Positions 1-34,905 of a stretch of DNA of 34,905 nt are shown piece after piece. The translations under genes and the position numbers were made by a program. The first letter of the stretch is position 1, and each line of letters starts with the position of its first letter. Below the pieces are notes generated by a model. That model was not told where the DNA came from. It saw only the letters and a list, made by a program, of their open reading frames with translations, and did not search any database. The DNA comes from a virus: IMG/VR virus record IMGVR_UViG_3300042542_001079, positions 1 through 34,905 of that record. The stretch is one strand, 5' to 3'.

Positions 1-76
1 AGCACAATACGCCCATGCTCAAACCTTCCTTGGAGACTCCAGATAATTCTGTCAGTCTTTTTCCTGTTGCCATGCG
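1..76. repeat. Left copy of 76-bp terminal direct repeat
   Basis: Bases 1-76 are identical to 34830-34905. The repeat lies inside the terminase gene, and joining it restores the reading frame. It is therefore best read as assembly overlap of a circular contig (circularly permuted or circularised phage DNA) rather than a biological terminal repeat. Confidence 0.9.
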
Positions 77-1082
77 TCAAGTCAACTATGTGTGAATATA
101 CATTATTTTTACGCATTAAGTCACTCAAATACGGCAAAACTGCGTTTTTTAACGCCCCCCTCTCAATTCCAATGCTCAAAGGACGGTATTCACGCATCTT
201 TAGCAAGATAGTAGCGGCAGTTTCCCGAATGTCCCAACGCCCATAGACAATCTCTTTGACAAACCACTTGCCATCATCGGTTACCTTGACTACAGCAATG
301 GCTGTCTGGTCTAGTCTTTTTTTAGAATTAGCCGCTTGTTTAGCCACTTCTTCAAACCCTGCCAAATCGACAGCAATGTAGTACGAGCCATAATCAGGTT
401 CTTCTCCATATTTCAACCACTCCTCTTTAAAAACATCAGAGCCAGCATTGTCAAAGGATGCCATATACTCTTGCTTGAAAGCAAAGCTAGATAGGGTTTT
501 CTTTGCGCTCTCGATTTCAGTAGGGTCGATCAGGGGGTTATCTTTGGTGGTGAAATGCCAAGATTTCCAATCTGAGTCTTCTTCTGACATTCCGAGTCTA
601 AAAATGTCATAGAAAAAGTTACGACCCTTGGGAGTTCCGATGAACATTGCCCGACCTTTTTTGTCTGACAACGAAGCTCGAATGACTTGCTCCCATGCTT
701 CGGGTTTGATGTCGGCAACCTCGTCAAGCACAGCGTAGGTGAGTGACACTCCTCGCAGAGTATCTGGGCGATCTGCACCTCTAACATAGATTTTTGCTCC
801 GTTTATCAGGGTTATATCCATATTATTGATGTGGCTTGCCTGAATGACTTCACGCCCCAACTCCATCAATACATCCCAAATAATCTGTCTTGCCTGACCA
901 TTGGTAGGCGCAACATACAGTACAGCAGAACCAGCAGTACATTGCAATCCCTCGATTAACAGAGTGATAGCTGAGAGTCTAGACTTACCGCAACGCCGAC
1001 CAGCGGCAATGACTTTAAACCTTGTTTTATCAGCAAAGACTTCTTGTTGCCAAGGTAAGAGACTGAAGTTTAGGTCTGACAT
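1..1082 (-). CDS. terL: Terminase large subunit, N-terminal 361 codons (gene continues at 34829)
   Basis: This is the DNA-packaging motor ATPase and nuclease. Reading from the ATG at 1080-1082, residues 9-16 form an adenine-binding Q-type motif (LPWQQEVF), 27-34 a Walker A (AGRRCGKS), 115-121 a Walker B (TYAVLDE) and 147-153 the coupling motif (FIGTPKG). The nuclease domain opens with IAVDLAG (Asp239). The frame is open to base 1 and continues without interruption into 34829-34652 when the ends are joined, giving 419 aa. The start overlaps the stop of the upstream gene (TAATG), which suggests translational coupling. The identity is secure from the motifs; the packaging type (cos, pac or terminal repeats) cannot be read from it. 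Confidence 0.95.
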   Translation of the reverse strand, partial: MSDLNFSLLPWQQEVFADKTRFKVIAAGRRCGKSRLSAITLLIEGLQCTAGSAVLYVAPTNGQARQIIWDVLMELGREVIQASHINNMDITLINGAKIYVRGADRPDTLRGVSLTYAVLDEVADIKPEAWEQVIRASLSDKKGRAMFIGTPKGRNFFYDIFRLGMSEEDSDWKSWHFTTKDNPLIDPTEIESAKKTLSSFAFKQEYMASFDNAGSDVFKEEWLKYGEEPDYGSYYIAVDLAGFEEVAKQAANSKKRLDQTAIAVVKVTDDGKWFVKEIVYGRWDIRETAATILLKMREYRPLSIGIERGALKNAVLPYLSDLMRKNNVYSHIVDLTHGNRKKTDRIIWSLQGRFEHGRIV

Positions 1083-1576
1083 TATTCGATTGTGTAGTCT
1101 GGGATTGAGAATGGGTCTTTGTAAAACGGGGTGTCTACCTTTTGTTTTGAAAGACTCCAGTTTTTTGCTTTTTCTACAGTGTCAAGTCCCATTGCATCAG
1201 GGTCAGTCCCATACTGACGCATAAAAAATTCTTTCCATGCTGTTGGATGGGTTGGGTCTTTTAGCATTTGTCCTGTCTTGGTAGACGATGGGAAGTGCGG
1301 TCTATTGTCATAAGGACTGATAGTTTCTTTTATCCCAGCTTTCCATGCTCCCCTGTAATCATAGTCAGGAGATTCAAGAATCATCTCTGTAACTCGCTGG
1401 TTATCTAACTTATCGACAGGCATCTTTTGTTCAGCCGCAATGTCTGACTTAATAGAGTTAAACAGTTGAGTTCCTTGTAACCAACTGCGAAACTGCTGTT
1501 CTTCCGCTGGTTTTAAAGTGGTAGGACTCCAAGGAGTCGCAGAAAATTTTTCATACTCATTTAGCCAATCACTCAT
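1082..1576 (-). CDS. Conserved phage protein between small and large terminase
   Basis: A 164-aa soluble protein with no membrane segment, lying between the TerS candidate and TerL. Its stop overlaps the TerL start and its start overlaps the TerS stop by 4 bases, so all three are probably translated together. The middle holds DYDYRGAWKAG, followed by HFPSS and DPTHPTAWKEF. I recall a similar 'DYD-RG-W...H...P-HPT' pattern in small uncharacterised proteins of other tailed phages, but cannot name a function. A packaging accessory role is inference from position only. Confidence 0.85.
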   Translation of the reverse strand: MSDWLNEYEKFSATPWSPTTLKPAEEQQFRSWLQGTQLFNSIKSDIAAEQKMPVDKLDNQRVTEMILESPDYDYRGAWKAGIKETISPYDNRPHFPSSTKTGQMLKDPTHPTAWKEFFMRQYGTDPDAMGLDTVEKAKNWSLSKQKVDTPFYKDPFSIPDYTIE

Positions 1577-2007
1577 TCTTTTGCCTCTATATCTTCTGCA
1601 TCTATAGGGTTTTCACCAATGACTACACCACCTATGCCTGAGATGGTGATGTTGACAGCGGAACGCTGTTTTCCTTCTTTTTCAAATAGTGAAACGGGAA
1701 GCATTCTGTCCATACAGAGTTTGAGTGCCGCCATCTGTGCAGGGTGTTCATCATTCATTGCAATCTCGACTGCTTTGTAGACGACATTAGAACCAGCACT
1801 GTTTATCAGGAGGTCTTTGAGTTCTTTGATTTTCTGTTGTTCAGTCTTGGGCAGTATGAGAGCAGTTGGATTGTCTGCATACTTGGATAAGGTCATCTTC
1901 CCAGAACCTTTGGGTCTGCCCTTGGTTTTCTTTAGGCTATCAGGGAGTGCATCTACTACATTCATCTTTTGTCCAGTTAGGGAAGAAGTTTTGTTGGTGG
2001 CTTCCAT
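1573..2007 (-). CDS. terS: Putative terminase small subunit
   Basis: A 144-aa protein at the head of the late operon, directly upstream of the terminase genes. It has a basic GRPKGSGK segment near residues 30-37, common in phage small terminases, then a helical region and a segment ending in LKLCMDRMLPVS that matches the usual 'L-D-R--P' turn of these proteins. The C-terminus is acidic. TerS recognises phage DNA and loads TerL. No good ribosome binding site precedes the ATG at 2007; an in-frame ATG at 1965 with GGACAAAAG in front is an alternative start. The assignment rests on position and motif style. Confidence 0.7.
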   Translation of the reverse strand: MEATNKTSSLTGQKMNVVDALPDSLKKTKGRPKGSGKMTLSKYADNPTALILPKTEQQKIKELKDLLINSAGSNVVYKAVEIAMNDEHPAQMAALKLCMDRMLPVSLFEKEGKQRSAVNITISGIGGVVIGENPIDAEDIEAKE

Positions 2008-2077
2008 AAAGCAGGATTGGGTTCAATTCAACAACAAACAAAATCCCACGGAGCTAAACCGTTTCCACCAACACGGC

Positions 2078-2123
2078 TGAAGACTGCGTTGGACTCACCA
2101 GCTTTCAAAGTGAACAGTCTTCA
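2078..2123. repeat. 9-bp perfect inverted repeat in the late/early divergent region
   Basis: TGAAGACTG (2078-2086) and CAGTCTTCA (2115-2123) are exact complements separated by 28 bases. The repeat lies between the first late gene (minus, start 2007) and the early promoter (plus, 2148). It could be an operator, part of the leader of late mRNA, or a packaging recognition site next to the TerS gene. Nothing in the sequence decides between these. Confidence 0.5.
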
Positions 2124-2147
2124 TGCGTCTTGGAAGTTAGCGCACAC

Positions 2148-2176
2148 TTTACATCAGAATCAGAATCTTGTATAGT
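2148..2176 (+). promoter_or_regulatory. Strong sigma70-type early promoter
   Basis: TTTACA (2148-2153), a 17-base spacer and TATAGT (2171-2176) give a near-consensus housekeeping promoter reading rightwards. Transcription should begin near 2183, at the start of a strongly structured leader and upstream of the first early gene. It diverges from the late operon. Confidence 0.75.
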
Positions 2177-2182
2177 GGAGGT

Positions 2183-2277
2183 AAGTTTGTTCGCACCAGA
2201 CTATGAGCCTTTTAGAAGTGGTACAGCCTCGGGAGTTCTCGGGGGTGCGACTGTATCACCCCTAAAGGGCTTTTTTT
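2183..2277 (+). ncRNA. Structured leader RNA ending in a long intrinsic terminator
   Basis: Downstream of the promoter, 2206-2215 (AGCCTTTTAG) pairs with 2262-2271 (CTAAAGGGCT), and 2218-2226 (GTGGTACAG) pairs with 2251-2259 (CTGTATCAC). Each helix has a single G-U wobble, and together they make 19 pairs. Seven T (2271-2277) follow at once, as in a rho-independent terminator. In addition, the leader segment TCGCACC (2191-2197) is an exact complement of GGTGCGA (2244-2250) in the terminator loop, allowing a pseudoknot. Either this is a free-standing small RNA of about 95 nt or it is an attenuator for the gene starting at 2278. I do not recognise an Rfam family. Confidence 0.7.
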
Positions 2278-2502
2278 ATGGCAATTCAACTAACACCTGA
2301 AGAACTGGCAAAACAGAGACAGCGCAAGGAAATAGCGCAAGCACTGGAATCTTGGGGAAAAGGTTTGGCAACGAAGTTAGCACAAGACAGGATAGACAAG
2401 AGGAAAGTTACAAATCCCAAGAAGATTAAGGTTTACGAAAAAGGCGCAAAACAAGAAGCAAGAAAGATTCTCAAAGCATTTGATGATGGGATGATTTTCT
2501 AG
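2278..2502 (+). CDS. Small basic protein, first early gene
   Basis: A 74-aa, Lys/Arg-rich, mostly helical protein with no recognisable domain. Its ATG follows the terminator T-run directly. The only ribosome binding site candidate (AAAGGG, 2264-2269) sits inside the terminator stem, so expression should need both read-through and unfolding of that hairpin. As the first gene behind a strong early promoter it could be a host-takeover or regulatory protein, but that is inference. Its last codons overlap the second promoter (-35 at 2480-2485). Confidence 0.65.
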   Translation: MAIQLTPEELAKQRQRKEIAQALESWGKGLATKLAQDRIDKRKVTNPKKIKVYEKGAKQEARKILKAFDDGMIF

Positions 2503-2508
2503 TATAGT
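2480..2508 (+). promoter_or_regulatory. Second sigma70-type promoter, feeding the structured RNA
   Basis: TTGATG (2480-2485), a 17-base spacer and TATAGT (2503-2508). The -10 box is identical to that of the promoter at 2171. The expected start near 2515 is just before the first helix of the structured region at 2519-2670. Confidence 0.6.
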
Positions 2509-2514
2509 GTTGAA

Positions 2515-2672
2515 AAAAGGAGTGTCGGTTTTGCTACCCGACTCGACAGAGGGTAATCCTGTAAACCCCTGTTATGACCGCTTGGAAGCTGGTGTGCCAT
2601 CGTAGTGACTACGCCGCACAGATAAACCAGAGTAAGCCTAGAAGTAGGCTCTCCTCGTGGCAGACACTCTAA
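2515..2672 (+). ncRNA. Candidate multi-helix structured RNA, about 155 nt
   Basis: Bases 2519-2526 and 2663-2670 form an 8-pair closing helix (GAGTGTC with GACACTC plus one G-U). Inside are four further helices in order: 2546-2554 with 2565-2572 (ACAG, bulged A, GGGT); 2578-2592 (a short tetraloop hairpin); 2592-2619 (GTGTG with CGCAC, capped by CGTAG-TGA-CTACG); and 2630-2653 (AGCCTA-GAAG-TAGGCT extended by GAG with CTC). The 5' strand of the closing helix can instead form a local hairpin, GTCGG (2524-2528) with CCGAC (2538-2542), so two exclusive folds exist. There is no long reading frame. It is not a tRNA and I do not recognise the class. Confidence 0.6.
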
Positions 2673-2882
2673 TCAGCTTTCTGTTAAACATTATTTTACC
2701 TATACAAGCTATCGGGTAGCCGCCTTGCGCCCAAATGAAACTTAAAGACACACCTCACTGATTACCCCCTTTTTCCAATTCAACTTTGCTTATTGTGTCG
2801 TACAGTCTGATTTAGCTTTTCGTGTGCAGAGGAGGGTTCACAAATATTTACAACACCACGCATACCCCCTCCCCCCTATCAA

Positions 2883-2959
2883 AGTAAGTACTCACTTACA
2901 AGTAAGCACTCACACACATAGAAGTGAGCACTAACTAACCTACCCAGTAAGCACTTACT
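2883..2959. repeat. Four iteron-like 14-bp palindromic repeats
   Basis: Copies at 2883-2896, 2901-2914, 2923-2936 and 2946-2959 fit AGTRAGYACTNACT. The last copy, AGTAAGCACTTACT, is a dyad apart from its two central bases. Start-to-start spacing is 18, 22 and 23 bases. A fifth copy lies far away at 13242-13255. The array looks like binding sites for a dimeric protein, either origin iterons or operators. Confidence 0.7.
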
Positions 2960-3083
2960 AACATTCCACTTGATGCGATAAATATTATGTTAAGTCAATC
3001 AAGCATATAGGGTCTATGCACCATTCAAGGGATACTAACCAGTCAGTCAGTTATATGTGATTATGTTAAATAGTGAAAACCTA

Positions 3084-3111
3084 TTGACTATCATTAGTTG
3101 ATAGATATTAT
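3084..3111 (+). promoter_or_regulatory. Promoter-like element with an embedded dyad
   Basis: TTGACT (3084-3089), a 16-base spacer and TATTAT (3106-3111) resemble a sigma70 promoter reading towards the gene at 3223. The inverted repeat CTATCA-N5-TGATAG (3088-3104) overlaps the end of the -35 box and nearly all of the spacer, where a repressor would occlude RNA polymerase. Confidence 0.5.
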
Positions 3112-3142
3112 TAGTGGGAAATTAGGGTAACTACTGATTACA

Positions 3143-3155
3143 TAGTGTCGTACAG
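3143..3155 (+). promoter_or_regulatory. TAGTGTCGTACAG regulatory site
   Basis: One of six related sites, all upstream of plus-strand genes: 2793, 3143, 4337, 9214 (degenerate), 9233 and 10894. The core TGT-CGT-ACA is a short dyad. This copy lies about 70 bases before the gene at 3223 and is followed by the -10-like TATATTATA. Operator or promoter element; the binding protein is unknown. Confidence 0.5.
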
Positions 3156-3222
3156 AATGTTATATTATAGGCACTGGTTCAAAATAATCAGTGTTTCAAC
3201 AACAAACTAAACAGGTGTTCAT

Positions 3223-3462
3223 ATGACTATTCAAGTGACTAAAATTGGCAATATCGATAATGGTATCGATGGTTCAGAGGAATATCTTTTATTGACTGAT
3301 TCAGAGGATAACTTAACTGAAAATCAAGCATGGGAATACCTACACCCATTGGTGTATCGTGATACCAATGATGCAGGGGCATACTTTTGCCACACTGTTA
3401 GAACATTGCAAAAAACCGATAACTCAGTGGTTTGCATTGTTTATCACCAATACAATGTATAA
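3223..3462 (+). CDS. Hypothetical early protein
   Basis: A 79-aa acidic soluble protein without a recognised domain. The start is set by the ribosome binding site context ACAGGTGTTCAT, the same module that precedes most genes of this block. It is the first gene after the iteron region and is followed by regulatory cassette I. No function can be proposed. Confidence 0.75.
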   Translation: MTIQVTKIGNIDNGIDGSEEYLLLTDSEDNLTENQAWEYLHPLVYRDTNDAGAYFCHTVRTLQKTDNSVVCIVYHQYNV

Positions 3463-3465
3463 ATT

Positions 3466-3539
3466 CTAGGGTTTATGGCATTGGAAACAGTGCCATTACA
3501 CCTAGGGATTTTCCTAGGGATTTTTGATAGGTGTTAATG
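3466..3539 (+). promoter_or_regulatory. Intergenic RNA cassette I, upstream of the ArdC-N-like gene
   Basis: First, ATGGCATT (3475-3482) pairs with AGTGCCAT (3489-3496) around the loop GGAAAC. Next come two CCTAGG palindromes (3501-3506, 3513-3518) that can pair with each other. Last is the ribosome binding site TAGGTGT (3528-3534), exactly complementary to ACACCTA (3498-3504). The CCTAGG hairpin and the ribosome-site hairpin share bases 3501-3504, so only one can form. Cassette II (4883-4954) has the same layout. Confidence 0.6.
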
Positions 3540-3845
3540 ATGGATAAACAACTGCAACAATTGGAAAGCCTACAAAGGGCTAAAAATGGTGATTCACTAT
3601 TGAATTACCCTAGCATAATGACTGGTTTTATCGCAAAGGGTATCAACCCTAGCGACATAATCCCTAGGGAAAATGTATTCACCTATAACGCATGGAAAGC
3701 CTTAAACAGGCAGGTAAAAAAGGGTGAGCATGGGGTTAAAGTAGTCACATGGATAGATGCACACGATAAAACCACTGGTTTACCTACAAAATTGTGCCGT
3801 TCATCTACAGTTTTCCATGTGTCTCAAACTGAATTGATTCAATAA
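3540..3845 (+). CDS. Stand-alone ArdC N-terminal-like (antirestriction/ssDNA-binding) protein
   Basis: A 101-aa protein. Residues 46-73 (VFTYNAWKALNRQVKKGEHG followed by VKVVTWI) and 88-98 (RSSTVFHVSQT) match the pattern of the ArdC N-terminal domain (DUF1738), which binds single-stranded DNA in plasmid antirestriction proteins. The C-terminal metallopeptidase domain of ArdC is absent, so this is the binding domain alone. It may protect entering DNA or coat replication intermediates. The ATG at 3540 is preferred over 3537 because it gives the 6-base spacing to AGGTG seen at neighbouring genes. Confidence 0.75.
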   Translation: MDKQLQQLESLQRAKNGDSLLNYPSIMTGFIAKGINPSDIIPRENVFTYNAWKALNRQVKKGEHGVKVVTWIDAHDKTTGLPTKLCRSSTVFHVSQTELIQ

Positions 3846-3856
3846 ACAATAGGTTT

Positions 3857-3936
3857 ATAACTCTTAGAATTCTAGGGGTTATATGCCTAGGGGTTTCCTA
3901 GGGATTCAATCAATCATTTTTTAATAGGTGTTCAAA
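3857..3936 (+). promoter_or_regulatory. Intergenic RNA cassette III, upstream of the gene at 3937
   Basis: An 11-pair hairpin (3857-3882, arms ATAACTCTTAG and CTAGGGGTTAT, loop AATT, two G-U pairs) is followed by two CCTAGG palindromes (near 3886 and 3897) and the ribosome site AATAGGTGTT. The order matches cassettes I and II, but the complement to the ribosome site is only four bases (CCTA), so the second switch element is weaker here. Confidence 0.45.
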
Positions 3937-4188
3937 ATGACAAATCAACAAATCAAAGCCTTGCAAAGCATAGGCAAAGGAATCATAGAATCATGCAATA
4001 TTGATTCAATCGGTGCACCTAGTGGTGCAATATATGCCGCATTAATGGGGCATGGTGCATCATTAAATCAGTTTCAATCAATTATGGATACCCTTGTGCG
4101 TAGTGGTTTTTTAACGCATGATGCCGATTGTCAAACCTATCATGCCACTGATTCAGGCATTGCATGGTCAAACAAAGTAGGGGCATAA
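3937..4188 (+). CDS. Small winged-helix-like hypothetical protein
   Basis: An 83-aa protein. The pattern GAPSGAIYAALMGHGASLNQ, then a helix ending in LVRSGFLTHD and a short YHATDSG hairpin, resembles a winged helix, as in small phage and plasmid DNA-binding proteins. An upstream in-frame GTG (3928) lies inside the ribosome binding site, so the ATG at 3937 (AATAGGTGTTCAAA in front) is the start. Function unknown; transcription control is inference. Confidence 0.7.
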   Translation: MTNQQIKALQSIGKGIIESCNIDSIGAPSGAIYAALMGHGASLNQFQSIMDTLVRSGFLTHDADCQTYHATDSGIAWSNKVGA

Positions 4189-4189
4189 A

Positions 4190-4315
4190 ATGAAACCTAC
4201 ACAATGCACAATCACTGGTTACTGGTATGTCACTGGTTACATTACTGGTAGAAAATATTGGGGGGCTAATCCTAGGGATTGTGTACAAAATGCACAATTG
4301 TATTTTTACCAATAA
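4190..4315 (+). CDS. Small hypothetical protein, 41 aa
   Basis: Begins one base after the previous stop and reads MKPTQCTITGYWYVTGY and onward, with three repeats of a T/V-ITG-Y/R type motif and many aromatic residues. No membrane helix and no known domain. The tight spacing suggests coupled translation. The reading frame holds one CCTAGG motif near 4270. Confidence 0.5.
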   Translation: MKPTQCTITGYWYVTGYITGRKYWGANPRDCVQNAQLYFYQ

Positions 4316-4336
4316 CTAGGGTTTATCCCTATGGTG

Positions 4337-4349
4337 TAGTGTCTTACAC
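4337..4349 (+). promoter_or_regulatory. TAGTGTCTTACAC regulatory site
   Basis: This variant of the repeated site is a full dyad, TAGTGT-CTT-ACACTA (4337-4351), so it can act as a DNA operator or fold into a 6-pair hairpin. It lies between the gene ending at 4315 and the ribosome site of the gene at 4390. Confidence 0.45.
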
Positions 4350-4389
4350 TATCCTACATTCAATCATCATTCATTCAATAGGTGTTCAT

Positions 4390-4569
4390 ATGACAAAAAT
4401 TAAAGAATTCAAGCATGGTTATGCGACATTCGAAAAATTGTTTCCATCGGGTATGTATCTGGTTCAGTGCTATATAGGCACTGAATTGCACGATAAGATT
4501 CGATGCGATGACTATCAAACTGCAATGCAATACTACAAAGCATTTTCCAATATTGCCAAAAACTCTTAA
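4390..4569 (+). CDS. Hypothetical early protein, 59 aa
   Basis: Starts at the ATG after AATAGGTGTTCAT. The frame is open further upstream, but that part is leader with the regulatory dyad. The product is small and soluble (MTKIKEFKHGYATFEKLFP at the start), reading like a small beta-alpha domain. No recognised family. Confidence 0.65.
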   Translation: MTKIKEFKHGYATFEKLFPSGMYLVQCYIGTELHDKIRCDDYQTAMQYYKAFSNIAKNS

Positions 4570-4580
4570 TAGGTGTAAAA

Positions 4581-4796
4581 ATGAAACAGTATTTCACATT
4601 CAACAATTTGCAAGATGCGTTAAATTATCGGCATGATAATGGTTTAGGCGGATGGATATTTGCCCCTGAAAATGATAAACCTAATTTTTATCCATACCAT
4701 GATGTAATTTTATTCCCTAGTGAATTCCCGCCTAGTGCAATTTTTAACCATCCATTTACTAAAGGTCGCACTGGTAAACTGGTAGGGGCACAATAA
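4581..4796 (+). CDS. Hypothetical early protein, 71 aa
   Basis: A 71-aa protein rich in Asn, Pro and aromatic residues, starting after AATAGGTGTAAAA. Its stop overlaps the start of the next small gene (TAATG). No domain recognised. Confidence 0.65.
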   Translation: MKQYFTFNNLQDALNYRHDNGLGGWIFAPENDKPNFYPYHDVILFPSEFPPSAIFNHPFTKGRTGKLVGAQ

Positions 4797-4879
4797 TGGA
4801 ATCAATCGACAAAATTGTGATATGGGTAAGCCTTACAGGGTTTATTTGTCTTATGCTAATCATAGGGATATGGGGCTAA
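4796..4879 (+). CDS. 27-aa single-pass membrane peptide
   Basis: The ATG overlaps the stop of the gene before it. After MESIDK the rest is one hydrophobic helix (IVIWVSLTGFICLMLIIGIWG). Such peptides are common in phage early operons and may act at the host membrane, for example in superinfection exclusion. Evidence is limited to the overlap and composition. Confidence 0.5.
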   Translation: MESIDKIVIWVSLTGFICLMLIIGIWG

Positions 4880-4882
4880 AAA

Positions 4883-4954
4883 CTAGGGTTTAGGGTATTG
4901 TTAGCAGTACCCTAACACCTAGGCATTTTCCTAGGCATTCAATAGGTGTTAAAA
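4883..4954 (+). promoter_or_regulatory. Intergenic RNA cassette II, upstream of the sliding-clamp gene
   Basis: TAGGGTATT (4891-4899) pairs with AGTACCCTA (4906-4914) around the loop GTTAGC. Compared with cassette I, two base pairs of this stem have changed on both sides (T-A to G-C, C-G to T-A), which is compensatory change. Two CCTAGG palindromes follow (4918-4923, 4930-4935). The ribosome site TAGGTGTT (4943-4950) is an exact 8-base complement of AACACCTA (4914-4921). The CCTAGG hairpin and the ribosome-site hairpin are mutually exclusive. Confidence 0.65.
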
Positions 4955-5596
4955 ATGAAATTCACTCTCAAAAGGAAAGACATTCGCGGAATGTTGCACT
5001 TGTCTGCAAAAAAAGACATTCGCTATTATTTGCAAGGCATAAATGTTGCCCGTGATTTTAGAGGCACATACATAGAGGCAACTGATGGCCATGTATTAGG
5101 CAGACTGTTTGTTGACGGCATTCAATCAGATACACCTATGAGTGTCATTCTGCCTACTGAACACCTTACTAAACTCAAAGGCACGAAAAAACAGGGTAAT
5201 GACTATTTGCATTTTAGTGTTGACGGGTTAGCAGTAGAGTGCATATCAAATAATGAAACTGTCCGCTTTCAGGCTCATTCTGGGCGTTTTCCTGACACTG
5301 ATAGAGTCATTCCTATGGTTTTCAAAGATGATGATATTAAACCCTCTACATTTAACCCTGATTTATTGGTACGCTTTGTTGACTTTTCAGAGGAAGTATG
5401 GGGCAAAAGGCAAGTGCCTAGTTTGACTCAAAGAGGCACTGATTCTTGCCTTGTCAGTTTTCAAAGCATGGATGACCATTTTGTAGGGGTAATGATGCCA
5501 TTCAGGGAACAAGGCATGGCAAAAGTGCCCGCATGGTGCTACAGGTCAAAAACTAAGCCTGTAGAGGCTGAAACACCTGTAACAGTGACAGAATAA
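4955..5596 (+). CDS. Two-domain DnaN-like sliding clamp
   Basis: A 213-aa protein. Residues 19-29 (KKDIRYYLQGI), 42-49 (ATDGHVLG), 110-120 (GRFPDTDRVIP) and 179-185 (VMMPFRE) line up in order with the DnaN motifs HQDVRYYLNG, ATDGHRLA, GRFPDYRRVLP and VMPMRL. In E. coli DnaN these belong to domains II and III, so this clamp lacks domain I. It probably tethers the host polymerase to phage DNA. With two domains per chain, a ring of six domains would need three subunits, as in PCNA. The start is set by the ribosome site of cassette II. Confidence 0.8.
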   Translation: MKFTLKRKDIRGMLHLSAKKDIRYYLQGINVARDFRGTYIEATDGHVLGRLFVDGIQSDTPMSVILPTEHLTKLKGTKKQGNDYLHFSVDGLAVECISNNETVRFQAHSGRFPDTDRVIPMVFKDDDIKPSTFNPDLLVRFVDFSEEVWGKRQVPSLTQRGTDSCLVSFQSMDDHFVGVMMPFREQGMAKVPAWCYRSKTKPVEAETPVTVTE

Positions 5597-5610
5597 GAGT
5601 ACAAACAATT

Positions 5611-5629
5611 GGGCACAATGTGCCCTTTT
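5611..5629 (+). terminator. Intrinsic terminator after the clamp gene
   Basis: GGGCAC-AAT-GTGCCC (5611-5625) followed by TTTT. It lies 15 bases after the clamp stop and before the gene at 5666; a weak U-tract suggests partial termination. Confidence 0.65.
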
Positions 5630-5665
5630 GCCTGTGCTTTTACAGGGTTTTAAATAGGTGTTGAC

Positions 5666-5968
5666 ATGATTAAACCGACAGATTTCACGAAAATTAAACA
5701 TGATGTAAATGGCAACCCTCGCTATGTTTGCCACTACTTAAACTTAAATACAGACCTAGAGGCATCCACTACTATGGGTTGGGATGCAAACGGAAAACTA
5801 TTATTTGATAAGTATCAAATAGCCCTAGATAGAGCAAAAAAACTAGGTGGGCGCAAATTCCACAATAAGCAATATGGCGGGGGCATTGTTTTTAGGTGTG
5901 TTTATAACCTTGATAACCTTTGCGCTCAAATTAATGAATTGACCAACAATCAAGAGGTGACAGCATGA
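5666..5968 (+). CDS. Hypothetical early protein, 100 aa
   Basis: Starts after AAATAGGTGTTGAC. Soluble, with a GGRKFHNKQYGGGIVFRC stretch near residue 61-78; no known domain. It heads a group of four genes joined by 4-base ATGA overlaps (5965, 6159, 6422), each with the same GAGGTGACAGC or GAGGTGTCAGC ribosome-site block at the end of the gene before it. Confidence 0.7.
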   Translation: MIKPTDFTKIKHDVNGNPRYVCHYLNLNTDLEASTTMGWDANGKLLFDKYQIALDRAKKLGGRKFHNKQYGGGIVFRCVYNLDNLCAQINELTNNQEVTA

Positions 5969-6162
5969 ATAAAGCATTTCCACGCTATAAAACCGCTGAA
6001 ATTGCCGCTAATTGGGGTTGCCATGGGTGTTGTACTAAGCCAGACCCCCAAACAATCCAAACGACAGACTATCCGCCAAGCAGAGGCCAATATGCTTTTA
6101 AATGCACCAGTTGCCAAGCATGGACATTTTTTGACTTAGAAAATACAGAGGTGACAGCATGA
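5965..6162 (+). CDS. Small Cys-rich, probably zinc-binding protein
   Basis: A 65-aa protein with CHGCC near residue 19 and CTSCQAW near residue 48, giving two Cys pairs about 25 residues apart, as in a zinc ribbon. Overlaps its neighbours by 4 bases at both ends. The C-terminal residues (EVTA) match the end of the upstream gene because both encode the same ribosome-site block for the next gene. Confidence 0.65.
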   Translation: MNKAFPRYKTAEIAANWGCHGCCTKPDPQTIQTTDYPPSRGQYAFKCTSCQAWTFFDLENTEVTA

Positions 6163-6425
6163 GCGAAAAACTAGAATGGCAAGCTCTTTGGGACGCAATG
6201 GACGCAAACCCTAGCGAATGGATTCCTACAACTGAAAAAATGTACTGGGAAATGCTAGAGGTTTTACCGCCTAGAAAACAATCCAGAGGGGCGTTTTTAG
6301 TAGGTGAGGCAAGTAGCCACAATGCAGAGGGTTACCCTGTTTATTCGTGTTTTAAGCGGGTAGGGGATAGTTTTTTTGCGAAAAGTATGACATTTAATCA
6401 GTTTAATCAAGAGGTGTCAGCATGA
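6159..6425 (+). CDS. Hypothetical early protein, 88 aa
   Basis: Trp- and Glu-rich small protein (MSEKLEWQALWDAMDANP at the start). Its layout, a helical N-terminus then GAFLVGEA and a basic C-terminus, gives no recognised family. Coupled to both neighbours by ATGA overlaps. Confidence 0.65.
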   Translation: MSEKLEWQALWDAMDANPSEWIPTTEKMYWEMLEVLPPRKQSRGAFLVGEASSHNAEGYPVYSCFKRVGDSFFAKSMTFNQFNQEVSA

Positions 6426-6595
6426 CCCAAACCCAAGCATTAACCCAAGCCCTTATTCTTGCCATCACTGCACCTGATGATGACAGGGCACACCATGCCT
6501 CACGCCTTGCCGAAAGCATAGCCCAAGGGCTTAATTTTGACCAAGTAGAGCAATGCAAACTCGATGCGCTTGAAATGATAGGGGAAAACCCTTGA
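6422..6595 (+). CDS. Small helical protein, 57 aa
   Basis: Starts in the ATGA overlap after GAGGTGTCAGC. Reads MTQTQALTQALILAITAP and then an acidic amphipathic helix. Resembles many short phage proteins of unknown role. Confidence 0.6.
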   Translation: MTQTQALTQALILAITAPDDDRAHHASRLAESIAQGLNFDQVEQCKLDALEMIGENP

Positions 6596-6654
6596 TTTAT
6601 GCCGCAATTGCTCTAATTTTGAAAATTATTCTCAGAAAATAAAAGGTGTTAAAA

Positions 6655-6834
6655 ATGACGCATGAACAAATTGACAAAATGACAACAAATGAATGGTTGT
6701 CTTATAGAGGCGATAAGTTAGCCGCATTTTATGAAAAAGGCGGGAAATTGATTCCAAATTGTGAGTGCCCACAATGCGATATGGTCAATGATTATGTTTG
6801 CTTTGATTGTGAAATAGAACAAACTGGCGAATAA
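6655..6834 (+). CDS. Small four-Cys, probably zinc-binding protein
   Basis: A 59-aa protein starting after AAAGGTGTTAAAA. Two Cys clusters, CECPQC and CFDC, 9 residues apart form a likely zinc finger. Last gene of the left early block, followed by a terminator. Function unknown. Confidence 0.65.
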   Translation: MTHEQIDKMTTNEWLSYRGDKLAAFYEKGGKLIPNCECPQCDMVNDYVCFDCEIEQTGE

Positions 6835-6854
6835 GTCAGCAACCACTAACATTT

Positions 6855-6877
6855 AACCCGCCAAGTGCGGGTTTTTT
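6855..6877 (+). terminator. Intrinsic terminator of the left early block
   Basis: CCCGC (6857-6861), loop CAAGT, GCGGG (6867-6871), then TTTTTT. It closes the plus-strand block where it meets the minus-strand replication cluster. The hairpin is nearly symmetric and may also slow the opposing transcripts. Confidence 0.8.
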
Positions 6878-6987
6878 ATTGCCTACTTTTAAGCCGCTGA
6901 CAGTGATTCAATGTAGGGTATTGAGGGCTAAACAATATCAAAGCCTGAAAAGTGCCTTTTAAGCCGTTTTAGAGGTATTTTCAAGCC

Positions 6988-7218
6988 TTAGAGTTCGTCT
7001 GCGTGTGGGTCGTCAACAAATAAACAGATTCCCACATGGTTCAGGTCAAAATCAGGGCGCAAACCTACATTCCAAAAATGTGCCGCCCATCTAATCGAAA
7101 TCCTCGCACCTTCAGCAATTGAACCGTTCCCGATGTGCTCAAGGGCTTCTTTTTCTTTGTCAGTGTAAAAAATGACCTGACCTTTTGCATTAGGTGGTTT
7201 TCTGCTTTTCGATGCCAT
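6988..7218 (-). CDS. Small conserved phage protein, possibly DNA-binding
   Basis: A 76-aa protein with a basic N-terminus (MASKSRKPPNAKG) followed by a strand and two helices (VIFYTDKEKEALEHIG, then AEGARISIRWA), a layout compatible with a ribbon-helix-helix-like fold. Overlaps the end of the RuvC-like gene by 29 bases, and is the last gene of the minus-strand replication cluster. Confidence 0.65.
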   Translation of the reverse strand: MASKSRKPPNAKGQVIFYTDKEKEALEHIGNGSIAEGARISIRWAAHFWNVGLRPDFDLNHVGICLFVDDPHADEL

Positions 7219-7672
7219 GCAATGTGTGCCTCAGATATTCAGCGATTAGTAGGGCTTCCGCTTTGTTCCCGTCTTTTTTAAACTTCAATTTGGATTCAGG
7301 CCATAAGTAGCGAGCCATATCAAGCGATTCGTTTTTATCTGCTGATAGGTGGAAATGCTTTTTCCATCGTTGGGGCGTGACTAAATGCACAGGGTATCTG
7401 GTTAATTCACATACTGCCGAAATAACCCCTACTGCCCGACCGAATGTAAAAGTGCTTGAAACCCCTTGGCTTGGCATTGAATGTACTTGTTCCATGCAAA
7501 TTTCAGCCCCTTCTTTTGGGTCAACAATGGATAGGATTCGACTTTTAAAGACTAAGGCCAATATGTGCTTGTCTTTATGCTCAATGTCAAATGATTCTAG
7601 GTAATTACCATCATGGTCAATTGCGCCTAATGCGCCACTGACTGCGGCAGGGTCAATCCCGATGTAAATCAT
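7190..7672 (-). CDS. RuvC-like Holliday junction resolvase
   Basis: A 160-aa RNase H-fold nuclease. Asp7 in IGIDPAAVSGA, Glu61 in CMEQVHSMPSQG and the C-terminal KKDGNKAEALLIAEY (Asp134, Glu139) match the acidic catalytic residues of RuvC. Length fits the family (about 160-170 aa). It would cut branched replication and recombination intermediates before packaging. It follows the replication gene and overlaps both neighbours, so it belongs to the replication operon. Confidence 0.85.
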   Translation of the reverse strand: MIYIGIDPAAVSGALGAIDHDGNYLESFDIEHKDKHILALVFKSRILSIVDPKEGAEICMEQVHSMPSQGVSSTFTFGRAVGVISAVCELTRYPVHLVTPQRWKKHFHLSADKNESLDMARYLWPESKLKFKKDGNKAEALLIAEYLRHTLHGIEKQKTT

Positions 7673-7938
7673 TGATTTCCTTCATTATTTTGGTCAATTC
7701 CTGACTGATTCCCTTGTAAATCCCTGTTGGGTGCGTTTCCAATTCTTTCGCCCGATACCATGCCTGAGCTTTCCAACCATTCGTTGATGCTAGTTTCACC
7801 AAATGGGCGAGTGTGAACTGGTATGTTTCTAACGCAATCCCCTGTCTCGTAAAGTGCCTCGGTGATTCTGACAACGGGGTGGAGTCTGTTTCCATCTCTG
7901 ACTTCATCAAGGAGTCTGTTTGCTTCATTTTTTGTCAT
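7653..7938 (-). CDS. Overlapping or frameshifted small gene(s) between DUF1376 gene and RuvC
   Basis: Two frames look coding. From the ATG at 7938 (ATGA overlap with the gene before) one frame reads MTKNEANRLLDEVRDGN to ITEALYETGD, typical of a small phage protein. Further on the other frame reads FTLAHLVKLASTNGWKAQAW and ends at 7653, also phage-like, with no good start of its own. The change of frame falls near a GGGG run (about 7838-7842). One base fewer there would join the two halves. Either there are two overlapping genes, a +1 programmed frameshift, or an indel. The first frame alone would run to 7669 (89 aa), the second from 7928 (91 aa). Confidence 0.5.
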
Positions 7939-8741
7939 ACCTGTTTCCCTAAAACTGCCCTAATTCTCGCAAGAACTTCAGGGTTTGGTGGTGCGGTCTT
8001 CAGCCTGTCTTCATCAAGTTTGACAAGTGCAGGGTCACGAAATGAGCTTGAGGGTACGGTCTGGTGGACAATATCGGCCTTGTTAAACAGAGGTTTGACA
8101 ATGTTCTGGTTTCTTACCCAATTGCGCCATGTGGCTTGCCAATCCAACTTAACACCTGCCGCACCTGCTTTTGCTACCCAATAGTCTTTGAACGAGTCAA
8201 ACACCTTTTGAGGGTTTAAGTCAGGCCGTTCTGTTTGGCAGAATTCTGTCCAAGAATCAGGTAACTCAAAATCTGTTGAAAGGCGTGAGCCTTTTGTTCT
8301 TTGTTTTGTTGGCGACTCATCAATACTATGGTTATTGGTTATTGGTTCTTGGTTATTGGTTGGTTGCACGACCGTTGAACATGAATCCAACGACCGTTCA
8401 ACGACCGTTGAATTTCTGTTGAGTGTTCGTTTAGCGGCTGATGCTTTGCCAGCTTTTGATGCTGTCTCAAGTTGTTGTTTATAAAAGGAAATTTCTTTAT
8501 CGCATCGATTGTGATGCCATTGGTCATTTCGTAATGTGAAAAACATTCCTAAGATTCCAACAAGTGTATCCTGCTGGTCACGGGCATTGACTTTCATTGA
8601 AAGCTCAAAAATTGAGTTTGGCAATGGCTGTTCAGTGTCGTAATAAAGCCAAAGAAGTTTGAGATAAATCCCCACCTCCTCATTTGTCAAAAAAGAAGTG
8701 TCTTTGATAAAGTCACCAATGTGATGTTGGTAATAGTGCAT
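7935..8741 (-). CDS. DUF1376 replication protein (replisome organiser-like)
   Basis: A 268-aa protein. The N-terminal 85 residues (MHYYQHHIGDFIKDTSFLT, then GIYLKLLWLYYDTE) are a clear DUF1376 domain, a winged-helix-type module in phage replication initiators. After a linker, the C-terminal part contains FKDYWVAKAG and DWQATWRNWVRNQ, the usual tail of proteins that load the host helicase. The frame is open to 8825, but the family N-terminus begins at the ATG at 8741. It probably recruits the host DnaB-type helicase to the phage origin, perhaps at the iterons. First large gene of the minus-strand cluster. Confidence 0.85.
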   Translation of the reverse strand: MHYYQHHIGDFIKDTSFLTNEEVGIYLKLLWLYYDTEQPLPNSIFELSMKVNARDQQDTLVGILGMFFTLRNDQWHHNRCDKEISFYKQQLETASKAGKASAAKRTLNRNSTVVERSLDSCSTVVQPTNNQEPITNNHSIDESPTKQRTKGSRLSTDFELPDSWTEFCQTERPDLNPQKVFDSFKDYWVAKAGAAGVKLDWQATWRNWVRNQNIVKPLFNKADIVHQTVPSSSFRDPALVKLDEDRLKTAPPNPEVLARIRAVLGKQV

Positions 8742-8851
8742 TTTCCCACGCCCTAAAATCCACCCTGAAAAGAAACTGCGGCAGGAGGGGTGGGTTCTCT
8801 TTTCAATGGGGTAGCTACTCCCCATTTAGCCGTGTTTCAAACAATGTTACA

Positions 8852-9001
8852 TCAATAACAGTTGGTGTTGCAATTATTTCCATAACAACAAGTGGTGCAA
8901 GTCACATAACGACCATTTGAAGTGTAGGTGTGTGTTGAACAAGCCGCCCACAATGTCAGACTAGACAATGCTAAATATGCGCCAATGATGACTTTTTTCA
9001 T
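8852..9001 (-). CDS. Small secreted Cys-rich peptide
   Basis: A 49-aa product. Residues 1-20 form a signal peptide (MKK, then a hydrophobic run ending LTLWAA), leaving a mature peptide of about 29 residues with six Cys (CSTHT, CTTCCYGNNC, CNTNC). The start lies in an ATGA overlap with the gene at 8998-9165. Export and disulfide bonding in the periplasm are likely. It might act on the envelope or block superinfection; that is inference. No family recognised. Confidence 0.6.
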   Translation of the reverse strand: MKKVIIGAYLALSSLTLWAACSTHTYTSNGRYVTCTTCCYGNNCNTNCY

Positions 9002-9165
9002 GGTTTCCCCTGTTGTTGACTCTTTTGAGTCTCGATTAAATTCTTGAGGTAATTTCGTAACCAGACAGAACCGCCTAACCTACGAAACTCTGACCATTGG
9101 TCAAAAGTAACTCTGGTTGCGATTTTGTGTGGACTGCCTGTGATTTCTGATTTGTTTCGTGCCAT
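8998..9165 (-). CDS. Small putative regulator, paralogue of the gene at 9850
   Basis: A 55-aa basic protein: MARNKSEITGSPHKIATRV, then WSEFRRLGGSVWLRNYLK. It aligns end to end with the 50-aa product of 9850-10002 (shared K-SE-T, KI/RIGA-L/V and W--F/WKR-G-S-WL--L). The strand-helix-helix size fits a ribbon-helix-helix DNA-binding protein. It starts the minus-strand cluster, divergent from the gene at 9273, where it could regulate the region between them. Confidence 0.6.
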   Translation of the reverse strand: MARNKSEITGSPHKIATRVTFDQWSEFRRLGGSVWLRNYLKNLIETQKSQQQGKP

Positions 9166-9193
9166 GTGCCTAAAGTATCAGTGAGTTTAGTGT

Positions 9194-9245
9194 TTGACAA
9201 TAAGGGTATATCCTAGTGTACAACAGAATATATAGTGTCGTACAT
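9194..9245 (+). promoter_or_regulatory. Divergent control region with -35-like box and two TAGTGT sites
   Basis: A consensus -35 (TTGACA, 9194-9199) reads towards the gene at 9273; the matching -10 at 17 bases (TGTACA) is weak. Two members of the repeated site follow: TAGTGTACAACAG (9214-9226) and TAGTGTCGTACAT (9233-9245). This is the only place with two adjacent copies, and it lies between the two divergent early units. Confidence 0.45.
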
Positions 9246-9272
9246 TATCCATTCAACAACAGAGAGGCGTAC

Positions 9273-9521
9273 ATGAAATTTGATATTTTTCCTGATGAAC
9301 TGCAAGATATTGACTATCGAGATGAAGACTATGAACTCAGGGTTAAATGGTCGTATGACCCTGACTACAGTCCCAAAGAGGGACTCTACAGCAAATACTG
9401 TTTTGAGCTACAGAAAAGAACTAATGGTAGTTGGGTAGACATCACTGATGACCTGACCGACAGAGACTTTGCCAAAATACTTAAATTCATTAAGGAGAAC
9501 GACCATGATGACATTCTCTGA
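9273..9521 (+). CDS. Hypothetical acidic early protein, 82 aa
   Basis: Starts at the ATG after AGAGAGGCGTAC; the open frame upstream is control region. Very acidic (MKFDIFPDELQDIDYRDEDY at the start), with an SH3-like alternation of strands. Small acidic phage proteins may mimic DNA, but there is no further support for that here. First gene of the right early block. Confidence 0.65.
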   Translation: MKFDIFPDELQDIDYRDEDYELRVKWSYDPDYSPKEGLYSKYCFELQKRTNGSWVDITDDLTDRDFAKILKFIKENDHDDIL

Positions 9522-9714
9522 AGTCTTTGGGCGTGTGGCACTCATTGTTGCCCTACTGGTTGGTGTAAACCATGTCTTGACACGGCCTGTCACGCCACAG
9601 AGTATGCAAGTAGCCAGCAAGAAGAAAAGTCTTCTGAAGGCTTGTATCAGGCTTCACAAAAAGAAAGCAAAAAACTATGCCACCGTTTGCGAAAAGCGAG
9701 GAATCTATGTCTGA
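9505..9714 (+). CDS. Small single-pass membrane protein, 69 aa
   Basis: AAGGAG seven bases before the ATG at 9505 sets the start, overlapping the gene before by 17 bases. One hydrophobic helix (residues about 8-25: FGRVALIVALLVGVNHVL) is followed by a strongly basic tail with two Cys. Probably anchored in the inner membrane; role unknown. Confidence 0.65.
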   Translation: MMTFSEVFGRVALIVALLVGVNHVLTRPVTPQSMQVASKKKSLLKACIRLHKKKAKNYATVCEKRGIYV

Positions 9715-9874
9715 ATGGAAGACACAACAACAAGTCTATGACGAACTCAGGAACGATATTCTTGAACAAGTAGCACTTGATATTGAGAAGATGACAGGCT
9801 TTGGTAAAGATACCATTAGCAGTTTTGCAATTTACATCAGGAACATGAAATGCCTAGACCAAAATCAGAGTTAA
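9707..9874 (+). CDS. Hypothetical helical protein, 55 aa
   Basis: Starts MSEWKTQQQVYDELRND in an 8-base overlap with the previous stop, with GAGGAATCT in front. Charged helical protein of unknown role. An upstream in-frame ATG (9677) lies inside the previous gene and has no ribosome site. Confidence 0.6.
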   Translation: MSEWKTQQQVYDELRNDILEQVALDIEKMTGFGKDTISSFAIYIRNMKCLDQNQS

Positions 9875-10002
9875 CCACATCACAAAAGCGTATTGGCGCA
9901 AAACTTACGACATGGCAGTATGAAGAATGGAAACGAATTGGCGCATCAAAGTGGCTCAAGCAATTGCTGACAGAGAGCTATAAAAAGAGGGTACAGGAAT
10001 GA
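9850..10002 (+). CDS. Small putative regulator, paralogue of the gene at 8998
   Basis: A 50-aa basic protein (MPRPKSELTTSQKRIGAKL, then WQYEEWKRIGASKWLKQLL). It overlaps the end of the previous gene by 25 bases in another frame, and ends in an ATGA overlap with the next gene. The resemblance to the 8998-9165 product over its whole length supports it as a real gene. Likely ribbon-helix-helix-like DNA binding; partner sites unknown. Confidence 0.6.
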   Translation: MPRPKSELTTSQKRIGAKLTTWQYEEWKRIGASKWLKQLLTESYKKRVQE

Positions 10003-10301
10003 CACAAGATGAAATCATTGAGATGGCAATAGAAGCTGAATTTGTTTCACATGGAAAGCCAAGTGATGAAGAAAGTGAGTTGTTTGTTTGTCTTGATAAA
10101 GACATCTATAAATTTGCCAAACTGGTAGCCGACAAAGCGTTTCAGAATGGCTATGAAAAAGGCGTAGCCGCCTTTAATGAAGCGGTTTTGATTGAGCGTG
10201 AAGCCTGTGCAAAGCTGTGTGATAAAGAGGTAGAAGATTGGAAATATGACGCTGATGTTGTCGATGTTGCAATAGCCATCAGAGCCAGAGGTGAAGCATG
10301 A
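9999..10301 (+). CDS. Conserved small phage protein, 100 aa
   Basis: Reads MTQDEIIEMAIEAEF, then FAKLVADKAFQNGYEKGVAA and REACAKLCDKEVED, ending AIAIRARGEA. This 'FAKLVA--AF--GYEKGVAAEREACAKLC' layout is frequent in small phage proteins of unknown function from proteobacterial hosts. Mostly helical. Coupled to both neighbours by ATGA overlaps. Confidence 0.75.
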   Translation: MTQDEIIEMAIEAEFVSHGKPSDEESELFVCLDKDIYKFAKLVADKAFQNGYEKGVAAFNEAVLIEREACAKLCDKEVEDWKYDADVVDVAIAIRARGEA

Positions 10302-10681
10302 TTGAAGTATTGAAACAGATGCAAGAAGCGTTAAGGGAGTATCACTACTACACAATTGACGCTGGCTTGCCCAATCAATCAATGCTCAACAAAGGGTATG
10401 CGGCTTACCAAGCGGGTCTTAAAGCCATTGCAGAGTTGGAAAGCCAAGAGCCTGTGGCGTGGGTTGCAGAAGATGTTTGCGAAGGTCAATACATTGACGG
10501 AAGACCACGCAAAATTTGGTGGGAATGTGAAAAAAGTGTTGGTACGGCTTTTTACACCCACCCACCACAGCGCACAGAGGAACGCAACTTCTGCCAACGA
10601 TGTGGCAAACGATTGGGTAAACGATTGGACGGCATTGATAGCATTCATACTTGCACACCACCAATGGAAAAGAACACATGA
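10298..10681 (+). CDS. Conserved phage protein with C-terminal Cys motif, 127 aa
   Basis: A helical N-terminal half (EVLKQMQEALREYH) and the stretch EPVAW--TAFYTHPPQR are typical of a widespread family of small phage proteins without known function. The C-terminus adds CQRCGKRLGKRLDG and HTC, a likely zinc site. Four-base overlaps on both sides. Confidence 0.75.
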   Translation: MIEVLKQMQEALREYHYYTIDAGLPNQSMLNKGYAAYQAGLKAIAELESQEPVAWVAEDVCEGQYIDGRPRKIWWECEKSVGTAFYTHPPQRTEERNFCQRCGKRLGKRLDGIDSIHTCTPPMEKNT

Positions 10682-10848
10682 ATAACGCATTCGATTACAA
10701 AGGACAGCCATCACTCTGGTTGCGTGATAAACAACTCAAACGCTATATACAAGGCGAACAAAGTGCAAAAAAACGACAAGATGGTGGAGACATCAACGAC
10801 AAGAATCAAGTGTTGATTTACTCAAAATCCTCGTCTAACAAAAAATGA
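10678..10848 (+). CDS. Small basic hypothetical protein, 56 aa
   Basis: Starts MNNAFDYKGQPSLWLRDK in an ATGA overlap. Lys-rich and probably partly disordered. Last gene before the short control region at 10849-10944. Confidence 0.6.
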   Translation: MNNAFDYKGQPSLWLRDKQLKRYIQGEQSAKKRQDGGDINDKNQVLIYSKSSSNKK

Positions 10849-10893
10849 TTTGGTAAATAACTGTATTAGGGAAATCCCCTATATCAATTATGA

Positions 10894-10906
10894 TAGTGTC
10901 TGACAG
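10894..10906 (+). promoter_or_regulatory. TAGTGTCTGACAG regulatory site
   Basis: A member of the repeated site, preceded by the -10-like TATGAT (10889-10894) and a small TAGGG-AAATC-CCCTA hairpin. It lies 38 bases upstream of the gene at 10945, the first of the recombination segment, so it probably marks the promoter of that unit. Confidence 0.45.
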
Positions 10907-10944
10907 AATACACGCATTGATAGGTTTTTTAACAGGAGTGAATG

Positions 10945-11283
10945 ATGATTGATTTAGAAAGAGAAAAATGGATGGCACTGCAAGACATCAACTCAGAAGA
11001 TGTTGCAGATGCGATATGCGATAGCCAAGCTATCGTAGAAGCAATACAGTCAAACGCATGGGCTGATGTTGCAGACATGGTTCGGTCAAGAGTCGAACTC
11101 AAAGCAGAACGACTTGCACAAACAGCATTAGAAATACCGCTGACCCCTTGGGTTGACAGCGATGAAGAACTCCAGTTGTGGCGTTTTTACCGCATGGAAT
11201 TACAGCGTGAGGCTATTGAACAGAACAAGCCTAAGTTGCCTAAAATCAACCCTTACCACAGCGAGGCCAGCAATGAAGACTAA
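10945..11283 (+). CDS. Hypothetical early protein, 112 aa
   Basis: Acidic helical protein (MIDLEREKWMALQDINSEDV at the start, PLTPWVDSDEELQLWRFYRM near residue 66). Two adjacent ATG codons are possible; the second (10945) has the usual 6-base distance from AGGAG. The same AACAGGAGTGAATGATG block precedes the gene at 13275. Function unknown. Confidence 0.7.
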   Translation: MIDLEREKWMALQDINSEDVADAICDSQAIVEAIQSNAWADVADMVRSRVELKAERLAQTALEIPLTPWVDSDEELQLWRFYRMELQREAIEQNKPKLPKINPYHSEASNED

Positions 11284-11461
11284 GCTGAATCTTGAAAGAA
11301 TCATTGAGGAGCATTCCAATGAGTATTACTGTTCGTTCTGCATTAAACCTCGCAACCCAACAGATAAATGTTGCGATGACTCGTTTTTTATCTTATTTTC
11401 AGATTTGGACTCCCACACTCAGTTTGAAAGAGCGCACGAAATTGCGACAAAAGGCGGCTAA
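11273..11461 (+). CDS. Small Cys-rich protein, probable zinc finger, 62 aa
   Basis: Starts MKTKLNLERIIEEHSNEYY, then CSFCIKPRNPTDKCC, a compact four-Cys site. It begins 11 bases before the previous stop, with GAGG in front. Its second half shares DNA with the following gene in a different frame, so its exact end use is less certain. Confidence 0.55.
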   Translation: MKTKLNLERIIEEHSNEYYCSFCIKPRNPTDKCCDDSFFILFSDLDSHTQFERAHEIATKGG

Positions 11462-11693
11462 ACGATTGAAAGAGCAACCAAAGACACAAAGGGTGGTTAT
11501 GCCATCCAAACTCATCACCGACCCAACATTCGGGTATGTGAACTCAGCCCTGACCGATGTGTCAGCAACATGGAAGAAGCATTCAACAGGAGTGAAAAAT
11601 GCTGGATTATTCAACAATCCTAATGCGGATAGAAAGAACAACAAAGAGTCTGGAGGAGAAGTGCCTACACAAAAGATTCGTAGGGTTCAATAA
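11319..11693 (+). CDS. Small basic hypothetical protein, about 124 aa
   Basis: GAGGAG seven bases before the ATG at 11319 supports this start, though the frame is open from 11292 and other ATGs (11376, 11499) are possible. The best-looking part is LKERTKLRQKAAKRLKEQ and then LITDPTFGYVNSALTDVSATWKKH, reminiscent of small basic phage proteins near recombination genes. It overlaps the gene before by 143 bases and the one after by 95, so the ends are uncertain. Confidence 0.5.
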   Translation: MSITVRSALNLATQQINVAMTRFLSYFQIWTPTLSLKERTKLRQKAAKRLKEQPKTQRVVMPSKLITDPTFGYVNSALTDVSATWKKHSTGVKNAGLFNNPNADRKNNKESGGEVPTQKIRRVQ

Positions 11694-11796
11694 AGATATT
11701 GCCCTAATCCACAGTGATCTAACACTGTTGGCAATGTGGGCAGTAAACAAAGAAGCGATAGATATTTTTAACGATGTGATAGGAGTTGAGGAATGA
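11599..11796 (+). CDS. Small helical hypothetical protein, 65 aa
   Basis: ACAGGAGTGAAAA immediately before the ATG gives a strong ribosome site. Reads MLDYSTILMRIERTTKSLEE and ends with an amphipathic helix (IALIHSDLTLLAMWAV). It is coupled by an ATGA overlap to the annealase gene, so it may be a partner of the recombination proteins. Confidence 0.65.
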   Translation: MLDYSTILMRIERTTKSLEEKCLHKRFVGFNKDIALIHSDLTLLAMWAVNKEAIDIFNDVIGVEE

Positions 11797-12353
11797 ATCA
11801 AGAACAGGTGTTAAGTCTTCTCGGTAAGAATGTCAACGAACATACTGAGAAGAAAGGAAATTTGACATATCTTTCATGGGCGTGGGCATGGGCAGAAGCA
11901 CTCAAAGCAGACCCAGATGCAAGTTACAAGATTGAGATGTTTGGTGACAAGTGTTTCATGGACATAAACGGCACTGCAATGGTGTTCGTCACAGTCACTA
12001 TGTTTGGCAAAGCAATGACTTGCCAACTACCAGTGATGGACTACAAAAACAAAGCAATCCCTAATCCTGATGCGTTTGCAGTCAACACTGCCATCATGCG
12101 TTGCATGACTAAGGCTTTGTCTCTGCATGGCTTGGGTCTGTATATCTATGCTGGAGAAGACTTGCCTGAAGGTGAGGGTTCAGACATAGATGTAGGAATG
12201 ATGATTGACCATTTGGCGGCTATTGAAGCGGCATCCACCATTGAGGAGTTGAAAGATGTTTACACCACTGCTTACAGTGCTTGCGGTTCTGATAAGACTT
12301 GGCAGAAAAAAGTAATTGATGCTAAAGAAAAGCGTAAAGGAGCATTGAAATGA
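11793..12353 (+). CDS. DUF1071 (Sak-type) single-strand annealing protein
   Basis: A 186-aa protein matching DUF1071 over residues 12-128: NVNEHTEKKGNLTYLSWAWAW, LPVMDYKNKAIP, then MRCMTKALSLHGLGLYIYAG. This family belongs to the phage recombinase group that anneals complementary single strands. It forms an operon with the exonuclease and SSB-like genes that follow, a classic two-component recombination system. Coupled to its neighbours by ATGA overlaps. Confidence 0.85.
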   Translation: MNQEQVLSLLGKNVNEHTEKKGNLTYLSWAWAWAEALKADPDASYKIEMFGDKCFMDINGTAMVFVTVTMFGKAMTCQLPVMDYKNKAIPNPDAFAVNTAIMRCMTKALSLHGLGLYIYAGEDLPEGEGSDIDVGMMIDHLAAIEAASTIEELKDVYTTAYSACGSDKTWQKKVIDAKEKRKGALK

Positions 12354-12970
12354 GTGAAGTTGAACAAGGTACACCAGAATGGTTTGCACAGCGTTGTGGC
12401 AAAGCCACTGCTTCTCGTATCTCTGACATTGTTGCCAAGACAAAGACAGGCTACAGCACCAGCAGAGCAAACTACATGGCACAGTTGGTAGTCGAGCGCA
12501 TGACTAACCAAGTAGGTGAGTCATACTCAAATGCCGCAATGGAATGGGGTGTCGAGAACGAACCCTTTGCCAGAGCCGCATACGAGGTTAAAACAGGCAA
12601 TACAGTCGATCAGGTAGGTGCTATTGACCATCCAAGAATTGCTATGTCTGCCGCCTCTCCTGATGGTCTGATTGGTGACGATGGATGCTTAGAGATTAAG
12701 TGTCCTAACACTTCAACCCATATCGACACTATTCTTGGTGATGAACCCGCAAAGAAGTATTACGACCAGATGCAGTGGCAAATGGCGTGTGCAAACAGAA
12801 GTTGGTGTGACTTTGTGAGTTTCGACCCACGAATGCCAGCGCACCTACAACTGCTTGTCAAAAGAATCGAGCGCAATGACTTGTATATTGCAGAACTCGA
12901 AAAAGAGGTTGTCCAGTTTCTTGTAGAAGTGGATGACAAAGTGAAAAAACTCAATGAAATTAAGGTGTAA
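12350..12970 (+). CDS. YqaJ-type (lambda Exo-like) recombination exonuclease
   Basis: A 206-aa PD-(D/E)XK nuclease. [21 protein letters not shown] (in two parts, residues 7-27), [19 protein letters not shown] (Asp105) and CLEIKCP (Glu115, Lys117) are the ordered motifs of the YqaJ family. It should resect double-strand ends and hand 3' single strands to the DUF1071 annealase encoded just upstream. Overlaps that gene by 4 bases. Confidence 0.9.
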
Positions 12971-12972
12971 AT

Positions 12973-13218
12973 ATGGAACAGCGTGATAACAGCGGAGTAC
13001 TTTTTCGCAACGACAAAAAAGAAACAGGAAACCATCCCGACTATAAAGGGAACATTATGGTCAATGGGCAAGCCTATTGGCTTTCAGCATGGATTAAAGA
13101 GGGTAAGAATGGCAAGTTCATGGGATTAGCTGTCAGCCCTAAAGAAGAACAAACAAGCCAGCCTCAAAGCAAGCCTAAAGTTAAGATTGAGGACATGGAT
13201 TCGGACATACCTTTTTGA
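12973..13218 (+). CDS. SSB-like protein with C-terminal DIPF tip
   Basis: An 81-aa protein. Residues 8-57 ([20 protein letters not shown], then [21 protein letters not shown]) look like a compact beta-barrel. A disordered Gln/Pro linker leads to DMDSDIPF, the acidic tip used by bacterial SSB to bind replication and repair enzymes. Together with the annealase and exonuclease it completes a recombination cassette. The OB-fold itself is inferred. Confidence 0.75.
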
Positions 13219-13241
13219 TGTGACTTAATGGGGAAAGCGTA

Positions 13242-13255
13242 AGTGAGTACCCACT
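13242..13255 (+). promoter_or_regulatory. Isolated fifth copy of the iteron palindrome
   Basis: AGTGAGTACCCACT at 13242-13255 fits the consensus of the array at 2883-2959. It lies 20 bases before the winged-helix gene at 13275, suggesting that gene is controlled by, or encodes, the protein that binds the array. Confidence 0.5.
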
Positions 13256-13274
13256 AACTTAACAGGAGTGAATG

Positions 13275-13616
13275 ATGAGCAAACTTGACGATATACATTT
13301 TGGCGGTGAAGTAAAGAAGTTCTTTGACTTACCTATCTTTAATCGGGTGAGAACATCTGACCCAACAACCAGTTATGAAGCCGCTGATTCTGCAAAGGAC
13401 TTGGCTTCTAAACATTTTTGCATGATTGTGGACGCTTTAAAGGCTCATGGCTCGCTTGGTAAAGATGGAATTGCCCAACATAGTGGGTTAGAGTCTAATC
13501 AGGTTGCAAGGCGTTTAAACGAGTTGTCCAATATGAACTTGATTGAGTTGACAGGACGCACAGTCAAATCAAAATCAGGACGCAACGAGCGTGAATGGAG
13601 AGTTACAAATGATTGA
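13275..13616 (+). CDS. Winged-helix DNA-binding protein
   Basis: A 113-aa protein. After a 25-residue lead, residues about 45-100 form a winged helix: IVDALKAHGSLGKDGIAQHSG, then NQVARRLNELSNMNLIELTGR and a basic wing (KSKSGRNEREWRV). Such domains read GATC-free dyads as dimers in many phage regulators. An iteron-type palindrome sits just before its ribosome site. It is a candidate for the protein binding the palindromes; autoregulation is inference. The second of two ATGs fits the AGGAG spacing. Confidence 0.75.
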   Translation: MSKLDDIHFGGEVKKFFDLPIFNRVRTSDPTTSYEAADSAKDLASKHFCMIVDALKAHGSLGKDGIAQHSGLESNQVARRLNELSNMNLIELTGRTVKSKSGRNEREWRVTND

Positions 13617-13707
13617 AAATGTACTTGGCCTAATCACAGTTTTGGCAATTGGTGGAGGAGTATTCATACTTGGCATATGGGTCTTCCTCCACTTCTTTGA
13701 CGATTAA
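13609..13707 (+). CDS. 32-aa single-pass membrane peptide
   Basis: The ATG lies in an 8-base overlap with the winged-helix gene. MIENVLG is followed by one hydrophobic helix (LITVLAIGGGVFILGIWVF) and a short acidic tail. Its end overlaps the end of the convergent endolysin gene by 4 bases. Similar in style to the peptide at 4796. Confidence 0.5.
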   Translation: MIENVLGLITVLAIGGGVFILGIWVFLHFFDD

Positions 13708-14168
13708 GCAACTAAGCCATTGAGGTAGGTGGTCTTACCAGCTATCTTGGTGGCAGTCAGTTCTTGTTTCTTGAGGTTGTTTGGGTCATAGCTGACATGA
13801 ACCCAACCAGAATCAGGAACACCTTGGGTGTAGAACTCTAAGATCAATTGTGTGTAGTCCAAGTTGTCCATAATCCATTGAGCCAGATCAGCATTGGCAA
13901 CACCAGTAATCTCAATGTCAGCCGCCTGACCTTTGCAGTGGTCAGAGGTCTTAGACCCACCAACAGCGGCATTAGACTCAGGGCTACGATAACCAGAGTT
14001 CACAGTCACCGACTTGCCAAAGTGTTCACGAACAGGTTGAAGCACCTTCTCGCAAAGAGTCTTCAAGTTCTCAAGTGCCTGTTCATCAGGTGTATTGTCT
14101 AAACCCAAACGAGTGGCAGTGTCTGACTTTGTGAGTTCTTTCAGGGTGAAGTTGGCTGATAAGTTCAT
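13704..14168 (-). CDS. Endolysin, peptidase M15 family
   Basis: A 154-aa zinc peptidase that cuts peptidoglycan cross-links. GYRSPESNAAVGG (59-71), SDHCKGQAADIEI with His77 and Asp84, Glu111 in LILEFY, and His124 in WVHVSY are the M15 zinc and catalytic residues. There is no signal peptide, so release depends on a holin. Last gene of the late operon, coupled to the spanin gene by an ATGA overlap. Confidence 0.9.
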   Translation of the reverse strand: MNLSANFTLKELTKSDTATRLGLDNTPDEQALENLKTLCEKVLQPVREHFGKSVTVNSGYRSPESNAAVGGSKTSDHCKGQAADIEITGVANADLAQWIMDNLDYTQLILEFYTQGVPDSGWVHVSYDPNNLKKQELTATKIAGKTTYLNGLVA

Positions 14169-14653
14169 TTGGTTTCCTTCTGGTTAATCATTTCTCTGAC
14201 TTGGTTATAGGTTGCAATACAGGCGTTGAGCTTTCTGGCTGTGAGATCGGCTTCGTCTGCGATGGCGAGAATATCTCTAGCAGTCTCTGGCTGAAGTTCG
14301 GCTGTTGGGGGGTCAGGTCGCTCGGTAACGGGGGCATCTGAGGTGGTTGATAAGGTTGGGCAGGAGGGCGTTTTGACAGGAATCCGCAACCTGAGAGCAC
14401 CAGAATCAATGTCAGAATTACGCTTTTGAATAACAAGTTTTGCATTGTTGTTTGCCTTTACCAGTTCAGTTGCTTGTTTCTGCACCGCTGTCACCAGTGC
14501 CTGTTCCGTTTGCCTAGCCTCATTGTTTAAACGAGCTATCTCCATTTGTTGTTTGGCAAACTCATCTTGCCCACCCTTCAAGTAGCCACCACTAAATGAT
14601 GTAATCATTGCCAAAATGAAAGCAAGAATTACCCAAGGGTTAAAGATACTCAT
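14165..14653 (-). CDS. Rz: Rz-like inner-membrane spanin
   Basis: A 162-aa protein with one N-terminal membrane helix (residues about 6-24), followed by a long coiled coil (KQQMEIARLNNEARQTEQAL) facing the periplasm, the layout of i-spanins. A lipoprotein gene is nested entirely within it in another frame, as in lambda Rz/Rz1. The pair fuses inner and outer membranes in the last step of lysis. Linked by ATGA overlaps to the gene before and the endolysin after. Confidence 0.85.
   Translation of the reverse strand: MSIFNPWVILAFILAMITSFSGGYLKGGQDEFAKQQMEIARLNNEARQTEQALVTAVQKQATELVKANNNAKLVIQKRNSDIDSGALRLRIPVKTPSCPTLSTTSDAPVTERPDPPTAELQPETARDILAIADEADLTARKLNACIATYNQVREMINQKETK
14188..14445 (-). 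CDS. Rz1: Rz1-like outer-membrane lipoprotein spanin, nested in Rz
   Basis: An 85-aa product in the +1 frame inside the Rz gene. The signal peptide ends in the lipobox LSGC (Cys20). The mature protein is very proline-rich (RPPAQPYQPPQMPPLP), typical of Rz1. Lipidation and complex formation with Rz follow from the family. Confidence 0.85.
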   Translation of the reverse strand: MQNLLFKSVILTLILVLSGCGFLSKRPPAQPYQPPQMPPLPSDLTPQQPNFSQRLLEIFSPSQTKPISQPESSTPVLQPITKSEK

Positions 14654-14976
14654 TCGCTTGTCTTCCCACGAACATAGGCTTGTGCCGCCATAAACGCAAC
14701 CACAATCGTTCCCATTGCCGCACAGTAAGTTGTAGTCAACCCTGACAAAGCGTTAACTTTCTCAAGCGTCACCCAAGCAGATGCAAGGAATGCAATCAAG
14801 ACAGGAGGTGCGCCTAAAGCCGCCCATGCCATGACCCTTTGTTGGTCAGCCATCTTGTCAAGATTTTCAATCTGAATCATGCGCTCAGACCTTGACAACT
14901 CAGCGTCTGTTACGACACCATCGCCATCTGTATCAAATTGGTTGTATGTCGAGTCTTTTTCCAATTGCTTAGTCAT
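14650..14976 (-). CDS. Holin candidate with an EF-hand
   Basis: A 108-aa membrane protein. Residues 15-27 (DTDGDGVVTDAEL) form a canonical calcium-binding EF-hand loop; a charged helix follows, then two hydrophobic helices (about 57-73 and 80-100). I recall similar EF-hand plus two-helix proteins from aquatic phages annotated as holins. Position directly before the spanins and endolysin supports a holin. The ATG at 14976 has GGAAGAAAG in front; the frame upstream to 15000 is rejected for lack of a ribosome site. Confidence 0.7.
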   Translation of the reverse strand: MTKQLEKDSTYNQFDTDGDGVVTDAELSRSERMIQIENLDKMADQQRVMAWAALGAPPVLIAFLASAWVTLEKVNALSGLTTTYCAAMGTIVVAFMAAQAYVRGKTSE

Positions 14977-15136
14977 CTTTCTTCCTTTCCTTTTGTTCAA
15001 CCTGTCTTCTCAATTTCTCAACTTTTTCAATCTGAGACCTTGCCTCATTTTTAACTTCAAGTATGTCAAGATAAAGAAATGCCATTAAAGGCAAAAGCAA
15101 GGCTATCAGTACGCAAGCGGCAACCCAACCTATCAT
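14969..15136 (-). CDS. Small membrane protein with coiled coil, 55 aa
   Basis: One membrane helix (MIGWVAACVLIALLLPLMAF) and a charged coiled coil. The ATG at 15136 overlaps the stop of the previous gene (ATGA) and follows GGGGGAAGAA. The frame is open to 15256, but that would overlap the previous gene by 124 bases. Likely part of the lysis or ejection set; function unknown. Confidence 0.65.
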   Translation of the reverse strand: MIGWVAACVLIALLLPLMAFLYLDILEVKNEARSQIEKVEKLRRQVEQKERKKDD

Positions 15137-15831
15137 TTCTTCCCCCAATGACTTACGAACAACAGCCACAGCCACAGGTACAGGAGGAATATAGAAGTCG
15201 CTATTACTGCTCCCAGCTTTGCTTGTAGGTTTCTTTCCTCCTCTTTGCGTAGCCATACCTCTTGCCTCTTAATAGCTTCTTGCCTTAATCTTGCCTGAGT
15301 TTGCTCCTCTTCTATCTTGTCCTTCATGCTGAAGACCTCTGAGTACAGTGCGCCCATCTCAGGAGGGCTTTGATACACCATACACTCACGAATCTGCACA
15401 ACTAACGCATCCATCTCTTGCTGTGCCATCACCCTCTTTAAAGCCGCTTCCATGTGGTTCTGGTCAGGGTCATAGACTGTCAGACTCTTTTCTTCTTCTT
15501 CCCTTATGTGTGCCGCAAGTTGTTCTTGAAGTTTGAAAAACGATGTTAGGTTAGAAACGATGTCAATTTTGACTTGAGTTTCGTCAACAGATTTGTAAAC
15601 AGATTTTTTAGACTTAGCCACAGGCTTTGCAACTTGAGGCTTTGGCTTGCTACCAAAGAACGCAAGAAGCTGACCCCAGAATCCATGGACTTCTTTACCA
15701 ATGGCAATAACTTCATCAGCAGTGGCTTTAATTTCAACAAAAGATTCTTTTGCTTGTTTATAAAGTTCACAGCCAGCTTGAATCTGTTTGACAAGTCCTG
15801 CCGCAAGGAGGCAAATGCTGATTGGGTCAAT
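15133..15831 (-). CDS. Coiled-coil membrane protein, apparent ATT start, 232 aa
   Basis: From 15831 the frame reads (M)DPISICLLAAGLVKQIQ, a helical/coiled-coil body, and a C-terminal membrane helix (LGAVIATSIFLLYLWLWLLF). No ATG, GTG or TTG occurs in frame before a GTG at 15621, yet the upstream 70 codons read as a plausible protein, and AAGGA lies 6 bases before the ATT at 15831. ATT initiation, as in infC, fits. Alternatively, the preceding 656-aa gene ends with TAA three codons earlier in this same frame, so stop read-through is possible. Proteins of this layout (DPI start, coiled coil, terminal membrane helix) occur between ejection and lysis genes in other phages. Role unknown. Confidence 0.65.
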   Translation of the reverse strand: MDPISICLLAAGLVKQIQAGCELYKQAKESFVEIKATADEVIAIGKEVHGFWGQLLAFFGSKPKPQVAKPVAKSKKSVYKSVDETQVKIDIVSNLTSFFKLQEQLAAHIREEEEKSLTVYDPDQNHMEAALKRVMAQQEMDALVVQIRECMVYQSPPEMGALYSEVFSMKDKIEEEQTQARLRQEAIKRQEVWLRKEEERNLQAKLGAVIATSIFLLYLWLWLLFVSHWGKK

Positions 15832-15840
15832 TTTGTATCC

Positions 15841-17811
15841 TTAGCGTAATCTTTGTTCTAGCATTTCTAACTCTTTAAGCTCATCAGGTGTAATGGCTTG
15901 ATTAGGTTGATTGCCTTGATTGCCTTGATTGGGTTGTTCAGGTTTGGCAATACCCAAATCTTCTTCTGTTATACCCGCTGTTTTATAAGCCTCATTCATA
16001 AAGCCAACTGTTTTTAAGGCCAATTTTGTTTTTTCTTCTCCTGTAGCTTTAAGTGCTTGAGAATATGTTTGCTCTGCTTTTAGCAAGTCTCTAACACCGT
16101 TTTTACTGGTTGCAAATTTTGCCAAAGCTAAAGGTGTTAAAAGTATTCCACCAGCAGATAAAACTGTTCCTGCCAATCCAATTCCACCAGCAACAGATGC
16201 CCCTGCTGTTATACCCAATAATACTTTTTGAGCCGAATCAGCTTGGGCAGACGCAAGAGCAAGAGAAAAAGTATTTTGTGGTTTTGCTTGGCTTAATCTT
16301 GCGGCATTTACAAGTATCTTGATGTTGTTGCGTATTTCTTCATCAGGTATTGCGGCATCAAATGTTCTTTTGAATTTTTTGTCTTGTAGCTTTTTATCAA
16401 GAGACAACAAAGAAGCAACAGCAGTTTCTTGACCTTCAGTTCCTATTAGCCCAGAAAGATAATTTTTTTGTAAAGAACTTTTAATTTCTCCAACATTTAA
16501 TTTTGGGTTTATCGTTTGCGCTCTTTCTAATGATTTGTATAGTTGATCTATTTCTGTGACATTTCCAGTAGCAAATATGGTGTCACCAACTCGCTCAACT
16601 GTTTTGTTATTGAGTTTTGCAAGTGATTCAGGAAACAACTCAGTTGTACTTTCTCTGTAAAAATTAGATGTTTCTCTATAAGCCTCTTTTAATTTAGGAT
16701 TTAGCTTTGATGCTGACAAATCCATTGCTTGTTCAATTGCGTTAATATTTTGAGACAAAACAGCCACTAATGGGCTATTTGCGCCAAACTCATTTTTAAC
16801 ATCTCTTAACTGAGCATTTAAATCAGAACGCAATTTATGCGCTTGAGTAAAAGTTATGTTGCCTTTTAGATCAGAGATATTTTTAAGTTGAGTTACAACT
16901 TGATCGCTTAATGCAATGTTAGGAGTTCCTGATCTAGAAATATCAGCCGCTTCTTTTAATCTTGCCAAAGCATTATTCGCTATTGGACTTACATCCACAG
17001 AAACATTTTTTCCTGCTCTTTCAATTACCCCATAAGCCTCATTAGCCGCTAAACTTAGCTCTGATTGAGCACCTTTTATTGCTTCTTTGTAGCTTTTACC
17101 AGCCTCTACATCGTCAACAATTTTAGGTGTAAATTGATTTAAGATTTTATCTCTTTTGTTTTGCAGTGCTGTTGTATTGGCTTCTTCAAGTTTTGCAAAT
17201 GTGCCTTTACCAGCTATTGAGCCTCTACCAATTGACTCAATAACTCCAGATGTAGATGATGGCTTAACTTGAAAACGAGTTAATCCACCCAAACCTTCTT
17301 CTTCCAATAAAGTTTGTACTTGTCTTTTTATTTCTATGTCTGGTGGAGCTTTTGTTGCAAATAAACCCAATGAAGGTAATTTTGCTTTTGCAATTTTAAA
17401 TAAACTTCCACCTAATTTAAAGACAACATTCCCTGCCGCATCTATAGTTACTTCATTGATAGTGTTTGATAACTGTTCAGCAAACTGTTTAGGCAATGGC
17501 TGACTCTTGCCTTGGAATGCTTCAATTTGTTGTTTTGTTGCAGTGCCAGCAAGCGCACCAGCACCTGTACCTACAAGACCTCTAATTACCCCTGCTGTGC
17601 CTACTCTTGCCTCTGCCCCAAGCACTGGATTTCTTGTTCCAAATGTTGTAAGCGCACCACCAACTAAGCCACCTATTTCTGGCAAAGCCTGTACTGTTGC
17701 TCGACCTAATTGTTGACCAAATGATGGTTGAGGTCTTGGCGGCTCGAATACAGACCCATATTGTTGCTCAAGAGCTTCTAATTCTTGTTGTTCAGCAGGT
17801 TTTAATGCCAT
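15841..17811 (-). CDS. Large internal/ejection protein, 656 aa
   Basis: Long, mostly helical protein with small-residue-rich hydrophobic stretches near residues 43-90 (GGLVGGALTTFG) and 540-580 (ITAGASVAGGIGLAGTVL), suited to insertion into the host envelope. The N-terminus (ALKPAEQQELEALEQQYG) and C-terminus (ELKELEMLEQRLR) are coiled. Third and last of three large proteins after the tail genes, the usual place of internal virion proteins ejected ahead of the DNA in short-tailed phages. AAAGGA precedes the ATG. Function by position and composition. Confidence 0.7.
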   Translation of the reverse strand: MALKPAEQQELEALEQQYGSVFEPPRPQPSFGQQLGRATVQALPEIGGLVGGALTTFGTRNPVLGAEARVGTAGVIRGLVGTGAGALAGTATKQQIEAFQGKSQPLPKQFAEQLSNTINEVTIDAAGNVVFKLGGSLFKIAKAKLPSLGLFATKAPPDIEIKRQVQTLLEEEGLGGLTRFQVKPSSTSGVIESIGRGSIAGKGTFAKLEEANTTALQNKRDKILNQFTPKIVDDVEAGKSYKEAIKGAQSELSLAANEAYGVIERAGKNVSVDVSPIANNALARLKEAADISRSGTPNIALSDQVVTQLKNISDLKGNITFTQAHKLRSDLNAQLRDVKNEFGANSPLVAVLSQNINAIEQAMDLSASKLNPKLKEAYRETSNFYRESTTELFPESLAKLNNKTVERVGDTIFATGNVTEIDQLYKSLERAQTINPKLNVGEIKSSLQKNYLSGLIGTEGQETAVASLLSLDKKLQDKKFKRTFDAAIPDEEIRNNIKILVNAARLSQAKPQNTFSLALASAQADSAQKVLLGITAGASVAGGIGLAGTVLSAGGILLTPLALAKFATSKNGVRDLLKAEQTYSQALKATGEEKTKLALKTVGFMNEAYKTAGITEEDLGIAKPEQPNQGNQGNQPNQAITPDELKELEMLEQRLR

Positions 17812-17838
17812 GATTAAGTCCTTTATATCTACAAATCA

Positions 17839-19410
17839 TTATTTAGATTGGTTTTGCTTTTCTCTAAGCTCAAGAAGGCGTTTTTTATCTTTCCTGATCT
17901 GTTCAGTTATTCTCTTTCTCTCTGCGGGGAAATTGTATTTATTTAAATCACCCCCTTGGTCAAGATAGGTTGCAAGCGCATCATTTGCGCCATTATCAAT
18001 TAAGGCATTTTCTTCAATCCTATCTGCAACATATTGCAAAGTTCGTAATGACAAACCTCTTGAGCCAATAGTATCTTTTAGGAACTTTACATCCTTGTCA
18101 GACAAAGAGCCTTTAAGGTTTGATGCCGCACCAATTGTCAATTCACCTAAAATGGTGTCAATAATTTGTGATGCTGGAACACCTTGTATGTTTACACCAA
18201 AAACTTCTGCCAACCTGCTTGCATCCAAAGCAACATCACTACCAAATCCTGTAAATGCTTGTGGCAAAAGAGTTTTAAGATTTCTTGCAAGAGTTAGTCG
18301 ATCAGATGCGCCATAAGCATCTGTTTCAACAGTTTCTGCAAGTTTAGCTTTATTACCCAAAATTGCTTTATCTTGTCTTTCTTTTGGAGCACCTTCTCGT
18401 GCAAGTTTTATATCCTCTGCTTTCTTTTTAGCATTAACTGCTTTAATTTCTTCTTGTGTTAGCTGAGAAAATGGTTTAAAGAAAAGGTCTTTAGCAATAG
18501 CTTCTCTATCACTACCAACAGATGGTTCTTTCTCTGATTTTTCAAGATATTTAACAACTTCAGCGTTATATTCAGCAGTTCCCTTAGTAAACCCTTTGCT
18601 TGTGGCAACTGTTTGAGCTTCTTGAATTTTTGCTGGTATTTTGTCTGGATTGTCAATTTCTCTTAGATCAGCAACATTTTGACTCAACTTATAAGCCGCC
18701 ATGCTTGCAGGAGTGTATTTACCAGTACGAAGCAATTGTTCAAATGGGTCAGCACCTTGTTTCTCACGAAGTCGTTGAGTAGTCAAAGCCATTTCAGACA
18801 TTGATTTACGAGCATTCTCAGCAATCTTCATAGCCAAATCAGGGGCAGTTCTTGCGTACTTCTGAGCAACCATCAAGTTTTGTTCAGGATTGCTTGGGTC
18901 AAGTTCACTCAAGATTTGCTGTTGCAAACCAATCATCTGCAACTGAGGGTCTTTACCACCCAAAGCACCACCAAGAACATCACCTAACTGTTGACCGCCA
19001 CGATAGAAGCCAAACTGTGCCTGTTGCATGGGTGTTAACTGTGCATAAGCCATTGCTTCATTTTGCATAGCCGCTTGACGCTTTAGCATATATTCCATCT
19101 CTGCCGCACGAGAGATTTCAGGGCTAAACATTCCACCCACAATAGATGGAGGTGCTTGTCTTGCTGTTAGTCGTGAATACGGTTCAGCATTTGGAGTGAA
19201 TTGAATATTCTCAGTAATTGCTGGTTCAAGACTATCAAGACTAGATTGACCCATAGGAGTATTTGCAATACCTAACAAATTTTCTCGTGCCATTTCAGCC
19301 CTGCGTTGTTCTTCTTCTTTAATTTTTTGAGATTCCAAATCCATATTGCCGTAATTTGTTTGGTTTGAAAAAAGTCTATCCATTGGAATTTGGTAGGTAC
19401 GAGTTGGCAT
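17839..19410 (-). CDS. Internal/ejection protein, 523 aa
   Basis: Helical, Gln/Ala/Lys-rich protein (MPTRTYQIPMDRLFSNQT at the start) with no signal peptide or clear membrane helix. It lies between two other candidate ejection proteins in the late operon. AAGGA seven bases before the ATG. No enzyme motif such as a transglycosylase was seen. The N-terminal MPTRTYQIPMD pattern resembles internal virion proteins of uncultured podovirus-like phages, by memory only. Confidence 0.65.
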   Translation of the reverse strand: MPTRTYQIPMDRLFSNQTNYGNMDLESQKIKEEEQRRAEMARENLLGIANTPMGQSSLDSLEPAITENIQFTPNAEPYSRLTARQAPPSIVGGMFSPEISRAAEMEYMLKRQAAMQNEAMAYAQLTPMQQAQFGFYRGGQQLGDVLGGALGGKDPQLQMIGLQQQILSELDPSNPEQNLMVAQKYARTAPDLAMKIAENARKSMSEMALTTQRLREKQGADPFEQLLRTGKYTPASMAAYKLSQNVADLREIDNPDKIPAKIQEAQTVATSKGFTKGTAEYNAEVVKYLEKSEKEPSVGSDREAIAKDLFFKPFSQLTQEEIKAVNAKKKAEDIKLAREGAPKERQDKAILGNKAKLAETVETDAYGASDRLTLARNLKTLLPQAFTGFGSDVALDASRLAEVFGVNIQGVPASQIIDTILGELTIGAASNLKGSLSDKDVKFLKDTIGSRGLSLRTLQYVADRIEENALIDNGANDALATYLDQGGDLNKYNFPAERKRITEQIRKDKKRLLELREKQNQSK

Positions 19411-19420
19411 GATTTATTCC

Positions 19421-20470
19421 TTAATAGTAACCAGAGGATTGATTGTTTACAGGAATGGATGCTTGGTAGGCGTCAGAAAACGCACTTGTTTTAAAAGGAG
19501 ATGGAGCAAAGTATTTCTCCAGACCTTGTTGCACATAAGGATTGTTTCCAAAACCTATCAATGCAGAACCAACACCACTACCAGCCCCAGCTTGAATAGC
19601 CCTAGCCGCACCTTGACCACCTGACAACAAGAATTGTCCAACATTACCGCCAGCAGTAGCAGAACGACCACCCAATGCAGAACCCATCTCTAGAGACTGT
19701 TGCCCAAGTTGCTCAAGCGTAGAGCCAGCACCTAAATAGCTTGTAAATGGACTCAAAGCACCGACTTGACCAGCTTGATACTGACCCATCAACTGTGCGC
19801 CTGAACCAAGCAATCCTGTGCCAAAAGCCACATTCTGCTGACCAGCTTGTTGAGCCTGTGAAGCAAGTGCTAAGTCTTGTTGCGCCAATGCGTTGTAATA
19901 GGCTTCCATCTCAGGAGTTGTTGCGCCCAATCCAGCCGCACCACTTGGACGCATACCTGTAGCACCAACAGACAAACCACCACGACCTGTTTGGAACAAC
20001 TGATTCTGCAACTGAGCCATTTGTCTTTCACGACTTGGTGCAAGCAAATCCTGTTGCTGTTGCATATATTGAGCCGCAACTTCTTCAGGAGTTTGTTGTA
20101 GGTACTGCTGACCTAATCCAAACAATCCTTGAGCACCTTGCTGAAGTGGTGCGTACTGTTGCTGTGCCATCTCAGCCTGAGTCAAAGCACCTCGTGTAAG
20201 ACCTTGTAGGCGGTCTTGGTAAGCCCTTAGTTCAGGACTGATCTCATAACCAGCACCACTTACATAACCTTGAGGATTGAACTGAAAGTTAGAACTGCCA
20301 TAGCGAGTAGTTACACCTACAGGGCGAAACTTAGCCGCTTCAGCCGCAATTCGTGCAGATTCAAGTTGCGCTTGTGCGGATTCTCTTGATGCCCTACCAG
20401 CGGCATCTGATTGCATCTTACCGCCAAGCAGTGATGCACCCCCCATAATTACGGCGGCGGCTATAGGCAT
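19421..20470 (-). CDS. Internal/ejection protein, 349 aa
   Basis: Ala/Gly/Gln-rich helical protein. Residues 1-16 (MPIAAAVIMGGASLLGG) are hydrophobic. The middle is dominated by QQ-rich helices (QQYLQQTPEEVAAQYM), and the end is GAGSGVG-like with NPYVQQGLEKYF. This composition is typical of pilot proteins packaged inside short-tailed virions. AAGGGGAATAAT precedes the start, one base after the cupin gene stop. Confidence 0.7.
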   Translation of the reverse strand: MPIAAAVIMGGASLLGGKMQSDAAGRASRESAQAQLESARIAAEAAKFRPVGVTTRYGSSNFQFNPQGYVSGAGYEISPELRAYQDRLQGLTRGALTQAEMAQQQYAPLQQGAQGLFGLGQQYLQQTPEEVAAQYMQQQQDLLAPSRERQMAQLQNQLFQTGRGGLSVGATGMRPSGAAGLGATTPEMEAYYNALAQQDLALASQAQQAGQQNVAFGTGLLGSGAQLMGQYQAGQVGALSPFTSYLGAGSTLEQLGQQSLEMGSALGGRSATAGGNVGQFLLSGGQGAARAIQAGAGSGVGSALIGFGNNPYVQQGLEKYFAPSPFKTSAFSDAYQASIPVNNQSSGYY

Positions 20471-20471
20471 A

Positions 20472-20789
20472 TTATTCCCCTTTAATCAAAATATCATCCA
20501 CTTTAGACGGGTCTTTCTCGTCAGTGGCGTGAATACAAAACCAAACACAATCTGTTATCGCTTTGACTCCATGAGTCAACCCTGCTTTAATCTCAATACA
20601 CGCTGGTGCAGAAACAATATCAATCTCAGTACCACGCAACACAGCAACCTTGCCATGCGCCAATATCGACAAATGACTGAAGTCATGCGTATGCTTCAAG
20701 ATGCTCATTCCTGCCGTAAAGAATGACTCTTTGGCATACAACCCATCACTGAAATGATGAGTAATGCGGAATTCAGTGTCTTGAATCAT
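20472..20789 (-). CDS. Cupin-fold protein
   Basis: A 105-aa protein with HTHDFSHLSILAHGKVAVL (residues 33-51) and IEIKAGLTHGVKAI with WFCIHATDEKD. The His pair, the Gly-rich turn and the later His follow the two cupin motifs, so a metal-binding small barrel is likely. Its place between tail-tip and ejection genes suggests a virion-associated or assembly role rather than metabolism, but neither is proven. Overlaps the gene before by one base (TAATG). Confidence 0.7.
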   Translation of the reverse strand: MIQDTEFRITHHFSDGLYAKESFFTAGMSILKHTHDFSHLSILAHGKVAVLRGTEIDIVSAPACIEIKAGLTHGVKAITDCVWFCIHATDEKDPSKVDDILIKGE

Positions 20790-20974
20790 TATGTCGGTTC
20801 ATTTGTTTGCTGTTGAGTAGCCTGTGATTCAGCCAGTGCTTGTGCGTCTGCAAGTGCTTGCGCTTCTGCTTGTTGTGCCGCTACTGCCGCATCATGCACT
20901 GCTTGTTCTTCAGTGGTGTACTCAACGATTGAGGTTACGCCTGTCTCTACATTTACTACGATTCTGTGTGTCAT
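20789..20974 (-). CDS. Small tail-region protein with Ala/Gln helix, 61 aa
   Basis: MTHRIVVNVETGVTSIVEYT forms strands, then an Ala/Gln-rich helix (AQALADAQALAESQATQQQ). Small proteins starting with this MTHRIVVDVETG-like pattern often follow tail-fibre genes, where they may serve as assembly factors. Coupled to both neighbours. Confidence 0.65.
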   Translation of the reverse strand: MTHRIVVNVETGVTSIVEYTTEEQAVHDAAVAAQQAEAQALADAQALAESQATQQQTNEPT

Positions 20975-21192
20975 GGCATCACCGCCTTAATTTGTTCAGT
21001 TGTTGTTGCCGCATCAATGGCTGTCTGCATGGTGGCGTACTTTTCACGCACAACTTGTCTTGCAGTCTCTGCCGCTGTTGCTTCAGAGGGAATGGTTGCC
21101 TTGATGTCCAAAGGTGCAAATTCAGCAGATCGTGCTTCTCTGCGCTTGTCGTGAGCAATGGTCTTGGCTTTGTCAATGTTGATGGTAATCAC
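20971..21192 (-). CDS. Small tail-region helical protein, 73 aa
   Basis: ITINIDKAKTIAHDKRREAR and then TAAETARQVVREKYATMQTAI. I place the start at the GTG at 21192, which forms a GTGA overlap with the previous stop and has GGGAG in front; the frame also has an ATG at 21207. Likely a fibre assembly or chaperone-like protein by position. Confidence 0.65.
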   Translation of the reverse strand: MITINIDKAKTIAHDKRREARSAEFAPLDIKATIPSEATAAETARQVVREKYATMQTAIDAATTTEQIKAVMP

Positions 21193-21377
21193 TCTGAATA
21201 CTCCCATGCGTTGCGAAATGTGCGGTCTGATGGAATGTCAGCAACATCCACAATCTTGAATGGCTTGCCTTCAGGAACAGACCTTGCGGCAATTTCCTCA
21301 ATGGTTAAACCGCACTCTGGTGCTGGAATGATGATGGCAACACCATCGTCTGTTGGATAAATTATTCTTGAATTCAT
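21189..21377 (-). CDS. Small conserved tail-region protein, 62 aa
   Basis: Reads MNSRIIYPTDDGVAIIIPAP, then KPFKIVDVADIPSDRTFRNAW. The 'RIIYPTD-G-AII-PA' and 'IPSDRTFRNAWE' patterns recur in small proteins behind tail-fibre genes of many phages, probably fibre assembly factors. Starts the set of three small coupled genes after the fibre proteins. Confidence 0.75.
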   Translation of the reverse strand: MNSRIIYPTDDGVAIIIPAPECGLTIEEIAARSVPEGKPFKIVDVADIPSDRTFRNAWEYSE

Positions 21378-21386
21378 TTTGTCCTC

Positions 21387-21770
21387 TTAACGGAAAATAC
21401 CAACCTGAACATAATCAACATCGACAACCGCACCAGAATTACTTATGATAAATCGAATAGAAGTAGTAGCTATAGTTGTGAGTGCCCTTATGCTATGTCC
21501 ATTAGCTGCTGTCGTGCTAGATGTTGGAGTAATTAAAAAACTGTAATTCGCATCAGACATTGCAGTTGTGAAATTAACTGTGTAATCGCCAGTACCGTTA
21601 TCAGTAATACTTGTCACATTGCCACTACCACGAATAGCCACAGTACCTGTGCCGTTGAAGTTTACCCAAGCACGGCATGAGTAGTTGATTCCATCAATCG
21701 TTGTCGATGGGTTTACAGACCCACCAGCGTTTGTTGTGACACCTGCTGAACCATCGATTATTACGGACAT
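21387..21770 (-). CDS. Tail fibre tip protein, 127 aa
   Basis: Ser/Thr/Gly/Asn-rich beta protein. The stretch INYSCRAWVNFNGTGTVAIR, then TDNGTGDYTVNFTTAM, is a module shared with the C-termini of many phage tail fibres. Probably a distal receptor-binding or tip subunit. GAGGGTTAAATT precedes the ATG. Third in a row of fibre-type proteins. Confidence 0.75.
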   Translation of the reverse strand: MSVIIDGSAGVTTNAGGSVNPSTTIDGINYSCRAWVNFNGTGTVAIRGSGNVTSITDNGTGDYTVNFTTAMSDANYSFLITPTSSTTAANGHSIRALTTIATTSIRFIISNSGAVVDVDYVQVGIFR

Positions 21771-21773
21771 AAT

Positions 21774-22352
21774 TTAACCCTCATATATGATATTTATAGA
21801 ACCAGCATCGAAAGTATCCGCTCCACTTACGGTAGTCAAACGAATTTGAGTCAAGACATCTGAAAGTGTTTTTGACCCACCACTTGCGCCAATGTAGCCA
21901 CCTGATTGACCGCTAATAACGCCAGACTGACACCAAATATTTCCACTTAAATTTGTCAGCGTTATTGACCCGCCCCATACTTGAGCGGCAAGATTTTGAG
22001 CAGTTAAATCAAAACCTGCTGTGCTATTAGCTGTTGTGCCAGCATTAAAACTACCGCCAGAATATCCTGTATTTTCAATACCGCCAGAATCACCTATTTG
22101 AAGCAAAAAATTACTTGTTCCACTTCCGCTAACACCATTAAACATCACAGTGATGCGCTCCACCCAAGCAGGAATGCCTGTGATGTCAACTGATACTCCG
22201 CTAGTTGTGGCAACAACAGTACCCCTCACAATCCTCTGCAACTGCGCCCTAGATGCATTGCTGTCAGTGGCAAAGAATTGACCATCGTATTCGATCTGCC
22301 CAGAGGCGGCTGTGCCTACCAGCGTGTTAGAAGCTAAAGCAAGTATTGACAT
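21774..22352 (-). CDS. Tail fibre/receptor-binding protein B, 192 aa
   Basis: Paralogue of the next protein upstream. Both share TSGVS-D-T-IP-WV--ITVMF in the middle and end with R-TTVSG-D-FDAGS-N----EG. The N-terminal 35 residues (AASGQIEYDGQFFATDSNAS) differ. A beta-rich, Gly/Ser-rich protein that probably forms a trimeric distal fibre domain. Good ribosome site (AAGGATAATC). Confidence 0.75.
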   Translation of the reverse strand: MSILALASNTLVGTAASGQIEYDGQFFATDSNASRAQLQRIVRGTVVATTSGVSVDITGIPAWVERITVMFNGVSGSGTSNFLLQIGDSGGIENTGYSGGSFNAGTTANSTAGFDLTAQNLAAQVWGGSITLTNLSGNIWCQSGVISGQSGGYIGASGGSKTLSDVLTQIRLTTVSGADTFDAGSINIIYEG

Positions 22353-22354
22353 GA

Positions 22355-22924
22355 TTATCCTTCGAGCAAGAGGTTTACAGAGCCAGCATCGAATACATCC
22401 GTGCCGCTGACGGTGGTAATGCGTACTCTGTCTAATGCACCAGAAAGTGCGGGTGAAACGCCAGCACTTGTTGCAACATAAGTGGCAGGAAGAAATACCG
22501 CACCAGTTGATGTGTATGTATTTGACCCTAACAAAGTAATTACCACATTGCCAGAGATAAGACTAGCCGCCACCCTACTTGGGTCAACAAGAAAACCAGC
22601 AGTTGATGTAGCCAAAGTGCTTGAAAACATTGAACCAGATGAATATCCTGAAGTTGTTACAGAGCCAGAACCAATCTGAATTAAGAACAATGATGTTGCG
22701 TTTGTAGAAACTGCACTAAACATGACGGTGATTTTCTTTACCCAACTAGGGATGCTTGTGTAATCAATGCTTACACCTGATGTAGAGGCAACCGCTGTTT
22801 CCAATTTATTGACAGCACTTGTCGCAGTGGCGGCTTGAAGTGTTAGCGTGTTTGTACCCGCAATAGCAGGTGCTGATACCGTTACAGCCCCGCTTGTGTC
22901 TCCTGAGATAACGATTGATGACAT
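22355..22924 (-). CDS. Tail fibre/receptor-binding protein A, 189 aa
   Basis: Starts MSSIVISGDTSGAVTVSAP, a repeat-like module seen in phage fibres, then the region homologous to protein B (TSGVSIDYTSIPSWVKKIT to DVFDAGSVNLLLEG). It follows the larger fibre gene by 10 bases. The tandem pair could build a heteromeric tip or provide two binding specificities. Confidence 0.75.
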   Translation of the reverse strand: MSSIVISGDTSGAVTVSAPAIAGTNTLTLQAATATSAVNKLETAVASTSGVSIDYTSIPSWVKKITVMFSAVSTNATSLFLIQIGSGSVTTSGYSSGSMFSSTLATSTAGFLVDPSRVAASLISGNVVITLLGSNTYTSTGAVFLPATYVATSAGVSPALSGALDRVRITTVSGTDVFDAGSVNLLLEG

Positions 22925-22934
22925 AGGTTTCCTT

Positions 22935-23735
22935 CTATAAAATTACCCAACGACTACCACTAGGAACAGTGACAGCAGTTGATGTTGTGATTGCGGTACT
23001 AGATACAGTTTGAGATACTGAAACAGTATAAGTGCCTGTTGTTCCTGTGCCAGTTCCAAATGCACTAACAAATGTTCCAGCAGTTACGCCAGTTCCGCTA
23101 ATGATAGAACCAACTACCAAAACACCAGCACCAGTTGTGCCTGTGATTGTCAAAGTTGTTCCAGAAATAGCACCAGTACCAGTGAAGTTAGCCGCAATGG
23201 TAATCGGGCCAGTAGCCATTGCATTTTTACCAGCAGTTATTGAGTACCCCATAGTCACAGTCTTGGAGTTCTCGTAGAAGATGTCATTGCCTGATGTACC
23301 AGTAGCACCACCACCACCTACAGATGCCCATGCTGTACCACTGTATCCCTCAAAGTTTGTAGTTGTAGTATTAAATCTAATTTGTCCAGCACTAGGACTT
23401 GCAGGTCGTTCACCAGTTGTGCCTTTAGACAGCAAAAGAGCACCAGTTGATGTAAAACTTGAATCAGCAGTTGCAGTCAATGTTGTGAAAGTACCAGCAA
23501 GAGCAGAAGTTCCACCAATTACCGCACCATTGATCGTGCCGCCACTAATAGTTACTGATGGGAATACAGCAGTACCTGTAAAGGTAGGAGAGGCAACATC
23601 AGCCTTTGAATTGACAGCAGTTTGAATATTGTCAAACTCAGTATTGATTTCAGTACCCTTGACGATCTTTAATGGGTCACCAGAAGTTAAGGTGTCCTTA
23701 GTCGCAAAGTTGGTTGATTTGGTGTAATTTGTCAT
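22935..23735 (-). CDS. Tail fibre protein, 266 aa
   Basis: The N-terminus ([20 protein letters not shown]) is the usual virion-attachment segment of short-tailed phage fibres. It is followed by [20 protein letters not shown] repeats, [18 protein letters not shown] (a common fibre module) and a Gly/Thr-rich adhesin-like C-terminus ([19 protein letters not shown]). It probably attaches to the nozzle encoded just upstream and carries the tip proteins. Confidence 0.85.
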
Positions 23736-23744
23736 GGCATTCCT

Positions 23745-25304
23745 TTAAGACATTCTGCCTTGTTTTGTCTGAATTTCAATCTTCTGGATTGATAATTGAG
23801 ATGAATTAACAGTTGTTTCATATCCAGTTTGGACAACTTTTCCAGAGCCAGAGCCATTTGCCATCAATGTCTGCAAAGCAACTCCTTCTGAATAATAAGC
23901 AACTATAGTGGCATTTGCTCCATATTCTGCTATTCCATACTCAGAAACACCTTGGGCTGGAATCAGTATGTTTTGAGATTGATAGTTTGTTAGGAAATCA
24001 TATCCCCACTTGATAGTCACATATTGATTACTACCGCCAATGACAACAGCACTAATTTTTTTAATGATTGATGTTTGTGATTGGTTGCCTAAATCAGCAT
24101 GATTTGTGTAGTAGGCAAATTGATAGGTATTTGTATCATCAAGATACCCAAAGTATTTGCCGATATACCCATTTTTACCAATCAACAAATCGCCATTGCG
24201 TCTAGATAGAAACGATTTTGGCTCAATAGAATCCCATATCGATGCTCTATACGAGCCATCAGCAAGAGACTTTCTTGTATCAAAACAAAATACTTGCTTA
24301 ACAGTAGGTGCTGTTAACAAGTAAAACGCTTCTCTCTCAGAATAGATAGATTTGATATTTGCCATTGTCTCGCCTGACAATGTAGTCATCAAGTCATCAC
24401 GCACATTTCTAGACAAGTCACGCTCTGGTGCTGACTTCTCTTGAATCGTTCTCATCAATGACCTGATGCCACTGTTGGACAAGAAGATAACATCTGTACT
24501 TGTAACCTGAATGGAATCTCTAGCAATGCAACCAATACCCTCAACAGTGTCGTGCAGAGTCATTGTTGATGGTGCAGTAGCACCAGAATAAACTAATATT
24601 TGACGCTTGCCAAAGATGAACAGAAATCCATTGTGTGCCGCTAAACCAGTGATCTCATCAGCACCATTGACCCAAACATTGTTAACATTCAATGAGCCAG
24701 CACTACCTGTTGCCCACACATGACCTGAAATCAAATCACTGAAAAATACAGTTGCATTGTTTGTTGTGGTTGTAGCCGCCCACAAACGACCATAAGCAGA
24801 GATGACATTGTTTGCATCAGGAACAGTAGCTACATAGCCTGCCTTCTCTGAAACTCTGCGAAATGTCGTAGTAGATACAGCAGGGTCATAAATCAATGGA
24901 TTGTGACCAGACTGAAAGAAATAAGTGATGCCATTCAATGATGCACATTGCCAATTGCTTGCGGTAATGGTTGGTGCTGTACCCCCACCCCCATAGGTCA
25001 ATTCAACAAGTGCATTAGCACCATCAAGTTTGAATAATTTATTGTTTCCAGCCAATAAAACAGTCAATGTTCCATCTGCTTCAATAAGTTCATGTATCAC
25101 GCCAATATCGTTAGAACCAAGAGTTCCTGTTGATGAATTGACTTTTGTCCAGCCTTTTCTACAGCCAATACGACCATACTGGTCAATCACGCAATTAGTC
25201 GCAACCAAGGCAAATCCACTCTGCAAATCAAGTGGAGAGTCTTGTGTATTCAACCCAAAAAAGCCAGGGGCTGATACTGATGAAACTTGAATTTGTTGGC
25301 TCAT
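23745..25304 (-). CDS. Tail nozzle/hub protein, 519 aa
   Basis: Starts with APGFFGLNTQDSPLDLQSGF and GRIGCRKGWTKVN, the typical opening of P22 gp10-like and tail-tubular-B-like proteins, then long repeats of beta strands compatible with a propeller (TYFFQSGHNPLIYD, GFLFIFGKRQILVYSG). It forms the distal part of the short tail below the adaptor. ATGA overlap with the adaptor gene indicates coupled synthesis. Confidence 0.8.
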   Translation of the reverse strand: MSQQIQVSSVSAPGFFGLNTQDSPLDLQSGFALVATNCVIDQYGRIGCRKGWTKVNSSTGTLGSNDIGVIHELIEADGTLTVLLAGNNKLFKLDGANALVELTYGGGGTAPTITASNWQCASLNGITYFFQSGHNPLIYDPAVSTTTFRRVSEKAGYVATVPDANNVISAYGRLWAATTTTNNATVFFSDLISGHVWATGSAGSLNVNNVWVNGADEITGLAAHNGFLFIFGKRQILVYSGATAPSTMTLHDTVEGIGCIARDSIQVTSTDVIFLSNSGIRSLMRTIQEKSAPERDLSRNVRDDLMTTLSGETMANIKSIYSEREAFYLLTAPTVKQVFCFDTRKSLADGSYRASIWDSIEPKSFLSRRNGDLLIGKNGYIGKYFGYLDDTNTYQFAYYTNHADLGNQSQTSIIKKISAVVIGGSNQYVTIKWGYDFLTNYQSQNILIPAQGVSEYGIAEYGANATIVAYYSEGVALQTLMANGSGSGKVVQTGYETTVNSSQLSIQKIEIQTKQGRMS

Positions 25305-25948
25305 ACTGCCACAAACTCCTGATTCTCAGGATAGCGAGTGCCTTCTAAAGCAATGTAGTCAGACAACATTGACTTGTACAACAGATAAGCCTCAGATGAA
25401 GACAGACCACCATCTTCACCACGCTCTACCAATGCACGAGCATAAGCATTCTGAGAAACCAGAGTGTCAGCAACAGAAACAACAGTTGCATCTGATGACA
25501 AAGTAGCTTGTGGCACTGTCAAGGAAAACTTGATTGTGTATACACCATCAGGTATTGGGTAAAGATTTACCTTGGTGTTATAGCTACCATCAACTCCATC
25601 AAAAGCAAATTCTGTAGGTATTGAATTGACTAGTGGTGTGAAGTTTAGCTTGCGGTTCATGTCCACAAAGCTGATGTTTATCAAGCCAACATTGCTTGTG
25701 GTATTGATGACATCCATGACCTGAAACTTCTGTCCTGCGCCTGTCAAAGAATAAGATGAAGTCGAGGCCACTGTAGAAACAGTAACGGTTTGACCTAAAA
25801 CATTCCACGCAAAAGCATCTTCAATTTGACGCTTTGCATCATTAACAAATTTGCCAATTAAAGTTGAATATGCAGTTTGTATAACTGTAGATACAGTAGG
25901 TTCACGCAACCTTACGAGGACATCGTTTACAAGTTCTAGATAAGTCAT
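25301..25948 (-). CDS. Head-tail adaptor protein, 215 aa
   Basis: MTYLELVNDVLVRLREPTV, then LIGKFVNDAKRQIEDAF, match the N-terminal helices of podovirus adaptor proteins (P22 gp4/tail tubular A type). The remainder is beta-rich, with NLYPIPDG near the middle. It should dock under the portal and connect to the nozzle encoded next. Short overlaps on both sides. Confidence 0.8.
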   Translation of the reverse strand: MTYLELVNDVLVRLREPTVSTVIQTAYSTLIGKFVNDAKRQIEDAFAWNVLGQTVTVSTVASTSSYSLTGAGQKFQVMDVINTTSNVGLINISFVDMNRKLNFTPLVNSIPTEFAFDGVDGSYNTKVNLYPIPDGVYTIKFSLTVPQATLSSDATVVSVADTLVSQNAYARALVERGEDGGLSSSEAYLLYKSMLSDYIALEGTRYPENQEFVAV

Positions 25949-26256
25949 CTGCTTCCAGCCTTTGCTTTGTTCCTGTCGGATATAGCTTTAGCTTTTGCCT
26001 TTGCGTCAGCCTTTGAGGATGCACCCCATGCCTTTAGCGAAAGAAGCAGTCTTGTTGGTTCACCTTTCTTGTCGTATTCAGCACCATCGTTGCCAGCCAT
26101 ACGAGCCAAGAAACTTGCTCTGCGAGGGTTGTCCCCCGACTTTACTGGTGCTTTCAAGTTGCCACCAGTTTCTGCATTATAAGATGCTCTGCCCTTGGCA
26201 TTCAACCCCCCTTTGGGATTTTGACCAGCTTTTGTTTGCCAAGTAGGTGATTTCAT
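25945..26256 (-). CDS. Small basic protein of DUF6321-like type, 103 aa
   Basis: Contains WQTKAGQNPKGGLNAKGRAS, GGNLKAPV and GDNPRRASFLARMAG, a pattern I associate with DUF6321, found in small basic proteins of phages and some bacteria. Lys/Ala-rich C-terminus. Likely virion- or DNA-associated; no reaction known. GAGGTAAAAG precedes the ATG. Confidence 0.7.
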   Translation of the reverse strand: MKSPTWQTKAGQNPKGGLNAKGRASYNAETGGNLKAPVKSGDNPRRASFLARMAGNDGAEYDKKGEPTRLLLSLKAWGASSKADAKAKAKAISDRNKAKAGSR

Positions 26257-26264
26257 CTTTTACC

Positions 26265-26498
26265 TCATCTGTAACTAGCCGTTTTCTTTGCAATCTTTTT
26301 TGGTTGCTTTACAAACTGTTTACCAGCCGCCGTACCTTTGCGCTTGGCTTTGGTGGTTGCCGCATACTCAGCAGAACTCAAAGACTTGATTGCCGCCTCT
26401 GGCAAATACCTCTCGCCTGTCTCAGACGATGGTTTACCTGACTTGGTACGCCACTTCTGCTTACCCCAATCTTTGAGAGACTGCTGTGGGTCTTTCAT
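26265..26498 (-). CDS. Small basic protein, 77 aa
   Basis: MKDPQQSLKDWGKQKWRTK, then SGKPSSETGERYLPEAAIKS and a Lys-rich tail. Very basic, probably nucleic-acid binding. I recall similar 'W-KQKWRTKSGKPS--TGERYLP' proteins in phages and their hosts, of unknown role. Coupled to the 35-aa gene before it. Confidence 0.7.
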   Translation of the reverse strand: MKDPQQSLKDWGKQKWRTKSGKPSSETGERYLPEAAIKSLSSAEYAATTKAKRKGTAAGKQFVKQPKKIAKKTASYR

Positions 26499-26602
26499 TT
26501 CATCTTCTTAGCACATTTCCCCATTGCCTTGCACTTGCTTGGAGTTGGGCATCCAGCACAAGGTTTAAATGATTTGGCTGATTTAATTTCAATGACTCGC
26601 AT
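26495..26602 (-). CDS. 35-aa Cys-rich basic peptide
   Basis: Starts after AAGGAGAAAATT, an excellent ribosome site. Reads MRVIEIKSAKSFKPC, then AGC, SKC and KCAKKMK: four Cys in 15 residues, likely binding a metal ion. The stop overlaps the next start (ATGA). Too short for family assignment. Confidence 0.6.
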   Translation of the reverse strand: MRVIEIKSAKSFKPCAGCPTPSKCKAMGKCAKKMK

Positions 26603-26615
26603 AATTTTCTCCTTA

Positions 26616-26795
26616 TTAAGTTTTGTACCCACCACCTTTAGCCTTGTATTCCTTAGCTAAAAGTTGTGCTTTTCTTGCTGACCACTCACCAGAATCACCC
26701 CCTGATGACCCTGCTTTGATCTTCTCAAACAAGGCTTTTCGCATGGTGGGCTTGGTGTAAACCCCTGCTTGATTGACCTTAGATTTTGTCTTCAT
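26616..26795 (-). CDS. Small basic protein, 59 aa
   Basis: Begins MKTKSKVNQAGVYTKPTMRK in an ATGA overlap with the previous gene; then GDSGEWSARKAQLLAKEYKA and a Gly-rich end. The 'W---KAQLLA--YK-KGGGYK' ending is seen in small phage proteins of unknown function. Probably DNA- or capsid-associated. Confidence 0.65.
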   Translation of the reverse strand: MKTKSKVNQAGVYTKPTMRKALFEKIKAGSSGGDSGEWSARKAQLLAKEYKAKGGGYKT

Positions 26796-26941
26796 TTCTT
26801 TTTAGCCTTACCAGCTTCAGATAAGGCAATAGCCATCGCTTGTTTTGGGTCTTTAACAACCTTTTTATTGGAAGTCAATTTACCCGCACCAAACTCTTTC
26901 ATCACTTTACTGATCTTGGCTTGTGCTTTAGTCTTTTTCAT
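26792..26941 (-). CDS. Small basic DUF6496-like protein, 49 aa
   Basis: Starts MKKTKAQAKISKVMKEFGAG one base after the previous stop; ends VKDPKQAMAIALSEAGKAKKK (shown in two pieces: VKDPKQAMAIALSEA and GKAKKK). The 'VKVMHEFK-G-L-S----VK---QAIAIALSEA' signature fits DUF6496 as I remember it. Function unknown. Confidence 0.65.
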   Translation of the reverse strand: MKKTKAQAKISKVMKEFGAGKLTSNKKVVKDPKQAMAIALSEAGKAKKK

Positions 26942-26942
26942 G

Positions 26943-27227
26943 TCAGTACAACACTTTTGCCGTGATAGTTCCAGAGGTGTAAGCAGTGCAGTTTGCTCGC
27001 AAATACTTGGGAGCATTGGCTATGGTGACAATGCCATCAGCAGTCAAAGCAGTGCCAATTGTGGCAAAGGTTGTTCCATCCAAGCTACCTTGGAATGCAA
27101 CAGTTGCAGTAGTGATACCACTAACTTGTAAGAATGCGGGTTGACCAGCATCTGCTTGCACAGATCGAGATGCACCTGATGCGACAACAGCACTCAATAG
27201 AGTGACAGGAGTAGTTAAAGATGCCAT
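26943..27227 (-). CDS. Small virion structural protein, 94 aa
   Basis: Beta-rich, Thr/Ala/Gly-rich protein (VAFQGSLDGTTFATIG, then TADGIVTIANAPKYLRANC). The 'G--F-QVSGI--ATV--QGS-DG-TF' layout matches small phage structural proteins, perhaps decoration or neck components. Starts in a TAATG overlap with GAGGTAAA in front. Confidence 0.65.
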   Translation of the reverse strand: MASLTTPVTLLSAVVASGASRSVQADAGQPAFLQVSGITTATVAFQGSLDGTTFATIGTALTADGIVTIANAPKYLRANCTAYTSGTITAKVLY

Positions 27228-27397
27228 TATTTACCTCTTGAGGATTTCTTCATCATGTTGGTAGCAGTTCTACCACCACGCATAGGCATAGGCATCTTTG
27301 GCTTACCAACCGCAACCATAATAGTCACAGGAACGCCCTTTTTCTTGCCCTTGCTTGCAGTTTCTTTGGCCTTACCACCCATCATTTTTCCGTACAT
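27227..27397 (-). CDS. Small Lys/Met-rich basic protein, 56 aa
   Basis: AAGGGGAATATT before the ATG at 27397 sets the start. Reads MYGKMMGGKAKETASKGKKK, then PKMPMPMRGGRTATNMMKK. Extremely basic and low complexity; may neutralise packaged DNA. No family function known. Confidence 0.65.
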   Translation of the reverse strand: MYGKMMGGKAKETASKGKKKGVPVTIMVAVGKPKMPMPMRGGRTATNMMKKSSRGK

Positions 27398-27407
27398 AAT
27401 ATTCCCC

Positions 27408-27611
27408 TTATTTCCAGAGTCGATCAGCAACAAAGGTAATCACACCGCCCATGAATGAAGCGATAGTCATACCCATCCAAAATCCACCTTTGCCTTTATT
27501 GGCAAGTTCAAGTAATGATTTGACATCTGCGCTCAGTGTGTGCATCTCTTTTTGGAGTGCCTCAACTTGAGCCTCTAGCTTACCGAAATCTCTTGCGTCA
27601 AATTCAGACAT
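27408..27611 (-). CDS. Small coiled-coil membrane protein (XhlA-like layout), 67 aa
   Basis: Starts MSEFDARDFGKLEAQVEALQ, a coiled coil, and ends with one membrane helix (GFWMGMTIASFMGGVITFVA). This order matches XhlA/haemolysin-type small phage proteins that assist holins, though here the gene lies among virion genes. The ATG forms an 8-base overlap with the previous stop, with AAAGG in front. Confidence 0.65.
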   Translation of the reverse strand: MSEFDARDFGKLEAQVEALQKEMHTLSADVKSLLELANKGKGGFWMGMTIASFMGGVITFVADRLWK

Positions 27612-27819
27612 TTTCAACCTTTCGAGGTCTACCCATACGCTTGATTGTAGGAATGACAGGCGCAAAAGCGGTATCTGTACGCTCAGAATCAACTGATTCT
27701 ATGGTTACTTCTGGTTTGTCAACTCTCACATAACCCTGATGACCCTTCATAGAGTCAATATCATGCTGATATGTGAAAGTCACAGTGTTACCTGACTGAA
27801 GACAACGAAAAGTAGCCAT
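27604..27819 (-). CDS. Small hypothetical late protein, 71 aa
   Basis: MATFRCLQSGNTVTFTYQHD, then a strand-rich middle and a basic tail (RMGRPRKVENV). Its 'F-CL-SGNTV-FT--HDI--MKGH-GY' pattern is familiar from phage structural regions, without a function. AAAGGG four bases before the ATG. Confidence 0.65.
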   Translation of the reverse strand: MATFRCLQSGNTVTFTYQHDIDSMKGHQGYVRVDKPEVTIESVDSERTDTAFAPVIPTIKRMGRPRKVENV

Positions 27820-27837
27820 AAAACCCTTTAAATGAGA

Positions 27838-27857
27838 AAGGGGGGACTAGCCCCCCT
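27838..27857 (-). terminator. Hairpin after the 107-aa structural gene
   Basis: Six G (27840-27845) and six C (27851-27856) around ACTAG form a strong hairpin; on the minus strand it is followed by TTTCTC. The U-run is poor, so it may be a weak terminator or an mRNA-stabilising hairpin. Confidence 0.5.
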
Positions 27858-27861
27858 ATCT

Positions 27862-28185
27862 TTACACCATGCGGACAATAACTATATCCATAGTGGCTGA
27901 TGCCAAGTCCACGGTTGAACCTGACTCGTTTTGAATGCGAAACTTGACGGTATTGGCGGCACTGACATAGCCAGTAACAGTCAAACCAACCAAATCCACA
28001 GCCAAAGATGTACAAAGAACCATGTCACCCAAAGCGACACCAGCTACTGTTACATCATCTGTTTCACCAGCACCATCGACTAATGAGCCAGCGTTTAAGG
28101 TACAAACAACTGACCAAGTATCGGAGAACAAACCCCGAAAACTGTCATTGCCTCTGCGTGTTACAACTGCACTTGCTGTTGCCAT
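27862..28185 (-). CDS. Small structural protein, possibly capsid decoration, 107 aa
   Basis: Beta-rich protein (WSVVCTLNAGSLVDGAGETD, then LTVTGYVSAANTVKFRIQNE), located directly behind the capsid gene, where decoration or head-stabilising proteins are often found. GGAGAAATCAAA precedes the ATG. Hairpins flank the gene on both sides, so it forms its own expression unit. Confidence 0.65.
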   Translation of the reverse strand: MATASAVVTRRGNDSFRGLFSDTWSVVCTLNAGSLVDGAGETDDVTVAGVALGDMVLCTSLAVDLVGLTVTGYVSAANTVKFRIQNESGSTVDLASATMDIVIVRMV

Positions 28186-28206
28186 TTTGATTTCTCCTAA
28201 TAGGTT

Positions 28207-28247
28207 AAAAAAGTCCCCCTACCCCTATTGCTAGAGATAGGAGGGAC
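28207..28247 (-). terminator. Intrinsic terminator after the capsid gene
   Basis: On the minus strand GTCCCTCCTA (28247-28238) pairs with TAGGGGGAC (28221-28213), then TTTTTT (28212-28207). It lies just after the capsid stop and should limit downstream expression relative to capsid. Confidence 0.7.
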
Positions 28248-28255
28248 AACTGCAA

Positions 28256-29209
28256 TTAGGCTGGAACGATCAAAGCAAACATTGATGCAGACTTAGCCGC
28301 ACCAGTGCTTGCCGCTGAACGCAGAATTTGCACTCCATACAGCGTGTCTGCTGTGTACAAAGTTGCAAGGTACGGCTGTTGGTACTGAACTTGTGAGCGA
28401 ATAGCCACTTGTTCAACCAAAACCAGTGAGTCTTTATGACCCATCAAGCAAACTCGTGCATTGTTAGTACCTGATGCTGTGTCGCAATTGCTTGAGACAA
28501 ACACAGGGATACCATACAAGTTACCGATCTCACCTGTGCGAATGGTACTGTTTGTACCACCAACAAAGGCTTGTTCAGTGTAACGAGCCAAACCCATTAA
28601 AGTGTTGCGGCTTGATGGAGGAATCAAGAAGAAACGCTGATCCATTGGGGTATCAGTGTCATCAAGACGCTGAATAGTGCGGCGAATAGCGGCATCGGTC
28701 AATGCTGACTCATTGTTGCTTGCGGCAACATAAGCAGTAGTACCATCACCACCAATAAACGCACCAGTTGCATAAGTATTTGTACCACCACCGCCATTGG
28801 TTGAACGACCCAACTGAACCAAGTCAGTATCGACTTGTTTAGCCAAAGCGTAACCAGCGTCAGATGTGTAGAAGTTACGCAAGCTGTTCAAGGCTTGGGC
28901 TTCGACAATATCCTCAATCAAGCGGCTGTATTCGTAATGCTTATTGATAGAAACTTGAACTTCAGACTCTGTAGCGGCAATCAAAGTGACTGCTGTTTCA
29001 GCGGCTTTAGCAGAAGCAGAACCACGGGTAGGTGCAGGGATGTGAACTACATCACCCTTCTTACCTTTAAAGTTCATCTTCATAACCAAGTTAGCTAAAA
29101 CGAGGTTTTTCTTGTAAGCCGCAACGATTTCATCTGACCAAATTTCTGGGATGAATTTTTCAGCGGTTGTTACCGTAACTGAGTTTGTGGGGGAAAATGA
29201 TGTTGCCAT
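28256..29209 (-). CDS. Major capsid protein, 317 aa
   Basis: N-terminus TSFSPTNSVTVTTAEKFIPE, then IWSDEIVAAYKKNLVLANLV, the GKKGDVVHIPAP loop, and INKHYEYSRLIEDIVEAQ fit the family of single-gene podovirus capsids with an HK97-type fold. Further support is the gene order scaffold then capsid, an excellent ribosome site (GGAGATTTAAC) and a terminator right after the stop, as expected for the most abundant virion protein. No protease or cleavage site was seen. Confidence 0.85.
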   Translation of the reverse strand: MATSFSPTNSVTVTTAEKFIPEIWSDEIVAAYKKNLVLANLVMKMNFKGKKGDVVHIPAPTRGSASAKAAETAVTLIAATESEVQVSINKHYEYSRLIEDIVEAQALNSLRNFYTSDAGYALAKQVDTDLVQLGRSTNGGGGTNTYATGAFIGGDGTTAYVAASNNESALTDAAIRRTIQRLDDTDTPMDQRFFLIPPSSRNTLMGLARYTEQAFVGGTNSTIRTGEIGNLYGIPVFVSSNCDTASGTNNARVCLMGHKDSLVLVEQVAIRSQVQYQQPYLATLYTADTLYGVQILRSAASTGAAKSASMFALIVPA

Positions 29210-29238
29210 GTTAAATCTCCAAAAAACGATAAGTTAAA

Positions 29239-29994
29239 TTATCTAACCCTGCCGTCTTGATACGCTTGCATGATTTCTCCGCTTAACGCCTCATAACGAT
29301 CTGGGTCAGTCATCTTCAGCCGAATCAGATCAGCCCTTCGGTAAACTTTTTTTCCAGACTCTCCACTTCCACCTACATCGACACTTGCGGCTTTAAGGTT
29401 TGACTTACGCTGAGTTTCCCCCGCATCTGAAGTCTGTTTTGCCTTAATTCCTCGCAACTCTTTGTATGTGCTTAACAATTCATTTGCACTGTCGTAATCA
29501 AACTCACCATCAGCTTTTGCATACAAACCAAGGCGAATAGGTGAAGATTTCACCCAATTCACAAAGTCTGTATCTTGAGCAATCTGACCGAAATCAGGGT
29601 GCTCTTGCGCCAGCTTTTGCTGAATCTGCATCTTTTTGAACTCTTGACCAGCTTGTCTAGCCGCAAGTACATCGGGATGGTTATCAACAGTCTTACGAAC
29701 TGCCGCCTGTGGATTCTCGAAAAAATCTACTTCTGGCTCTTGCTCAATAGGTTGCTGTTTAGAGGAGAGGTTTTGCTTTATAAGCTCATCTGCCAGCTTT
29801 CGCACTTCCCCAACTTCCTGCGCTTGCTTTCCAATCAGCTTCTCAGCTTCTTGGTGCATTTTGACCACTTCTTCCAAAGATTTCTGCCTGTATTTCTCAG
29901 GCATCTCGGATAAGGGTGCTACTTCAGGTAGTTGCTTCTTTTGCTCAACTGCATCTAACTCACTTAGCGACTCATCTTCATTGTCAATCAACAT
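29239..29994 (-). CDS. Scaffolding protein, 251 aa
   Basis: Highly charged, helical protein (LSEMPEKYRQKSLEEVVKMH, then LIGKQAQEVGEVRKLADELI) with a basic C-terminal helix-turn-helix (KVYRRADLIRLKMTDPDRYE) like the capsid-binding end of phage scaffolds. Location immediately before the capsid gene supports the call. AAGGAAGAAT precedes the start. Confidence 0.8.
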   Translation of the reverse strand: MLIDNEDESLSELDAVEQKKQLPEVAPLSEMPEKYRQKSLEEVVKMHQEAEKLIGKQAQEVGEVRKLADELIKQNLSSKQQPIEQEPEVDFFENPQAAVRKTVDNHPDVLAARQAGQEFKKMQIQQKLAQEHPDFGQIAQDTDFVNWVKSSPIRLGLYAKADGEFDYDSANELLSTYKELRGIKAKQTSDAGETQRKSNLKAASVDVGGSGESGKKVYRRADLIRLKMTDPDRYEALSGEIMQAYQDGRVR

Positions 29995-30049
29995 ATTCTT
30001 CCTTTTCCTGCCGTTATCGGTTCTAGGACATTCAACTCGGCATTTCTGC

Positions 30050-30277
30050 TTATGAGTTGTGCTTTTGCTCCCACTTCAACTGATCTAGGTGTTTTTTCTC
30101 GAACCTTCCATGCTCTGATGGAAAAGAACCAGACCACCCTTCTAACTTAAAGTTTGGAGCAGATAGAGTACGGTTGGCTGTTTCTCCGCACTCACATCGA
30201 AAACTCGTTGTCTCATAATCAACAAGTCTTTCAGTTTTATGCCCATTTTCACAGGCAAAATCAAACATTCTTTTCAT
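30050..30277 (-). CDS. FmdB-type zinc ribbon protein, 75 aa
   Basis: MKRMFDFACENGHKTERLVD, then FRCECGETANR: a C-x3-H and CxC pair as in FmdB-like zinc ribbons. Overlaps the previous gene by 17 bases, with GAGGAAT six bases before the ATG. Located between portal-region genes and scaffold; role in virion assembly unknown. Confidence 0.7.
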   Translation of the reverse strand: MKRMFDFACENGHKTERLVDYETTSFRCECGETANRTLSAPNFKLEGWSGSFPSEHGRFEKKHLDQLKWEQKHNS

Positions 30278-30500
30278 TCAATTCCTCGTAGGCTCGTTCG
30301 CTGACCTCTTTCAAGGTTTTCAGCCAAGTCAAGATGGAAAGTTCACCTTTTTTGAACATCAAGGTCTTTTCATCAGGAATAACGCTTAGATTATTGAGTG
30401 ACTCTATCATATTGTCAATATCTATGCACAAATCCTTCCAACCCTCATTTCCCATCATGGAAAATCGGTCTTCATAATACTTTTGTAGTTCAGGAGTCAT
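30261..30500 (-). CDS. Small helical late protein, 79 aa
   Basis: Acidic helical protein (MTPELQKYYEDRFSMMGNEG, then FKKGELSILTWLKTLKEVSE). Starts in a TGATG overlap with the collagen-like gene, AGGA five bases upstream. I recall similar small proteins near scaffold genes in other phages. Function unknown. Confidence 0.7.
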   Translation of the reverse strand: MTPELQKYYEDRFSMMGNEGWKDLCIDIDNMIESLNNLSVIPDEKTLMFKKGELSILTWLKTLKEVSERAYEELNEKNV

Positions 30501-31366
30501 CAAAATCCTATGTGTTGGGCAGTCATCACGACTGATGCAGTTGAGGGTCTAGTTGGATTTATCTGTGCGGCAATGGTGGCAACAGTGACTTGAGTAGATG
30601 GGGTAGACCAGTAAAACTCGTAATAGTCACCATTATTAGCCACATCAACAATGAAGTTCCAAGAGGGAATAATATGACCTGAAATGCCACCATGAGATGA
30701 TGGAACACCAACAAGACCTGTACTTCCAACAACATTAACACCGTTATAACGCAACCAGATGCTTACATCGTGTTCTTGAGTATCAGTATTTCTAAACTGT
30801 CCAGACCATTGGATGTTGTACTTCCCAATTTCTGTGAAAGTAATCCTACTATTGCTAACTACAGTGACATTTTTGCTGTAATCAGTCTGTCTAACCAGTA
30901 ATGCAGTGGCGGTATTGGCTGTAGCGGTTTGGTTTTGGTAGTCAGAAAATGCGCCATAGTTCTGAAAGATTGCGCCACTTAGACCAGCACCACCTCTTTC
31001 ACCCTTTTCGCCTTTTTCACCCTTAACTTCACCAACATTGATCTCTTTACCATCAGACAACTTAAAGACCAGCGTATCGTCAAAGTCAATCTTGGCATTT
31101 ACAACCGAAATACCATCAGTTCCATCCTGACCGTTCTTGCCAGAAGTACCGTCCTTGCCATCACGACCATCTTTGCCGTCTTTGCCGTTTTTACCAGCAT
31201 CACCTTTATCGCCTTGACGACCACGATCTCCTTGCTCACCCTTGAGCTTCTTGACACTCTCAACCTTATCAGTCAATTTAGGAAATTCTTTGTCAAGCAA
31301 AAGTGCAATAGCAGAAACTTTCGCCTCTGCTGACGCATCTGACAAGATGATTTTTTTAAAGTCCAT
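30500..31366 (-). CDS. Collagen-like virion protein with C1q/TNF-like head, 288 aa
   Basis: After a 40-residue helical N-terminus come about 15 uninterrupted Gly-X-Y triplets (GEQGDRGRQGDKGDAG and KNGKDGKDGRDGKDG), a 35-residue spacer, and a second short collagen run (GEKGEKGERGGAG). The C-terminal 140 residues (SRITFTEIGKYNIQWSGQF, DVSIWLRYNGVNV, WNFIVDVANNGDYYEFYW) resemble C1q/TNF-like trimeric heads. Collagen repeats force trimers, so this is probably a fibre. The position right after the portal suggests a neck or head fibre. Joined to the portal gene by a TAATG overlap. Confidence 0.8.
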   Translation of the reverse strand: MDFKKIILSDASAEAKVSAIALLLDKEFPKLTDKVESVKKLKGEQGDRGRQGDKGDAGKNGKDGKDGRDGKDGTSGKNGQDGTDGISVVNAKIDFDDTLVFKLSDGKEINVGEVKGEKGEKGERGGAGLSGAIFQNYGAFSDYQNQTATANTATALLVRQTDYSKNVTVVSNSRITFTEIGKYNIQWSGQFRNTDTQEHDVSIWLRYNGVNVVGSTGLVGVPSSHGGISGHIIPSWNFIVDVANNGDYYEFYWSTPSTQVTVATIAAQINPTRPSTASVVMTAQHIGF

Positions 31367-33411
31367 TAATCACCAATAACGCTTTTCAAAAACTCATTGT
31401 CTTTTACGCTTTGATTCTGTTTGTCTGCCATTTGCAATTCAACAATTTTTGCCTTGTTTTTAATGTCAGATTCTTTCAACATTAACTCAGCAATCTTTAC
31501 TCTCTTGTCAAATTCTCTAGAGGCTTGATCATCTTCATTAGGAAGATTCTTTGTGATTGCCGCCATGTTCTTGGCTTGCATTTCTTGAGGCATTAACTGA
31601 GCTTCAACAGACAATTTAGTAGCCTCTGCCCTGTTTTGTTCAGCCTGAGTGGTGTTTACAGCAATCTGAGCCTGTGCCGCTTGGATAGCTAACTGCTGTT
31701 GAGCCTGTTGCATCTGTTGTTGCTCAGGATTAGGTTGCATCATCTCATCTAACTTAGCAATCAACTCCATTCGGTTAGACAAACTGCTGTTTCCAATAAT
31801 TCCTTTGAGGATAATTGGCAAAACAGGAGTCTCAGCACCCAAAGTCTGCAACAAACCAATGAATTGCTGTTGCTCGTACTCTCTAGCAATAATGCCAAGG
31901 GTAGCAGTAGGAATGAAATTCATGTCCACAGAGGGATAACGCTCAGGGTCAAACTGCATGAACCTGAAAGCCGCCTTCTTGATGAATGGAATCAAGAAAT
32001 CTTCTTGAAAATTCACCAATGTACGCTTGTACTTCTTGATGATAGAGGCAACCGCCATTGACATACCGCCACCATCACGACTAGCTTGGCTAATCATGCC
32101 GTTAGAGTCTAGAGTTCCTGTAGCTTGTAGCAACATTCTCTCAAAGTCTTTAGCAGTTGCAAGGTTGTTTGGGTCAGTTTGACCAAACTTGAATGGATAA
32201 AGAATCTCACTCGGTGCGCCATTGGTGAGAATAGCTTTTCCAGGCTTTACCTCAAACTTCATGCCCCTTGGTAAACGAGTTGCATCCATCGCAATCATGG
32301 GGGAAGTGCTTAATGCCAGTGAATCCAAGTGACTGCGAGTCTGTGCATCAATGGCTTTTTGCATATTGAATGCTTTTTCCACTGTGCCACGACCCAATAA
32401 ACGATTAGGAACGGTATCGTCTTGGTAAGACAGAACTGGCCTATCCTTCATCATGTAAGGATTTTCTTCAGCCTTTAACAGCATTCCATCATTGGCAATC
32501 ACGACAATGGCTTCTACCATGTCGGTATAGTCTTCAGCCGCTGAATTCTCAGGGAACAAGTCAACAATGTCCTTGTTTTCTTCTAAGTTGTTCAGGTACT
32601 CACGAGGCACAAGACCGTAATAGGTCAACAGCAATACCTTCTCATCTTGGTACTGGCTAATCTCTTGGGTGGCTTCAAGGTCAGTATCTTCACTGGCAGT
32701 ACCAATATCCACCTTGCGGTAGATACCCTTCTCAATGCCTTGCACAATCTTGTGTATTGAGACATATTTCTCAATAGCTACACCCATACAGTCATCGACC
32801 GTAGTACCGTTGGGGTCGAACAAGAAGTTCTTGGGGTTGATAGGATTGATCTTGACAGAGATTCTGTCTCTTTCCATCACACCAATTGCCGCTTGCCCCA
32901 TCTGATTAGGGATAGGCCGAGTTGAGGGAACATACTCGGTTTCAGTCTTGACAATAATCTCACCTATGCCTGTGCCATAGATTTCAGCCATCAATTCGAT
33001 CTGATCGATAGCTTTTCTGATTTTGTCCTTCTTGAAGTCTTCAGTCAGTTGAGCCTTAATCAGTTCAACATCAATAGCCACACCGTTCACATCTTGAATA
33101 TTGTCCTCAATGTCAAAGAAGTCGCCTTGTCCAAAGATAGCTTCCATGATCTCAGCGTGACGAGTCTCGACTGCTTGCTGAGTGGCAGGGGTAACGATAC
33201 GGCTACGCTCTGACTCACGAGTCTTGTCTTCAGCCGCCCATTGACCACGGAAGATGCGCTCATACTCTAGGTATGCGGGGAGGTAGTTAGCATCACGCCA
33301 ATCTCGCCACTTGTCGCAGTGGCTAGTGATGAAATCGGTCAGTTCTTTATCAGCCTCAGTAGGCTCATAAAATTCATTCTGTTCTAGTTTGACTTCTTTA
33401 TCTGTTGCCAT
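31366..33411 (-). CDS. Portal protein, 681 aa
   Basis: Forms the dodecameric ring through which DNA enters and leaves. WRDWRDANYLPAYLEYERIF, then RSRIVTPATQQAVETRHAE, NPINPKNFLFDPNG and RLLGRGTVEKAFNMQKAID are typical of large podovirus portals. The last 150 residues are a long Gln/Ala-rich helix (barrel) protruding into the head. I start at the ATG at 33411, preceded by AAGGTAACACT; the frame is open to 33444, but that would overlap the gene before. Confidence 0.85.
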   Translation of the reverse strand: MATDKEVKLEQNEFYEPTEADKELTDFITSHCDKWRDWRDANYLPAYLEYERIFRGQWAAEDKTRESERSRIVTPATQQAVETRHAEIMEAIFGQGDFFDIEDNIQDVNGVAIDVELIKAQLTEDFKKDKIRKAIDQIELMAEIYGTGIGEIIVKTETEYVPSTRPIPNQMGQAAIGVMERDRISVKINPINPKNFLFDPNGTTVDDCMGVAIEKYVSIHKIVQGIEKGIYRKVDIGTASEDTDLEATQEISQYQDEKVLLLTYYGLVPREYLNNLEENKDIVDLFPENSAAEDYTDMVEAIVVIANDGMLLKAEENPYMMKDRPVLSYQDDTVPNRLLGRGTVEKAFNMQKAIDAQTRSHLDSLALSTSPMIAMDATRLPRGMKFEVKPGKAILTNGAPSEILYPFKFGQTDPNNLATAKDFERMLLQATGTLDSNGMISQASRDGGGMSMAVASIIKKYKRTLVNFQEDFLIPFIKKAAFRFMQFDPERYPSVDMNFIPTATLGIIAREYEQQQFIGLLQTLGAETPVLPIILKGIIGNSSLSNRMELIAKLDEMMQPNPEQQQMQQAQQQLAIQAAQAQIAVNTTQAEQNRAEATKLSVEAQLMPQEMQAKNMAAITKNLPNEDDQASREFDKRVKIAELMLKESDIKNKAKIVELQMADKQNQSVKDNEFLKSVIGD

Positions 33412-33415
33412 AGTG

Positions 33416-34651
33416 TTACCTTGTTGTGCTTCCAAAAGGGTCACGATATATCAGTGATTCTACTGGCACATCGTAACTTTCAGGGTATGTTGTTAGCGGA
33501 ACAGTCATTTTTCCACTTTCATATTGCTTTTGAGTTGCTCTAGCTTGAGCCTCTCCAGCCAAAGATTTGTAATTAGAAAAAACTTGTTTTTCTCTTTCTC
33601 TAACCTTATCACGCAATCCTTGGTATTTCATGTATTTTTGAAAAATATCAACCATGTCTGGATTTGAAAAAACATCTATTTGTTTATCAGATAGATAACG
33701 AGTTTTTCCTTTACTAAAATCAACTATATTTTTTAAATCATTTGATGTTACTTGTAGTTTAGTCAAATTTGACGCTTTGGTTGCAAATATATCATCGACT
33801 TTTCTTAATTCTTGTTCAACTCGTTCAGTTGATTTTTTCATAAATTCTCTAGTATTACCGCCTCTAGGGAATCCTTCAATAGTTTGCACAGCGTGTTGTA
33901 ATTCATGCAATAAAGAACTTGTTGTATCTACAAGTTGTTTATCAACTTTGTCCATCATGTATGGATTTAATCCTTTTAATCCAACAATATTGCTTTTTGG
34001 GTCAAAATAGGCTTCTGTTCCAAACATCATGCCTGAAACTTTTTCTGCTGGAATGTTTTTTAGTTCTGGATAGGCATTGAACAATTCTGGATGGTCTAAC
34101 AAATCACCTACTGTTATGTTTTCTACTGGAGTTTGTTTGCCATAGTCTAAAGTTTTTTGTATAGGTGTTTTTAGTCTTTGTAAAGCATCTTGTTTGATTA
34201 CAACACCCACATCAGAAATCTGTTTTCCCCATTCAGGCATACGCCCTTGACCCATTGGGACTTTTTCAAGTCCTGTGATTTCTGTAATTTTGTAATCAGG
34301 AATGCCTTGCCTTGAAAGTAAATCAGCTTGATTAATTAGGTCTTGCATACCTTTAGCAGATTTCCCAACAATCATTCCAATTGGGTTATATGCATTAGTC
34401 ATAGCCTGAGTCACATATTTATCAGCTTCTAACTGTTCTGCTGTAGGTTGCCTACCTTGCAATTGCGATACTGTTCCTTCGCTTGCAAGACGCATTTGTT
34501 GGTTATAAACTCTTGCTTGATCATTGGTATTATTTACAACTTGTTCAGCTGAAGCCATGGGATTAGATGCAAAATCTCCTAGAGTTCGCTTTAGCGCATC
34601 TGCTCTAGAGTAGATGTAAGGTAAAACTCCACCAAGTAATCCAGTTGCCAT
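33416..34651 (-). CDS. Polyvalent-type protein with HExxH metallopeptidase-like motif, 411 aa
   Basis: The central region reads LLHELQHAVQTIEGFPRGGN (residues 247-266). His249, Glu250 and His253 form an HExxH zinc motif, with Glu259 as possible third ligand. The 'HELQH-IQ--EGF-RGG' signature occurs in large polyvalent proteins of phages and mobile elements (LPD-type domains), which are thought to enter the host with the DNA. The N-terminus is helical, the C-terminus ends in YDVPVESLIYRDPFG. The gene starts directly after the TerL stop and precedes the portal. Whether it is a protease is unproven. Confidence 0.7.
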   Translation of the reverse strand: MATGLLGGVLPYIYSRADALKRTLGDFASNPMASAEQVVNNTNDQARVYNQQMRLASEGTVSQLQGRQPTAEQLEADKYVTQAMTNAYNPIGMIVGKSAKGMQDLINQADLLSRQGIPDYKITEITGLEKVPMGQGRMPEWGKQISDVGVVIKQDALQRLKTPIQKTLDYGKQTPVENITVGDLLDHPELFNAYPELKNIPAEKVSGMMFGTEAYFDPKSNIVGLKGLNPYMMDKVDKQLVDTTSSLLHELQHAVQTIEGFPRGGNTREFMKKSTERVEQELRKVDDIFATKASNLTKLQVTSNDLKNIVDFSKGKTRYLSDKQIDVFSNPDMVDIFQKYMKYQGLRDKVREREKQVFSNYKSLAGEAQARATQKQYESGKMTVPLTTYPESYDVPVESLIYRDPFGSTTR

Positions 34652-34905
34652 TTATACCCCCGAAATTATGTCTATTGGTTGCCACTCATCTTCATCTGCA
34701 TCTTCAAAGTAAGATGTAACTGCCAGTTGGTCAATATAAGATAGGGCATCGGGTAGGTCATCGTGAACACCTTGGGCTGGGAACATCAAGAGTTGATCTT
34801 TGAATTCATCCCAATCTTCCTCAGAGTTCAGCACAATACGCCCATGCTCAAACCTTCCTTGGAGACTCCAGATAATTCTGTCAGTCTTTTTCCTGTTGCC
34901 ATGCG
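34652..34905 (-). CDS. terL: Terminase large subunit, C-terminal part (joins 1..1082)
   Basis: Continuation of the gene that reaches base 1 on the minus strand. In the circular map codons run on into 34829 and end at 34652. The segment carries HDDLPDALSY (residues 383-392 of the full protein), the last conserved acidic motif of the terminase nuclease domain. The part at 34830-34905 duplicates 1-76. An isolated ATG at 34834 is not a separate gene start. Confidence 0.93.
   Translation of the reverse strand, partial: HGNRKKTDRIIWSLQGRFEHGRIVLNSEEDWDEFKDQLLMFPAQGVHDDLPDALSYIDQLAVTSYFEDADEDEWQPIDIISGV
34830..34905. repeat. Right copy of 76-bp terminal direct repeat
   Basis: Identical to 1-76; trimming one copy yields the circular genome of 34,829 bp. 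Confidence 0.9.

Follow-up and report, generated by a model that had tools for sequence, protein, structure and literature searches.

What is the signal that recurs between the early genes of this virus, and does it serve particular genes or the junctions between them? The window, i.e., the whole 34,905-base stretch analyzed (uncultured virus record IMGVR_UViG_3300042542_001079), belongs to a group of uncultured freshwater bacterial viruses and carries late genes on its minus strand and, from position 3223 onward, a block of small early genes on its plus strand, the labels “early” and “late” having been assigned from gene content. Junctions of the early block that are free of the elements described here are mostly 4-nt overlaps or gaps of 1–11 nt; the elements themselves occupy the space from the upstream gene's stop codon to the next gene's ribosome site (Table 1). 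A first-pass annotation had read three of these spaces as intergenic RNA cassettes whose ribosome site could be switched off by an upstream complement, possibly as one shared signal for three genes. Its description of the sequence stands, with small corrections: cassettes I (3466–3539) and II (4883–4954) do share order and sequence (hairpin, CCTAGG pair, ribosome site), both partners are exchanged at two pairs of their first stems (U-A to G-C and C-G to U-A), and the ACACCTA complement of the ribosome site is found in both. Cassette III, spanning 3850–3936 overall, keeps the part order of I and II, its stem being one of 12 bp (3856–3883) rather than the 11 pairs reported, and it has TGCCTAGG, not ACACCTA.

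Table 1. Coordinates of the elements and neighboring genes in the window.
Feature	Start	End	Strand	Remarks
ORF ahead of element I	3223	3462	+	its stop codon is followed by 3 nt, then CTAGG
Element I, arm A, CTAGG	3466	3470	+	can pair with arm B 3501–3505 in the consensus fold
Element I, hairpin 1, TTATGGCATTG-GAAA-CAGTGCCATTA	3473	3498	+	one U.U mismatch
Element I, hairpin 2	3501	3518	+	arm B CCTAGG 3501–3506, arm C CCTAGG 3513–3518
Ribosome site TAGGTGTT of ArdC-N-like gene	3528	3535	+	ATG 3540; alternative ATG 3537
ArdC N-terminal-domain-like gene after element I	3540	3845	+	101 aa; Pfam ArdcN E 7e-7, partial (34 residues)
Element III, arm A and hairpin 1	3850	3883	+	arm A TAGGT 3850–3854; hairpin 1 3856–3883 (12 bp)
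Element III, hairpin 2, CCTAGG-GGTTT-CCTAGG	3886	3902	+	
Gene after element III	3937	4188	+	83 aa; no confident family
Element IV	4316	4356	+	hairpin 1 TAGGGTTTATCCCTA 4317–4331, hairpin 2 4332–4356; before ATG 4390
Element II, arm A, CTAGG	4883	4887	+	3 nt past a TAA
Element II, hairpin 1, TTAGGGTATTG-TTAG-CAGTACCCTAA	4890	4915	+	11 bp
Element II, hairpin 2, CCTAGG-CATTTT-CCTAGG	4918	4935	+	arms 4918–4923/4930–4935
Ribosome site TAGGTGTT of clamp-like gene	4943	4950	+	
Clamp-like gene	4955	5596	+	213 aa
Element V	5611	5646	+	hairpins 5611–5625 and 5631–5646; before ATG 5666

Elements IV and V are two members of the window set beyond the three annotated initially. The gaps holding I, III and IV score as tandem hairpins at p = 0.01–0.02 against dinucleotide shuffles (IV at 0.01), and that of V at p = 0.05. 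A covariance model built from 21 copies, elements I and II being among them, gives 78.6 bits for I, 80.2 for II and 24.6 for III. The ribosome site TAGGTGTT has 8 matches vs 1.2 expected, a number reached in none of 100 shuffles. As for the genes served, the clamp-like protein matches Pfam DNA_pol3_beta_2 below the cut-off and the PHROG “DNA polymerase processivity factor” at E 5e-6; its top PHROG is named after a RusA-like Holliday junction resolvase, which may be a mis-annotation, Pfam and the annotation of P400 indicating a beta clamp of DNA polymerase III. The winged-helix reading of the gene after element III could not be confirmed. Directly after element V, 5666–5968 strongly matches Pfam TreK (E 4e-18), a terminal-repeat-encoded protein of Staphylococcus phages, to which the window phage is otherwise unrelated.

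Related IMG/VR contigs supplied 45 loci via the clamp-like gene and 47 via the ArdC-N-like gene, and two DNA patterns retrieved 15 and 99 stretches; these contigs are fragments, their genes were called by a simple caller made for this analysis, and the partly overlapping loci (designated by L numbers below) were reduced by identity. In total, 311 elements were found in 175 loci, 240 of them distinct, ahead of 46 downstream protein families, which makes the notion of one shared signal for three genes too narrow. Most readable clamp leaders carry a two-hairpin element ahead of the clamp gene, in one of three sequence classes: A (CTAGG-hairpin-CCTAGG pair), B (GGGTAAG...GATGC...GCATC) and C ((T/C/A)AGACTG-hairpin-TGGCCT...); among the clamp leaders compared, those of L033, L035 and L044–L047 have no element upstream of the clamp gene. 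L044 and L046, distant relatives with a clamp ~45% identical, do show the GACTG-hairpin-hairpin layout in the space downstream of the clamp-like gene, ahead of ATG 4330 and 5702; their hairpin 2 (GGCGT...ACGCC) is very dissimilar, and the architecture therefore outlives the sequence. Up to five called elements follow one another in a contig, every one lying after a stop codon and ahead of the ribosome site that comes next. Over the 240 distinct copies, the median distance from stop codon to hairpin 1 is 8 nt and that from hairpin 2 to the ATG 25 nt (19–34 for the 10–90% range), the two hairpins being directly adjacent in 179 and 0–2 nt apart in 215. Between hairpin 2 and the Shine-Dalgarno site lies a U/A-rich, G-poor spacer (49% T, 4% G), a composition that an open ribosome landing site would be expected to have.

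Hairpin 1 (~11–13 bp) and the abutting hairpin 2 (~6–7 bp) are conserved as RNA by compensatory change, so that the first-pass idea of an intergenic cassette family with compensatory stems is borne out, for a family larger than was claimed. Across the 21 distinct copies of class A, 98.3% of the cells of both hairpins are paired and double changes occur at 7 pairs (5 of the 11 in hairpin 1), with a covariation of 0.290 vs 0.112 ± 0.015 in shuffled alignments, none of 500 of which reach it; slid registers drop to 0.03–0.07. The outermost pair of hairpin 1 is U-A, U-G, A-U, C-G or G-C, depending on the copy, and hairpin 2 is compensated at its inner pair in L004 (G-C to C-G) and L012 (to U-A) and at its outer pair in L077 (C-G to U-A), while L076 has CCTACA/TGTAGG, i.e., the palindrome is gone and the hairpin kept. 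The ArdC leader of L077 even retains the CTAGG and CCTAGG arms around a different 12-bp stem in place of hairpin 1. Among the cells of class A pairs, 39 are G.U and 1 is A.C. Of 373 gaps of 50–110 nt on the element-bearing strand, 306 fold better locally as coding strand and 67 as the reverse complement, vs 71 and 75, respectively, of 146 gaps on the opposite strand; therefore, selection acts on the RNA. Tandem hairpins (p <= 0.05) are likewise found in 109 of 186 early-strand gaps vs 6 of 77 other-strand gaps. Sequence-specific recognition of the loops was considered and rejected, those of hairpin 1 varying freely (GAAA, TTAG, TCAAT, CTTG, TTTGA).

The middle CCTAGG arm (B) has a third competitor that had been overlooked, the CTAGG-like arm A upstream of hairpin 1, and covariation among the copies shows that arm B has an alternative partner in arm A, a pairing that lengthens hairpin 1 and excludes hairpin 2. 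A.B is less strongly supported than hairpins 1 and 2: in class A it is trivially possible, as all three arms are CCTAGG-like, and in class C it rests on one variable pair, that of the first base of arm A (3 bases upstream of the conserved ACTG) with the fourth base of arm B, which is U-A in 26 copies, C-G in 8, A-U in 7 and mismatched in 1. Hairpin 1 and the A.B helix of the 42 class C copies are nevertheless 99.7% paired, with a covariation of 0.390 vs 0.115 ± 0.012 (0 of 500 shuffles), 2 of the 42 breaking one pair of the helix, and arm B still pairs with arm C, as AAG...CCTTGG...CCAAGG and CAG...CCTGC...GCAGG change together. A larger set gives A/B states of T/A 83, A/T 14, C/G 6 and G/A 2, the T/A count being inflated by the retrieval pattern, and in relatives of element IV CTACACC/GGTGTAG alternates with CTATGCC/GGTATAG, i.e., the upstream arm covaries. 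Permuting partners among copies yields p = 0.0005 for both A.B and B.C; these tests ignore phylogeny, and because the copies are related, the p values overstate their independence. In classes C and A, most copies have arm A 1–5 nt past the stop codon of the preceding gene, the distance being 4 nt in 25 of 42 copies and 3 nt in 8 of 11, respectively.

The element is a generic gene-junction module and not the operator of a single gene. Element pairs that are at least 90% identical precede unrelated proteins in 483 cases and related ones in 408, and window element I ahead of ArdC has an identical counterpart ahead of the MTINIIKI gene of L054. Conversely, the leader of the METKNEID gene is of class A in L077 but of another kind in L050. 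Near-identical elements before unrelated genes therefore indicate that it is the junction that is served, whichever gene follows.

Our preferred reading, to which we would assign a probability of roughly 0.4, is that the cassettes may be modular cis-acting RNAs placed at the junctions of an early polycistronic mRNA, where they would act as ribosome-responsive insulating or processing spacers. The element would separate the ribosome ending one gene from that starting the next, so that ribosomes would enter each gene independently, where other junctions have stop–start overlaps. The footprint of a terminating ribosome would cover the position 3–4 nt past the stop codon, where arm A lies; a ribosome at the stop codon might thus favor hairpin 2, and with no ribosome there the long A.B hairpin could form. 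Blocking arm A in silico raised the median probability of hairpin 2 from 0.30 to 0.99, with the ribosome step simulated solely as an unpaired constraint and blocking of a competitor raising its rival by construction, and ribosome-site access was 0.49 vs 0.48. Because the ribosome site is predicted to be equally accessible in both folds, an output on transcript continuity or stability is likelier than the masking of start sites, and pausing or partial termination, cleavage and end protection would be the candidates. The tight spacing from the stop codon could also simply be genome compaction. A bolder version, an undescribed gene-independent RNA class in which the ribosome at the stop codon would set the twin-hairpin fold via the three arms, and hence the expression of the next gene, as the standard connector of exchangeable early-gene modules, is conceivable from the sequences, albeit doubtful.

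Termination and RNase cleavage are serious rivals of the ribosome-responsive spacer. If the elements were transcription attenuators, hairpin 2 and the following U's would form a weak intrinsic terminator and A.B the anti-terminator, yielding a step-down from gene to gene; the logic of arms A, B and C matches, at least 5 T are found within the 8 nt after hairpin 2 in 144 of 240 copies, a lenient terminator scan is passed by hairpin 2 of element I and both hairpins of element V, and CCTAGGGTTTTTTT is read in some ArdC leaders. Yet just 18 of 95 have 5 T in a row, a control stretch 8–10 nt downstream has almost the same T content (at least 5 T in 88 of 193; no difference at 6), element II is devoid of a U tract, and stems of 6–7 bp are short for terminators. 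As the U's after hairpin 2 are hardly commoner than those further down the spacer, most copies look like poor terminators, which makes attenuation unlikely as a general explanation, even if some copies, e.g., element I, could terminate weakly; as classical terminators the elements are doubtful candidates, the U run being confined to a minority and the stems weak. A role in RNA processing or stability, in which the long A.B hairpin would undergo RNase III-type cleavage or the hairpins would protect mRNA ends, would fit the intercistronic placement within an early operon, the A.B-extended hairpins of ~16–18 bp, which contain a single internal mismatch or loop in classes A, III and C, and the variable loops and stem letters, which suggest that shape, not sequence, is recognized; we nonetheless consider it rather improbable, as hairpin 1 by itself is short for RNase III and the conserved competing hairpin 2 would be left unexplained.

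The remaining explanations fare far worse. The first-pass annotation held that ACACCTA pairs with TAGGTGT, excludes hairpin 2 and turns translation off; its mutually exclusive folds survive, with the arm after the stop codon, and not the ribosome site, as the second partner that couples (p = 0.0005). The complement is exact in I and II, and in class A the middle arm shows a slightly closer match to the ribosome site of its own copy than to permuted sites (p = 0.04, a weak value from related copies), but class C gives p = 0.78, cassette III is missing the complement, and access to the site is the same in both folds. Moreover, CACCT lies upstream in only 13 of 111 AGGTG leaders (vs 1 of 114 leaders without AGGTG, the association being carried by related class A leaders), and a 7-nt complement of the ribosome site in 0 of 225 leaders. 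The pairing is lost in both directions, L011 showing the very loss that the first-pass annotation had named as refuting it (AGGTG kept, CACC lost, with CTTCCTAGG in place of CACCTAGG), and L003, L004, L006, L049, L050 and L054 keeping CACCTAG with a ribosome site of AAAGGCTT or GAGGCTT, which leaves such a switch very improbable. DNA-level elements, either palindromic operators or recombination joints for gene swapping, might be suggested by the CCTAGG palindromes, by the exchange of genes beside near-identical elements and by the Sak-type annealing protein and YqaJ nuclease that the window phage encodes. Pairs kept with G.U and almost never A.C, the stronger folding of the coding strand, and hairpin 2 forms without the CCTAGG palindrome (CCTGC...GCAGG, CCTACA...TGTAGG) render this reading scarcely credible, and swapping mediated by joints may be a by-product. 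Antitermination, with the two stem-loops binding the elongating RNA polymerase in the manner of HK022 put RNA, would account for a directly adjacent stem-loop pair in early phage transcripts, but is highly unlikely given that put is neither serial before genes nor beside ribosome sites and that up to five elements per contig are seen here.

Several other features of the window deserve mention in their own right. Ahead of the first early gene (ATG 3223), 3168–3195 holds one hairpin only, CACTGGTTCAAAATAATCAGTG; the L054 homologue of this gene is preceded by a full twin-hairpin element instead. The non-coding late/early gene boundary at 2880–2960 contains the repeats AAGTAAGTACTCACTTAC / AAGTAAGCACTC / AGTAAGCACTTACT, possible origin or operator sites. 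On the minus strand, 2497–2780 is a candidate non-coding RNA of ~270 nt, highly structured, for which neither a convincing ORF nor an Rfam match was found; it has long invariant blocks, with identity down to ~69% in L071, L064, L052, L169, L159, L102 and L100, and a multi-branch consensus fold with double changes at 6 pairs, one entire branch (~25 columns) being missing from L169, L159, L102 and L100. Also on the minus strand, 28189–28258 after the major capsid gene has a significant tandem-hairpin score and a strong hairpin with a T-rich tail, resembling an ordinary terminator.

Similarity of phage records to the region is limited to 58–59 bases within one gene, no element was seen in 10 gaps of BcepC6B, P400 and Acinetobacter phage 4316, which have distant clamp-like genes, and no relative came up when genome contigs were scanned with an alignment of the clamp-like protein. 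The element has no match in Rfam at curated score, and no description of tandem hairpins before phage start codons was found in the open-licence literature. What emerges is an abundant and strongly covarying RNA family, absent from Rfam and placed before 46 protein families. If it insulates junctions or senses ribosomes, it would account for the ability of phages to exchange early genes without upsetting the expression of their neighbors and would offer a natural portable part to separate the genes of an operon.

Among known systems, amino-acid operon attenuators have three arms with mutually exclusive pairings and a ribosome position alongside, and the elements share the three mutually exclusive arms beside a ribosome position; unlike them, they have no leader peptide with regulatory codons, lack the U tract in many copies, and sit at internal gene junctions rather than at the operon start. 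The early mRNA of T7, a polycistronic phage transcript, has intercistronic RNase III sites with hairpins, and hairpins between the genes of an early polycistronic mRNA are seen here too, as putative cleavage sites, although hairpin 1 is shorter and a second, competing hairpin is conserved. From a translational switch that sequesters its ribosome site, the elements differ in that the Shine-Dalgarno complement is not conserved (L004, L006, L011, L054). The put RNA of HK022, ~70 nt of early phage transcript with two stem-loops, is present twice per genome downstream of early promoters and acts on RNA polymerase (the beta' zinc-binding domain), suppressing termination (PMC9378689); the elements resemble it in being an adjacent stem-loop pair of ~70 nt in an early transcript, and depart from it in being serial copies at gene junctions next to ribosome sites. 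Similar in placement are the start-associated sequences (SAS) of Cluster K mycobacteriophages, a conserved 13-bp ribosome-site motif, GGGATAGGAGCCC (Pope et al. 2011, PMC3203893). SAS and extended SAS directly precede the starts of numerous non-structural genes from different families, the extended SAS adding 17-bp inverted repeats upstream of the ribosome site, for which the authors found RNA pairing to be little supported (PMC3203893). The twin-hairpin element is similarly repeated immediately upstream of the starts of many genes; however, the 13-bp motif was not found in the element leaders or the ribosome-site table, and, in contrast to the extended SAS, RNA covariation is strong here, the letters drifting while the pairing is kept, in two abutting hairpins accompanied by an arm beside the upstream stop codon.
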